Position numbers and translations under genes: made by a program | Notes under the pieces: generated by a model | What the model was told of the DNA's origin: nothing | Seen by the model: the letters and a program-made list of their open reading frames with translations, nothing else | The model's database searches: none | NCBI GenBank assembly: GCA_012523975.1 | Contig: JAAYSF010000081.1 | Span: forward strand, 1 to 42,990 | DNA: 42,990 nt | Reading direction: 5' to 3' | Origin: Veillonellaceae bacterium | Lineage (GTDB): Bacteria > Bacillota > Negativicutes > JAAYSF01 | In this document: positions 1 through 42,990 of the stretch, in pieces | How positions within the stretch are numbered: the first letter of the stretch is position 1 | How the letters are laid out: every line of letters starts with the position of its first letter

Positions 1-45
1 ATCCTGCTTGTAAGGCAGGCGCTCTCCCAGCTGAGCTAATCACCC
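1..45 (-). tRNA. tRNA-Val(TAC), 5' part only
   Basis: The minus strand carries the acceptor 5' strand GGGTGAT, a D-arm and an anticodon stem-loop with loop CTTACAA (anticodon TAC, valine). The gene runs off the left edge, so the variable loop, T-arm and 3' end are missing. It follows tRNA-Glu with a 6-base spacer in the same direction, so the three tRNAs here are probably one transcript that continues to the left. Confidence 0.9.
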
Positions 46-51
46 ATGATA

Positions 52-126
52 TGGTGACCCGTAAGGGAATCGAACCCTTGATACCGCCGTGAAAGGGCGG
101 TGTCTTAACCGCTTGACCAACGGGCC
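52..126 (-). tRNA. tRNA-Glu(TTC)
   Basis: A full cloverleaf reads on the minus strand: acceptor GGCCCGT pairs with ACGGGTC allowing one G-U, the anticodon loop is CTTTCAC (TTC, glutamate), the T-loop is GGTTCGATTCC and CCA is encoded. It lies between tRNA-Asn and tRNA-Val in one minus-strand cluster. Confidence 0.95.
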
Positions 127-131
127 ACTTT

Positions 132-207
132 TGGCTCCTCGAGTAGGACTCGAACCTACGACCGATCGGTTAACAGCCGATTGCTCTACCAACTGAGCTA
201 TCGAGGA
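132..207 (-). tRNA. tRNA-Asn(GTT)
   Basis: A full cloverleaf reads on the minus strand: acceptor TCCTCGA pairs with TCGAGGA, the anticodon loop is CTGTTAA (GTT, asparagine) and CCA is encoded. It is the first gene of the minus-strand tRNA cluster seen here. The AT-rich stretch to its right (208-300) should hold the cluster promoter, but no clear -35/-10 pair was identified there. Confidence 0.95.
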
Positions 208-334
208 AGGACAAGTGATATTATATTATATAAATATGATGAATGCAAGTAGAATATTAATTTTTTAGTAGGTTTTTTTTTGATTCTGTCCAATATACTA
301 TTAAGTAAAAACCATCTTAGGAGGCGCTCTGTTT

Positions 335-1447
335 ATGGATTCCAGGATAACTACCCTTGCCCAAAATCTAATCAGTTATTCAACCGATTTGCAGCCGGGC
401 GAAAAAATCTTAATTGAAATGTTTGATGACGCACTGCCGCTTGCTCAAGCCCTTATTGACGAGGCTTACAAGGCAGGCGCAATTCCATTCATAACACTCA
501 AGAACAACCGTCTGCAGCGTTCACTTTTACGTGGCGCTGCTAGGGAACAAATGAAATTAATGGGCCAATGGGAAGCTAGCCTTATGCAGGATATGGATGC
601 TTATATCGGCATAAGAGCCAGTGAAAATATCAGTGAATTGTCTGATGTAAACGCCGAGCAAATGCAAATGTACCAGCAGCTATGGCTTAAACCTGTCCAT
701 ACCGATATTCGTGTTCCGAAAACAAAATGGTGCGTAATGCGTTATCCAAATGGCTCGATGGCCCAGTTAGCCAATATGAGCACTGAGGCCTTTGAGGATT
801 TTTATTTTAAGGTTTGCAATCTCGACTATGCTAAAATGGCAGCAGCCATGGACCCCTTGATTGAGCTCATGCAAAATACCGATAAAGTTAGGATAATCGG
901 CCCGGGAACTGATCTTAATTTTTCCATAAAAAACATACCTGCCGTAAAATGCTCCGGCCTTAGGAATATTCCGGACGGCGAGGTCTACACCGCCCCCGTC
1001 CGCACCTCAGTAAACGGTTATATTTCTTACAACACCCCTGCTGTCTATCAAGGTGTTACTTACGAAAACATTTCCTTAGAATTTGCTGACGGCAAAATTA
1101 TCAAGGCTACTGCCAATCATACCGATAAAATCAATAAAGTCTTCGACACTGACGACGGCGCCCGCTATATCGGCGAATTTGCCCTCGGCGTCAACCCACA
1201 CATCGACACTCCCATGAAAGACACGCTATTCGACGAAAAAATTAAAGGGAGCTTCCACTTCACGCCGGGCAGCGCCTACGATGAGGCCTTCAACGGCAAT
1301 AAATCGGCGATCCATTGGGATTTGGTCTGTATTCAGAATCCTGAGTACGGCGGCGGCGAAATCTGGTTTGACGACAAATTAATCCGCAAAGACGGTAAGT
1401 TTGTAATATCCGAACTTAATGGTCTGAATCCTGAAAACCTTGTGTAA
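335..1447 (+). CDS. Aminopeptidase, M29 (AmpS/PepS/thermophilic aminopeptidase) family
   Basis: This 370-residue protein matches the M29 metallo-aminopeptidase family, cytosolic enzymes that release N-terminal residues from peptides using two metal ions. The N-terminus (LQPGEKILIEM, then an alternating alpha/beta domain) and the C-terminal segment with Glu-rich strands and IHWDLV (His ~327, Asp ~329, family metal ligands) are both present, so it is full length for the family (about 370-410). The ATG is preceded by TAGGAGG at a suitable distance. It is monocistronic and ends at a GC-rich terminator shared with the convergent speE. The exact peptide preference cannot be read from sequence. Confidence 0.88.
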   Translation: MDSRITTLAQNLISYSTDLQPGEKILIEMFDDALPLAQALIDEAYKAGAIPFITLKNNRLQRSLLRGAAREQMKLMGQWEASLMQDMDAYIGIRASENISELSDVNAEQMQMYQQLWLKPVHTDIRVPKTKWCVMRYPNGSMAQLANMSTEAFEDFYFKVCNLDYAKMAAAMDPLIELMQNTDKVRIIGPGTDLNFSIKNIPAVKCSGLRNIPDGEVYTAPVRTSVNGYISYNTPAVYQGVTYENISLEFADGKIIKATANHTDKINKVFDTDDGARYIGEFALGVNPHIDTPMKDTLFDEKIKGSFHFTPGSAYDEAFNGNKSAIHWDLVCIQNPEYGGGEIWFDDKLIRKDGKFVISELNGLNPENLV

Positions 1448-1452
1448 ATAAG

Positions 1453-1477
1453 AAGAGCGCGCCCGCGGCGCGCTCTT
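1453..1477. terminator. Bidirectional terminator between the aminopeptidase gene and speE
   Basis: An 11-bp perfect GC-rich stem (AAGAGCGCGCC / GGCGCGCTCTT, 3-nt loop) is followed by T-rich sequence on the plus strand and by T-containing sequence on the minus strand. It sits between two convergent genes and probably serves both. Confidence 0.85.
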
Positions 1478-1489
1478 TCTTATCTCTTC

Positions 1490-2326
1490 TTATTTAAGAA
1501 ACTCTTTTACGAAATTGGGAAGGGCAAAACAGCCTTTGAAAATCTCCTCATTAAAATAGCGAGTACCTTCAATAGCGGAGCATTTTGCAGCATCGACTTT
1601 TACTGGATCGTATTTTTTGGAGCCAATTGTGAAACAGTGCATGCCGCCTGGATAAAGCGGAATATGGGCTAAGTACGTGCGAGCAATCGGGAATAATGAG
1701 GTAACATCTTTATGAAGCCGCTTAATTAATGGTTGATTATACAGCGGTGAGTCTGTCTGCTGCACAAAGAGACCGTCCTCTTTAAGCGCCTTATAAACCT
1801 CCTGATAAAAAGCATGACTGAATAAACCTTCGCCAGGGCCGATAGGATCAGAGCAGTCAACGATGATAACATCGTACTTATTTTCAGCCTCCTTCATATG
1901 CTGAATGCCATCACCGATTTTTAGTCTTAATTTAGGGTGATTATTGATAAGGGCAGTACTTATTTCAGGTAAAAACTTTTTGCATACATCAACTACCATT
2001 CCATCAATTTCAACCATTTCAGCGATTTCGACAGTTTGGTGTTTTACAACTTCACGAATTGTACCGCCATCACCGCCGCCAATTACCAGCACGTTTTTGG
2101 GATTCGGGTGCGTAACCAGCGGAACATGAGCTATCATTTCATGGTACACGAACTCGTCAAATATCGACGTTTGAAATACGCCGTCAAGAACCAGCATTCG
2201 GCCAAATTCCCAAGAATCGACTAATCCTATTTCCTGAAACTCTGACTTTCCTGCAAACAATGTCTCCTTAATCCGGGCAGACATGCCCAAATTTTTCGTT
2301 TGAAATTCAGTTAGCCACAAATCCAT
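1490..2326 (-). CDS. speE: Spermidine synthase (polyamine aminopropyltransferase)
   Basis: The enzyme transfers an aminopropyl group from decarboxylated S-adenosylmethionine to putrescine. The 278-residue product has the SpeE N-terminus MDLWLTEFQTKN, the SAM-type nucleotide-binding loop GGGDGG (residues ~83-88), the acidic VEID segment (~105-108) and the catalytic VDCSDP(I)GPGEGL region (~157-168). The frame is open 11 codons further upstream, but the ATG at 2326 has GGAGG eight bases before it and matches the family start, so I place the start there. No speD or speA homologue is in the window, so pathway partners lie elsewhere. Length is normal for the family. Confidence 0.93.
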   Translation of the reverse strand: MDLWLTEFQTKNLGMSARIKETLFAGKSEFQEIGLVDSWEFGRMLVLDGVFQTSIFDEFVYHEMIAHVPLVTHPNPKNVLVIGGGDGGTIREVVKHQTVEIAEMVEIDGMVVDVCKKFLPEISTALINNHPKLRLKIGDGIQHMKEAENKYDVIIVDCSDPIGPGEGLFSHAFYQEVYKALKEDGLFVQQTDSPLYNQPLIKRLHKDVTSLFPIARTYLAHIPLYPGGMHCFTIGSKKYDPVKVDAAKCSAIEGTRYFNEEIFKGCFALPNFVKEFLK

Positions 2327-2659
2327 TGCACTATCCTCCAAGATTCTATACTTCAACACAAAATACTATCATAAATTTTACCAAAACAAAAGCACTTAAT
2401 ACGGAAACTTTATTAACCCCCCTAATATACGTTATATTTTTCTGAAATTACCGCTGTCGAGATTTTACATTTAAGTACATCTGACCCCGAGCAAAAATCC
2501 AGAATTAGACTTGAGAATGAACTCTAAGAAGCATGCATAAGTTATTATTAGCCCCAAGGTTTCAGCCTAATATATTTCCCGGAAATTATTAAGCTTATAA
2601 AGCAAATCAGCTAGAGTCCGGCGCAGAATTATTGTATAATAATACTAGGAGGTGAGCTC
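2327..2659. other. Intergenic region between divergent speE and the DUF4870 gene
   Basis: About 330 bases with no supported gene. A -10-like TATAAT at 2635-2640 lies 15 bases before the AGGAGG of the downstream gene without a recognisable -35. The sequence is AT-rich. No terminator hairpin or riboswitch was recognised. Confidence 0.5.
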
Positions 2660-3013
2660 ATGAGGGCAGCTGTCAGCGGCGAGCAAAAAGTTCTTGCCAT
2701 TACTGCGCATATTGCCTACTTGCTAGGCGGACTTGGTTTTATTGTCGCCCCATTGCTTATTTTTATGCTACGTAAAAATGATCCTTTTGTAAACCATCAT
2801 GCTAAACAAGCCCTAGTAGCCCACGTAGCAATCCTCATACTGTCAGCCGTTGTCTCCTTCTTATGTATGCTTATTGTCGGAGTACTTCTAATTCCCATTG
2901 TGGGAATTTTATGGATTGTTCTAGTAGTGACCTCACTCATCGCAACAGTCAAATCACTTAATGGTGAACCTTACTATTATCCTTTTATTCAACCGATTAT
3001 TAATAAATTATAG
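2660..3013 (+). CDS. DUF4870-type small membrane protein
   Basis: This 117-residue protein has the DUF4870 pattern: a short cytosolic N-terminus (GEQKVLAITAHIAYLLGG), a first membrane segment, a conserved polar loop with RKNDPFVNHHAKQAL, two further hydrophobic segments (about residues 48-72 and 72-95) and a C-terminus with NGEPYYYPFI. The molecular function of the family is unknown. AGGAGGTGAGCTC precedes the ATG. A terminator follows directly, so it is monocistronic. Family assignment is from motif recognition only. Confidence 0.8.
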   Translation: MRAAVSGEQKVLAITAHIAYLLGGLGFIVAPLLIFMLRKNDPFVNHHAKQALVAHVAILILSAVVSFLCMLIVGVLLIPIVGILWIVLVVTSLIATVKSLNGEPYYYPFIQPIINKL

Positions 3014-3020
3014 TTGATTG

Positions 3021-3043
3021 CCGCCTATAAGGGCGGTTTTTTT
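3021..3043 (+). terminator. Terminator after the DUF4870 gene
   Basis: The stem CCGCC(T)/(G)GGCGG with a short TATAA loop is followed by seven Ts. It begins eight bases after the stop codon. Confidence 0.8.
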
Positions 3044-3081
3044 CATAACCCGAAAACCGCAGTTCTTTCAGGAGATAAAAT

Positions 3082-3303
3082 TTAGTTTACTCTTCGTTTC
3101 GGAATAATAAAAATAATCGCCCAAAGAGCGACATAAGCTAGCATTGTCAACCAAAACGGTTTGATATCAGTGAAATAGACAACCATTACCAGCCCCGTCA
3201 AAAGCACCGTCGTTGTGCTATAAAACTTATGTCCCGACCTGAAAAATACCGCAATACCAGTGACTAAGGGTAGGATAAAAAAAAGCAAGTCAGTTGATGT
3301 CAT
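3082..3303 (-). CDS. Small hydrophobic membrane protein, unknown function
   Basis: The 73-residue product has three predicted hydrophobic segments (about residues 5-20, 30-45, 50-67) and ends in the basic tail PKRRVN, suggesting a cytosolic C-terminus. GGGAGG lies upstream of the ATG with a second weaker GG-rich stretch (CAGGTAA) next to it. I do not recognise the family. Its size and layout resemble small Bacillus membrane proteins such as DUF2651, but I cannot support that assignment. It is monocistronic and convergent with the DUF4870 gene. Confidence 0.6.
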   Translation of the reverse strand: MTSTDLLFFILPLVTGIAVFFRSGHKFYSTTTVLLTGLVMVVYFTDIKPFWLTMLAYVALWAIIFIIPKRRVN

Positions 3304-3424
3304 TTACCTGGCCTCCCATCATGTTAGTCATAAATTAAAATGCCCTATTTTAATGTAGTTTAACAAACCCTTTTTCGTTAAACCGGCATATTATAATAAC
3401 AACCTTTTTTTACGGGGGATACAC

Positions 3425-3640
3425 ATGACAAAAATCGAAGCCGTCCGGCTGCTTTTATGGCTTAATTTGGCACGTTCGGCCTTTGAGCTGTATATCTTCG
3501 AGCTAGGTACAAAAGAGGAAAAAAAAGCGGAGAAAAAAAATGCCCAGAGCAAAAACTCTGGACATTTAGTACTGACAGAAATTAATCAGCGATTAATTAA
3601 GCTTGAACAACAGCTGGCAAAACTAATTCCCCCAGATTAA
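3425..3640 (+). CDS. Small charged protein, unknown function
   Basis: The 71-residue product starts with an amphipathic helix (VRLLLWLNLARSAFELYIF), then a very lysine/glutamate-rich linker (KEEKKAEKKN) and a C-terminal heptad-like helix (LTEINQRLIKLEQQLAKL) that could form a coiled coil. ACGGGGGATACAC before the ATG is a good ribosome binding site, and a TATAAT lies at 3392-3397. No homologous family was recognised. Coding status rests on the ribosome binding site and protein-like composition. Confidence 0.55.
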   Translation: MTKIEAVRLLLWLNLARSAFELYIFELGTKEEKKAEKKNAQSKNSGHLVLTEINQRLIKLEQQLAKLIPPD

Positions 3641-3695
3641 TTAATCCAGAATTCCTGCGACTGAAATGTCGATATGAACAAGCAGTTGATATATA

Positions 3696-3947
3696 TTAGT
3701 AGCGGCCTTTATTTTTATGGGCAATCATTTTCAAAATAAATAATGCTACAGCTGCGCCGATAATACTGGCGACAATCCCCAAAAGCGTGCCCGGCCAGCC
3801 GGTAACATACATGCGTACTAAGAAGCCGCCCACCAATGATCCCATCAAGCCGATGGTAATATTTCCCCAAAATATTGAGTTTTCACCGCGCGACATTCTC
3901 GCGGCTATCCAACCGGCAGCCAAACCAACAATGACTGACCAAAACAT
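3696..3947 (-). CDS. GlsB/YeaQ/YmgE (transglycosylase-associated) family membrane protein
   Basis: This 83-residue protein has the family layout: three membrane helices with glycine-rich cores (GLAAGWIAARMSRG at the N-terminus, TIGLMGSLVGGFL in the middle, IVASIIGAAVALFIL at the C-terminus) and a short basic tail. The family is stress-associated in several bacteria but its biochemical role is unknown; the historical transglycosylase name is not supported by any catalytic motif here. GAGGAGGTATAAAAC precedes the ATG. It is monocistronic. Confidence 0.88.
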   Translation of the reverse strand: MFWSVIVGLAAGWIAARMSRGENSIFWGNITIGLMGSLVGGFLVRMYVTGWPGTLLGIVASIIGAAVALFILKMIAHKNKGRY

Positions 3948-4042
3948 GTTTTATACCTCCTCTGTTTTTCCACTGAAAGTATGTTTAGTGTTTCCTATTC
4001 TAGAAAAGGTATGGTATGTAAATCTTGTATAAAGTGAGGCAA

Positions 4043-5128
4043 TCATGTTTTTCTTTTAATGCAGTCAGCAAACGCCTCCATCCTGGTATTAATGCCAATA
4101 TCACTGGTGTGTTCGTCAATACTTAACGTTAAAAGCGGCAGTTTATAGTCAGCAGCAATATTTTTTAATGCATATTGGGCAACAACTTCTGGCATACACC
4201 CGAACGGGTAGATATGGACCACGCCATCGTAACCATTTTTGGCGCACCACAACGCGCTGCCGACCGATTTTAAACCATCGCCGCCGACATGATAGTTCAA
4301 ATACGGTTGAGCTCTATTAAGATAAGCTTTTTCTTCTTTATGTAGTCCCAACGCTTTCAAAATGGTATTAGCATAGATAAAGTCGCCGGTATAGACAAAT
4401 TTTTTGACTTCAATACCCTGCTTAATTAGAAAATCTTCAATGCCATAATTAACATAGGGTTCTAATAGAACATAAAATTCACCTATCAATGCAATCTTAG
4501 GCGGCTTCTTTTCCAAACTGTCACAAGATGCCTCCATCATACCTATGATGACTTTTTTGGCGTCTTCTACTTGACTTAAACTTTGACAATCTGCTAGCTG
4601 CCTAGAGCCTAGACTACAAATTTCAATAATAGTTTCGGGGCGGGTAGTCCTTGATCCATAAAAGTTTTTAGCGTTATTTAACGCATCAAGCGCCTTTAAC
4701 TTTTTTAAAGCGAGGGCAATGCTCTGAATTATAGCCAACCGTCCTGCCTGCGGCGCTAATTTTCTTAATACTCCATATATATCGCTATATAAAGAGTCGA
4801 TGTTTATTGTATAAAAGTTATGCTTAATTCTTTCAGCAAGTTTTATTTTTTGAACAACATTATAAAAACCCATGCGGCATTTGCCGGCCCCACAAATGGT
4901 AACGAAAGTATCAGCACCATGCTCAAGGCTTTCCAGGAAATTTCCCAAGGTAACTTTATAAGGTAGGCATACTCCCTCCGGTGAATGTTGAATACCTAAT
5001 TCAAGGGTTCGTTTCGTTATCGGGGGGGCCTCAGTCACTTCTACACCAAGACTTTCCAACATCTTAGAAACTGGTATGGTTAAATACCCCATATGGGGGT
5101 AAGTTACCCTCAACTCTTCAACCTCCAT
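4043..5128 (-). CDS. 2-hydroxyacyl-CoA dehydratase-like protein (COG3581 type), second of a pair
   Basis: The 361-residue product belongs to the family of Fe-S proteins related to the HgdB subunit of 2-hydroxyacyl-CoA dehydratases and to the C-terminal part of large CoA-enzyme activases. Candidate cluster ligands are Cys54 in EGVCLPYK and Cys79/Cys84 in CGAGKC. The late FGCMPE and DEHTSDIGINTRMEAF motifs match the upstream gene. The frame is open 31 codons further upstream, but those codons overlap the preceding gene in another frame; the ATG at 5128 has GGGGATCTGG before it and gives a 19-base overlap with the upstream stop, typical of coupling. No activase ATPase (BcrAD/HgdC type) is adjacent. 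The substrate is unknown. Confidence 0.8.
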   Translation of the reverse strand: MEVEELRVTYPHMGYLTIPVSKMLESLGVEVTEAPPITKRTLELGIQHSPEGVCLPYKVTLGNFLESLEHGADTFVTICGAGKCRMGFYNVVQKIKLAERIKHNFYTINIDSLYSDIYGVLRKLAPQAGRLAIIQSIALALKKLKALDALNNAKNFYGSRTTRPETIIEICSLGSRQLADCQSLSQVEDAKKVIIGMMEASCDSLEKKPPKIALIGEFYVLLEPYVNYGIEDFLIKQGIEVKKFVYTGDFIYANTILKALGLHKEEKAYLNRAQPYLNYHVGGDGLKSVGSALWCAKNGYDGVVHIYPFGCMPEVVAQYALKNIAADYKLPLLTLSIDEHTSDIGINTRMEAFADCIKRKT

Positions 5129-6021
5129 TTCACCAGATCCCCGAAGGCCTCTATTCGCGTAACAACGCCGGCACTGCCAGTATGTTCGTCTATATTGAGA
5201 ACTATAAAAGGTTTGCCGCATTTTTGCAGTACGTGATATTCAAGGTATTCATTAATAAGGGAATCCGGTCCGCAGCCAAAGCTTGAAAGCAGAATGATGC
5301 CGGCAACATCAGTCTGTCGGCAAAAATACCGCGCCGCCCCAGCAAGCTTGGCTGATAACTGCCAATACACTTCCGGGTCAGCTAATTCAGCCTCTTTATA
5401 TAGTAATGCTGCCGGTATATCGTCAGGCGTTACAACTTTGTTGCCTTGCTTAGCAAGACATTTTTTAATGTCCTGGCAAAAAAATGAATCATTAGTAAGA
5501 TAACTGTGTCCAATAAGGGCAATCTTAGCCCCCTCTGTCTTAGGCATATTGCTCCTAGATATTTGCCAGCATTTTATCGCCTGACGTAAGGCCATTTGCC
5601 CCGAAAAAACCGGCAGCCCAAGCTCCCGGCAAACCGTATAAACGGCTTTTAACTGACTTGCCGCTGTTTTGTCTTCAATTATAGGAGAAATTACTTGATC
5701 GGCACTCAATCCAAAAGTATTTTTGACAATATCAGGCAGCCCGGCGAACTTGGCGCAAAAATGAAAATTACGATGATATTGAACGATGTGAGGAACAAAA
5801 ATATGGGTGCAATTGGCTAGCAGCTCATCAACATGCCCTAAATACACCTTTAGCGGCAAACATGACTCATCGACCGCTAGAACTGTACCACGGTTAAGAA
5901 TCTTTCTGGTTGTCTCGCCTGAAAGACTTACCGGAACATTTAGTTTGGCAAAAAAATCCGTCCATAGGCTTCCAAACTCATGGTACAATAGGCCTTGCGG
6001 AATACCAATATGAACGTCCAT
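5110..6021 (-). CDS. Activase-related / 2-hydroxyacyl-CoA dehydratase-like protein (DUF2229 type), first of a pair
   Basis: The 303-residue product begins MDVHIGIPQGLLYHEFGSLW, as in DUF2229 domains that normally follow the ATPase domains of large CoA-substrate enzyme activases. Cys54 (DESCLPLK), Cys89 (FHFCAKF) and the later FGCGPDS are candidate Fe-S ligands, and the C-terminal DEHTGSAGVVTRIEAFGD is shared with the next gene, showing the two are paralogous halves. It starts with ATG after AAAGGATGAATGTAG and overlaps the downstream partner by 19 bases. Standing alone without the ATPase domain is unusual but known. The role is inferred to be a heteromeric Fe-S protein; the reaction is unknown. 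Confidence 0.78.
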   Translation of the reverse strand: MDVHIGIPQGLLYHEFGSLWTDFFAKLNVPVSLSGETTRKILNRGTVLAVDESCLPLKVYLGHVDELLANCTHIFVPHIVQYHRNFHFCAKFAGLPDIVKNTFGLSADQVISPIIEDKTAASQLKAVYTVCRELGLPVFSGQMALRQAIKCWQISRSNMPKTEGAKIALIGHSYLTNDSFFCQDIKKCLAKQGNKVVTPDDIPAALLYKEAELADPEVYWQLSAKLAGAARYFCRQTDVAGIILLSSFGCGPDSLINEYLEYHVLQKCGKPFIVLNIDEHTGSAGVVTRIEAFGDLVKWRLKS

Positions 6022-6142
6022 CTACATTCATCCTTTAGTTTTTTTTATACACCTACTTAGGTACGACGCTATTATTATTTTGCAACCTGCATACTTTTTA
6101 TGACTGGAAAAAAAAGAAACGCCGAATGCCCGCTAAAATAAA

Positions 6143-6180
6143 ACCCCTGCAAGGTGCAATTAAGCTGCCTTGCAGGGGTT
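6143..6180 (-). terminator. Terminator after the threonine synthase-like gene
   Basis: On the minus strand AACCCCTGCAAGG pairs with CCTTGCAGGGGTT and is followed by TTATTTTA. It begins a few bases after the stop at 6184. Confidence 0.85.
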
Positions 6181-6183
6181 CGA

Positions 6184-7173
6184 TTATTTTTTAAGTCCTG
6201 AACCGGTGAGCGGTACAACAATCTTCAGTTCACTGTTATAACTATCTTTGAAATATTTGAACGCGCCTGCCAATGCGGCACCTGAGGTAACTTCTACATA
6301 AATACCAATTTCACCGAGCATTGCCTGCGCAAGCTTAACTTCATCGTCATTCACAGTAATAATGTCACCACCGCTATCGGTAACGGCCTCAATAATCTCG
6401 TCAATGCGCATTGGCTCCTGAATAGCAATGCCTTCAGCCGCCATCTCGGTATACTGATGACCGGGATGATTCTTAAACTTACGATAGATAGGATCGCAGT
6501 TCCCGCTCTGTACTGCAATTATTTTAGGCAGCTTACCCAATTCTTTGAAACCGATATAAGCCCCCAACAGCATTGTGCCATTACCTGCCGGAATAACTAC
6601 ATAATCCGGAATACCCATCTGTTCATATAGTTCATAGGCCATTGACCTGGTACCTTCAAAGAACAACGGATTGTATACATGTGAGGCATAATATGTAGTC
6701 TCAGCCGCTTTCTTAATGGCTTTGGCTGTATCATCACGCGTGCCGGGAACTTTAACAACAGTTGCTTTATAGGCTGTAGCCTGCTTTATTTTACCTGCCG
6801 ATGTACTTTCCGGCAGATAAATATTGCACTTGATTCCGGCGGCCGCACAATAACCAGCAATGGCAGCTCCGGCATTACCTGAAGAATCCTCAACAACTTC
6901 GGTTATTCCCAGTTCCTTAAGCTTATTGATAAGAGTAAAAGCGCCGCGATCTTTGTAGGATCCGGTCGGCATCATATAGTCAAGTTTAAGATATAAATCC
7001 ATATTATTTAAGTTCCGCTTTAACAGCGGCGTCGTAACTTCGCCTAATGAAACAAGTTTAGGTACTTCTTCGCCTTTGTTCTTTTTGAGTTTGAACAGGC
7101 CGCCGCACTTACAGCGGTATTCCAGACCGGCAATAGGATAGCTTTTGTCGCATGTTGAGCAATAAAACTGCAT
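6184..7173 (-). CDS. Threonine synthase-like PLP enzyme
   Basis: This 329-residue fold-type II PLP enzyme starts with a zinc-ribbon-like segment (CSTC ... CKCG, residues ~6-24) typical of one threonine synthase subgroup. The PLP lysine is in PTGSYKDRGAF, the phosphate and cofactor contacts are SSGNAGAA and PAGNGTML. It would convert O-phosphohomoserine to threonine in the cytosol; cysteate synthase-like or other beta-replacement enzymes share this fold, so the substrate is not certain. A TTG six bases upstream is in frame, but the ATG at 7173 is correctly spaced from AGGGGGA. It is monocistronic, without homoserine kinase or dehydrogenase next to it. Confidence 0.75.
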   Translation of the reverse strand: MQFYCSTCDKSYPIAGLEYRCKCGGLFKLKKNKGEEVPKLVSLGEVTTPLLKRNLNNMDLYLKLDYMMPTGSYKDRGAFTLINKLKELGITEVVEDSSGNAGAAIAGYCAAAGIKCNIYLPESTSAGKIKQATAYKATVVKVPGTRDDTAKAIKKAAETTYYASHVYNPLFFEGTRSMAYELYEQMGIPDYVVIPAGNGTMLLGAYIGFKELGKLPKIIAVQSGNCDPIYRKFKNHPGHQYTEMAAEGIAIQEPMRIDEIIEAVTDSGGDIITVNDDEVKLAQAMLGEIGIYVEVTSGAALAGAFKYFKDSYNSELKIVVPLTGSGLKK

Positions 7174-7212
7174 AACCAATCCCCCTGTCAGATTTAAAGT
7201 TCATATGATAGT

Positions 7213-7878
7213 CTATGTTTCTGTATCTAATTCAAACCCAAATCTTTCACGAATGAACTCAAAAAAGGCCTGACATATCTCAGGGTCAAACTGTGAACCG
7301 GCGCATTTCTTTATCTCTATTAAACTCTCTGGCAAAGTCATCGGACTTTTATAACAGCGATGGGTTGTCATTGCGTCAAAAGAATCACAAATTGCCAGCA
7401 TTCTGCTCAACAGCGGAATTTCCTTGCCTATAAGCCCATCCGGGTAGCCTTTTCCGTCATAACGTTCATGGTGATGACGCATTACCGGCACAATTGGTTC
7501 GGTACCGGCAATTGCTGATAGCATCTCTGCCCCGTCAATCGAATGACGTTTCATAATTTTATATTCCTCATCAGTTAACCTAGCTGGCTTGGTGAGTATA
7601 GCTTCGGGTGTTTTGATTTTACCGACATCATGAACAACTCCGACTACATATGCAAGATTTATTTCCTCGGCCGACATCGACATCTGTGTGGCAAGGCCGG
7701 CCATCAAATCGGCCACATGTTCGGCATGCATCGCAGTATAGGGATCGCAGTAATAAATTTCCCGGCAAAATCCATCAATCGCATCCATATTTACCTTTTC
7801 TATTATCAGCTGCTGCGGAACTTCGTTGTTATTCACATTTTCACCTATCATATATAAATTGCTGTCCGATTCGCTCAT
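7213..7878 (-). CDS. HD-GYP domain protein, putative c-di-GMP phosphodiesterase
   Basis: The 221-residue product is almost entirely one HD-GYP domain: an early His in YTAMHAEHV, the metal-binding HDVGK, then MKRHSIDGAEML, the HHERYDGKGYPDGL signature and DSFDAMTTHRCY. Intact HD-GYP proteins hydrolyse cyclic di-GMP. There is no receiver or sensor domain, only a 40-residue Asn-rich N-terminus. The ATG at 7878 lacks a good ribosome binding site (AAGGTG is 16 bases away); an internal ATG at 7788 has AAAGGT five bases upstream, giving a 191-residue protein that still holds the full domain. Which start is used is open. Confidence 0.87.
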   Translation of the reverse strand: MSESDSNLYMIGENVNNNEVPQQLIIEKVNMDAIDGFCREIYYCDPYTAMHAEHVADLMAGLATQMSMSAEEINLAYVVGVVHDVGKIKTPEAILTKPARLTDEEYKIMKRHSIDGAEMLSAIAGTEPIVPVMRHHHERYDGKGYPDGLIGKEIPLLSRMLAICDSFDAMTTHRCYKSPMTLPESLIEIKKCAGSQFDPEICQAFFEFIRERFGFELDTET

Positions 7879-8034
7879 ATTGTGTTTTGTTCTGCACCTT
7901 GCATGAAAATCCTGCTTGATATATTCAGTGCTCAGACTCTCTTTGATTGTTCGCTTTGAGTTGGTAATGTTATAATTATCAAGAGAGCAGTTACTTATAA
8001 TTTGTGTGAAATTTAATATATGGAGGGAGAAATT

Positions 8035-8727
8035 ATGGCTATTATCGGAATTCTCGGCGGTATGGGCCCAATGGCAACAGCTGATTTATTCACCAAAATC
8101 ATTCAACTCACCCCCGCAAATTGTGATCAGGAGCATATAAGAATAATAATTGACAATCATCCTCAAATACCTTCACGGGCCGATGCAATTTTACGGGGAA
8201 CGGAAAGTCCGCTCACCCATCTGCTTGAATCTGCCAAACTTTTAGAAAATGCCGGCGCAACATTTATAATTATGCCCTGTAATACAGCGCATTACTGGCA
8301 TGGAGAAATTCAAGCAGCCGTTAAAGTTCCGCTATTACATATAATCCAAAACGCTGCGACTCAGATTAAAGCTGAGCATCATGATCTATCCGGAAGAATA
8401 ATGCTGTTGGCAACTGACGGAACAGTGAAAACAAAAATGTATCAGGATGCTTTTTCGGCCCAGGGTATGGAGCTCCTTGTCCCTGAAGAGTCCGACCAGA
8501 CTATTGTTGACCAAGCTATCATTCAAGTCAAAGCCGGCCAAATCGGCCAGCATAACCAATTTTCCCAATTGCTTGACAAGTACGCTGCCGCAGGCGTTAA
8601 AGCTTTTATTGGCGGCTGCACCGAGGTTCCCCTCCTCTTTCCCTACCTCAAGGGAGATTACCAAACCTTTGATTCGACTCTCTTGCTGGCCAAAGCAGCA
8701 GTTGCCAAAGCTTTGGAGGCTAGATAA
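8035..8727 (+). CDS. Aspartate/glutamate racemase family protein
   Basis: The 230-residue product matches the RacD/YgeA amino-acid racemase family: GILGGMGPMAT at the N-terminus, the first catalytic cysteine in MPCNTAHYW and the second in GGCTEVPLLF. These cofactor-independent enzymes invert Asp or Glu using two cysteines. The frame opens five codons earlier at 8020, but that ATG lies within the Shine-Dalgarno sequence (ATGGAGGGA); the ATG at 8035 is eight bases after GGAGGG and fits the family start. A TATAAT at 7971-7976 is a possible -10. The preferred substrate (Asp or Glu) cannot be determined here. Confidence 0.86.
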   Translation: MAIIGILGGMGPMATADLFTKIIQLTPANCDQEHIRIIIDNHPQIPSRADAILRGTESPLTHLLESAKLLENAGATFIIMPCNTAHYWHGEIQAAVKVPLLHIIQNAATQIKAEHHDLSGRIMLLATDGTVKTKMYQDAFSAQGMELLVPEESDQTIVDQAIIQVKAGQIGQHNQFSQLLDKYAAAGVKAFIGGCTEVPLLFPYLKGDYQTFDSTLLLAKAAVAKALEAR

Positions 8728-8810
8728 CATTAGCTATGTGTGATATGAAACACAGTCATGTCCCAGTAAATAGGATATAGTAAAAACAAAAATTACTAGG
8801 AGATGATAAC

Positions 8811-9218
8811 ATGGCTGATGTGAAAAACTTGCTTCGGCAGCACAACGAAATTTTAGAGCTAATCGGTAAAATAAACGCCTTTACTACTTCCCAGCAAATC
8901 GAAGCTAATGCATTTTCAACATCGTTATTACTTGGTCAGTTAGCCGGCAAAATAAAAATTCATATGACGACTGAAGATAAATTTGTATATCCGGCTTTGC
9001 TAAACCATGCCAATCCAAAAGTTCAAAGCCTAAGCCGTCAATTTGCCGATGAAATGGGTGACTTAGCCAAAACCTTTGATTCGTATAAGACAAAGTACAT
9101 GAATGCCAGGGAGATAAGCGCCAATCCGGCTAGCTTTTTGCAGCAAACTAAGCTAGTAGCAGCAGCATTGGCAACGCGGATTGAAAAAGAGAACACCGAG
9201 TTATATCCGCTGCTTTAA
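8811..9218 (+). CDS. Hemerythrin HHE-domain protein
   Basis: The 135-residue helical protein carries the spaced ligand pattern of hemerythrin-like HHE domains: His11/Glu13 in LRQHNEI, HMTTEDKFVYP in the middle and RIEKENTELYP at the C-terminus. Some classic histidines are replaced by other residues (the last motif has Glu-Lys-Glu-Asn rather than His), so iron or oxygen binding may be altered. AGGAGATGATAAC precedes the ATG. It is monocistronic with a strong terminator after it. In anaerobes such proteins are linked to oxygen or NO sensing or Fe storage; which applies here is not known. Confidence 0.8.
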   Translation: MADVKNLLRQHNEILELIGKINAFTTSQQIEANAFSTSLLLGQLAGKIKIHMTTEDKFVYPALLNHANPKVQSLSRQFADEMGDLAKTFDSYKTKYMNAREISANPASFLQQTKLVAAALATRIEKENTELYPLL

Positions 9219-9250
9219 ATTTATTTGTCTAACTACTGATTTATTTAGCA

Positions 9251-9291
9251 AAAGGCCGTCTAAAAAGCGTTGCTGCTTTTAGACGGCCTTT
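9251..9291. terminator. Bidirectional terminator, hemerythrin gene / yqaA-like gene
   Basis: A long stem AAAGGCCGTCTAAAA / TTTTAGACGGCCTTT with a small central loop lies between two convergent genes and has T-rich flanks on both sides. Confidence 0.9.
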
Positions 9292-9294
9292 GCA

Positions 9295-9870
9295 TTAGTT
9301 TTCCCGTACTTTAACTTTATTCCGTTTTCTTTTTACGGCAATCCATATTATAACTGCGATTACGCCGGTCGCAATTAGTGTGGTATCTGAAAATTCTTTC
9401 AGTAGCTCCATCGCATACAGACCATAATAATAAATAAGTACTCCTTCGAGTAAAAATCGTTTAGCCCGGCCTAACGTTGCTGCAAATAGAAATAAGGTCA
9501 TGTTCAGTCTAAAAACTCCGGCACTAATGCTGACAAATTTAAAAGGAATTGGCGCTAACGATGCTAATAATATGGCCCAGACCCCGTAGTTAGTCACCCA
9601 ATGCTGGATTCTGTCGACATGTTTTTGCGGTACAAATTTCTGTATTATAGGGAGTCCAAAGCGCCTTCCGGCTAAGTAGCCAACAAGACCTCCTAAAATA
9701 GAAGCCCCTGTTGCAACCGCAGAGTAATATATCGCCTTTTCAGGCTCAGCTAGCGCCATTGGAATAAGCAATATATCAGGCAGTATCGGAGATATAAATG
9801 ACTCGGTAAAAGAAATAATTATCAGGCCAATCAAACCATACTGTCCAAGCAAATCAACGATTTGTTCCAA
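9295..9870 (-). CDS. YqaA/DedA-type VTT-domain membrane protein
   Basis: The 191-residue product is an integral membrane protein of the VTT (SNARE-associated Golgi, DedA superfamily) group: FTESFISPILPDILLIP at the N-terminus, a GG(L)VGYLAGRRFG re-entrant motif, LLASLAPIPFKFVSISAGVF in the second half and a basic C-terminal tail. YqaA proteins are poorly characterised; DedA relatives affect lipid carrier flipping and ion homeostasis. The start is TTG at 9870, eight bases after AAGGAGG; no ATG fits. A yybP-ykoY manganese riboswitch and its terminator lie in the leader (9923-10062), so expression should rise with Mn2+. Confidence 0.85.
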   Translation of the reverse strand: MEQIVDLLGQYGLIGLIIISFTESFISPILPDILLIPMALAEPEKAIYYSAVATGASILGGLVGYLAGRRFGLPIIQKFVPQKHVDRIQHWVTNYGVWAILLASLAPIPFKFVSISAGVFRLNMTLFLFAATLGRAKRFLLEGVLIYYYGLYAMELLKEFSDTTLIATGVIAVIIWIAVKRKRNKVKVREN

Positions 9871-9922
9871 AAACCAAACCTCCTTACTGCCATGGTTACC
9901 TAAATAATCTATATGCCCTAAT

Positions 9923-10062
9923 AAAACAAAACGAGACCTTAGTATGACAAATCATACTAAAGGTCTCGCAAATTGGTCAACACCTAAGTCTACCAACGGC
10001 AGAACCAAGTATTTCTACCAGGATTGTTGACTCTGCCCTTACTTGCTACTCCCCTTTAGGAA
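9923..10062 (-). promoter_or_regulatory. yybP-ykoY family Mn2+ riboswitch with terminator
   Basis: On the minus strand the leader carries the conserved yybP-ykoY core: CTAAAGGGGAGTAGC near 10057-10044 at the 5' end, a middle arm beginning GTCAACA and returning GTTGAC, and the 3' motif TTTGCGAGACCTTTAG. The 5' CTAAAGG can pair with the 3' CCTTTAG (P1). The same 3' strand is also the left arm of a 14-bp terminator stem (GAGACCTTTAGTATG / CATACTAAGGTCTC, with one bulged A) followed by GTTTTGTTTT. Ligand-stabilised P1 would block the terminator, i.e. an ON switch. Consensus and mechanism are known for the family; assignment here is by eye. Confidence 0.85.
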
Positions 10063-10070
10063 TCATTAAT

Positions 10071-10099
10071 AGTTTAGCCTAATAATTTGAAATTGTCAA
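10071..10099 (-). promoter_or_regulatory. Sigma-A promoter of the Mn2+ riboswitch / yqaA-like transcript
   Basis: TTGACA (10094-10099, minus strand) and TAAACT (10071-10076) are separated by 17 bases. Transcription would begin near 10064, immediately before the conserved riboswitch core. Confidence 0.75.
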
Positions 10100-10223
10100 T
10101 ATAACCTACGACCGCTTGACATGGCCCGCTCTCCTCGTATATGTATGGCAACTGCACTGTCATCAGTAGAAAACTCGATATTAACCAAGGCAATATTAGC
10201 TGATGGGAATAAGTCCGGCATTA

Positions 10224-11126
10224 TCACTCAATAGTATTTCTAAGGACTCCGATCTCGGCTATTTCTAGCTCCATTACGTCCCCTGACTTAAGGTACTTAG
10301 GCGGATTAAAACCAAGGCCCACCCCGGATGGAGTGCCTGTGGCAATAATATCGCCAGGTTCCAGGATAGTTGCCGATGAAATAGTCTCTATAATAGTAGG
10401 AATATCAAAAATCATATTCTGAGTGTTACTGCTTTGTCTGACTTCTCCGTTTATTTTGCATTTGATATCAAGTTTCTCCGGATTAGATAAGACAGATTTA
10501 TGGACAATACATGGTCCCATTGGGGCAAAGGTATCACAGCTCTTGCCCAATAACCATTGACCATGCCGAAATTGCAAATCGCGCGCCGATACATCATTGA
10601 TTATAGTATAGCCAAAGACATGCTCATAGGCTGCCGCTTTTTTAATTCCCAGACCTTTTTTACCGATAATTACACCAAGCTCGACTTCATAATCCAGCTG
10701 TGATACAATCTCCGGAAAGCTTTTAACAACGCTGTCCGGCCCTGTTACAGCGGTAGGAGCCTTAGAGAATAATACCGGAAACTTAGGAGCATTGGACTCT
10801 ATAGCTTTAGCTGTTTCTTTAATATGATCGCGATAATTCAGGCCTACGCAGAAAATGTTTTTTGTCGGGCGGGGAATTGGCGCAAGTAACTTGACATCAT
10901 TTATTTTTAAGGTTGCACAAGGATTAGTTTCAAACTTTTCTAGCAGTCGCTTGATAACGGGCAGCACCCGTTCTTCTTCATTAATAATCGCTAGCATAGT
11001 ATCCGGAATTATCGATGTTCCTAGAAGGCATTTTTCGGCCTCGGTAACCGGAATTATTTCATTGCCATTTTTCGTTAACAAGCCTACGTGGTCTACATCT
11101 TTTTCCTGGTAAGTAACAAATCTCAT
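10224..11126 (-). CDS. Fumarylacetoacetate hydrolase (FAH) family protein
   Basis: The 300-residue product has a ~75-residue N-terminal domain (MRFVTYQEKDVDHVG) and a C-terminal FAH domain: FCVGLNYRDHIKE, FSKAPTAVTGP, the metal-binding DYEVELGVIIGKKG (acidic ligands), GYTIINDVSARDLQ, CDTFAPMGPCIV and IATGTPSGVG. The family includes acylpyruvate hydrolases, oxaloacetate decarboxylases and 2-hydroxyhepta-2,4-diene-dioate isomerases, so the substrate is not resolved. GAGGAGGTAATAAA precedes the ATG. It is monocistronic; no catabolic partners are adjacent, which favours a housekeeping acylpyruvase or oxaloacetate decarboxylase role (inference). Confidence 0.87.
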   Translation of the reverse strand: MRFVTYQEKDVDHVGLLTKNGNEIIPVTEAEKCLLGTSIIPDTMLAIINEEERVLPVIKRLLEKFETNPCATLKINDVKLLAPIPRPTKNIFCVGLNYRDHIKETAKAIESNAPKFPVLFSKAPTAVTGPDSVVKSFPEIVSQLDYEVELGVIIGKKGLGIKKAAAYEHVFGYTIINDVSARDLQFRHGQWLLGKSCDTFAPMGPCIVHKSVLSNPEKLDIKCKINGEVRQSSNTQNMIFDIPTIIETISSATILEPGDIIATGTPSGVGLGFNPPKYLKSGDVMELEIAEIGVLRNTIE

Positions 11127-11387
11127 TTTATTACCTCCTCTGTTCCTTCAAGCCTCACGCCTTATGCTAAGTTTAGAAAATTAATAAATAACGCCTTCAT
11201 TAGCAGTTTTATTAATTCAATACTGCAACGTACTGGAAATTCCTGCAATAGCACAAAATTAAACATAACTCTTCCTTCCTGTCCCATATGCTAAAAGCCC
11301 AACAGCTTTTATTTTTATATTAACTTAGCTTGTAAAAATCCGTTTATTACCCTTGCGCTTTACCATAAAATGTTGTATTCTGGTTAT
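11127..11387. other. Intergenic region upstream of the FAH-family gene
   Basis: No supported gene. A small hairpin AAAAGC / GCTTTT with a CCAACA loop (11292-11309) followed by ATTTTTAT looks like a weak plus-strand terminator, but no plus-strand gene precedes it. The right end holds the putative promoter of the candidate small RNA (TTGCGC 11353-11358, TATTCT 11376-11381). Confidence 0.4.
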
Positions 11388-11475
11388 GGGGACTGCTATG
11401 GTACGCTATAGCAGAGGCAAAGGGTGGATAAAGGTGGACAGAAGGGAGAGCAGATCGGAAACGGCTCTCCCTTTT
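11388..11475 (+). ncRNA. Candidate small RNA with its own promoter and terminator
   Basis: A promoter-like pair TTGCGC (11353-11358) and TATTCT (11376-11381), 17 bases apart, is followed by a short element: a 7-bp hairpin CTGCTAT / ATAGCAG (11393-11414), a purine-rich linker with GGGTGG and AAGGTGGA (11415-11443), and an 8-bp hairpin GGGAGAGC / GCTCTCCC (11444-11471) followed by TTTTG. No convincing reading frame with a ribosome binding site is present. I do not recognise a known RNA family. The linker resembles repeated Shine-Dalgarno-like sequence. Confidence 0.45.
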
Positions 11476-11481
11476 GTTATG

Positions 11482-11513
11482 TAAAAATGCCGCGTTGAAA
11501 ATCAACGCGGCAT
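11482..11513 (-). terminator. Terminator of the MATE transporter operon
   Basis: The stem ATGCCGCGTTGA / TCAACGCGGCAT is 12 bp and perfect, and is followed on the minus strand by TTTTTAC. It lies 45 bases after the stop at 11558. Confidence 0.88.
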
Positions 11514-11557
11514 TTAATGTCTGCTTAAAATGATAGAAGCAAAAATGTTCCAGGCTG

Positions 11558-12913
11558 TCAGGCCCGACTCCCGATTGGCGAAAGGTTATCCCGTATCTCA
11601 CGAAATAACAGCATTGCTGTGAGTACTGTTGAGGTTAAGTCAGCAATCGGGCTGGCTAGCCATATTCCGCTTAGTCCCCACATTCTCGGTAAGATGACTA
11701 TCAACGGAATTAGGAAAAGCACCTGGCGTGATAAACTAAGCAACAAGGATTGTCTGGCTTTGCCAACTGCCTGAAAGTAGGTTGAGCCAACTATCTGAAG
11801 TCCAACTATCGGCATCATTGCTAAGAATACCCTCATACCGTTTGACCCAATCTCAATTAACTGTTGATTCTGATTAAATATAGCTATTATTTGAGCATTA
11901 AATAATTCGACTATTATAAAGCCCGAGAACGCAAACATAGTGGCTGCAATTGTCGCTTTTTTTAAAGCCTCGATTACCCTGTCGTAATTGCCCGCGCCAT
12001 AGTTATAGCCAATAATTGGCTGAACACCTTGGCTAATCCCAAAAATCGGCATAAGCATAAACACTGAAACCCTATTTACAACTCCCATTGCTGCAACTGC
12101 AATATCACCGCCATAATTAATAAGACTAAAATTATACAGAACGGCAACAATACTGGCGGCTACCTGCATAAAGAAGGATGACAAGCCAATTGCAAAAATT
12201 GTGTGGATAATCTCCATATCCAGCTTAAGGTTTGACCAGCGCAATTTGAGATAGCCGCGCCGCGGGCCGATAAAATATGCTAGTACCCATATTGCAGCAA
12301 CAGCCTGTGAAATTACTGTAGCCAGTGCCGAGCCGCCGATGCCCATGTTAAGGCCGAAAATAAACAGCGGATTTAATATAATATTCAGGATTGCCGATAT
12401 TAACATTGTAGCCATTGCTGTCTTAGGGCTGCCCTCGGCTCGGATTATATTATTTAAACCAAAGCCCACAAATGAGAAGATACTACCGCCGATAATTATT
12501 CTCGTGAACTCTCTGGCATATGGTAAAACAGCCTGCTCCGCTCCTAATAAAATTAAAATGGGGTCCAAAAATAGCAGCACAACTGTTGTCAACGTTATCG
12601 CAATAATAAGCGATAGGGAAAAGGCATTTCCCAAAATCTTCTCGGCCTGCGCTTTTTTTCGCTGACCAATAGATATGGAGATTTGCGCAGTGGCTCCAAT
12701 GCCGACTAACATACCAAAAGCCATTAGAACCAACATAACCGGGAAAGCGATTGTAACGGCGGCAAGTCCCAATTCTCCTACGCCGTTGCCGACAAAAATA
12801 CTGTCGACAACATTATATAAGGCACTTACTAGCATTCCCGTGACAGCCGGCAGTGAAAATTCCCAAAGCAAGCTTCCGATACTCTTTTCACCAAGAGCAT
12901 TAGGATTATCCAT
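11558..12913 (-). CDS. MATE family efflux transporter
   Basis: The 451-residue product has 12 predicted membrane segments in two homologous halves, with MATE features: LLWEFSLPAVTGMLVSALYNVVDSIFVG at the start, LAAVTIAFP, and in the second half GISQGVQPIIGYNYGAG and QAVGKARQSLLLSLSRQ. MATE proteins export cationic compounds, drugs or metabolites in exchange for Na+ or H+. AGGAGAGATAT precedes the ATG. It lies 26 bases downstream of the metallophosphoesterase gene at 12940, so the two probably form one transcript ending at the 11482 terminator. The substrate is unknown. Confidence 0.92.
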   Translation of the reverse strand: MDNPNALGEKSIGSLLWEFSLPAVTGMLVSALYNVVDSIFVGNGVGELGLAAVTIAFPVMLVLMAFGMLVGIGATAQISISIGQRKKAQAEKILGNAFSLSLIIAITLTTVVLLFLDPILILLGAEQAVLPYAREFTRIIIGGSIFSFVGFGLNNIIRAEGSPKTAMATMLISAILNIILNPLFIFGLNMGIGGSALATVISQAVAAIWVLAYFIGPRRGYLKLRWSNLKLDMEIIHTIFAIGLSSFFMQVAASIVAVLYNFSLINYGGDIAVAAMGVVNRVSVFMLMPIFGISQGVQPIIGYNYGAGNYDRVIEALKKATIAATMFAFSGFIIVELFNAQIIAIFNQNQQLIEIGSNGMRVFLAMMPIVGLQIVGSTYFQAVGKARQSLLLSLSRQVLFLIPLIVILPRMWGLSGIWLASPIADLTSTVLTAMLLFREIRDNLSPIGSRA

Positions 12914-12939
12914 ATATCTCTCCTACATTGTTATGTTAA

Positions 12940-14094
12940 TCATTTGCTACTGAAAGAAATATCTATCTCCACAAGTTCAGGGCTGTTGCCAATTCGAATC
13001 GGAGGACCCCATGTTCCAAAACCGCACGATACTATTATTTGCATATCGCCTTTTTTTAAATAGCCCCAGTCAACTTCAAAAACCCGGCTGGTTATTAAAC
13101 TGTTAGGGAAAAATTGTCCCCTGTGAGTATGCCCGGCAAGCAGCAGATCAATCCCCAGAGTTTCGGCAATGTTTAAATCATAGGGCTGATGATCGAGCAG
13201 GATAATCGGCAATAAATAATCAGCATCTTTAATTACAGCACCCAGTTGCTGCCGCGGCCTTCCTGTCATTTCTTTAACTGTAGGATCGTCCCGCCCCGCA
13301 ATATAAAAGCAATTATTTATCTTGACCATTTTATCCCGCAATACAGTAAGACCCGACTGTTCCAAACTATTGACGACCAGATTAGCATGACCGCCAAGAT
13401 ATTCATGATTGCCGAGAACGGCATAAGCACCAAACTTAGGCTTAAGCTTGCGTAAAATTCCCGGCATTTCCCGCTCGGCAAAAAACGCAACATTCTCATC
13501 AATAGTATCACCAGCAAAAAAGATAATGTCAGGATTGATGTTATTAATCATTGCAACCATTTTTTCCAGTCGCCGCCGGCCTACTATTGGCCCAAGATGG
13601 ATATCAGCTACTAACACAGCCTTTAACCCGGAAAGGCTACAAGCCGGTTTAGATATGCAGATTTTATAATGTTTTACTACGGGCCGCCGCGCGTTATACG
13701 ACCCCCAGACCATAAGGGTGACAAGCAGGCAAGAAACGGTCGCTCCCCAAAACTGCGGATTTGAAGAAATCCCCGCAGGAAAAATGCCCAGTCCATATCC
13801 CGCCAATCTAATAACGTCGGCCAATAGCCAAATAAAAAATCCATAATAAGTAATACCCAGCCAATAACCGCTTATTACATTAAGCGTTACGCTGACTCGC
13901 CCTTTTAAATAGCTGCTGGTCCAGCGGCTAATAGCCGGGGTAACGGCAAACAGGCCATATATTATCCAGTATAAGATTGGACTAATAGATATAATGCTAT
14001 TTAAGGTTTGAAAAAACCTTAGGCCTATATAGTAGTTAGCTCCCCCGTATACAACGAGAAATATGCTGAAAAAGGTAAAAAACTTATTACCCAT
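12940..14094 (-). CDS. Membrane-anchored metallophosphoesterase (YkuE/YaeI-like)
   Basis: The 384-residue protein has an N-terminal membrane domain (segments about 8-24, 38-54, 74-96, 116-132) followed by a calcineurin-like phosphoesterase domain with all metal-binding motifs: DIHLG (Asp164, His166), GDTID (Asp196), GNHEY (Asn229, His230), DHQP and GHTHRGQ. Relatives include UDP-diacylglucosamine-type and lipid phosphoesterases; the substrate is unknown. AAAGGGGGGACTA precedes the ATG. It is probably co-transcribed with the MATE gene downstream. It is a paralogue of the next gene at 14303. Confidence 0.87.
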   Translation of the reverse strand: MGNKFFTFFSIFLVVYGGANYYIGLRFFQTLNSIISISPILYWIIYGLFAVTPAISRWTSSYLKGRVSVTLNVISGYWLGITYYGFFIWLLADVIRLAGYGLGIFPAGISSNPQFWGATVSCLLVTLMVWGSYNARRPVVKHYKICISKPACSLSGLKAVLVADIHLGPIVGRRRLEKMVAMINNINPDIIFFAGDTIDENVAFFAEREMPGILRKLKPKFGAYAVLGNHEYLGGHANLVVNSLEQSGLTVLRDKMVKINNCFYIAGRDDPTVKEMTGRPRQQLGAVIKDADYLLPIILLDHQPYDLNIAETLGIDLLLAGHTHRGQFFPNSLITSRVFEVDWGYLKKGDMQIIVSCGFGTWGPPIRIGNSPELVEIDISFSSK

Positions 14095-14241
14095 TAGTCC
14101 CCCCCTTTATGAGAACTCTGAATACATACAAATATTATTGTGATACTGGCAGTTAATAACCTTCCCGAACAGTATTAGATTATGCTATTATCCGCCTAGT
14201 TTAGTATTACCAGGCTTATTCTATATTTCTTTCGGTTAAAC

Positions 14242-14280
14242 AAAAGTAAAGGCGCGACTAAATAGCGCGCCTTTACTTTT
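14242..14280 (-). terminator. Terminator after the second metallophosphoesterase gene
   Basis: The 15-bp stem AAAAGTAAAGGCGCG / CGCGCCTTTACTTTT encloses a 9-nt loop and is followed on the minus strand by GTTTAACC. It separates the two metallophosphoesterase genes into different transcripts. Confidence 0.88.
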
Positions 14281-14302
14281 GTTGTACAAACTTCTGGTGT
14301 CA

Positions 14303-15487
14303 TTATTGCTGAGGATAAAGCGTGAAAAAGGCTATTTCGGCCGGGCAGCCTAACCGGTACGGCAGCCAGTTGCCAGTGCCGAGATGAACGTAACCGTACA
14401 TCTCGGCTTGTTTATACATGCCGCGCATATAGCGGTATTGGGCCGGCAAAAGTGAATGACCAAACAATGCTACTTGTCCGCCGTGGGTATGTCCGGTCAA
14501 AGTGAGCGGAATACCGGTATCAAAAGCATTAATAATAAAATCCGGGTGATGGCTGAGCAAAATGGTAAAAGCACCATGGGGCACATCGGCCATTGTCTGC
14601 CCTATCATCCTACCCCGTTCGGAAACTTGCATTTCAGCATTTTTAGCCCAGGGATAATCGACACCTGCCAAATAGAAAGGAGTATCTCCATCTGCTATTT
14701 TAATGGCCCTGTTTTCCAGCAGCACCACGCGGCTATTTTCTAAGGCCCTGCGTATCCTGTTAATATCGCGAAAATATTCGTGATTTCCCCAGCTGAAATA
14801 TATTCCATCGGGAATTTGCGGAGCTATGGCGGAAAGGCGTTCAAAAGTCCGTTCAGCCAAAGCAACCTCGTCAATTAAATCACCGGTAATTACAAGCATA
14901 TCAGGTTTTTCAGCTAAAATTGTCTTAAGGACGCTGTCGAGTTTTTCAAGACTGAAGTAAAGACCAATGTGGGTATCACTAAGCTGAGCAATTTTATAGC
15001 CGCTTAGCGATTTTGGCAGCTGCGGCAAAGTTAAACTGTGATGCTGCAAAACTATTTTTGAACCGCCGCTAAATACGCCATAACCTGTCAACCCTAGCGT
15101 GCTAAGTGGTAAGGCCGCTACCATACCGCGCAGGAAATTACGCCGCGTGATATTATTGCTCTCCTTATCGTCGGTCTGTTGCTCATCATCCTTAGCAAAC
15201 CGTACGATTGCATAAATCAGTGGCATTGCTATCAGGGCTGTTATTTGACCAATAAGCCAGACAATGGCTACCTTCATTAATGCCGCTGTCAGCGCGGCCG
15301 ACGGACTAAATCGACCAAGAGTGACAATAATCAGAGAACCTACGGTAATAAGCCAATAAGCATAAACTACATTTTTGCTGCGATAATACGGAAACTGCTT
15401 TTTGAGAAAAAACAAAACCAGCCATGCTATTCCCAGGTCAAGCAGAATAAGGATCGCAAAGAACCAATACTTAGGACTACTGTGCAT
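14303..15487 (-). CDS. Metallophosphoesterase with N-terminal membrane domain and internal Tat-like motif
   Basis: The 394-residue product has three or four N-terminal membrane segments (about 8-28, 40-58, 68-97), a charged linker, then NNITRRNFLRGMVAALPLST (Arg115-Arg116) followed by a hydrophobic stretch, which looks like a twin-arginine signal placed inside the protein. The phosphoesterase domain follows with DTHIG (Asp171, His173), GDLID, GNHEY, LSHHPD and GHTHGGQ. B. subtilis YkuE, a related enzyme, is a Tat substrate whose Tat signal is at the N-terminus; here an extra membrane domain precedes it. No strong ribosome binding site is visible beyond GAGGAGGGTTTA just before the ATG, which is good. 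It has its own terminator. Confidence 0.87.
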   Translation of the reverse strand: MHSSPKYWFFAILILLDLGIAWLVLFFLKKQFPYYRSKNVVYAYWLITVGSLIIVTLGRFSPSAALTAALMKVAIVWLIGQITALIAMPLIYAIVRFAKDDEQQTDDKESNNITRRNFLRGMVAALPLSTLGLTGYGVFSGGSKIVLQHHSLTLPQLPKSLSGYKIAQLSDTHIGLYFSLEKLDSVLKTILAEKPDMLVITGDLIDEVALAERTFERLSAIAPQIPDGIYFSWGNHEYFRDINRIRRALENSRVVLLENRAIKIADGDTPFYLAGVDYPWAKNAEMQVSERGRMIGQTMADVPHGAFTILLSHHPDFIINAFDTGIPLTLTGHTHGGQVALFGHSLLPAQYRYMRGMYKQAEMYGYVHLGTGNWLPYRLGCPAEIAFFTLYPQQ

Positions 15488-15608
15488 TAAACCCTCCTCA
15501 GAACTTCGGCGTCAAAAAGTCTTCTCTAATATTTTAGGTATTTCCTGCTAAATTATGTTGTAGGAATTTCAACAAATAAAAGTGAATCGGCCTAACACGG
15601 CCATAAGC

Positions 15609-15645
15609 AAAGCAGGCCTGCATTATAGTGGCAGGCCTGCTTTTT
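15609..15645 (-). terminator. Terminator after the SASP-like gene
   Basis: AAAGCAGGCCTGC pairs with GCAGGCCTGCTTT around a 10-base loop. The plus side ends in five Ts; the minus side has a TTGCTTATGG tail. Placed just after the minus-strand stop at 15654, it most likely ends that gene. Confidence 0.7.
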
Positions 15646-15653
15646 AGGGTTAA

Positions 15654-15938
15654 TTATTCGGAGTAATCGTTATTAGCATCAGCTTTTGCGGTTAAAGTCC
15701 CAAATTGACTTTTGCTTTGTTGAGCTTTGCTAGCATTTTGGCTTTGATTCGAACTAGTGTAATCATTATTAGCGTCAGCTTTAGCAGTAAGCGTACCAAA
15801 TTGACTTTTGCTTTGCGCGCTTTGGTTTTTCGTACTAGAAGGTTGACTCGAGCTAGTGTAGTCCTGGTTTGCATCAAATTGAGCAGTCATTGTGCCAAAC
15901 TGTGATTTAGACGATTGATTCTTTTTGTTCTTTGACAT
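15654..15938 (-). CDS. Probable gamma-type small acid-soluble spore protein (SspE-like)
   Basis: The 94-residue product is Gln/Asn/Ser/Ala/Lys-rich with no hydrophobic core and three tandem units. Each unit starts SKSQFGT and continues TA-DAN-DY; units two and three share 18 identical residues (43-60 and 75-92). Gamma-type SASPs of spore formers have repeated QFGTEFASE-type units and act as amino-acid reserves rather than DNA binders; the match here is by repeat layout and composition, not by full consensus. The ATG at 15938 follows GGGAGGTATGCCAG; a longer frame to 16016 adds 26 unlikely residues. Synonymous differences between the DNA repeats show selection on the protein. Confidence 0.62.
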   Translation of the reverse strand: MSKNKKNQSSKSQFGTMTAQFDANQDYTSSSQPSSTKNQSAQSKSQFGTLTAKADANNDYTSSNQSQNASKAQQSKSQFGTLTAKADANNDYSE

Positions 15939-16049
15939 CTGGCATACCTCCCGCAATAATTTTTGCAATCGGCTCCACCTATAGTTTTTCCTAATAAAAT
16001 AGCTATATACTCGCAAAAAAACATGCCAACTCAGACATAGAATGGGTAA

Positions 16050-17444
16050 TTATTTTTTATCTTGATCAGGCCTCGGATCAAAAGCGTAACGAATCTGAGC
16101 CATGTTAGCAATGTCTTTTTCTACTGTTACCAAATCAGACCGGTTTAAATCTTTGATGGCATTTTTACCAGTGGCCTGAACAGCCAGTTGCATTTCCATA
16201 ACACACGATTTTAGGAAATTAGAAAGATGCAGGGCCGCCTTTTCAATATCTAGCTTATCATTCATTTTGCCGGTGTATAGCGCTAATTGGGATGGCGGTG
16301 CCTGTGGTGAAGTTTTTACTACCTGGCTTTGCATCGCTGCCATTAAAGCAATTGTCCCGATATAAACGGCATCAGCACCTAACGCTAAAGCCTTTAAAAA
16401 ATGTCCTGGTGTTGCCAGACCACCGACAATAATCAGGCTGAATTTATCACGAATACCTTTTTCTGTTAACCAATTTACCGCCCTGACCAAGCTATGGAGC
16501 GTAGGAAGACCGACATGATCCTCCAGTGTCGGCGGCGCGCTTGACGTCCCGCCCTCGGAGCCATCGATAGTAATAAAATCGGCTTTTGTTTGGGCAATAA
16601 CCGCTAATTCATATTCGATATAGTCTGATCCGGCGATTTTAATGCCAACGGGTACATCGTACTCAGACTTTAACTTGTCCACCATAGCTATTATATCCTG
16701 GGTACTCTCAACACCAGGCATCCTTGCGTGGATTTTAGTATCCTGTCCTTTCTCCAAATGCCAGGTTTTTCTTAAGTGATCACCAATACTCGAAGATGAA
16801 ATTGGCTCATCTACCGCTCCTCCCCAGGCTCCCTGACCAAGCTGAACCTCGATTGCATCAAGCTGTTTAAGCTGCTCTGGACTTGTAAGCCAACTGCCCC
16901 GATGATATTGCCCGATCAACAATTTGGCTGAACTGCGTTCTTCATGAGTTACCGCTGACTCGCCGGTATTGGTTGCAGTCCCGGCCATTGACGCCCCTTT
17001 AGCCAACGCCATTTTCATTTGGAGACTAAGCGAACCGCCATAGGACATGCCGGTAATCATTATTGGAATATCGAGTTGCAAAGGTTTCTTAGCATTCGGC
17101 CCTATGACAGTCTTGGTATCAATTGTGCTAACTTTCGGAGTCGGCAATTCAAATAATTGTTTAGGATTTAAAAGAATCTTCTCCCAGGGCGACAGTACTA
17201 CCGGACTGCCAAGCGGCCGACCTAGCACAGTGCCGGTTTCTGCCCGAATGGATGCCTCGATAAGCGCCCGTAAGGTCATTTTTTCAGCCACCGTAGCCAA
17301 TAAAAACGGATTATCACTATAATCCTCTGTCAAAACTTTCTTAATCGATTCGTCAGCCATCGGATCAATTAATTTCATAACAAGCCAGCTAGTAAACACT
17401 ATCAATACTCCTCCGTTCACATAGTATGCGACAAACATTTCCAT
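16050..17444 (-). CDS. FMN-binding glutamate synthase-domain protein, membrane-anchored
   Basis: The 464-residue product has one N-terminal membrane segment (residues ~6-26) and then a glutamate synthase central/FMN-type (GltB2) domain: MSYGGSLSLQMKMALAKGA, TNTGESAV, QLGQGAWGG, GIKIAGSDYIEYEL, DGSEGGTSSAPP and LALGADAVYIGTIALMA. It lacks the amidotransferase and C-terminal domains of real GltB, and no typical 3Fe-4S Cys triad is apparent. Such stand-alone proteins are common in anaerobes; the substrate is unknown, so glutamate synthesis should not be assumed. The ATG at 17444 and one at 17438 both lack a strong ribosome binding site. Confidence 0.86.
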   Translation of the reverse strand: MEMFVAYYVNGGVLIVFTSWLVMKLIDPMADESIKKVLTEDYSDNPFLLATVAEKMTLRALIEASIRAETGTVLGRPLGSPVVLSPWEKILLNPKQLFELPTPKVSTIDTKTVIGPNAKKPLQLDIPIMITGMSYGGSLSLQMKMALAKGASMAGTATNTGESAVTHEERSSAKLLIGQYHRGSWLTSPEQLKQLDAIEVQLGQGAWGGAVDEPISSSSIGDHLRKTWHLEKGQDTKIHARMPGVESTQDIIAMVDKLKSEYDVPVGIKIAGSDYIEYELAVIAQTKADFITIDGSEGGTSSAPPTLEDHVGLPTLHSLVRAVNWLTEKGIRDKFSLIIVGGLATPGHFLKALALGADAVYIGTIALMAAMQSQVVKTSPQAPPSQLALYTGKMNDKLDIEKAALHLSNFLKSCVMEMQLAVQATGKNAIKDLNRSDLVTVEKDIANMAQIRYAFDPRPDQDKK

Positions 17445-17619
17445 GTTTATTATTACGAATCACCGGGAGATTTATGTGCGCACAATTGTTATTTTAAATT
17501 TACAACTTAGGCTTTCCAGGCTTTGCAGATTCGTTGATTTTATGTAAACTTCATTGTGTGATTTACAGGATTATAAATCCATTAATTACTAGAATTTTAA
17601 AGAAGGAGTTATTCTTATT
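17445..17619. other. Intergenic region before the small plus-strand gene
   Basis: No gene in this stretch. It must hold promoters for both divergent flanking genes. A possible plus-strand -10 TATAAA lies near 17572-17577 with only a weak -35. Confidence 0.35.
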
Positions 17620-17643
17620 ATGTCGAATTGCTATGACTTGTGA
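17620..17643 (+). CDS. Possible heptapeptide leader ORF
   Basis: ATG at 17620 opens a 7-codon frame (MSNCYDL, stop TGA) preceded by AGAAGGAG 11 bases upstream. Its stop overlaps an in-frame GTG (17640) of the downstream small gene. It could be a leader peptide for translational coupling, or chance. Confidence 0.25.
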   Translation: MSNCYDL

Positions 17644-17678
17644 AAACAATAACTGAAAGGGGTTTACAAGGAATTTAT

Positions 17679-17882
17679 ATGTCAACAATCATCAAAAAGA
17701 AGCTGCAGGAGTTTAATGTAAGTGATGCAGACATTGAAGCAATCCTGGCAATATATGATCATAAGCGCGTATTGGCCAATATTAAGCATGCAGAACGGGC
17801 CATTATTGACCGCCAAAAGGATATCGAAGATGTTTCGAGCTTTGTAAATATAGCAATTATCCAAAACTGGGCTCTGGCATAA
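17679..17882 (+). CDS. Small helical protein, unknown function
   Basis: The 67-residue product is predicted helical and soluble, with the pattern KKLQEFNVSDADIEAILAIY then RQKDIEDVSSFVNIAIIQNWA. The second half resembles, weakly, the C-terminal helical motif of some replication initiators and phage DnaD-like proteins (residues like the RQKxI...P..F...AI...W pattern); I cannot assign the family. ATG at 17679 is five bases after AAGGAA; a GTG at 17640 would add 13 residues. It ends before a bidirectional terminator. Confidence 0.55.
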   Translation: MSTIIKKKLQEFNVSDADIEAILAIYDHKRVLANIKHAERAIIDRQKDIEDVSSFVNIAIIQNWALA

Positions 17883-17907
17883 TAATTTTATTATAATTTT
17901 AATGAAT

Positions 17908-17950
17908 AAAGGCTGTTCAAAAGTTAAAACGCTTTTGAACAGCCTTTATT
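17908..17950. terminator. Bidirectional terminator between small helical gene and zinc-ribbon membrane gene
   Basis: The 16-bp stem AAAGGCTGTTCAAAAG / CTTTTGAACAGCCTTT has T-rich flanks on both strands. The stop codon of the minus-strand gene (17946-17948) lies inside its right arm. Confidence 0.88.
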
Positions 17951-18311
17951 TTACTGCATTGCGCCAGAAGTATACGACTAATAAAAAGCCGCTAGCCGCT
18001 GTAAGCAATTGGTATTCATCAACTGTTTTAAAGGTCACTAAGACATATATTAGCCCAACCGTTGTTATAAAAGATGCTAAATAAGATAATATTGCATACC
18101 GCTTTACTCTTAGTTTTTGAATTTGCCGCGACCAGATATTATGATTAAAATTTGGAGTTCGTTTATGGTTTTTCGCGGTGACTAACACAGTATCGTTAAT
18201 AACGGGAAGCGGCTGGGTATCGTTCAAGTTATCTGTTAGTGACCTCCCGCAGTGTCGGCAATATTTTACACCATTATTAACTTTTCTGCCACAAAAGTCA
18301 CAGTAATGCAT
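17946..18311 (-). CDS. Zinc-ribbon membrane protein
   Basis: The 121-residue product starts with a double CxxC zinc ribbon (MHYCDFCGRK...YCRHCGRSL, Cys4, Cys7, Cys18, Cys21) and, after an acidic/polar linker and a basic stretch (RQIQKLRVKRY), has two membrane segments (about 73-92 and 99-117). It is a cytosolic zinc-binding head on a membrane hairpin, a common but uncharacterised arrangement in Firmicutes. GAGGTTAAA directly precedes the ATG. No neighbouring gene suggests a role. Confidence 0.7.
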   Translation of the reverse strand: MHYCDFCGRKVNNGVKYCRHCGRSLTDNLNDTQPLPVINDTVLVTAKNHKRTPNFNHNIWSRQIQKLRVKRYAILSYLASFITTVGLIYVLVTFKTVDEYQLLTAASGFLLVVYFWRNAVK

Positions 18312-18379
18312 TTTAACCTCAATCCGAATTGTTTTACTAGAATTTTACCCAAAACTGGTAGATTTTAACCACAATAAGC

Positions 18380-18407
18380 AAGCCGCCTGCTATCTAGCAG
18401 GCGGCTT
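18380..18407 (-). terminator. Terminator after the pyruvate-kinase-C-like gene
   Basis: AAGCCGCCTGC pairs with GCAGGCGGCTT around a 6-base loop. It begins six bases after the stop at 18413; the minus-strand tail GCTTATTG is only moderately T-rich. Confidence 0.75.
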
Positions 18408-18412
18408 TAATA

Positions 18413-18961
18413 CTATCGTTTGCGCCCTGGTTTGCAAATAACCTCAGCAATATAGCTGTCAAATATATTAGCAGCATGAGCTGGCTGCATTACTACCGCA
18501 GTATCAGCGCCATGTGCAGTACCGCCGATAACGATTATATCTTTTCCATAAGGAATTAACCCGGCATCTAAAGCCATTACGGCAACCTCAACACAGACCT
18601 TTACACCCTGCCCAAACATTCTAAGTGTTTGGGCCATTATCTCAACCGGATAAATGCCGCTAAATTTGCGGCTTATACCGCGTTCAGCGCCTGATAGCAC
18701 ATGAGTTGTCGTTAGCATTTTTACGCCCTGGGAAATCAGCTCTTGCCGAACTTCGGCAGGCATATCGCTTTCGCCCGGTCCGGCATACCCGTTGGCATGA
18801 GTGACGCATACGACGTTGTCAACCTTGCCCGCCAACATTTTGGCGGTATAGCCGCCGCAAGAGGCCACCACAATATCCTTTATGCCGTACTCGGCTGCCT
18901 TCTTGAGCGCAAGCCGTACTGTTTCTTCAGTATTCTCCTTGCCAACTGTTTGAAAGTACAT
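18413..18961 (-). CDS. Pyruvate kinase C-terminal-like (alpha/beta) domain protein
   Basis: The 182-residue product resembles the stand-alone C-terminal alpha/beta domain of pyruvate kinase, the regulatory part, without the catalytic barrel: NTEETVRLALKKAAEYGIKDIVVAS, VVCVTHANGYAGPGE, GVKMLTTTHVLSGAERG and the late IVIGGTAHGADTAVVMQP. Proteins of this type are widespread in Firmicutes and have no established function. GAGGTGATAGT precedes the ATG, which lies four bases after the stop of the GH3 gene, so it is the second gene of that operon. Its presence next to NagZ is unexplained. Confidence 0.78.
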   Translation of the reverse strand: MYFQTVGKENTEETVRLALKKAAEYGIKDIVVASCGGYTAKMLAGKVDNVVCVTHANGYAGPGESDMPAEVRQELISQGVKMLTTTHVLSGAERGISRKFSGIYPVEIMAQTLRMFGQGVKVCVEVAVMALDAGLIPYGKDIIVIGGTAHGADTAVVMQPAHAANIFDSYIAEVICKPGRKR

Positions 18962-18965
18962 ACTA

Positions 18966-20672
18966 TCACCTCGTAAATGTTTTTGTTAACCCCCAGCCGC
19001 GCAGATAAAGGCCGGTTAATTCAACTGGCAGATACCCTCTTGGCTCAAGCTCACCCTTCAAAAGTTTGCCTAACGCTTTCATAGTAACCGGACGGTCGCT
19101 GTAGCATGCAATGTAAGCCCCTACCTCCGGAATCTTTAACAAATCATAGGGCGAGCGCATTGCGAGCGCAATTACCTTGTCGGCACCAAGAGCTTGTACG
19201 AGTTTAGCCCACTCAGGGTTGCGGTCAATATCATATGTACCTACAAGCACGACCTCCTCTTTGCTGAGTGTTTCACATATTTTGTTAATAGTATCTCCGT
19301 CAGGTTTGAGCGAAATTATGGCTGGCTTCAGAAAAGGGCACTCAGCTAAGAGCAGCGCCAATTCAGCTTCATATTCCTGCGGCCAAATAATCGGCACTGG
19401 CTTGGTTGTATCAAGATTGAGTAAATTATTATTCTTCACCAAGGTAAGGCTGGCCCCGGCTATCTCTTCGGCAACCGTCAAATGATGAGGCGCTGCCAAA
19501 ACAGCTTGATAGTTATTGTTAGGATATGGATTATCAAGAATACCATACTCAGCCTTCGCCTTTAAGATGCGCCTCACCGACTGATTCAGCCTTTCTTCGG
19601 ATATCCGACCTGCCTGAACGGCGCGAAGCAATGCCTTATATATAACATCCTGTTCCTGTGAAACATGCCCGCTATCCGCCCCAAACAGAAGCACATCAGC
19701 TCCTGCAAGAAATGCCCTTATTGCCGCCTCTTCCATGCCGTAATTATTAACAATCGCGCCCATACTCATTGAGTCGGTGAATATGATGCCCTCGAACCCC
19801 ATCCTCTCGCGAAGCATATTCATCGCCTTTGGCGACAGCGTAGCAGGCACACCGCTATCATCTATAGCAGGCAGCACAACATGAGCAGTCATAACAGCCG
19901 GCACTCCTGCTTTAATCATCGCCTGAAACGGTAGTAACTCAACCCTGTTTAAATGCCCGATATTATGCAGCACTACCGGCAGGCCGACATGCGAGTCAAT
20001 ATTTGTATCCCCATGTCCCGGAAAGTGCTTGGCCGTTGCGATTACGCCTGCCGCGCGGTAGCCGTCAAGCATTGCGCTGCCTAGGCGCGCAACATCTTCC
20101 GGCGAAGAACCAAACGAACGAACGCCGATTATAGGATTTGCTGGATTGCTGTTTACATCGACCGAGGGCGCAAAATTTAGATTTATCCCTAAAGCTCTTA
20201 GTTCCCGAGCCGTTATTGCTGCAGACTTACGCGCTAACTCTTCGTCTCCGGTTGCGCCTAACGCCATATTGCCTGGAAATACCGTTGCTCCGTCAGTAAG
20301 ACGGGCAACTCGCCCTCCTTCTTGGTCTATGGATATAAACAACGGATTTTTGTTGGACGCCACCGCAGTTTTTTGGATATCTTCAACCAGTCTGGCCACT
20401 TGTTCATTACTTTCGATATTTCCAGCCGAACTATACAAAATAACCCCGCCGAGATTGTTGTTTACTATCCTGGCTTTAAGTTCTGGCGATAAACTAGCTC
20501 CCTCAAAAAATCCGAGCATTATCTGCCCGACCTTTTCTTCTACCGTCATTTTACTTAAGATACGCTTTACTTCATCGCCGCCTGAAGGCTGTGCCTGAAC
20601 TAAAACTGATGCTGCTAACCCGTGAAAAATAATGATTGCTGTGATAACTATAGCCTTGAGACTTTTGTGCAT
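18966..20672 (-). CDS. Beta-N-acetylglucosaminidase, glycoside hydrolase family 3 (NagZ-like), exported
   Basis: The 568-residue product has a signal peptide (MHKSLKAIVITAIIIFHGLA, cleavage near VQA-Q), then a GH3 barrel with NagZ motifs: SIDQEGGRVARL, NFAPSVDVN, GVRSFGSS, KHFPGHGDT (Lys215-Asp222), the catalytic His loop IDSH and nucleophile Asp300 in FTDSMSMGAI. A C-terminal ~200-residue alpha/beta domain follows, as in Bacillus NagZ/YbbD. It trims GlcNAc from peptidoglycan fragments outside the cytoplasm. GGCGAGGTACA precedes a double ATG; the one at 20672 is in frame. It forms an operon with the pyruvate-kinase-C-like gene. Confidence 0.9.
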   Translation of the reverse strand: MHKSLKAIVITAIIIFHGLAASVLVQAQPSGGDEVKRILSKMTVEEKVGQIMLGFFEGASLSPELKARIVNNNLGGVILYSSAGNIESNEQVARLVEDIQKTAVASNKNPLFISIDQEGGRVARLTDGATVFPGNMALGATGDEELARKSAAITARELRALGINLNFAPSVDVNSNPANPIIGVRSFGSSPEDVARLGSAMLDGYRAAGVIATAKHFPGHGDTNIDSHVGLPVVLHNIGHLNRVELLPFQAMIKAGVPAVMTAHVVLPAIDDSGVPATLSPKAMNMLRERMGFEGIIFTDSMSMGAIVNNYGMEEAAIRAFLAGADVLLFGADSGHVSQEQDVIYKALLRAVQAGRISEERLNQSVRRILKAKAEYGILDNPYPNNNYQAVLAAPHHLTVAEEIAGASLTLVKNNNLLNLDTTKPVPIIWPQEYEAELALLLAECPFLKPAIISLKPDGDTINKICETLSKEEVVLVGTYDIDRNPEWAKLVQALGADKVIALAMRSPYDLLKIPEVGAYIACYSDRPVTMKALGKLLKGELEPRGYLPVELTGLYLRGWGLTKTFTR

Positions 20673-20781
20673 GCATTGTACCTCGCCTTTCTAATTACTG
20701 CGAAAATTGCCGACTGCTCTCAGCCTAATATTTTGACAAAGCTATCCCAAATACCTACTTTAATTTCCTCTGTAATAGAAA

Positions 20782-20808
20782 ATGGCGCTAGGTAATTCCT
20801 AACGCCAT
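20782..20808 (-). terminator. Terminator after the sulfite reductase-like gene
   Basis: ATGGCG(C)TAGG pairs with CCTA(A)CGCCAT. On the minus strand it is followed by TTTTCT. It begins about 10 bases after the stop at 20818. Confidence 0.75.
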
Positions 20809-20817
20809 CCGAGTTTT

Positions 20818-21501
20818 TTAACTCATTATATCTTCCTGCACTTTTTTAAATCCAATCCGATCAATCATTCGGCCCAGGCGTTCATAAGCCTTGGCATTCT
20901 CCTTATAATAGGCAAAAATCTTATCAACAATCGGGAGAACCTGCTCCTGCGGGACATTTTCAGCCAGCTTGTCACCGATTCTTGGAATAATACCGGCATT
21001 ACCGCCGATAAAAATTGTATAGCCTTTAGGCATACCCATTATGCCCAAATCGCGGACGGCCGGCTCACTGCATGAGTTGGCGCAGCCTGATACACCAATC
21101 TTGAATTTAGAGGGCAGATCCAGGCCATGATACTTTTTATCAATTTCAAAACCTAGCGTGACAGCATCCTGCTGGGCACGCTTACAAAAATGGGTAGCCG
21201 GGCAGATTCTAATGCTACGCACACAAAGCCCGATAGCATGGCCTTTAGGCATGCCCAGTTCGTCCCATACCTGATCAACTTTATCCTCCTCGATACCAAC
21301 AATAGCAATACGCTGCGAGCTGGTAATTTTCATAGCCTGGGCTCCATATTTCTCGGCCGCATCGACCATTTTTCGTAAAATATTAAAGTCTAGGATAACG
21401 CCGCCTGGAATATGGGGCGCGATAGCGTATGTTTTTTTATCACGCTGCAGCACAGCGCCTTTGTCCAACATGTCACGTTTTGTTTCATTAGTGCCTTCCA
21501 T
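20818..21501 (-). CDS. Small siroheme/[4Fe-4S] nitrite/sulfite reductase-like protein
   Basis: The 227-residue product is about half the length of standard nitrite/sulfite reductases and has one ferredoxin-like half-domain plus one 4Fe-4S/siroheme domain. Cluster and heme ligands are CPATHFC (Cys100, Cys106) and GCANSCSEP (Cys140, Cys144). It resembles the low-molecular-weight assimilatory-type sulfite reductase of Desulfovibrio (about 27 kDa). AGGAGGTCTTTATAT precedes the ATG. No siroheme, cys or nir genes are adjacent, so its electron donor and physiological substrate are unknown. Confidence 0.83.
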   Translation of the reverse strand: MEGTNETKRDMLDKGAVLQRDKKTYAIAPHIPGGVILDFNILRKMVDAAEKYGAQAMKITSSQRIAIVGIEEDKVDQVWDELGMPKGHAIGLCVRSIRICPATHFCKRAQQDAVTLGFEIDKKYHGLDLPSKFKIGVSGCANSCSEPAVRDLGIMGMPKGYTIFIGGNAGIIPRIGDKLAENVPQEQVLPIVDKIFAYYKENAKAYERLGRMIDRIGFKKVQEDIMS

Positions 21502-21595
21502 ATATAAAGACCTCCTTATAATTTAGCATTAATTTCCCCTAATTCCACATCTTATATGATGTACCAAAATTATTTTTATAATTCTATTAAACAGC

Positions 21596-21751
21596 TTTAC
21601 TTTCAAACAGTTTAATAGTATATTAGAAGTGGCCCAGTAAATAGACCCAGTGAGGTTAGCTATCCGTCCTTCTCAAACTGTATCCGGAATGGGAAGACCG
21701 CGCGATTACCCATTAGCTATTTGGGCAATACAATTGAGGAGGCTATTTAAT
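21596..21751 (+). promoter_or_regulatory. Promoter and long leader of the zinc-ribbon protein
   Basis: TTTACT (21596-21601) and TATATT (21619-21624) are 17 bases apart. Transcription would begin near 21631, giving a ~120-base leader. CCCA / TGGG flank ATTAGCTATT at 21709-21725, and TTAGCTAT occurs twice, but no clear switch structure was resolved. Confidence 0.5.
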
Positions 21752-22054
21752 ATGGCTCAAGACAAAACTTTAACTTGCCGTGATTGCGGCGCAGAATTCG
21801 TATTCTCAGCTTCAGAGCAAGACTTCTATGCTGAAAAAGGTTTCACTAACGAACCTGGTCGTTGCCCTGATTGCAGACGCGCTCGTAAACAACAAAACGG
21901 TGGCTTTGGTCGTGGCGGCAGCCGTCCGCAACGCGAAATGCATGACGCTGTTTGCGCAGCTTGCGGTAAAGAAACTCAAGTTCCTTTCCGTCCAAGCGGT
22001 GACCGTCCTGTATATTGCAGCGACTGCTTCAGCCAAAACAACAGACGTTACTAG
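21752..22054 (+). CDS. Double zinc-ribbon protein (zf-trcl / CxxC-rich type)
   Basis: The 100-residue product has two zinc ribbons, Cys9/Cys12/Cys38/Cys41 and Cys68/Cys71/Cys89/Cys92, joined by a Gly/Arg-rich RGG-like linker (GGFGRGGSRPQR) that suggests RNA or DNA binding. The codons are strongly biased to CGT, GGT and GAA, unlike most neighbours, implying very high expression. GAGGAGGCTATTTAAT precedes the ATG; the longer frame to 21650 has no better start. Two plus-strand terminators follow. The family is common in Negativicutes and clostridia and has no proven function. Confidence 0.82.
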   Translation: MAQDKTLTCRDCGAEFVFSASEQDFYAEKGFTNEPGRCPDCRRARKQQNGGFGRGGSRPQREMHDAVCAACGKETQVPFRPSGDRPVYCSDCFSQNNRRY

Positions 22055-22061
22055 GATTTTT

Positions 22062-22088
22062 AAACGCTCCTGCTTAGCAGGAGCGTTT
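22062..22088 (+). terminator. Terminator after the zinc-ribbon protein gene
   Basis: AAACGCTCCTGC pairs with GCAGGAGCGTTT around a 3-base loop, eight bases after the stop codon, followed by CTTGATTTCT. Confidence 0.85.
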
Positions 22089-22104
22089 CTTGATTTCTCA
22101 CGTA

Positions 22105-22149
22105 GTGCCGCGCTTCGTTTTATAAAGCCGAAGCGCGGCACTTTTATTG
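22105..22149 (+). terminator. Second plus-strand terminator
   Basis: The 13-bp stem GTGCCGCGCTTCG / CGAAGCGCGGCAC is followed by TTTTATTG on the plus strand. On the minus strand the tail is not T-rich, so it mainly backs up the preceding terminator; it also lies just beyond the stop of the minus-strand GIY-YIG gene. Confidence 0.75.
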
Positions 22150-22416
22150 TTTGTCATATTGCTGAATGGAAGCCTGCTGCAAAACTAACTCTTCTTTCTC
22201 TTTCCGTTTTAGTTTCTTAATCTGGCATTCACGGACTTGAGCTGTCTTATTATTATCATATTGTTCATAATAGACAAGCTTTACCGGCCCGCGGCCTCTA
22301 GTATACTTAGCGCCTTTTCCGCTGTTATGAACTGCAATTCTATTCTCAAGGTCGGTAGTCCAGCCGGTGTATAAAGTCCCGTCAGCGCATTCAATTATGT
22401 AGGTAAAAGCGGCCAC
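22144..22416 (-). CDS. GIY-YIG nuclease-like protein (UPF0213/YhbQ family)
   Basis: The 90-residue product is one GIY-YIG domain: FTYIIECADGTLYTGWTTDLENR (the Tyr and Tyr-Thr-Gly of the motif, then the catalytic Arg in NRIAVHNSGKGAKYTR) and a C-terminal EKEELVLQQ helix. The family resembles the UvrC N-terminal nuclease domain and is linked to DNA processing; its role is not established. GTG at 22416 follows GGGG; an in-frame TTG lies at 22419. The upstream metallo-hydrolase stop overlaps this region, so translation is coupled. Confidence 0.88.
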   Translation of the reverse strand: MAAFTYIIECADGTLYTGWTTDLENRIAVHNSGKGAKYTRGRGPVKLVYYEQYDNNKTAQVRECQIKKLKRKEKEELVLQQASIQQYDKQ

Positions 22417-22419
22417 CAA

Positions 22420-23139
22420 TCAAACCCCATTCATAGCAATACTCAGCTTTTGCCCATCCGTTTCCGGACACCATACTGCTGTCGCCTTACCAAGAGACGG
22501 GAAATCGGCCGGCGGCTGCCATACTTTTCCGCAGCTATGCATGGTAATAAGCTGGTTCACGTGTACTTTACGGCAAAACTCCTCCGCGCCGATGGCCCAA
22601 AATTCCTCGAGCCGGCTATCCACCGGGAAGAAGGCAACATCCAGTGCTAAACCCCCAAGTAGCTTCATTTCCTTTTCAAACCCATCTCGAGCAGCCTGAA
22701 TATTCTCAGGCGTATCTTCTTTCCAATGCCACCAGTTTAAATCACCGGCATGGAATATACGCCAGCCGTCAACTTCGACCAAGAAAGATACGCCTTGGTC
22801 GGTAGAGCCGTAAGTAACGACCTTTATCGCCTGCTGTTCAGCCGTTTCGTAAGGCTTCATATAAATAATTTTATTGGGCGCTACTCCGCTCAGCCCGCCG
22901 ACGGTATGAATATCATCACTTATAAAATATGCTGCAACTTTTTGCTGCCATTTACCAATTTCACTATTGAAATGATCGGCATGGCTATGCGAACTGAAGA
23001 CAAAGGCCGTTTTCCCTTGGGCAAGCAGCTTTGGCATACTCTTTGAAGGATCTTTATAGTAGTCAAAAACCAGCAGATGGTTTTCGGTGCTAATCGCAAA
23101 TCCACTATGGTGAAGATAGACAATCTCCAGGTTAGTCAT
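22420..23139 (-). CDS. Metallo-beta-lactamase-fold hydrolase
   Basis: The 239-residue product has the MBL fold with the SHSHADHF motif (zinc ligands), an Asp in GDLNWW (HAGDLNWWHW) and a late VNQLITMHSCGKVW His. It resembles the UlaG-like/YhfI-type 'beta-lactamase superfamily II' enzymes of Firmicutes with unknown substrate. The ATG at 23139 has AAGGGGGGATTAGTG before it; a much longer frame to 23274 gives 45 improbable residues. It forms an operon with the GIY-YIG gene downstream. Confidence 0.85.
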   Translation of the reverse strand: MTNLEIVYLHHSGFAISTENHLLVFDYYKDPSKSMPKLLAQGKTAFVFSSHSHADHFNSEIGKWQQKVAAYFISDDIHTVGGLSGVAPNKIIYMKPYETAEQQAIKVVTYGSTDQGVSFLVEVDGWRIFHAGDLNWWHWKEDTPENIQAARDGFEKEMKLLGGLALDVAFFPVDSRLEEFWAIGAEEFCRKVHVNQLITMHSCGKVWQPPADFPSLGKATAVWCPETDGQKLSIAMNGV

Positions 23140-23345
23140 CACTAATCCCCCCTTGACATTTATAATATCAGTATATTGTGCCCTAATTCTGGATAAGACA
23201 GCATTTTCCTTTACAAAAATAAGCTTGACAAACCAAAACCAGCGATTATAATCCCTTTTTTGGGTTTGTGACACAAATCACTGCTAATCTAAAGTCTACG
23301 TTGTATGCTATAACCAAGAATAACTAAGATTTAAGGAGAGAGAAC

Positions 23346-24056
23346 ATGCTGCGAAAAATTATTGAGATTGATGAAGAAAAGTGCAACGGCTGTGGATTAT
23401 GTATTGGAGGCTGTCATGAAGGAGCGCTCCACTTAGTTAATGGGAAAGCAAGGCTGGTGGCGGATTCTTACTGTGACGGACTGGGAGCCTGCTTACCGGA
23501 TTGCCCAACCGGCGCGCTCGCTATCATTGAACGCGAAGCCCCGGATTTTGACGAAGAAGCCGTAAAACAACACCTCGCCGCTAAGGCTGCCGCCAAAACC
23601 GAACAAATACCCTGCGGTTGTCCCGGAGCCAACGTTAAGCTCATTCAACGAACCACAAATAATAGCCACCAAAACGCTGAGTCTTATGGGTCTGAATTAC
23701 GGCAGTGGCCGTGTCAATTGCGGCTTGTGCCGGTAAGCGCCCCTTATTTTGACAATGCTCATCTTTTAGTGGCTGCTGACTGCACAGCCTACGCCTATGC
23801 AAACATGCATGCTGATTTTATGCGCGACAGAATTACTGTTATTGGCTGTCCAAAGTTTGATAAAGAGAATTATTCCTTTAAATTGGCCCAAATCCTGAGT
23901 TCGCATGAAATCAAAAGCGTAACCGTCGTCCGCATGGAAGTTCCCTGCTGTAGCGGTATAGCTCACGCCGTTAATGAAGCAGTAGCAGCAAGCGGCAAAG
24001 CTATTCCCGCCCAGACAGTTATAATCGGCACAGACGGTACCATCAAAAACTTATAA
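23346..24056 (+). CDS. Ferredoxin-type 4Fe-4S protein with C-terminal domain
   Basis: The 236-residue product begins with a ferredoxin domain. The first cluster motif is CNGCGLCIGGC (Cys13, Cys16, Cys19, Cys23); the second, CDGLGACLPDC (Cys43, Cys49, Cys53), has Leu where the second Cys usually stands, a variant typical of this group of anaerobe ferredoxins. The ~160-residue C-terminus includes IPCGCPG, VIGCPKFD and EVPCCSG, additional cysteines that could bind another cluster. TAAGGAGAGAGAAC precedes the ATG. It is an electron-transfer or sensing protein in anaerobic metabolism; partners are unknown. Confidence 0.82.
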   Translation: MLRKIIEIDEEKCNGCGLCIGGCHEGALHLVNGKARLVADSYCDGLGACLPDCPTGALAIIEREAPDFDEEAVKQHLAAKAAAKTEQIPCGCPGANVKLIQRTTNNSHQNAESYGSELRQWPCQLRLVPVSAPYFDNAHLLVAADCTAYAYANMHADFMRDRITVIGCPKFDKENYSFKLAQILSSHEIKSVTVVRMEVPCCSGIAHAVNEAVAASGKAIPAQTVIIGTDGTIKNL

Positions 24057-24061
24057 CAACC

Positions 24062-24760
24062 TCAAACCTCGGCGATTTTCTTCAGTCGGAAATCAAGCGC
24101 GTCGCATGAAACCAAATGATAATGGACGCCGTAAAAATTCCCGGTCGGTCCTAATCCTATTCCGCCGTTATGAAGATGTCCGAATATATAGTGTTCTACG
24201 CCCCACTCTGCCAAACTCTTGGCGTATTCACCGTCTGTTTCCTCCCAATAAATCATCGGGTAATGCGTAGCAAGAATGATCCGATTGTAACCATCCCTTA
24301 TGGCCTGTTGGATTGATGCTGCTATTCTCCCCTTTTCACGCTCATAGACTTTAGCATCTTGAGCTGTAAACATCTTATCAAGGGGATTCGTCCAGCCGCG
24401 ACTGCCGCAGATAGCAACATCATTGACTGCTTCATATGAATTATGGATAAAGGTAATGGTAGGCGGCAGATTTTGCCGCATTTTAGCGCTAGTCGACCAC
24501 CAATAATCATGATTGCCTTTCAGCAAAATTTTACGGCCAGGCAATGCGTCGATGGCCAATAAGTCTTCACTGGCTTCCTCAAAATTCATTCCCCAAGATA
24601 TGTCGCCAAGCAAGAGCACAACATCTTGAGCATCAACAGTATTTAGCCAGTTGGTGCGGATTTTGTCCCAGTGCCCTATCCAATTGTCGCCAAATATTTC
24701 CATCGGCTTTTTGGGCGGAGTCCCGGATAAATGCAAATCTCCTATCGCAAATATATTCAC
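24062..24760 (-). CDS. Cytosolic metallophosphoesterase
   Basis: The 232-residue product is a calcineurin-like phosphoesterase without signal peptide or membrane segments: GDLHL (with Asp8 and His10), LLLGDISWG, LKGNHDYWW, ATHYPM and FGHLHNGG are all present. This family ('phosphohydrolase', YmdB/YvnB-unlike) is widespread in Firmicutes; substrates are unknown. It differs clearly from the two membrane-anchored paralogues at 12940 and 14303. It is convergent with the ferredoxin gene; the stops are only five bases apart. Confidence 0.86.
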   Translation of the reverse strand: MNIFAIGDLHLSGTPPKKPMEIFGDNWIGHWDKIRTNWLNTVDAQDVVLLLGDISWGMNFEEASEDLLAIDALPGRKILLKGNHDYWWSTSAKMRQNLPPTITFIHNSYEAVNDVAICGSRGWTNPLDKMFTAQDAKVYEREKGRIAASIQQAIRDGYNRIILATHYPMIYWEETDGEYAKSLAEWGVEHYIFGHLHNGGIGLGPTGNFYGVHYHLVSCDALDFRLKKIAEV

Positions 24761-24805
24761 TCTTTATCGCCTTTCTCGCAAAATGTTTGTGGTATTAAGT
24801 ACCAG

Positions 24806-24834
24806 TTGCTAAATTGCTAATTATCTATTATAAT
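24806..24834 (+). promoter_or_regulatory. Promoter of RNase P RNA
   Basis: TTGCTA (24806-24811) and TATAAT (24829-24834) are separated by 17 bases. Transcription would start near 24842, shortly before the first RNase P helix at 24859. Confidence 0.8.
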
Positions 24835-24858
24835 AACATATCCAACAACAAAAATACG

Positions 24859-25203
24859 ACTTTAAAAGTGTACGGGGGAACGCTGCAGTTTTACTGCAGA
24901 GGAAAGTCCGGGCAGGCACGGTCTGAGATGATCGTAGTGTTTGTGCGCAGCCCAATAAGCTGCGGCAGGAACTAAGTTTCCTGACGGCGGTCAAATTGGC
25001 TCTCGTAGTCAAAAGTAGCCTGAAAGTGCCACAGAAACTATCCGTTCCGGCGACGGAGCGATGCAAGGGTAAACCCCACAAGCCTGAAACTCAAATTTTG
25101 GTAGAGGAATCCTAGAACGGGAATTCAACCAGACTAGGACGCATGTATTATGCGAGATAGATGTTCCCTAGAACAAAACCCGGCTTACGGTAGCTTTTAA
25201 AGT
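24859..25203 (+). ncRNA. rnpB: RNase P RNA
   Basis: The catalytic RNA of RNase P, which trims tRNA 5' ends. The 5' and 3' ends pair (ACTTTAAAAG at 24859 with CTTTTAAAGT at 25194-25203, helix P1). The conserved core segment GAGGAAAGTCCGGGC, the ACAGAAACTATCC region, GCAAGGGTAAACCCC and the 3' AACAAAACCCGGCTTACGG are present. A promoter precedes it and a bidirectional hairpin follows. Length (about 345 nt) suits a bacterial A-type or related RNA. Confidence 0.95.
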
Positions 25204-25219
25204 TATTTGTTTAATTATA

Positions 25220-25264
25220 AGAGGTTGTCCCATAAGCTAAAAAGCTTTGGGGCAACCTCTTTCC
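25220..25264. terminator. Bidirectional terminator between rnpB and the glucosaminidase gene
   Basis: AGAGGTTG-CCC-type left arm pairs with GGGGCAACCTCT around TAAAAAGC-type inner sequences, with T-rich plus-strand sequence (TTCCTTATTC) after it. The minus-strand gene's stop (25265) adjoins it. Confidence 0.85.
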
Positions 25265-25906
25265 TTATTCCTCTAAGATTTTCTGATGGATTGTTAATAT
25301 CATCTGGCCATAGGTCTTGCCGGGAACGGCCCATTTGCCGTTTAAGTCAGTCCAAGTATTTGCTTTACCGAAGTTACCGGTCGTCTTGACTAAATCATAT
25401 CGTGGATCAACAACCTCCAGCTTTGGAGGCCGGTCAGACGCGTACGCAAGCAAGTGCTGTATTTGCGCTCGCACCCCGATTTGCGCAGTTGGAAACCATG
25501 CTCCTTTCACGCCCCCGCCTGTCGTCCCCAGTCCGCTGTAGTTGTTCTGGATTGGTATAACATCACCGCCGTAACGGAAATAGCCGGTCTCATGTAGGGC
25601 CTGAGCAAACGCGATATCAGGACGAATCCCCTCCAGCATAGCCTCTTGGTAGAAATAATCAACTAATTCTTCCGGCGACACCGTTAACAATGGAAAAGGA
25701 TTGCGGCGAAGGAGATGTTCCACACATTGCTCTTTGGTTGCCAGCGGTTCACCAAAAATCGTCATGTCAACAGGCTCAATATCGTCAAATAAGCTGCGCG
25801 TAAATGTTGAAGGAGAGTCTGCAGCAATGGCCGATGCTGTCCCGATTAGCCAAACTAGCAAGCCGATAAGCGGTACACGAAATTTATTAAGTACGTTAAC
25901 TATCAG
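25265..25906 (-). CDS. Glucosaminidase-domain cell-wall hydrolase, probably CTG-started
   Basis: The 213-residue product carries an endo-beta-N-acetylglucosaminidase-type (LytG/FlgJ-like) domain: FAQALHETGYFRYGG with the catalytic Glu, NNYSGLGTTGG, and the late NTWTDLNGKWAVPG. The only canonical in-frame start near (TTG, 25861) truncates the signal peptide. AGGAGGG at 25914-25920 lies seven bases upstream of CTG at 25906, and starting there gives IVNVLNKFRVPLIGLLVWLIG followed by TASAIAA cleavage site, a classic signal peptide. The start overlaps the stop of the upstream EamA gene by 11 bases, so translation is coupled. It acts outside the cytoplasm on peptidoglycan. Confidence 0.8.
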   Translation of the reverse strand: MIVNVLNKFRVPLIGLLVWLIGTASAIAADSPSTFTRSLFDDIEPVDMTIFGEPLATKEQCVEHLLRRNPFPLLTVSPEELVDYFYQEAMLEGIRPDIAFAQALHETGYFRYGGDVIPIQNNYSGLGTTGGGVKGAWFPTAQIGVRAQIQHLLAYASDRPPKLEVVDPRYDLVKTTGNFGKANTWTDLNGKWAVPGKTYGQMILTIHQKILEE

Positions 25907-26828
25907 ATATATCCCTCCTGGTATTTTCAGTCTGAGAAATAGCTTTCCCTACCCGGGTCATATAAAGACCGGCAAAAATAACAATAGCGCCGGCGAACTG
26001 CAGCCAACCGAAGGTTTCACCCAGCATTAAGTACCCTGCGGCAACAGCAAACACCGGGGAAAGGTTATTATAGAGCGAAGCCTTGGTGCTGCCGACTTTG
26101 CCCAGTCCCCATATCCACAAAAAGTTGCCAATCCCCAACGGGAATAAGCCAGAAAAAACAATACTGGCCCAGCCAGCCAAAGGAACTTCTGACCAGTTAA
26201 AACGCAACATTTCATTTAATGAGGTCAGACAGAAAAAGAACGTCGAAAACAAAATAACGTAACCGGTAACTTGATAAGTTGAGTACTTGGCCAGTAGTTC
26301 TTTTGAAAAAACAGTATAATAACCATAAGTTGCTTGGGCAAGCAATAGTATTAAATTTCCGGTCACATGGCTATCGGCTATGCTCAGTTTGCTATTTGAG
26401 CCAAGCACAATAAGCACGACACCCAGAATACTAGCTAGGATCCCTATCGCCATCGGCCTAGTTATTTCTTCAATTTTACATACTTTATTAATAATAGCGA
26501 CACTTACAGGTAAAAGCGCCAATACTAAGGAAGTATTGCCTGCAGTTGTTCGCTGTACTCCCAATGTCAAAAATATTTGAAACAAGAAAAAGCCGCCTAC
26601 CCCAACTAAGAAGGCTTTCTTTAAGTCGCCCTTCTCAAATGGCCGATAGGTCTGCGAATAGAGAAGCGCTGTCCAAACCGCAAGAAGGGCAACTATCATC
26701 CGGGCAGCGTTAAATGACATTGCCGGGATGTACATCAGGCCTATTTTCATGACGGGCGGATTTAGACCCCATATAAAAGCCACAAATACTAAAACAGCAT
26801 AAACAAAGCCATTATTCACTTTTGGCAT
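25896..26828 (-). CDS. EamA family (drug/metabolite transporter) permease
   Basis: The 310-residue product has ten membrane segments in two EamA repeats: FVAFIWGLNPPVMKIGL and RMIVALLAVWTALLY at the start, TTAGNTSLVLALLPV, then in the second half LLAQATYGYYTVFSKELL, ATIVFSG-type regions, GSTKASLYNNLSPVFAVAAGYLMLGE and a final membrane span ending near residue 290. EamA proteins export amino acids or small metabolites; the substrate is unknown. GAGTGAAACT precedes the ATG. A promoter and an attenuator-like leader lie upstream (26928-27042) and the glucosaminidase gene is translationally coupled downstream. Confidence 0.85.
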   Translation of the reverse strand: MPKVNNGFVYAVLVFVAFIWGLNPPVMKIGLMYIPAMSFNAARMIVALLAVWTALLYSQTYRPFEKGDLKKAFLVGVGGFFLFQIFLTLGVQRTTAGNTSLVLALLPVSVAIINKVCKIEEITRPMAIGILASILGVVLIVLGSNSKLSIADSHVTGNLILLLAQATYGYYTVFSKELLAKYSTYQVTGYVILFSTFFFCLTSLNEMLRFNWSEVPLAGWASIVFSGLFPLGIGNFLWIWGLGKVGSTKASLYNNLSPVFAVAAGYLMLGETFGWLQFAGAIVIFAGLYMTRVGKAISQTENTRRDISDS

Positions 26829-26927
26829 AGTTTCACTCGTTTCTATTCGTAATCGACAAAATATTAAATACTATTTGACATCCTGTTAAAGTATTCCTGT
26901 TATAGCCGAAAGGTACCGGGCTTTATG

Positions 26928-26960
26928 AAAAATGAGTCAGGCATAATCCTCTGACTCATT
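26928..26960 (-). terminator. Leader terminator (attenuator candidate) upstream of the EamA gene
   Basis: ATGAGTCAG pairs with CTGACTCAT around a 10-base loop and is followed on the minus strand by TTTTCAT. It lies 100 bases upstream of the EamA start and about 50 bases after the promoter start, so unregulated transcription would end here. An upstream CTGACT can pair with the terminator's AGTCAG, suggesting an antiterminator. Confidence 0.65.
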
Positions 26961-26988
26961 TAAACAATCTGCCGCCTCACAAGCTCAC

Positions 26989-27004
26989 CTGACCAACCAG
27001 TCAG
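26989..27004 (-). promoter_or_regulatory. Palindrome CTGAC-N6-GTCAG at the transcript start
   Basis: An inverted repeat with perfect 5-bp arms spans about +4 to +19 of the transcript from the 27015-27042 promoter. It could be an operator for a TetR-like regulator or the first hairpin of the leader. No regulator gene is adjacent. Confidence 0.4.
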
Positions 27005-27014
27005 CTACATTCTT

Positions 27015-27042
27015 ATTATAATATAAATCATTGCAATGTCAA
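27015..27042 (-). promoter_or_regulatory. Strong promoter of the EamA-glucosaminidase operon
   Basis: On the minus strand TTGACA (27037-27042) and TATAAT (27015-27020) are both perfect consensus and 16 bases apart. Transcription would begin near 27008. Confidence 0.82.
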
Positions 27043-27154
27043 AGGTTTCTTAGCCTCAAAGGACTGCTGCGGTGACTCTGCCACTAGGACGATTCTCTTG
27101 ACGCAAATCGAAACTAGCAGCAAATTAAATTTTCAACCGAGCTGCTGCCTAATT

Positions 27155-27182
27155 TTGCTTATGGCACGATAAATGATATAAT
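27155..27182 (+). promoter_or_regulatory. Promoter of the cyclophilin gene
   Basis: TTGCTT (27155-27160) and TATAAT (27177-27182) are 16 bases apart, about 30 bases upstream of the start codon. Confidence 0.7.
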
Positions 27183-27218
27183 TGGAAAGAATCTAGAACC
27201 ATGAAATGAGGGATTACG

Positions 27219-27650
27219 TTGAAAAAAGCAGTTATTGAAATGGACTCTGGCAAAATCGTTATTGAACTGTTCGAAAAAGATGCCCCTATTACTGTCGGCA
27301 ACTTTGAAAAACTCATTAAGGAAGGCTTTTATGATGGCCTGACTTTCCACCGCGTTATCAAGGGCTTTGTCGCTCAAGGCGGCTGTCCATCCGGCACCGG
27401 TACCGGCGGCCCTGGCTATACCATCCCCTGCGAAACTAAAGGCAACCCTAATAAACACGAACGCGGCTCCTTGTCGATGGCCCATCGCGGCCCAAATACC
27501 GGCGGCAGCCAATTCTTCATTGTTTATGAACCGCAGCCTCACCTCGATGGCGTACATACTGTTTTTGGCAAAGTAATCGAAGGTATGGACGTAGTTGATA
27601 AAATTAAGCCTCATGATGTAATGAAAAAGGTTACTGTTGTAGAAGAGTAA
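27219..27650 (+). CDS. Peptidyl-prolyl cis-trans isomerase, cyclophilin type
   Basis: The 143-residue product is a compact cyclophilin: [38 protein letters not shown] with the catalytic Arg, the [16 protein letters not shown] substrate motif and [13 protein letters not shown]. No signal peptide, so it acts in the cytosol on folding of proline-containing proteins. The start is TTG, seven bases after GAGGGA; no ATG is closer. It is convergent with hrpB, seven bases between stops. Confidence 0.92.
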
Positions 27651-27657
27651 TTTTCAT

Positions 27658-30117
27658 TTACTGTAGTTTAGGCTTTGCCCGGTGAGTGGCCTGAGCAGCT
27701 AGCGGATCGTCCGGCCAATAGTGCTTCGGATAGCGGCCGGCGAGATCTTTCTTTACTTCAAAATAGGTTGTTTCCCAAAAATTAGCCAAGTCTTGCGTCA
27801 CCTGGACCGGCCGATGGGCCGGCGATAAAAGGTGCACTGTGAGAGCAACTCTGCCCCGCGCAATGCGGGGCGTTTCTTTTTGGCCAAACATCTCCTGCAG
27901 CCGGACCGCTAAAACAGGACTATCCGAATTGCTATAATCGACTTGGATCCGTTGTCCACTTGGGACGGTAATATGAGTAGGCGCGTATTCATCCAACAAA
28001 TTCCGCTGCTCCCAGTTAAGCCTGCTTTCTAAAATCTGAAATAAATTAAGCTTATCTAAATCAGCTTTGCTGCTTAAACCATACAGATAAGGAGCCAGCC
28101 ACTCCTCACTTGCATCTAGCAGTGCATTATCTGTCATATCAGGATAACCCTGCTCGTGGCAATGCATAAAGATAAGCCGCTGCTGCAAACTGCGAGCTGC
28201 GCGCGTCCAGGGAAGAATATCAAGCCCCTCCGTTTTAATCCCGGAAATAAGAGCCGCTGCTACCATTTCAGGGTCTGGATTAAGCAGTGCTTCCTCTTTA
28301 ATCGTCAACGCCCCTAATTTATGAAATCGTCTTGCCCGGACTGCCTTGCTGCTGCTATCCCAGGCAATTACATCGCAAACTTCTATTTGCTCTCGAAAGT
28401 GAGTAACCAGATCAGCGGCATCAAGCGGCGCAGCGAGAAAAATCCGGCTATCACTGCCTTGATCATCTAGCTGAGCGATTGCCAGCCAAGCTGCCTCTGA
28501 CAGTGCTTGCTCACTTAAAAGAGCCGCACCGCGCCCATTCCTGAGCAAATATTTCCCGTTTGAACGGCGCTGAGCAATCCTGTCCGGATAAGCTAAGGCC
28601 AACAATAAGCCGCACGCGTCAATATCTTGCGTTTGGCATGATGTTATACTAAACACCTGTTTTAAATGGGCTATTTCAGCCTTGATAATCGGCCGAATAG
28701 CAGTATCTTGACGATGCAGCATTTCGAGGCGAAGCCTGATATCCACATCTTGCTGCGACCCTGCTAATAAATCCCGTTCGCCAAGCAGAGCCGCAATTTC
28801 ACAAGCCAAACCTCCTAAATTTAAGGATTCGGCTTTGATAATCATATGGGCCAGTCTGGGGTGAACCCCGCATGCTGCCATTTTCCGCCCGTGTGCCGTA
28901 ATTTTCCCGGCAGTATCGATTGCGCCAAGTTCAAACAGTAAAGTGCGCGCCTGTTCAAACGCAGCTAGTGGGGGCGGGTTTAGCCAAGCCAACTCGTTAG
29001 GCTGATTTACTCCCCAAGCTGCCAAATCCAGCGCTAAGGGAGCCAAGTCTGACTCTAAAATCTCCGGTTGCTGACATTCAATGAGCCGTAAGTCAGCCTC
29101 CTTAGTCAAAAGCCGATAACAAATCCCGGGGCCAAGGCGGCCGGCGCGTCCGCGGCGTTGATCGGCCGAAGCTCGTGAAACCTGAATTGTCTCAAGCCGC
29201 GTCATGCCGGTCCGCGACGAAAACCGCGGTATGCGCATCAATCCGCTGTCAATCACTACTCCTATACCTTGAACTGTAAGGCTAGTTTCGGCTATTGACG
29301 TAGCTAAAACTACTTTGCGCCAACCACCATCGCTCGGGGCTATAGCGTTATCCTGCATGTCCTGCGGCAAATTGCCATATAGCGGTGCTATAGATACCCC
29401 TGCTAAATTCATTTCCCGCAGTTGCCGCTCAACTCTGCGGATTTCACCTGCCCCCGGCAAGAAAACCAGAATATCGCCGCTGTCATTTCTAAGAGCTTCT
29501 AGGATAGTTTTGATAATAACCGGTTCAATTCGGCCTAGAACCGGTCGGTCTAAGTATATGGTCTCGACAGCAAACTCCCTTCCCGAACTGACTATAACGG
29601 GAGCATTCCCTAACAACTCGGCAACCGGCTGAGCATTAAGTGTCGCCGACATAATAATTATCCGCAAATCAGGCCGCAATACACTTTGCGCCTCCAGACA
29701 AAGCGCCAAACCCACATCAGCGTGAAGATTCCGTTCATGGAATTCATCGAAGATGACTGCGCCGACATTATCAAGTGACGGATCGGTTTGCATCATTCTT
29801 GTCAGTATGCCCTCGGTTACTACCTCAATGCGTGTCGCGGGGCCAACCCGGCTGTCTAATCTAACCCGGTATCCGACCGTCTCTCCGACTTTTTCGCCCA
29901 GCAGCTTTGCCATATAGCCGGCAGCCGACCGTGCAGCAAGCCGGCGAGGTTCAAGCATTATAATCTTTTGCCCCTTAAGCCAAGCCTCAGCCAACAGCGC
30001 CAACGGTACTCTTGTTGTCTTGCCAGCTCCCGGCGCAGCAATCAGCACAGCATTTGACTGAACTGATAATCCGTCTTTCAGCTTATCCAACACATCATCA
30101 ATCGGTAATTTCTGCAT
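27658..30117 (-). CDS. hrpB: ATP-dependent helicase HrpB
   Basis: The 819-residue product is a DEAH/RHA-type RNA helicase with the HrpB C-terminal region: Walker A APGAGKTTR (residues 28-36), LEPRRLAAR, the DEFHE box (124-128), SATLN (~158-162), a VATEGILTRM-type coupling segment and GRAGR (motif VI). The ~350-residue C-terminus ends SPAHRPVQVTQDLANFWETTY. It acts on RNA; the physiological role in bacteria is poorly defined. GGAGTGAAATA precedes the ATG. It is monocistronic and longer than HrpA-like core helicases, as expected for HrpB. Confidence 0.92.
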   Translation of the reverse strand: MQKLPIDDVLDKLKDGLSVQSNAVLIAAPGAGKTTRVPLALLAEAWLKGQKIIMLEPRRLAARSAAGYMAKLLGEKVGETVGYRVRLDSRVGPATRIEVVTEGILTRMMQTDPSLDNVGAVIFDEFHERNLHADVGLALCLEAQSVLRPDLRIIIMSATLNAQPVAELLGNAPVIVSSGREFAVETIYLDRPVLGRIEPVIIKTILEALRNDSGDILVFLPGAGEIRRVERQLREMNLAGVSIAPLYGNLPQDMQDNAIAPSDGGWRKVVLATSIAETSLTVQGIGVVIDSGLMRIPRFSSRTGMTRLETIQVSRASADQRRGRAGRLGPGICYRLLTKEADLRLIECQQPEILESDLAPLALDLAAWGVNQPNELAWLNPPPLAAFEQARTLLFELGAIDTAGKITAHGRKMAACGVHPRLAHMIIKAESLNLGGLACEIAALLGERDLLAGSQQDVDIRLRLEMLHRQDTAIRPIIKAEIAHLKQVFSITSCQTQDIDACGLLLALAYPDRIAQRRSNGKYLLRNGRGAALLSEQALSEAAWLAIAQLDDQGSDSRIFLAAPLDAADLVTHFREQIEVCDVIAWDSSSKAVRARRFHKLGALTIKEEALLNPDPEMVAAALISGIKTEGLDILPWTRAARSLQQRLIFMHCHEQGYPDMTDNALLDASEEWLAPYLYGLSSKADLDKLNLFQILESRLNWEQRNLLDEYAPTHITVPSGQRIQVDYSNSDSPVLAVRLQEMFGQKETPRIARGRVALTVHLLSPAHRPVQVTQDLANFWETTYFEVKKDLAGRYPKHYWPDDPLAAQATHRAKPKLQ

Positions 30118-30142
30118 TATTTCACTCCGCTTTTGATCCTAA

Positions 30143-30191
30143 TAAGAAAAATGAGATCGCCGTATCAGAACAAGCGCTCTGCGGCAATCTC
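30143..30191 (-). terminator. Terminator of the amino-acid ABC transporter operon
   Basis: On the minus strand GAGAT(T)GCCG pairs with CGGC-GATCTC across a long loop region, followed by ATTTTTCTT. It lies just after the stop at 30217. Confidence 0.75.
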
Positions 30192-30216
30192 GGTTATTTA
30201 TTCCTGGCTGTAAGTA

Positions 30217-30981
30217 TCAGCTTTGGAAAACATTCGATAAAAATGCTTTAGTTCTAGGATGTGCCGGGCGATTGAAAATATCTTCTGGCGGCCCCTGCTC
30301 GACTATTTCACCTTTATCCATAAAGATAACATGATTGGCAACTTCGCGGGCGAAGGCCATTTCGTGCGTTACAACAAGCATCGTCATATGCTCCTCAGCT
30401 AATTGCCGCATAGCCTTTAACACTTCTCCGGTCAGCTCAGGATCAAGGGCCGAAGTCGGTTCGTCAAATAGCATTATATCAGGCGCCATCGCAAGAGCCC
30501 TAGCAATGGCCACACGCTGTTTCTGACCGCCGGATAGCCGGGAAGGATAGCTGTCGCGCTTATCTAAAAGTCCCACCTTGTTAAGCAGCGCCTCGGCCTG
30601 CGGGATAATCTCTTCGCGCTTTACGCCCTTTACAATCAGCGGGGCTTCGATAACATTCTCAATCACCGTCAGGTGAGGAAATAAATTAAATGACTGGAAA
30701 ACCATGCCCATCTTACGGCAAATCCGTCTAGCTTCCGGTTCCGCAACGTACTGGCTTTTGCCATCGGGACCAGTTGAGGCTAGTACTTCGCCTTCAATTT
30801 CAATACTGCCGCTGTCGATGGTTTCCAAACGGTTGAGACAGCGCAACAGTGTGCTCTTACCCGAACCTGAAGGCCCGATAATTGCAATTACTTCTCCCTT
30901 GGTTACCTCCAAAGAAATGCCCTTGAGCACTTCTAATTTTTGAAAACTCTTATGGATATCTTTCAAACTAATCATTTTCAT
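30217..30981 (-). CDS. Polar amino-acid ABC transporter ATP-binding protein (GlnQ-like)
   Basis: The 254-residue product is an ABC ATPase of the glutamine/histidine uptake type: Walker [10 protein letters not shown], signature LSGGQKQR, Walker [15 protein letters not shown], then the switch His in [14 protein letters not shown]. It powers uptake by the permease at 30992. The frame opens ten codons earlier, but ATG at 30981 has GGGG eight bases before it and avoids overlapping the permease stop in an unlikely way; GTAGGGGTAGCGTT is the binding site. It is the last gene of a minus-strand operon of substrate-binding protein, permease and ATPase. Confidence 0.92.
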
Positions 30982-30991
30982 AACGCTACCC

Positions 30992-31645
30992 CTACTCATC
31001 ATATACCGCATATTTCTTTTCGAGTTTTTGGAAACCCCAAGTTAATACCAGTGTCATTAAAAGATAAAATACCGCGGCTACTAAAAACGGTGTTGTATTA
31101 AAGTCACGCTGAACGATAGCCCGCGTGGTTCTGAGCAAATCGTTCATCGCCAAAACATAGATCAATGATGTATCCTTAACTAAGGTAATTGTTTCATTAC
31201 TTACCGGCGGCAGTACCCGTTTTATTACTTGCGGCAGTATAATTCGCCGCATAGTCTGGATATAGCTCATACCAAGAACTTTTGCGCCTTCATATTGTCC
31301 ACGGTCAATTGATTGAATTCCGGCGCGGAAGATCTCGGCAAAATAAGCCGCGTAATTTAAAACAAAAGCAAATACTGCCGCTGGAAAATCGTCCAGCTTA
31401 ACACCAATATACGGTACCAGCGGTAAACCAAAGTACACAAATAAAAGCTGAAGCATAAGCGGTGTGCCCCTGAACAGCCAGATGTATACCCCGACAACGT
31501 CGCGTAGCGCCTTAAATCTGGAAATGCGGGCCAAAGACAGTAATAACCCTAGCGGCAGTGACAACACAATAGTCACGAAAAACATCTGCAGCGTAACTAC
31601 CGTGCCGTCCAGCATTGGACCCAGTATTCCCAAAATGTATTCCAT
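30992..31645 (-). CDS. Polar amino-acid ABC transporter permease (HisM/GlnP-like)
   Basis: The 217-residue product has five to six membrane segments and the ABC permease EAA loop ([21 protein letters not shown]). The N-terminal [16 protein letters not shown] and the [17 protein letters not shown] motif are typical of amino-acid permeases. It forms a homodimer or works with a partner subunit; only one permease gene is present. GATAGGGGAGAATCTT precedes the ATG. Ten bases separate its stop from the ATPase start. Confidence 0.92.
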
Positions 31646-31713
31646 AAGATTCTCCCCTATCTAAGCTTCCACTTATTGCAAAATTTAAAAAACCACAATT
31701 AGGCCTACAGCTT

Positions 31714-31742
31714 ATTATACAGTGAAACAATTGAAAAGCCAA
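31714..31742 (-). promoter_or_regulatory. Possible internal promoter before the permease gene
   Basis: On the minus strand TTGGCT (31737-31742) and TATAAT (31714-31719) are 17 bases apart. The -35 lies inside the arm of the hairpin at 31731-31761. It would allow permease and ATPase transcription independent of the substrate-binding protein gene. Confidence 0.45.
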
Positions 31743-31761
31743 TGGTTAGGAACCATTGGCT
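31731..31761 (-). terminator. Partial terminator inside the ABC operon
   Basis: AGCCAATGGTT pairs with AACCATTGGCT around a 3-base loop, followed on the minus strand by TTTCAATTGTTTC. It lies between the substrate-binding protein and permease genes, a usual site for differential expression of binding protein over permease. Confidence 0.7.
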
Positions 31762-31778
31762 AGACAAAGCTATTGCCG

Positions 31779-32549
31779 CTATTTCACGATATCTTCGCCA
31801 AACCATTGCTTGGAAATCTTGGCCGAAGTGCCGTCTTTCTTCATATCATCAAGTGCCTTCTGAAGCTTAGTAAGAAGTTCTTTGTCATCTTTTCTTAGCC
31901 CGACACCATATTCTTCGAAACCGAAGTTATCAGCTAGAATAACATATTCGCCCGGTTTCTTAGCTATATAGTAACGTCCAACAACTTCGTCAACAACGAC
32001 AGCCTCAACACGACCGTTTTTGAGATCCATCAGTGCAGCTACATAATCAGGGTATTTCTTCAGTTCTTTAAATGAATTCAAAGTTGCTGCATCTTTTTCG
32101 ATAGCTTCAACACTACTGCTGCCTTCCTGCGTTCCGACAACCTTACCAGCCAAATCAGTTTTGCCTTTTATGGCCGAGTTCGAATTTACAACGATTATCT
32201 GACGGTTTTCCATGTAAGCGTTGGTAAAGGCAATATTTTCTTTGCGCTTTTCTGTAATGGTAAGACCGTTCCAAAGCATGTCAACGCGCTTGCTGCTTAG
32301 TTCTACTTCTTTGCTGTTCCAGTCAATCGGTTTAAATTCGACTTGAACACCCATCCGTTTCGAGGCTTCTTTTGCCATGTCAATATCAAAGCCGACGATA
32401 TTATTTTTGTCATCCCTAAATCCCATTGGCGGGAAATTATCATCAAGACCAACAACAATTTTCTTTTGAGCTGTACCGCCGCAACCGGCCAACAGAAGAC
32501 CGATTAATATTAGGGCTAAGGCTGACAACATTATTTTCTTCATTTTCAT
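31779..32549 (-). CDS. Polar amino-acid ABC transporter substrate-binding lipoprotein
   Basis: The 256-residue product has a lipoprotein signal peptide ending LLLAGCGG (lipobox Cys about residue 23), then a SBP_bac_3 domain: VVGLDDNFPPMGFRDDKNNIV, NGLTITEKRK, AGKVVGTQEGSS and VVDEVVGRYYI. It captures a polar amino acid outside the membrane. A GTG at 32561 is in frame but lies inside GGAGTGGAGAGG; ATG at 32549 is taken, and one two codons later (32543) is also possible. It heads the operon with permease and ATPase downstream. Confidence 0.9.
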   Translation of the reverse strand: MKMKKIMLSALALILIGLLLAGCGGTAQKKIVVGLDDNFPPMGFRDDKNNIVGFDIDMAKEASKRMGVQVEFKPIDWNSKEVELSSKRVDMLWNGLTITEKRKENIAFTNAYMENRQIIVVNSNSAIKGKTDLAGKVVGTQEGSSSVEAIEKDAATLNSFKELKKYPDYVAALMDLKNGRVEAVVVDEVVGRYYIAKKPGEYVILADNFGFEEYGVGLRKDDKELLTKLQKALDDMKKDGTSAKISKQWFGEDIVK

Positions 32550-32828
32550 ATACCTCTCCACTCCCCCATTTAATCTATTACTATATTACTTTAGTTCATT
32601 AAAATATAGAAGTGGTGAAATGATAGATTTTTAACGTCTACCAGCATTTTAGACAAAAATACTGCTATTTCCAAGCTATTTCATAGATTTTGATCTTTTT
32701 AAATATTTTTCTGACCAGCACATACCCCTCACGCCGGATATAATAAAGTAAAGTCTATAAAAGCCCGTAATCACGTGGTAAAATTAAAAGGTGTTTTCGG
32801 CATCGCTAATTACTCTATGGAGGAACTT

Positions 32829-33788
32829 ATGTTTAACTTTTTCGTCAGGTGTAATGACTGGCTAGGTAAAAATATGTTTATCGTCGTACTGTCCGGCCTT
32901 TTTATCGGTTTTTCGGTGGACATTGCTGACTCGTCTTTTTTACGCGCTGTCGTTATTGCGCTATTTGCCTATATGACATTTGTCACAGCCCTAAGCACAA
33001 GTTTTAAGGATTTCATTAAGGTACTACTAAGACCCTGGATTTCCTTATGGGTACTCATATTGGTACATCTGGTTACCCCATTTACGGCTTGGATAGTAGG
33101 GCTAATATTTTACCCGGATGAGCCCTATATTCGCTTAGGCTATTTAATCGGTGCGTCTATTCCGATCGGCGTCACTTCAGTTATTTGGACTGCCTTAGTT
33201 AAAGGTAATCTTCCGGTATCGCTTGTTGCCGTCACGCTCGACACACTCATTGTCCCTATAGTGATGCCACTATTTCTTCATCTGGTCATTGGTCAGACAA
33301 TTCATCTTGACTACCTGAAAATGATTGAGGAATTGATGCTAATGGTAACACTCCCCAGCATTGCCGGTATGCTGCTTCACGATTGGACAGACGGCCGTAT
33401 TTCGCGTTTTTCCAAAAGTTTCGGCGGCGCAACATCTAAAATTGCTCTGCTTTTTGTCATTGCAATCAATGCTGCTGTCGTTATGCCGCAAATTGCCTGG
33501 AATGCAACAATTATCAAAACTTTGCTTGTGACGCTATTTGTTGTTTCGTCCGGCTATTTCGTCGGCTACTTGGGTTCATTCGCCCTAAAAGACCGTTCCC
33601 ACGAAATGAAGCTAACCATGGTGTTTAATGTAGGTATTCGTAACAACGCCTGTGGTCTGGTAATTGCTCTTACTTATTTTCCACCGGCCGTAGCCATTCC
33701 AATGACCCTTGCAATCTTATATCAGCAGCCGCTGGCAACTATTATATTTCGCATGTTTAAACAACTGAAGCCGGCGGAAGGATACTAA
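32829..33788 (+). CDS. Bile acid:sodium symporter (BASS) family protein
   Basis: The 319-residue product has about nine or ten membrane segments and BASS features: an early FVVLSGLFIGFSV-like helix, the conserved GASIPIGVTSVIWTALVKGN in the middle and FNVGIRNNACGLVIAL near the end (the crossing helix with GIRNN). Bacterial members carry organic anions such as pantoate or keto acids; the substrate is unknown. ATG at 32829 has GGAGGAACTT before it; the frame is open 18 codons earlier but without a binding site. It is monocistronic with a strong terminator. Confidence 0.82.
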   Translation: MFNFFVRCNDWLGKNMFIVVLSGLFIGFSVDIADSSFLRAVVIALFAYMTFVTALSTSFKDFIKVLLRPWISLWVLILVHLVTPFTAWIVGLIFYPDEPYIRLGYLIGASIPIGVTSVIWTALVKGNLPVSLVAVTLDTLIVPIVMPLFLHLVIGQTIHLDYLKMIEELMLMVTLPSIAGMLLHDWTDGRISRFSKSFGGATSKIALLFVIAINAAVVMPQIAWNATIIKTLLVTLFVVSSGYFVGYLGSFALKDRSHEMKLTMVFNVGIRNNACGLVIALTYFPPAVAIPMTLAILYQQPLATIIFRMFKQLKPAEGY

Positions 33789-33801
33789 AAGACGAACGGC
33801 C

Positions 33802-33834
33802 GCCCCCTGCATCGGCGATGCAGGGGGCTCTTTA
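33802..33834 (+). terminator. Terminator after the BASS-family gene
   Basis: GCCCCCTGCATC pairs with GATGCAGGGGGC around a 3-base loop, followed by TCTTTATT. Confidence 0.88.
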
Positions 33835-34653
33835 TTAGCTCTGACAGATTGGGCAATAAAAGGCATTTCGCCCCCCCACCCGTTTGGTAACGATTTTTCC
33901 CCCACAAACATAGCAAGGTTTGTCCGCGCGGTAAGCAACTTGAAGATGGGGCTCAAACCCGCCCGTCAAATCGTCATCAGCGGCGAACTTTTCTTCATAT
34001 ACACCCCCTAGTTTTACAGCTCGCTCAAGTATATCTTTCATGCAGTCAAAAATTCGTTCCTGTTCTAGTGCTGATATGTCCTTTACCTTGCGATCCGGCC
34101 TAATACGGCTGCAAAACAGTATCTCATTTGAGTAAACGTTGCCAATCCCAGCCATAAAGGCCTGATCCATTAATAGTGGTTTTATCATCCCTTTGCGCTT
34201 TGCCAGCAGCTGTCTGAAATGACTTACTGTAAAATCCGGGTCCAGCGGTTCAGGCCCAAGGTCAGCAAGTTCTTTTATCTCGGACAAGTTATCTGTATTT
34301 ACAAGATGAACGTAACCTAGGGTTATTTTGAAAAAGCCCAACTGTTCGCCGCTTTCAAACTGTAGTAGCAGCGATGGCCGTCTATCCATTTCTTCTCCAG
34401 CATAGAATAGTCGTAAATAACCTTCAAGCATTAAATGAGTAACCAGTGAAGAATAGTTGCTAAAACTAAGGATAATCTGCTTAGCCCGCCGTCGTGCCGA
34501 AATAACTTGCTGCCCGGCAAGTACGCTTGTTAACTTGGCTGCCGTTACGTTGGTTGCTTTTGCTCTGTTAACTACTGCGTTAGTTATCTTTTTTCCTACA
34601 ACTTTATTCTGAAGCTGATATCGCAGCGTCTCAATTTCCGGAATCTCAGGCAT
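33835..34653 (-). CDS. Fpg/Nei family DNA glycosylase
   Basis: The 272-residue product removes oxidised bases from DNA. It has the family N-terminus MPEIPEIETLR (catalytic Pro2, Glu3), the H2TH-region LMDQAFMAGIGNVYSNEILF and a C-terminal zinc finger CYVCGGKIV...AFYCPICQS. The frame is open 25 codons further upstream, but MPE at 34653 is the only start compatible with the mechanism, since Pro2 must be the N-terminal residue; GGTGATATAT precedes it. Whether it is functionally Fpg (MutM) or Nei is not clear from the residues seen. Confidence 0.9.
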   Translation of the reverse strand: MPEIPEIETLRYQLQNKVVGKKITNAVVNRAKATNVTAAKLTSVLAGQQVISARRRAKQIILSFSNYSSLVTHLMLEGYLRLFYAGEEMDRRPSLLLQFESGEQLGFFKITLGYVHLVNTDNLSEIKELADLGPEPLDPDFTVSHFRQLLAKRKGMIKPLLMDQAFMAGIGNVYSNEILFCSRIRPDRKVKDISALEQERIFDCMKDILERAVKLGGVYEEKFAADDDLTGGFEPHLQVAYRADKPCYVCGGKIVTKRVGGRNAFYCPICQS

Positions 34654-34817
34654 ATATATCACCAAGCTTTCTAATTGAATTATTATATTGTTTGCATAAA
34701 TCAGCCTGGTAAATCCCTGTGATACCACAAAATACCTGACTTTCTCGCCGCCCTATTGTTAAAACTAAAATTACATTGCTAGGCATGGCTACGCACCATA
34801 ATATAGTTTACTCCTAC

Positions 34818-34845
34818 TTGACAAAATTCTATTTTGTGTTATATT
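34818..34845 (+). promoter_or_regulatory. Sigma-A promoter of the TerC riboswitch transcript
   Basis: TTGACA (34818-34823) and TATATT (34840-34845) are 16 bases apart. Transcription would begin near 34852, just before the riboswitch. Confidence 0.82.
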
Positions 34846-34861
34846 GAAATCACAAATGGAT

Positions 34862-34992
34862 AAGGTGTTTAAGGGGAGTAACCTGAAAAAGCAAAGCCGT
34901 CATCTCGGAATTCAAAATCCCGGCTTTGCTAGCAAACAATTGCTGGTGAGACCTAGCCTATCAATATAGGCTAGGTCTTTAGTTTTTTATCT
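34862..34992 (+). promoter_or_regulatory. yybP-ykoY family Mn2+ riboswitch with terminator
   Basis: The leader of the TerC gene carries TTTAAGGGGAGTAAC (34868-34882), a 7-8-bp arm AGCAAAGCCG / CGGCTTTGCT (34890-34930), and the 3' motif TGCTGGTGAGACCTAG, matching the yybP-ykoY pattern. A perfect 13-bp terminator AGACCTAGCCTAT / ATAGGCTAGGTCT (34949-34978, 4-base loop) is followed by TTTAGTTTTTT. In this class Mn2+ binding turns the downstream gene on. A similar element is at 9923-10062. Confidence 0.87.
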
Positions 34993-35015
34993 ATAATTCA
35001 AAATGGGAGGATAAA

Positions 35016-35672
35016 ATGGATATCTCAACAGGATTTATAAGTAGTTTATTGGCCATAGTCTTTATTGATTTAGTTCTAGCCGGCGATAACGCCATTGTTA
35101 TAGGCATGGCTGCCCGCAATCTACCGAAACATCTTCAGAAGAAAGCTATTTTCTGGGGAACCTTCGGCGCTATTGGTATCCGAGCCATCTCCACAGTGGT
35201 GGTAGTATGGCTGCTTAGGATTCCGGCGCTAATGATTGTCGGTGGTTTGTTGCTAGTCTGGATTGCCTACAACCTTATGACCGAGAAAAAGGAACATACC
35301 AATATTGCAGCGCCATCGAGTTTACGCGCCGCAATCCAAACAATAGTAATCGCCGATGGCGTCATGGGACTTGATAATGTTATGGGTGTTGCAGGTGTAG
35401 CCCATGGCAACATAACTTTGGTAATTATCGGTATGCTTATTACAGTACCTATCATCGTGTGGGGCAGCACTATGTTTATTCGCTTAATTGAGCGTTTCCC
35501 CATTATTATCTATATTGGCGGCGCTATTCTTGCTTGGACGGCCGGGCGAATGATTACAGGCGACCCGCTGCTTAAAACGTATTTCACTCCGATACTAGCC
35601 TTGGCTGTTGACATTATTGTTGTTGCCGCCGTAATGGGAGCTGCGATTATGAAAAAACGCCAGCATGCCTAA
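35016..35672 (+). CDS. TerC/YkoY-type integral membrane protein
   Basis: The 218-residue product has seven predicted membrane segments and the two paired acidic TerC motifs: FIDLVLAGDNAIVIG at the N-terminus and DGVMGLDNVMGVAG in the middle. YkoY/YceF-group TerC proteins are linked to Mn2+ export or metal supply for secreted proteins. GGGAGGATAAA precedes the ATG. A Mn2+ riboswitch lies in the leader, strongly supporting a manganese role. Monocistronic, terminated at 35694. Confidence 0.92.
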   Translation: MDISTGFISSLLAIVFIDLVLAGDNAIVIGMAARNLPKHLQKKAIFWGTFGAIGIRAISTVVVVWLLRIPALMIVGGLLLVWIAYNLMTEKKEHTNIAAPSSLRAAIQTIVIADGVMGLDNVMGVAGVAHGNITLVIIGMLITVPIIVWGSTMFIRLIERFPIIIYIGGAILAWTAGRMITGDPLLKTYFTPILALAVDIIVVAAVMGAAIMKKRQHA

Positions 35673-35693
35673 ATATAATATAAAATTTTCGAT

Positions 35694-35724
35694 GGCTGCG
35701 CTGATTGCGCAGCCTTTATTTTTT
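35694..35724 (+). terminator. Terminator after the TerC gene
   Basis: GGCTGCG pairs with CGCAGCC around CTGATTG, followed by TTTATTTTTT. Confidence 0.88.
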
Positions 35725-35869
35725 AAGCTTTTTCTACATAGCTTGGGCTAGTATGCTCAATTTATCAATCATCTTTGGTGATATAAATCATAGCCAATTT
35801 ATAATTTTAGAATATAATAAATAATGTCAAGCAATAATTATTATCTGTATAGGCAGGAGGGAATCCACT

Positions 35870-37036
35870 ATGTCACCCAATTTGACTGATAAACCTCATA
35901 TTGTAATTGTCGGCGCCGGCTTTGGCGGCATACGAGCGGCGCGAGCGCTGGCTAAGGCCGATGTTCGCATCACTTTGATTGATAAACATAATTACCATCT
36001 TTTTCAGCCTTTACTTTATCAAGTTTCAACAGCTGGCTTGTCTGTTGATGATATCGCGTACCCCGTAAGGGCAATGCTGCGCGATCAGAAGAATGTCGAG
36101 TTCCGCATGGCAGAAGTAGCTGATGTTAATTTTGATAATAAATGTATAGTAACTGATAGCGGCGAAATTAGTTATGATTATCTAGTACTGGCAACAGGCG
36201 GCATGACAAATTATTTCGGTATGAACTCTATAGCCGAGAATGCTTTTGCTATGAAGACCTTAGATGAAGCTGTGACTATCCGTAATCATGTGCTCAAGAT
36301 GTTTGAGCTTGCCTCACACGAAAACGACGCCGATAAACGCCGCGCCCTTTTAACCTTTGTTGTAGTTGGCGGCGGTCCGACAGGTGTTGAATCGGCCGGG
36401 GCTTTATCTGAGCTTATCTACTACGTATTAGCCAAGGAATATCATGAAATAAATTTCAAAGAAGTTCGTATTATGCTGGTAGAGGCATCTGACGGCTTAT
36501 TGCCGGCAATGCCTGCCGACTTGCAGGAGGCTACCATCGAAACACTTATTCGCAAACATGTTGAAGTCCGACTTTGCGTTCAGGTTACCGATTTCAACGG
36601 TAAACAGCTATTTCTGAAAGGCGGCGAAATTGTACCCGCCTATACTGTTATCTGGGCAGCCGGCGTACGTGCCGCTGAGCTCTTTGATAAACTAAGCTTG
36701 GAAAAGGACAGAGCTCAACGCGCAATAGTTAATGAATATCTGCAACTTCCCAATCGACCTGAAGTATTTGTTATTGGCGATGCTGCGCATTTTAAACAAA
36801 ATAATGTCCCGCTGCCAATGATTGCGCCGGTGGCAATTCAGCAAGCCGAAATCGCGGCTGCCAATATTATAAATTACATCAATTGCCGCCCCCTTAAGGA
36901 ATTCGAGTATAAAGATGTTGGCAACATGGCTACCATCGGCCGTAATGCTGCCGTTGTCAGTATGGGTAAATTTAAGCTTAAAGGTTTCTTCGCTTGGCTT
37001 ACCTGGTCCAACTGTCCATATCCTGCGGTTAATTGA
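35870..37036 (+). CDS. NADH dehydrogenase type II-like FAD/NAD(P) oxidoreductase, C-terminally frameshifted
   Basis: The 388-residue frame matches NDH-2: FAD-binding GAGFGG near residue 16, the KHNYHLFQPLLYQVSTAGLS motif, the NAD-binding GGGPTGVESAGAL (~168-180) and the second FAD segment ViGDAAHF near 305. NDH-2 passes electrons from NADH to quinone without pumping and binds the membrane through C-terminal amphipathic helices. The frame ends early in WSNCPYPAVN after GFFAWLTW, while the typical tail continues in the +1 frame (37011-37124). One extra base within TCCAACT (37007-37013) would explain it. GCAGGAGGGAATCCACT precedes the ATG. Confidence 0.85.
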   Translation: MSPNLTDKPHIVIVGAGFGGIRAARALAKADVRITLIDKHNYHLFQPLLYQVSTAGLSVDDIAYPVRAMLRDQKNVEFRMAEVADVNFDNKCIVTDSGEISYDYLVLATGGMTNYFGMNSIAENAFAMKTLDEAVTIRNHVLKMFELASHENDADKRRALLTFVVVGGGPTGVESAGALSELIYYVLAKEYHEINFKEVRIMLVEASDGLLPAMPADLQEATIETLIRKHVEVRLCVQVTDFNGKQLFLKGGEIVPAYTVIWAAGVRAAELFDKLSLEKDRAQRAIVNEYLQLPNRPEVFVIGDAAHFKQNNVPLPMIAPVAIQQAEIAAANIINYINCRPLKEFEYKDVGNMATIGRNAAVVSMGKFKLKGFFAWLTWSNCPYPAVN

Positions 37037-37124
37037 CTTCAGAAATAGAATAGTCGTCTTTACAAAATGGGTTTGGGATTATCTTGTTTATGAACGTGTA
37101 GTACGGATAATAACCCGCCAGTGA
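37011..37124 (+). pseudogene. Displaced C-terminal tail of the NDH-2-like protein
   Basis: In the +1 frame relative to the upstream gene, TVHILRLIDFRNRIVVFTKW and then VWDYLVYERVVRIITRQ match the typical membrane-binding tail of type II NADH dehydrogenases. Restoring one base gives a protein of about 417 residues, the normal family length. It has no start of its own. A terminator follows directly. Confidence 0.8.
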
Positions 37125-37131
37125 GTTTAAA

Positions 37132-37169
37132 AAAGGCCGGATAGCACTTATGCAAGCTATCCGGCCTTT
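37132..37169 (+). terminator. Terminator after the NDH-2-like gene
   Basis: AAAGGCCGGATAGC pairs with GCTATCCGGCCTTT around a 10-base loop, eight bases after the tail's stop codon. Confidence 0.85.
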
Positions 37170-37174
37170 ATAAA

Positions 37175-37430
37175 AGTATTAAGGGGAAGGCGTTCCTTCC
37201 CCTTAGTTTAAACAACCATCCTTATAGCGCAGTTCCAAAGCTTAACAATCAGAAACAGCCTCTTTCACAACAAACTACTCGGACGCTAATACAAACCACT
37301 AACCACTAAAACGAACTTTACAAACAAAAAACACAACCCTTGTTTGACTCACGAACCTCTTGCATTACCCGGAAACACGTTCCACTTTGCAATACCGTTA
37401 ACCACTAAGTCGCTATAAGGATGGTGCCTA
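37175..37430 (-). ncRNA. Candidate structured RNA (rod-like, 6S-RNA-like shape)
   Basis: A perfect 15-bp inverted repeat ACCATCCTTATAGCG (37215-37229) / CGCTATAAGGATGGT (37411-37425) encloses about 181 bases. At the centre CAAACAA / TTGTTTG (37321-37327, 37340-37346) forms a terminal hairpin. On the minus strand a promoter-like TTGCGT -17- TACTAT lies to the right and a 10-bp hairpin AAGGGGAAGG / CCTTCCCCTT (37181-37204) followed by AATACTTTTA ends the element. The strand has no reading frame with a start and ribosome binding site. Length and rod shape resemble 6S RNA, but no sequence consensus was confirmed; a MITE-like element is the alternative. Confidence 0.5.
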
Positions 37431-37489
37431 GCTAAATAGTAACATACAAAATCAAATAACGCAATAGTCAAAATATTATATTTTTTAGG

Positions 37490-39679
37490 CTATTTTAGCT
37501 TTAGTTTCGCCAGAGCTTCTGCTAGGGCCGGGTTAAACGGATCATCTTGCTTCTTCTGCTTCTTCATATACTGAGCCACATCACTTTTCGATGCCTTACC
37601 GATCGTCTCCTTTTTACGCCTGTCGTTAAAAGCCGAAAGCTTTTCTCGGTATCCGCAGCTGCATACAAAAATTTGACCTTCTCCTTCGCCACGCAATTCC
37701 AGTTTTTTATGACAGTTTGGGCATCTGGCATTGGTAACTTTAGCAACACCTTTACGGTAGCCGCACTCCCGATCTTGACAAACTAGCATTTTGCCTCTTT
37801 TACCATTAACCTCAAGCAGATATTTTCCGCATTCCGGACATTTAGTTCTAGTAATGTTATCGTGCTTAAACTGACTTTGACTGTTCTTGATCTCATTAAC
37901 AACTGCTCTGGCATAACCGCGCATTTTATTAATAAAGTCATGTTTATTAACTATACCCTTAGCAATTGCGCTTAACTGCTGCTCCCACTCTGCTGTTAAA
38001 GCGGGTGATTTAAGATCTGCCGGCACTAATTCAAGAAGTTGTTTTCCTTTGGACGTGATAAGCACATCCTTACCCTTTTTTTCGATTAAAAAACTATTAA
38101 ACAACTTTTCGATAATATCGGCGCGAGTTGCCACCGTTCCTAACCCGCCTGTTTCGCCAATCGTCTTCTTCAGCGCCTCGCTCTCACCTGACATATATTT
38201 TACTGGGTTTTCCATAGCCGATAGCAAGCTGCCTTCATTAAACGGCGCCGGCGGTTTAGTTTTTCCTTCCGTGAGCGATAGTTTAGTGACATTTAATATA
38301 TCGCCCTTATTTATAATTGGCAATGTCTGATCTGCAATATCATCAGTTTGCTCATCCTCAGTGAACTCATTATTATAGACTTCCTTCCAACCGGGAGCTA
38401 TTACCCTCTTGCCTTTAGCGACAAATATTTCATTGTGAATTTGAGCTTTTATTGATGTCTGCTCATATTCAAACGGGGGGTACAGCACCGCTAAGAAACG
38501 CTTAACAACCAGATCGTAAATTTTTCGCTCTTTATCGTTAAATGCGCCAAGATTTACAGGCTGCTCAGTTGGGATAATAGCATGGTGGTCTGAAACTTTG
38601 CTGTTATCAACAAAATGCTTATTTGCTTTTAGCGGCAACCGTAATAGCTTAAAGGCCAGCTTGGAATAAGGTCCAACACTGCAGGCTTTTAGTCTTTCCG
38701 GCAGTGTATCGACAATATCACTAGAAATGTAGCGGGAATCGGTACGCGGATAAGTTAAAACCTTATGTGTCTCATATAGCTTCTGCATAATACCTAGTGT
38801 CTCTTTGGCTGAATAGCCAAAGAGACGATTAGCCTCTCGTTGCAGTTCAGTAAGATCAAACAACTGCGGCGCATAACTTTTTTTAGCGGCCTTTTCGACA
38901 GCAACAACTTCGGCTTTTGCGTTGGTTATTGCTCTAATAATACTTTCGCACTTTTCTTTATCAAATGTCTTGGTGTCTTTTGTCTTGCTGTCTTGCCAAA
39001 TCAACCTTACGTTTCCTGTCTCGGCCGTTATACCGTAATAAGGTTTGGGCTGGAAGTTTTGAATCTCTCGCTCACGCTGAGCAATAATTGCTAAAGTTGG
39101 AGTTTGGACTCTGCCGCATGACAGCTGAGCATTGTACTTACAGGTAAGCGCCCTGGTAGCATTTATCCCAACTAACCAGTCGGCTTCAGCCCGCGCTACG
39201 GCTGAGGCATATAGGTTTTCATAATCCTTGCCTGGCCTGAGCTTATTAAAACCTTCCTTAATTGCCTTGTCGGTAACCGAAGAAATCCACAGTCTTTTTA
39301 TAGGCTTGCGGATATTAGCTTTTTCAATAATCCAACGAGCGACAAGCTCACCTTCGCGGCCAGCATCAGTCGCGATAACTATTTCCCCTACATCTTTTCG
39401 TACCATCTGTTCTTTGACAGCCTTAAACTGGCGGCCAGTTTGCTTGATAACCACAAGTTTCAATTCTTGCGGCAGCATCGGTAAATCTTCTAGTCGCCAA
39501 GCTTTATATCTATCGTCATATTCCTCGGGATCAGCCAAGGTCACTAGATGGCCAAGTGCCCAAGTGACGATATACTTATCACCCTCGAGCCAGCCATTGC
39601 CTTTTTTATTACAATTTAAAACTCGGGCTAAATCTCGCCCAACCGATGGTTTTTCAGCTAATACTAATGTTTTATTCAT
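37490..39679 (-). CDS. topB: DNA topoisomerase III
   Basis: The 729-residue product is a type IA topoisomerase: N-terminal Toprim domain (LAEKPSVGRDLARVL and ATDAGREGELVAR), the LTYPRTDSRYIS active-site region with the catalytic Tyr near residue 313, and two C-terminal zinc ribbons (CPECGKYL ... CQDRECGYR and CPNCHKKLELRG ... CSCGYR). It unlinks single-stranded DNA. AAAGGACTGCAAC precedes the ATG. Full length for TopB. It may read through to the structured RNA candidate, as no separate terminator was seen between them. Confidence 0.93.
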   Translation of the reverse strand: MNKTLVLAEKPSVGRDLARVLNCNKKGNGWLEGDKYIVTWALGHLVTLADPEEYDDRYKAWRLEDLPMLPQELKLVVIKQTGRQFKAVKEQMVRKDVGEIVIATDAGREGELVARWIIEKANIRKPIKRLWISSVTDKAIKEGFNKLRPGKDYENLYASAVARAEADWLVGINATRALTCKYNAQLSCGRVQTPTLAIIAQREREIQNFQPKPYYGITAETGNVRLIWQDSKTKDTKTFDKEKCESIIRAITNAKAEVVAVEKAAKKSYAPQLFDLTELQREANRLFGYSAKETLGIMQKLYETHKVLTYPRTDSRYISSDIVDTLPERLKACSVGPYSKLAFKLLRLPLKANKHFVDNSKVSDHHAIIPTEQPVNLGAFNDKERKIYDLVVKRFLAVLYPPFEYEQTSIKAQIHNEIFVAKGKRVIAPGWKEVYNNEFTEDEQTDDIADQTLPIINKGDILNVTKLSLTEGKTKPPAPFNEGSLLSAMENPVKYMSGESEALKKTIGETGGLGTVATRADIIEKLFNSFLIEKKGKDVLITSKGKQLLELVPADLKSPALTAEWEQQLSAIAKGIVNKHDFINKMRGYARAVVNEIKNSQSQFKHDNITRTKCPECGKYLLEVNGKRGKMLVCQDRECGYRKGVAKVTNARCPNCHKKLELRGEGEGQIFVCSCGYREKLSAFNDRRKKETIGKASKSDVAQYMKKQKKQDDPFNPALAEALAKLKLK

Positions 39680-39724
39680 GTTGCAGTCCTTTCTATATAT
39701 CGGCGGTTGATCAATACCCCACGG

Positions 39725-40135
39725 TTAAGAACTTATAAAAGAAATTACATGACCAAGTCCTACTATCGCAATTACCAGCCACACGATTACAAAGATGATA
39801 AATACTCCAAATATCCATGGCATACGCTTTCGCCATTTAAAGCTCTCCACCTCACACTCATTACGAACCGAGGACGGGAGCATGTTAGTTAAGAATACAA
39901 CTGCTGCAGGAATAAGCATAACATCATCAGCGATTCCGATAAATGGCAAATAATCCGGAATTACATCAACCGGGCTGATAACATACGTCATGAGTGCCAC
40001 AAGCATCCCTTTAATGAACGGCGGAGTGCCAGGATGCTTCCAAGCATAATAAAGCAGCAATGCATCATTTTTTACTGTTTTAACTAGTCCCCACAGTTTC
40101 AATACACCGCTTAGAGCCACATAATCACCATCCAT
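39725..40135 (-). CDS. DUF1232 (YkvA family) membrane protein
   Basis: The 136-residue product has the DUF1232 core YVISPVDVIPDYLPFIGIADDV (split between residues ~50-75), a hydrophobic helix around it and a C-terminal membrane segment (about 110-132). The family function is unknown. The ATG is preceded only by ACGAGCTT, a weak ribosome binding site. The gene lies between topB and the SbmA-like exporter in the same direction. Confidence 0.82.
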   Translation of the reverse strand: MDGDYVALSGVLKLWGLVKTVKNDALLLYYAWKHPGTPPFIKGMLVALMTYVISPVDVIPDYLPFIGIADDVMLIPAAVVFLTNMLPSSVRNECEVESFKWRKRMPWIFGVFIIFVIVWLVIAIVGLGHVISFISS

Positions 40136-40191
40136 AAGCTCGTTATACTAGTATATTATACCATTCGGGCATACCATACGCCAGTAGACGA

Positions 40192-41925
40192 CTAGAAGCG
40201 AGAATCTATATGCTTTTCCAATTGCCATCCGCCGTTCCCATCAAGCCTAAGCTTATTCACATGATACTTCACTAGTGTGTTCCGATGCCCAACACTAATA
40301 ATTGCAGCTTTGGGCAACAGTTTAATTAAAAGACTATAAAGCATCTCTTCAGTAGTCTCATCAAGAGCTGAGGTTGCCTCGTCCAAAAACAGCCAATTAG
40401 GCTGGGTTAAGAAGGTTCTGACAAAGGCGATACGCTGCTGTTCTCCTAACGATAAGGCCTGCCCCCAATCTAGACACTCATCTAGCTTATTAGTTAAATG
40501 CTGAAGACGACAAGTTTTTAACATTTCGATCAGTTCAGCATCGCTTACCGCTCGTTTTAGGCCGGGATAAATCAGAACTTTTCGGAGTTCATCAATCGGC
40601 ATATATGTGCGCTGCGGTACAAAGAGCATATCCGCATTGCGGGGAATATTCACAAGACCACTAGTATACGGCCATAATCCTGCCAAGGCACGAAGTAAAG
40701 TGCTTTTGCCGCAGCCTGATGGCCCGGCAACGAGGATACGTTCACCCTGTTTAATATTTAGGGTAATATCTTTTACAAGATTATAGCCATCCGGCCTAAA
40801 AACATTTACCGTATCGACAGCTAACTCATTAATATTATGCTTGTCAATCATTCTCTGATACGACGAATTATCAGCGCGTACCGTTTCCATAAATAAAATA
40901 AAATTATTTAGCCGGTTTACAACTGCTCGCCATTGTGCTAGACGGGTGAAGCTATCAATAATAAATGAAAAGCCGACTTGAACATGATTATAAGCATCAA
41001 TAATTTGAAACATTTGACCTAAATGGATCTGACTATAAAAATAGCGAGGCGAAGCCACTAATATCGAAAAAATCACGGAAACTTGCGAATAGCCTGTCGT
41101 TAGCCACATTAAATTTCTACGGATATTTATGATCTGCCTGTAGTTAGAAATTATATTGTAAAAATGTCTGAAGCAATTAGCTTTTTCCTGAGTTTCACCG
41201 CTATATAATGCAATACTTTCGGCATTATCCCTAACCCGAATAAGGCTGTAACGAAAATCTGCTTCATAGCGCTGCTGGTCGTACTCCAATCGTACTAAGG
41301 GGCGGCCGACTTTTACTGTCAAATATGTTCCTACCCCAGCATACAAGAAAGCAGCCCAGACCAAATAGCCATAAATAGGCAGCGTAAAACCATTAAAATC
41401 GAGATATATTACACCGGACAAATTCCACAATATGACAACAAATGAGGATACAGTTACAACATCCTGAAGCAAATCTAGCGATAGCCTGAGAGTAAGCGCA
41501 ACGAAAAGTTCAATATCTTCACTAATCCGCTGATCAGGGTTATCAGCCGCATCGCCAACCATTAATTGCAACCTGTAGTAGGTTTTTTTTCGCAGCCACT
41601 CAGATAAATACTTGTCAGTTAGCCAGCGGCGCCAGTTGATATGTAAAAGCATCCGGACGTATATTTGAATACCGCGCACCGCAATAAAAATAGCCGCTAA
41701 GATGGCGAATTGTATGACGGCGTCTAGAAATCCGGGATAATTATAGTCTTGAATGACTTGATAAAAATACGAGTGCCAGACATTAATCTGGACCGTTATA
41801 TATACCAACCCTAAATTGAATGCTATAACGGTTAGAAGCAGTAGCCATGCTGACCACTTTTCTTCGGAAAACCAGTATGCTCTCGCAATTCTCCAAGCAC
41901 TTCTCAGCACAACGCCACGCCTCAC
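40192..41925 (-). CDS. SbmA/BacA-like ABC exporter (YddA family)
   Basis: The 577-residue product fuses a six-helix membrane domain of the SbmA/BacA type (WLTDKYLSEWLRKKTYYRLQ, DNPDQRISEDIE, QVGFSFIIDSFTRLAQWRA) to an ABC ATPase with Walker A GPSGCGKST, signature LSLGEQQR and Walker B WLFLDEATSALDE. Relatives export peptides, vitamins or long-chain fatty acids and affect peptide-antibiotic sensitivity. The frame is open 33 codons upstream to an ATG at 42024, but GTG at 41925 lies eight bases after GAGGGG and gives a normal start. The substrate is unknown. Confidence 0.88.
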   Translation of the reverse strand: MRRGVVLRSAWRIARAYWFSEEKWSAWLLLLTVIAFNLGLVYITVQINVWHSYFYQVIQDYNYPGFLDAVIQFAILAAIFIAVRGIQIYVRMLLHINWRRWLTDKYLSEWLRKKTYYRLQLMVGDAADNPDQRISEDIELFVALTLRLSLDLLQDVVTVSSFVVILWNLSGVIYLDFNGFTLPIYGYLVWAAFLYAGVGTYLTVKVGRPLVRLEYDQQRYEADFRYSLIRVRDNAESIALYSGETQEKANCFRHFYNIISNYRQIINIRRNLMWLTTGYSQVSVIFSILVASPRYFYSQIHLGQMFQIIDAYNHVQVGFSFIIDSFTRLAQWRAVVNRLNNFILFMETVRADNSSYQRMIDKHNINELAVDTVNVFRPDGYNLVKDITLNIKQGERILVAGPSGCGKSTLLRALAGLWPYTSGLVNIPRNADMLFVPQRTYMPIDELRKVLIYPGLKRAVSDAELIEMLKTCRLQHLTNKLDECLDWGQALSLGEQQRIAFVRTFLTQPNWLFLDEATSALDETTEEMLYSLLIKLLPKAAIISVGHRNTLVKYHVNKLRLDGNGGWQLEKHIDSRF

Positions 41926-42107
41926 CCAAATCACCCCTCTACTTGTATATGGCAGAAAGGTGTCGGCAATGACTAAGCAGTAAACTTTACTCTGCCAAAA
42001 CATCAAGCTAAAAAAATACAACATAATCTTACTGAAGGCTGATCTTAATTGGTGTATATTGGAATATCCATAGTATGTAGCAGCGATTACATGTTCTACA
42101 AAATTAA

Positions 42108-42514
42108 TGGTACTTCCAAAAACTTGCCGCCCTTATTGGCCAAGAGCGTATGCAAGAGTATATCTCCGGAGGCCTAACTACATTTTGGCTTGGATCTTCC
42201 TTAAGAATATCCGCCATCGAACAAGTCGACTTACTTAATAAGCTATACTGTGACCAATCCCCCTTCCTCCCGAAGTAAGATCAATTGTTTTAAAAAATAT
42301 ATCCCTGTCTTCTAACAACGAAAGCAAGCTGCTAGGAAAGACTGGCTCAGGTCTTCAGGATGGTAAGTGGATATTAGGTTGGTTTGTTGGCTTTATAGAA
42401 AAAGAGGGCAAATATTATGTATTAGCAACCAATATTTTAGCCGATGATGGAGCGACCGGCCCTAAAGCTCGGGAAATTACAAAGGCTATTGCAAGGGATA
42501 TTAATCTTCTCTAA
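42108..42514 (+). pseudogene. Decayed class D beta-lactamase (OXA/YbxI-like), 3' remnant
   Basis: Two frames together match a class D beta-lactamase. The first frame (from 42108) has WYFQKLAALIGQERMQEY then ISGGLTTFWLGSSLRISAIEQVDLLNKLY; about ten residues are missing between MQEY and ISGG, where the YGN motif normally lies. After a frameshift near 42275 the second frame continues VRSIVLKNI, the KTGSG box (LGKTGSGLQDG), WFVGFIEKEGKYYVLATN and a C-terminal helix, ending at TAA 42512-42514. The N-terminus with the STFK nucleophile box is absent. So it cannot encode an active enzyme. Confidence 0.85.
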
Positions 42515-42642
42515 ATATAGCTTAGTTGAAAATAGGATTAGAAAAGACTTATCCTACGTCAAGTCCTTCTAGACGCGGGCGAAAGCTTATATCGTTCTTA
42601 TTTCATAGCCAAAAAGTTATTACTTTCTGGTAAGATAAAAAG
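42515..42642. other. Intergenic remnant after the beta-lactamase pseudogene
   Basis: AT-rich sequence with stop codons in all frames. No gene or motif was recognised. The right end merges into the tRNA-Ser terminator. Confidence 0.4.
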
Positions 42643-42680
42643 GACGGCTATCAACCTTTCGGTCTATAGCCGTCCTTTTT
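42643..42680 (-). terminator. Terminator after tRNA-Ser
   Basis: AAAAGGACGGCTAT pairs with ATAGCCGTCCTTTT around a 9-10-base loop. On the minus strand it is followed by TTATCTTA. It lies two bases from the tRNA 3' end. Confidence 0.85.
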
Positions 42681-42681
42681 G

Positions 42682-42772
42682 TGGCGGAGTGGGAGGGATT
42701 TGAACCCTCGCAGGGGTTACCCCCTCTAACGATTTAGCAAACCGTCCTCTTCAGCCGCTTGAGTACCACTCC
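42682..42772 (-). tRNA. tRNA-Ser(GCT)
   Basis: The minus strand forms a class II tRNA: acceptor GGAGTGG pairs with CCACTCC, the anticodon loop is TTTGCTAAA-like (GCT, serine) and a long variable arm lies between anticodon and T arms. CCA is encoded. It follows the 5S rRNA gene at the end of the rRNA operon, separated by a hairpin. Confidence 0.93.
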
Positions 42773-42788
42773 ATATGAACTTGAAATA

Positions 42789-42815
42789 AAAACACCCACA
42801 AAAGCAGGTGTTTTT
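42789..42815 (-). terminator. Hairpin between 5S rRNA and tRNA-Ser
   Basis: AACACC pairs with GGTGTT around TGCTTTTGTG-type loop sequence, followed on the minus strand by TTTATTT. It looks like a terminator for the rRNA operon, although the tRNA gene beyond it suggests partial read-through. Confidence 0.7.
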
Positions 42816-42816
42816 A

Positions 42817-42933
42817 ACCGGCAACTTCCTATCCTCCCAGGGCGTTTCCACCCAAGTACTTTTGGCGTTTACGAGCTTAACTACTGTGTTCGGTATGGGA
42901 ACAGGTGGAACCTCGTAGCTATCGCCACCGGAT
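42817..42933 (-). rRNA. rrf: 5S rRNA
   Basis: The minus strand from about 42933 to 42817 reads TCCGGTGGCGATAGCTACGA then the conserved GGTTCCACCTGTTCCCATAC and CCGAACACAGTAGTTAAGCT, ending GATAGGAAGTTGCCGG. Ends pair (CCGG... with ...CCGG). It is the last rRNA gene of an operon whose 23S lies to the right of the window; 42934-42990 is the 23S-5S spacer. Confidence 0.95.
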
Positions 42934-42990
42934 TAAGTTGAGATATTCTCTCAAAACTTCACATAAGCAGAGAACCAAGTTGTTAGGAGC

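Follow-up and report, generated by a model that had tools for sequence, protein, structure and literature searches.

A conserved structured non-coding RNA beside topB in a Negativicutes genome, predicted to represent a family outside Rfam 15

Large conserved standalone RNAs are rare in bacteria, and several of those that are understood (6S, SRP, RNase P, tmRNA and ModT) proved to be broadly important for the cell. The described RNAs closest to the locus analysed here each share a part of its anatomy: 6S RNA (RF00013) its size range, terminal stem and standalone gene; the raiA motif RNA, or ModT (RF03072), its structured nature, independent transcription and lack of a fixed neighbour gene; the bacterial, Ro-associated Y RNA a terminal stem of conserved sequence that closes a variable interior; and the CsrB/RsmZ sponges an AAGGAUG-type sequence. 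ModT is abundant and acts in trans, and C. difficile does not sporulate normally without it (PMC11706538); it sets a precedent for such an RNA acting in trans on growth transition and sporulation (PMC11706538). The parallel is an analogy and not evidence of the function of the RNA described below.

The window, by which we mean the whole analysed stretch of 42,990 nt (contig JAAYSF010000081.1 of a Veillonellaceae bacterium), holds between the genes for topB and a FAD-dependent oxidoreductase a region that was originally predicted to encode a structured RNA on the minus strand. This prediction is now strongly supported by promoter, terminator, homologues and covarying helices. As judged from sequence comparison, positions 37172..37429 of the minus strand are almost certainly a real gene for a non-coding, structured RNA that is transcribed on its own and whose family lies outside Rfam 15. 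Its novelty is that of a new family within a known kind, the standalone structured RNAs of bacteria, and the status of new family seems secure. The features of the locus, in the order of transcription, are as follows.

37459..37464, minus strand: -35 element TTGCGT (family consensus TTGCAA); TTG at -36 to -34 in at least 95% of 66 loci
37436..37444, minus strand: extended -10 element TG-T-TACTAT (family consensus TG-N-TATTAT), with a fixed 17-nt spacer in 66 loci
37172..37429, minus strand: predicted ncRNA gene of about 255 nt with predicted ends; promoter-RNA-terminator unit kept in about 69 homologues
37429, minus strand: predicted 5' end of the ncRNA, at the foot of P1 and just upstream of the conserved AG/GG at 37428
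37411..37428, minus strand: 5' arm of P1, GGCACCATCCTTATAGCG (family consensus AGCACCAUCCUUAYAGN), near invariant, partner 37212-37229
37406..37411, minus strand: 5' strand of P2, GACUUA, partner UGAGUC; both-side changes in 6/6 pairs on A3
37387..37392, minus strand: 5' strand of P3, UUGCAA; both-side changes in 6/6 P3 pairs on A3
37380..37383, minus strand: 5' strand of P4, GGAA; 91% of cells paired, with GC/AU/GU alternation
37371..37374, minus strand: 3' strand of P4, UUCC, from P4 covariation
37360..37365, minus strand: 3' strand of P3, AUGCAA, from P3 covariation
37346..37351, minus strand: 3' strand of P2, UGAGUC, from covariation with GACUUA
37322..37339, minus strand: conserved G/U-rich tract GGGUUGUGUUUUUUGUUU, predicted to be single-stranded; GUGUUUU with little or no variation among 17 diverse homologues
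37230..37321, minus strand: C-poor loop of variable length, from composition and alignment
37259-37265, minus strand: purine-rich AAAGAGG inside the loop, from alignment
37212..37229, minus strand: 3' arm of P1, CGCUAUAAGGAUGGUUGU, with compensatory changes towards the 5' arm
37180..37205, minus strand: Rho-independent terminator hairpin of the ncRNA, from terminator scan and conserved in homologues
~37172, minus strand: predicted 3' end of the ncRNA, within the T-run past the terminator

The perfect 15-bp inverted repeat enclosing some 181 bases, on which the original prediction was centred, was confirmed at 37215-37229 / 37411-37425 with 181 nt between its arms. It is the only perfect 15-bp repeat with a loop of 60-220 nt in the window, and block-shuffled windows contained 0.01 such repeats each. 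The minus strand of a 271-nt region around it had a lower folding energy than 200 of 200 dinucleotide shuffles (z -3.5); since the plus strand also outperformed all 200 shuffles (z -4.7), folding energy alone cannot assign the strand, and the assignment to the minus strand is made because of promoter, terminator and homologues.

A minus-strand promoter TTGCGT-17-TACTAT had likewise been anticipated. It is present, with its -10 hexamer at 37436-37441, 17 nt from TTGCGT, and 66 homologous loci keep it with the same spacing, while a generic promoter consensus scan left it unflagged. Alignment of the 66 distinct upstream regions on the RNA start gave conservation of 96-98% for TG, 98% for TA and 96% for the final T of the -10 element, together with a conserved A at -1, so that the family layout reads TTGCAA-17-TG.TATTAT with fixed spacing. 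Judging by these motifs, the ncRNA has a dedicated promoter of sigma-A type with an extended -10 element. On the other side, the hairpin foreseen at 37181-37204 was detected by the terminator scan at 37180-37205, and the homologues keep it. It should be added that another strong hairpin is located at 37122-37175, between two convergent transcripts; it has T-runs on both strands and probably serves the FAD oxidoreductase gene as a bidirectional terminator.

When 60 related genomes were searched at the DNA level, other families in the class gave strong matches, of which the clear ones span the complete unit. A covariance model, R1, was built from a hand alignment of the 5' domain in 17 sequences. 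R1 matched in 47 of 380 Negativicutes genomes, which carry 1-4 copies apiece and represent 17 families. In a sample of 398 genomes taken across the phylum it matched in 6, including that of the window. Furthermore, scanning 84,980 species with a pattern yielded 62 stretches, which R1 rescoring separated by a clean gap: 51, the window's own included, scored at least 39 bits and the others below 26 bits. The true matches belong to Sporomusa, Pelosinus, Anaerospora, Lucifera, Propionispora, Pelotomaculum, other Desulfotomaculaceae/Peptococcaceae and unclassified Bacillota MAGs; the MAG of locus L066, labelled Actinobacteria, is probably misbinned. The ncRNA is thus conserved across dozens of bacteria, mostly spore-forming anaerobes, and culturable carriers include Sporomusa ovata and Pelosinus fermentans. 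Wherever the contig extends far enough, the full layout of promoter, P1, three further helices, G/U tract, C-poor loop and terminator is present. Four related viral contigs matched the pattern at the 5' arm only (18 bits), without promoter and P1 3' arm, and were taken as chance.

Compensatory changes in the closing stem, which the original prediction had named as a check in related genomes, were found. The 45 distinct pairs of P1 arms carry C-G 23 times, U-A 21 times and U-G once at the central variable pair, all of which can pair; over all 69 copies the counts are U-A 35, C-G 33 and U-G 1, and in L133-L135 the U-A pair is replaced by C-G. This test is independent of R1, which contains no P1 pairs, and the 3' arm was located by a downstream motif search blind to the 5' arm. 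The arm was undetected at a few loci, some of which end at a contig border, and in L075 it has a one-base insertion. The closing-stem core (CACCAUCC/GGAUGG) is near invariant; its AUCC/GGAU part hardly varies on either strand, which indicates strong sequence constraint and is uninformative on pairing there.

When the 69 matches were aligned to R1 (alignment A3), both-side changes were seen in 16/16 pairs of P2, P3 and P4, with 80% of cells paired, and the covariation score was 0.272 vs 0.139 shuffled, while with slid partners it did not exceed 0.083; as this alignment was fitted to the R1 structure, these figures lean towards it. A first MAFFT alignment had put P3 and P4 out of register, and RNAalifold found little inside P1 on that alignment, which is why the model rests on the hand alignment. 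The central 7-bp hairpin proposed at 37321-37346 does exist here, but the homologues have not kept it; what they conserve at this place is the U-rich strand itself, with the consensus GGGUWGUGUUUUUUGUUU. A pairing of the AAGGAGG/AAAGAGG motif with the 5' arm of P1, noticed by eye only, was rejected; it fails to track the P1 changes in L133-L135.

The stretch between the G/U tract and P1 measures about 82-290 nt across the homologues, contains 13% C and is, at a mean z of +0.41, slightly less well folded than shuffles of itself. Purine-rich AAAGAGG/AAGGAGG recur in it at differing distances, and in Pelotomaculum-type loops (e.g. L122, L070, L091) a perfect Shine-Dalgarno-like AAGGAGG is conserved without an ORF. 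A coding region or a small ORF led by such a motif was nevertheless rejected, in agreement with the initial impression that the minus strand lacks protein-coding features: in 69 homologues the longest ORF averaged 28.8 codons vs 32.5 in shuffled sequence. The loop of L005 (G001) contains about five tandem copies of a ~40-nt unit (TTAGTTAAGTCAGTAGTTTGTTTGCAAGTAGTGAGCG), pointing at tolerance of the loop to expansion, and L134 has a long loop rich in GTAAG.

The covariance-model search that had been suggested for 6S and other Rfam models was performed and returned no family. cmscan of the window with 4227 Rfam 15 families at gathering thresholds gave no match at the ncRNA locus, while RNase P, 5S rRNA and tRNAs were detected elsewhere in the window. 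A lax scan of the region produced only chance matches and matches to the neighbouring terminator hairpin (37130-37167); Rfam 15 scans of about 50 homologous loci had no match on the ncRNA itself, and lax searches of 13 homologous loci gave chance or unrelated matches only. Neither Rfam 15 nor the open-access literature searched yielded a description of the ncRNA. Of the 224 candidates of a 2017 survey, cmscan covered the motifs entered in Rfam; the ncRNA could be a motif of that survey which never entered Rfam.

The resemblance to 6S RNA (SsrS), which binds RNA polymerase as an open-promoter mimic and is a template for pRNA, had been put forward on account of size, closing stem and central hairpin; the own promoter and terminator fit it as well, and 6S is an RNA to be expected in Firmicutes. 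This identity did not hold up and is now very improbable: RF00013 has no match at the locus at gathering or lax thresholds, 6S is encoded twice on other contigs of this genome (G000:C21:33827-34001 and G000:C48:14754-14929; L002, L003) with 113 and 82 bits, both above the gathering score, and in one relative a 6S gene and the ncRNA adjoin as two separate genes (L009/L073). Moreover, 6S is a rod with a central bubble, whereas the interior of the ncRNA consists of P2-P4 and a variable open loop. Identity with raiA/ModT was rejected, too, as the locus has no raiA match or covariance-model similarity to it and raiA (RF03072, 202 bits) sits at a separate locus (L136, G000:C3:4972-5196); the genome of this one sporulating Negativicute thus carries 6S twice, raiA and the present ncRNA. 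A short non-autonomous, MITE-like mobile element, the other alternative raised at the outset, would account for the perfect 15-bp terminal repeats and for a gene context that varies between families, but it is hardly conceivable given a locus that is single-copy in its genome, copies that keep a strand-specific promoter and terminator, RNA-type compensatory changes in four helices of the homologues and no plasmid or phage match. As for a Y RNA-like partner of the Ro (TROVE) protein, the anatomy is alike, with a near-invariant stem joining the ends around a variable interior; however, TROVE was absent from 16/16 RNA-positive genomes tested, with a control genome positive, and this reading is highly unlikely, while another stem-binding protein is a possible partner.

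A sponge of the CsrB/RsmZ type, titrating CsrA, is suggested by the 3' arm of P1 (UAUAAGGAUGG), which we take to resemble a CsrA site, by AAGGAUG or AGGGAUG in nearly all copies and by CsrA being encoded in 44/47 RNA-positive genomes. Against it, the recurrent GGA motifs, one in P1 and the other in P4, are both paired, the former within a conserved duplex, and an array of GGA hairpin loops is absent; nor does the distribution clearly follow CsrA, which occurs in 228/380 genomes, 184 of them without the ncRNA, and has no match in 3 RNA-positive genomes, including the complete G053. We consider such a sponge improbable. A rather better, albeit still unlikely, candidate is an antisense-type sRNA, in which the conserved GUGUUUUUUGUUU tract would serve as seed for A-rich mRNA sites and P1 with the hairpin domain would provide stability or chaperone binding. 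Few unpaired parts are conserved as well as the tract, and the ncRNA is unlinked to any gene family; on the other hand, near-perfect complements of the U-tract in six genomes were few and none was notable beyond RNA genes and a control-level background, the sole one in the window's own genome being the ncRNA gene itself, which makes one long antisense target somewhat less likely.

We return to the reading of a new ncRNA family that acts in trans as an RNP scaffold or regulator, for which, taken as a whole, the chances appear evenly balanced. Action in trans is most likely, since promoter, stem core and tract stay constant whereas the loop and the adjacent genes vary. Regulation in cis is unlikely, because neighbour genes are common only within genera or close lineages and differ between families. 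The scaffold or trans-regulator mechanism itself is tentative, slightly short of an even chance. Its likeliest form is an RNP: a protein would recognise the near-invariant P1 core and the hairpin domain, the open loop, which includes the GUGUUUUUUG tract, might contact another RNA or an RNA chaperone, and the RNP may then affect a process linked to life as a sporulating anaerobe. It is conceivable, if on the doubtful side, that this is a previously undescribed, housekeeping-like RNA which the sporulating Negativicutes share with Desulfotomaculaceae and with further deep Bacillota lineages. It would assemble a dedicated RNP on its near-invariant stem core and be required at some step in the life of sporulating anaerobes, with an importance comparable to ModT or 6S.

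A link to sporulation is suggested, and not proven, by co-occurrence within Negativicutes: Spo0A was found in 42/47 RNA-positive and in 14/333 RNA-negative genomes, giving a Fisher odds ratio of 191 that is confounded by shared ancestry, as genomes are not independent. Spo0A and the ncRNA may both mark Sporomusa-like lineages simply by ancestry. Among the five RNA-positive genomes without Spo0A, four are incomplete assemblies and one (G023) is rated complete. Should the link be causal, the ncRNA would be a new RNA player in the sporulation of diderm Firmicutes. Strong conservation over several Bacillota lineages, culturable hosts and the missing catalogue entry make it in any case a concrete gene and RNA for study.

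Some copies adjoin genes of housekeeping RNAs. In several Desulfotomaculaceae-like genomes (L083, L075, L132, L091, L104) the ncRNA gene is followed downstream by a tRNA gene and that of the large SRP RNA, an arrangement that suggests an old shared location, and in L046 it lies beside RNase P-tRNA. Close-by duplicate ncRNA genes occur at L124 (4994 and 5425), L077/L103 and L080/L081, with diverged loops and conserved stem and promoter.
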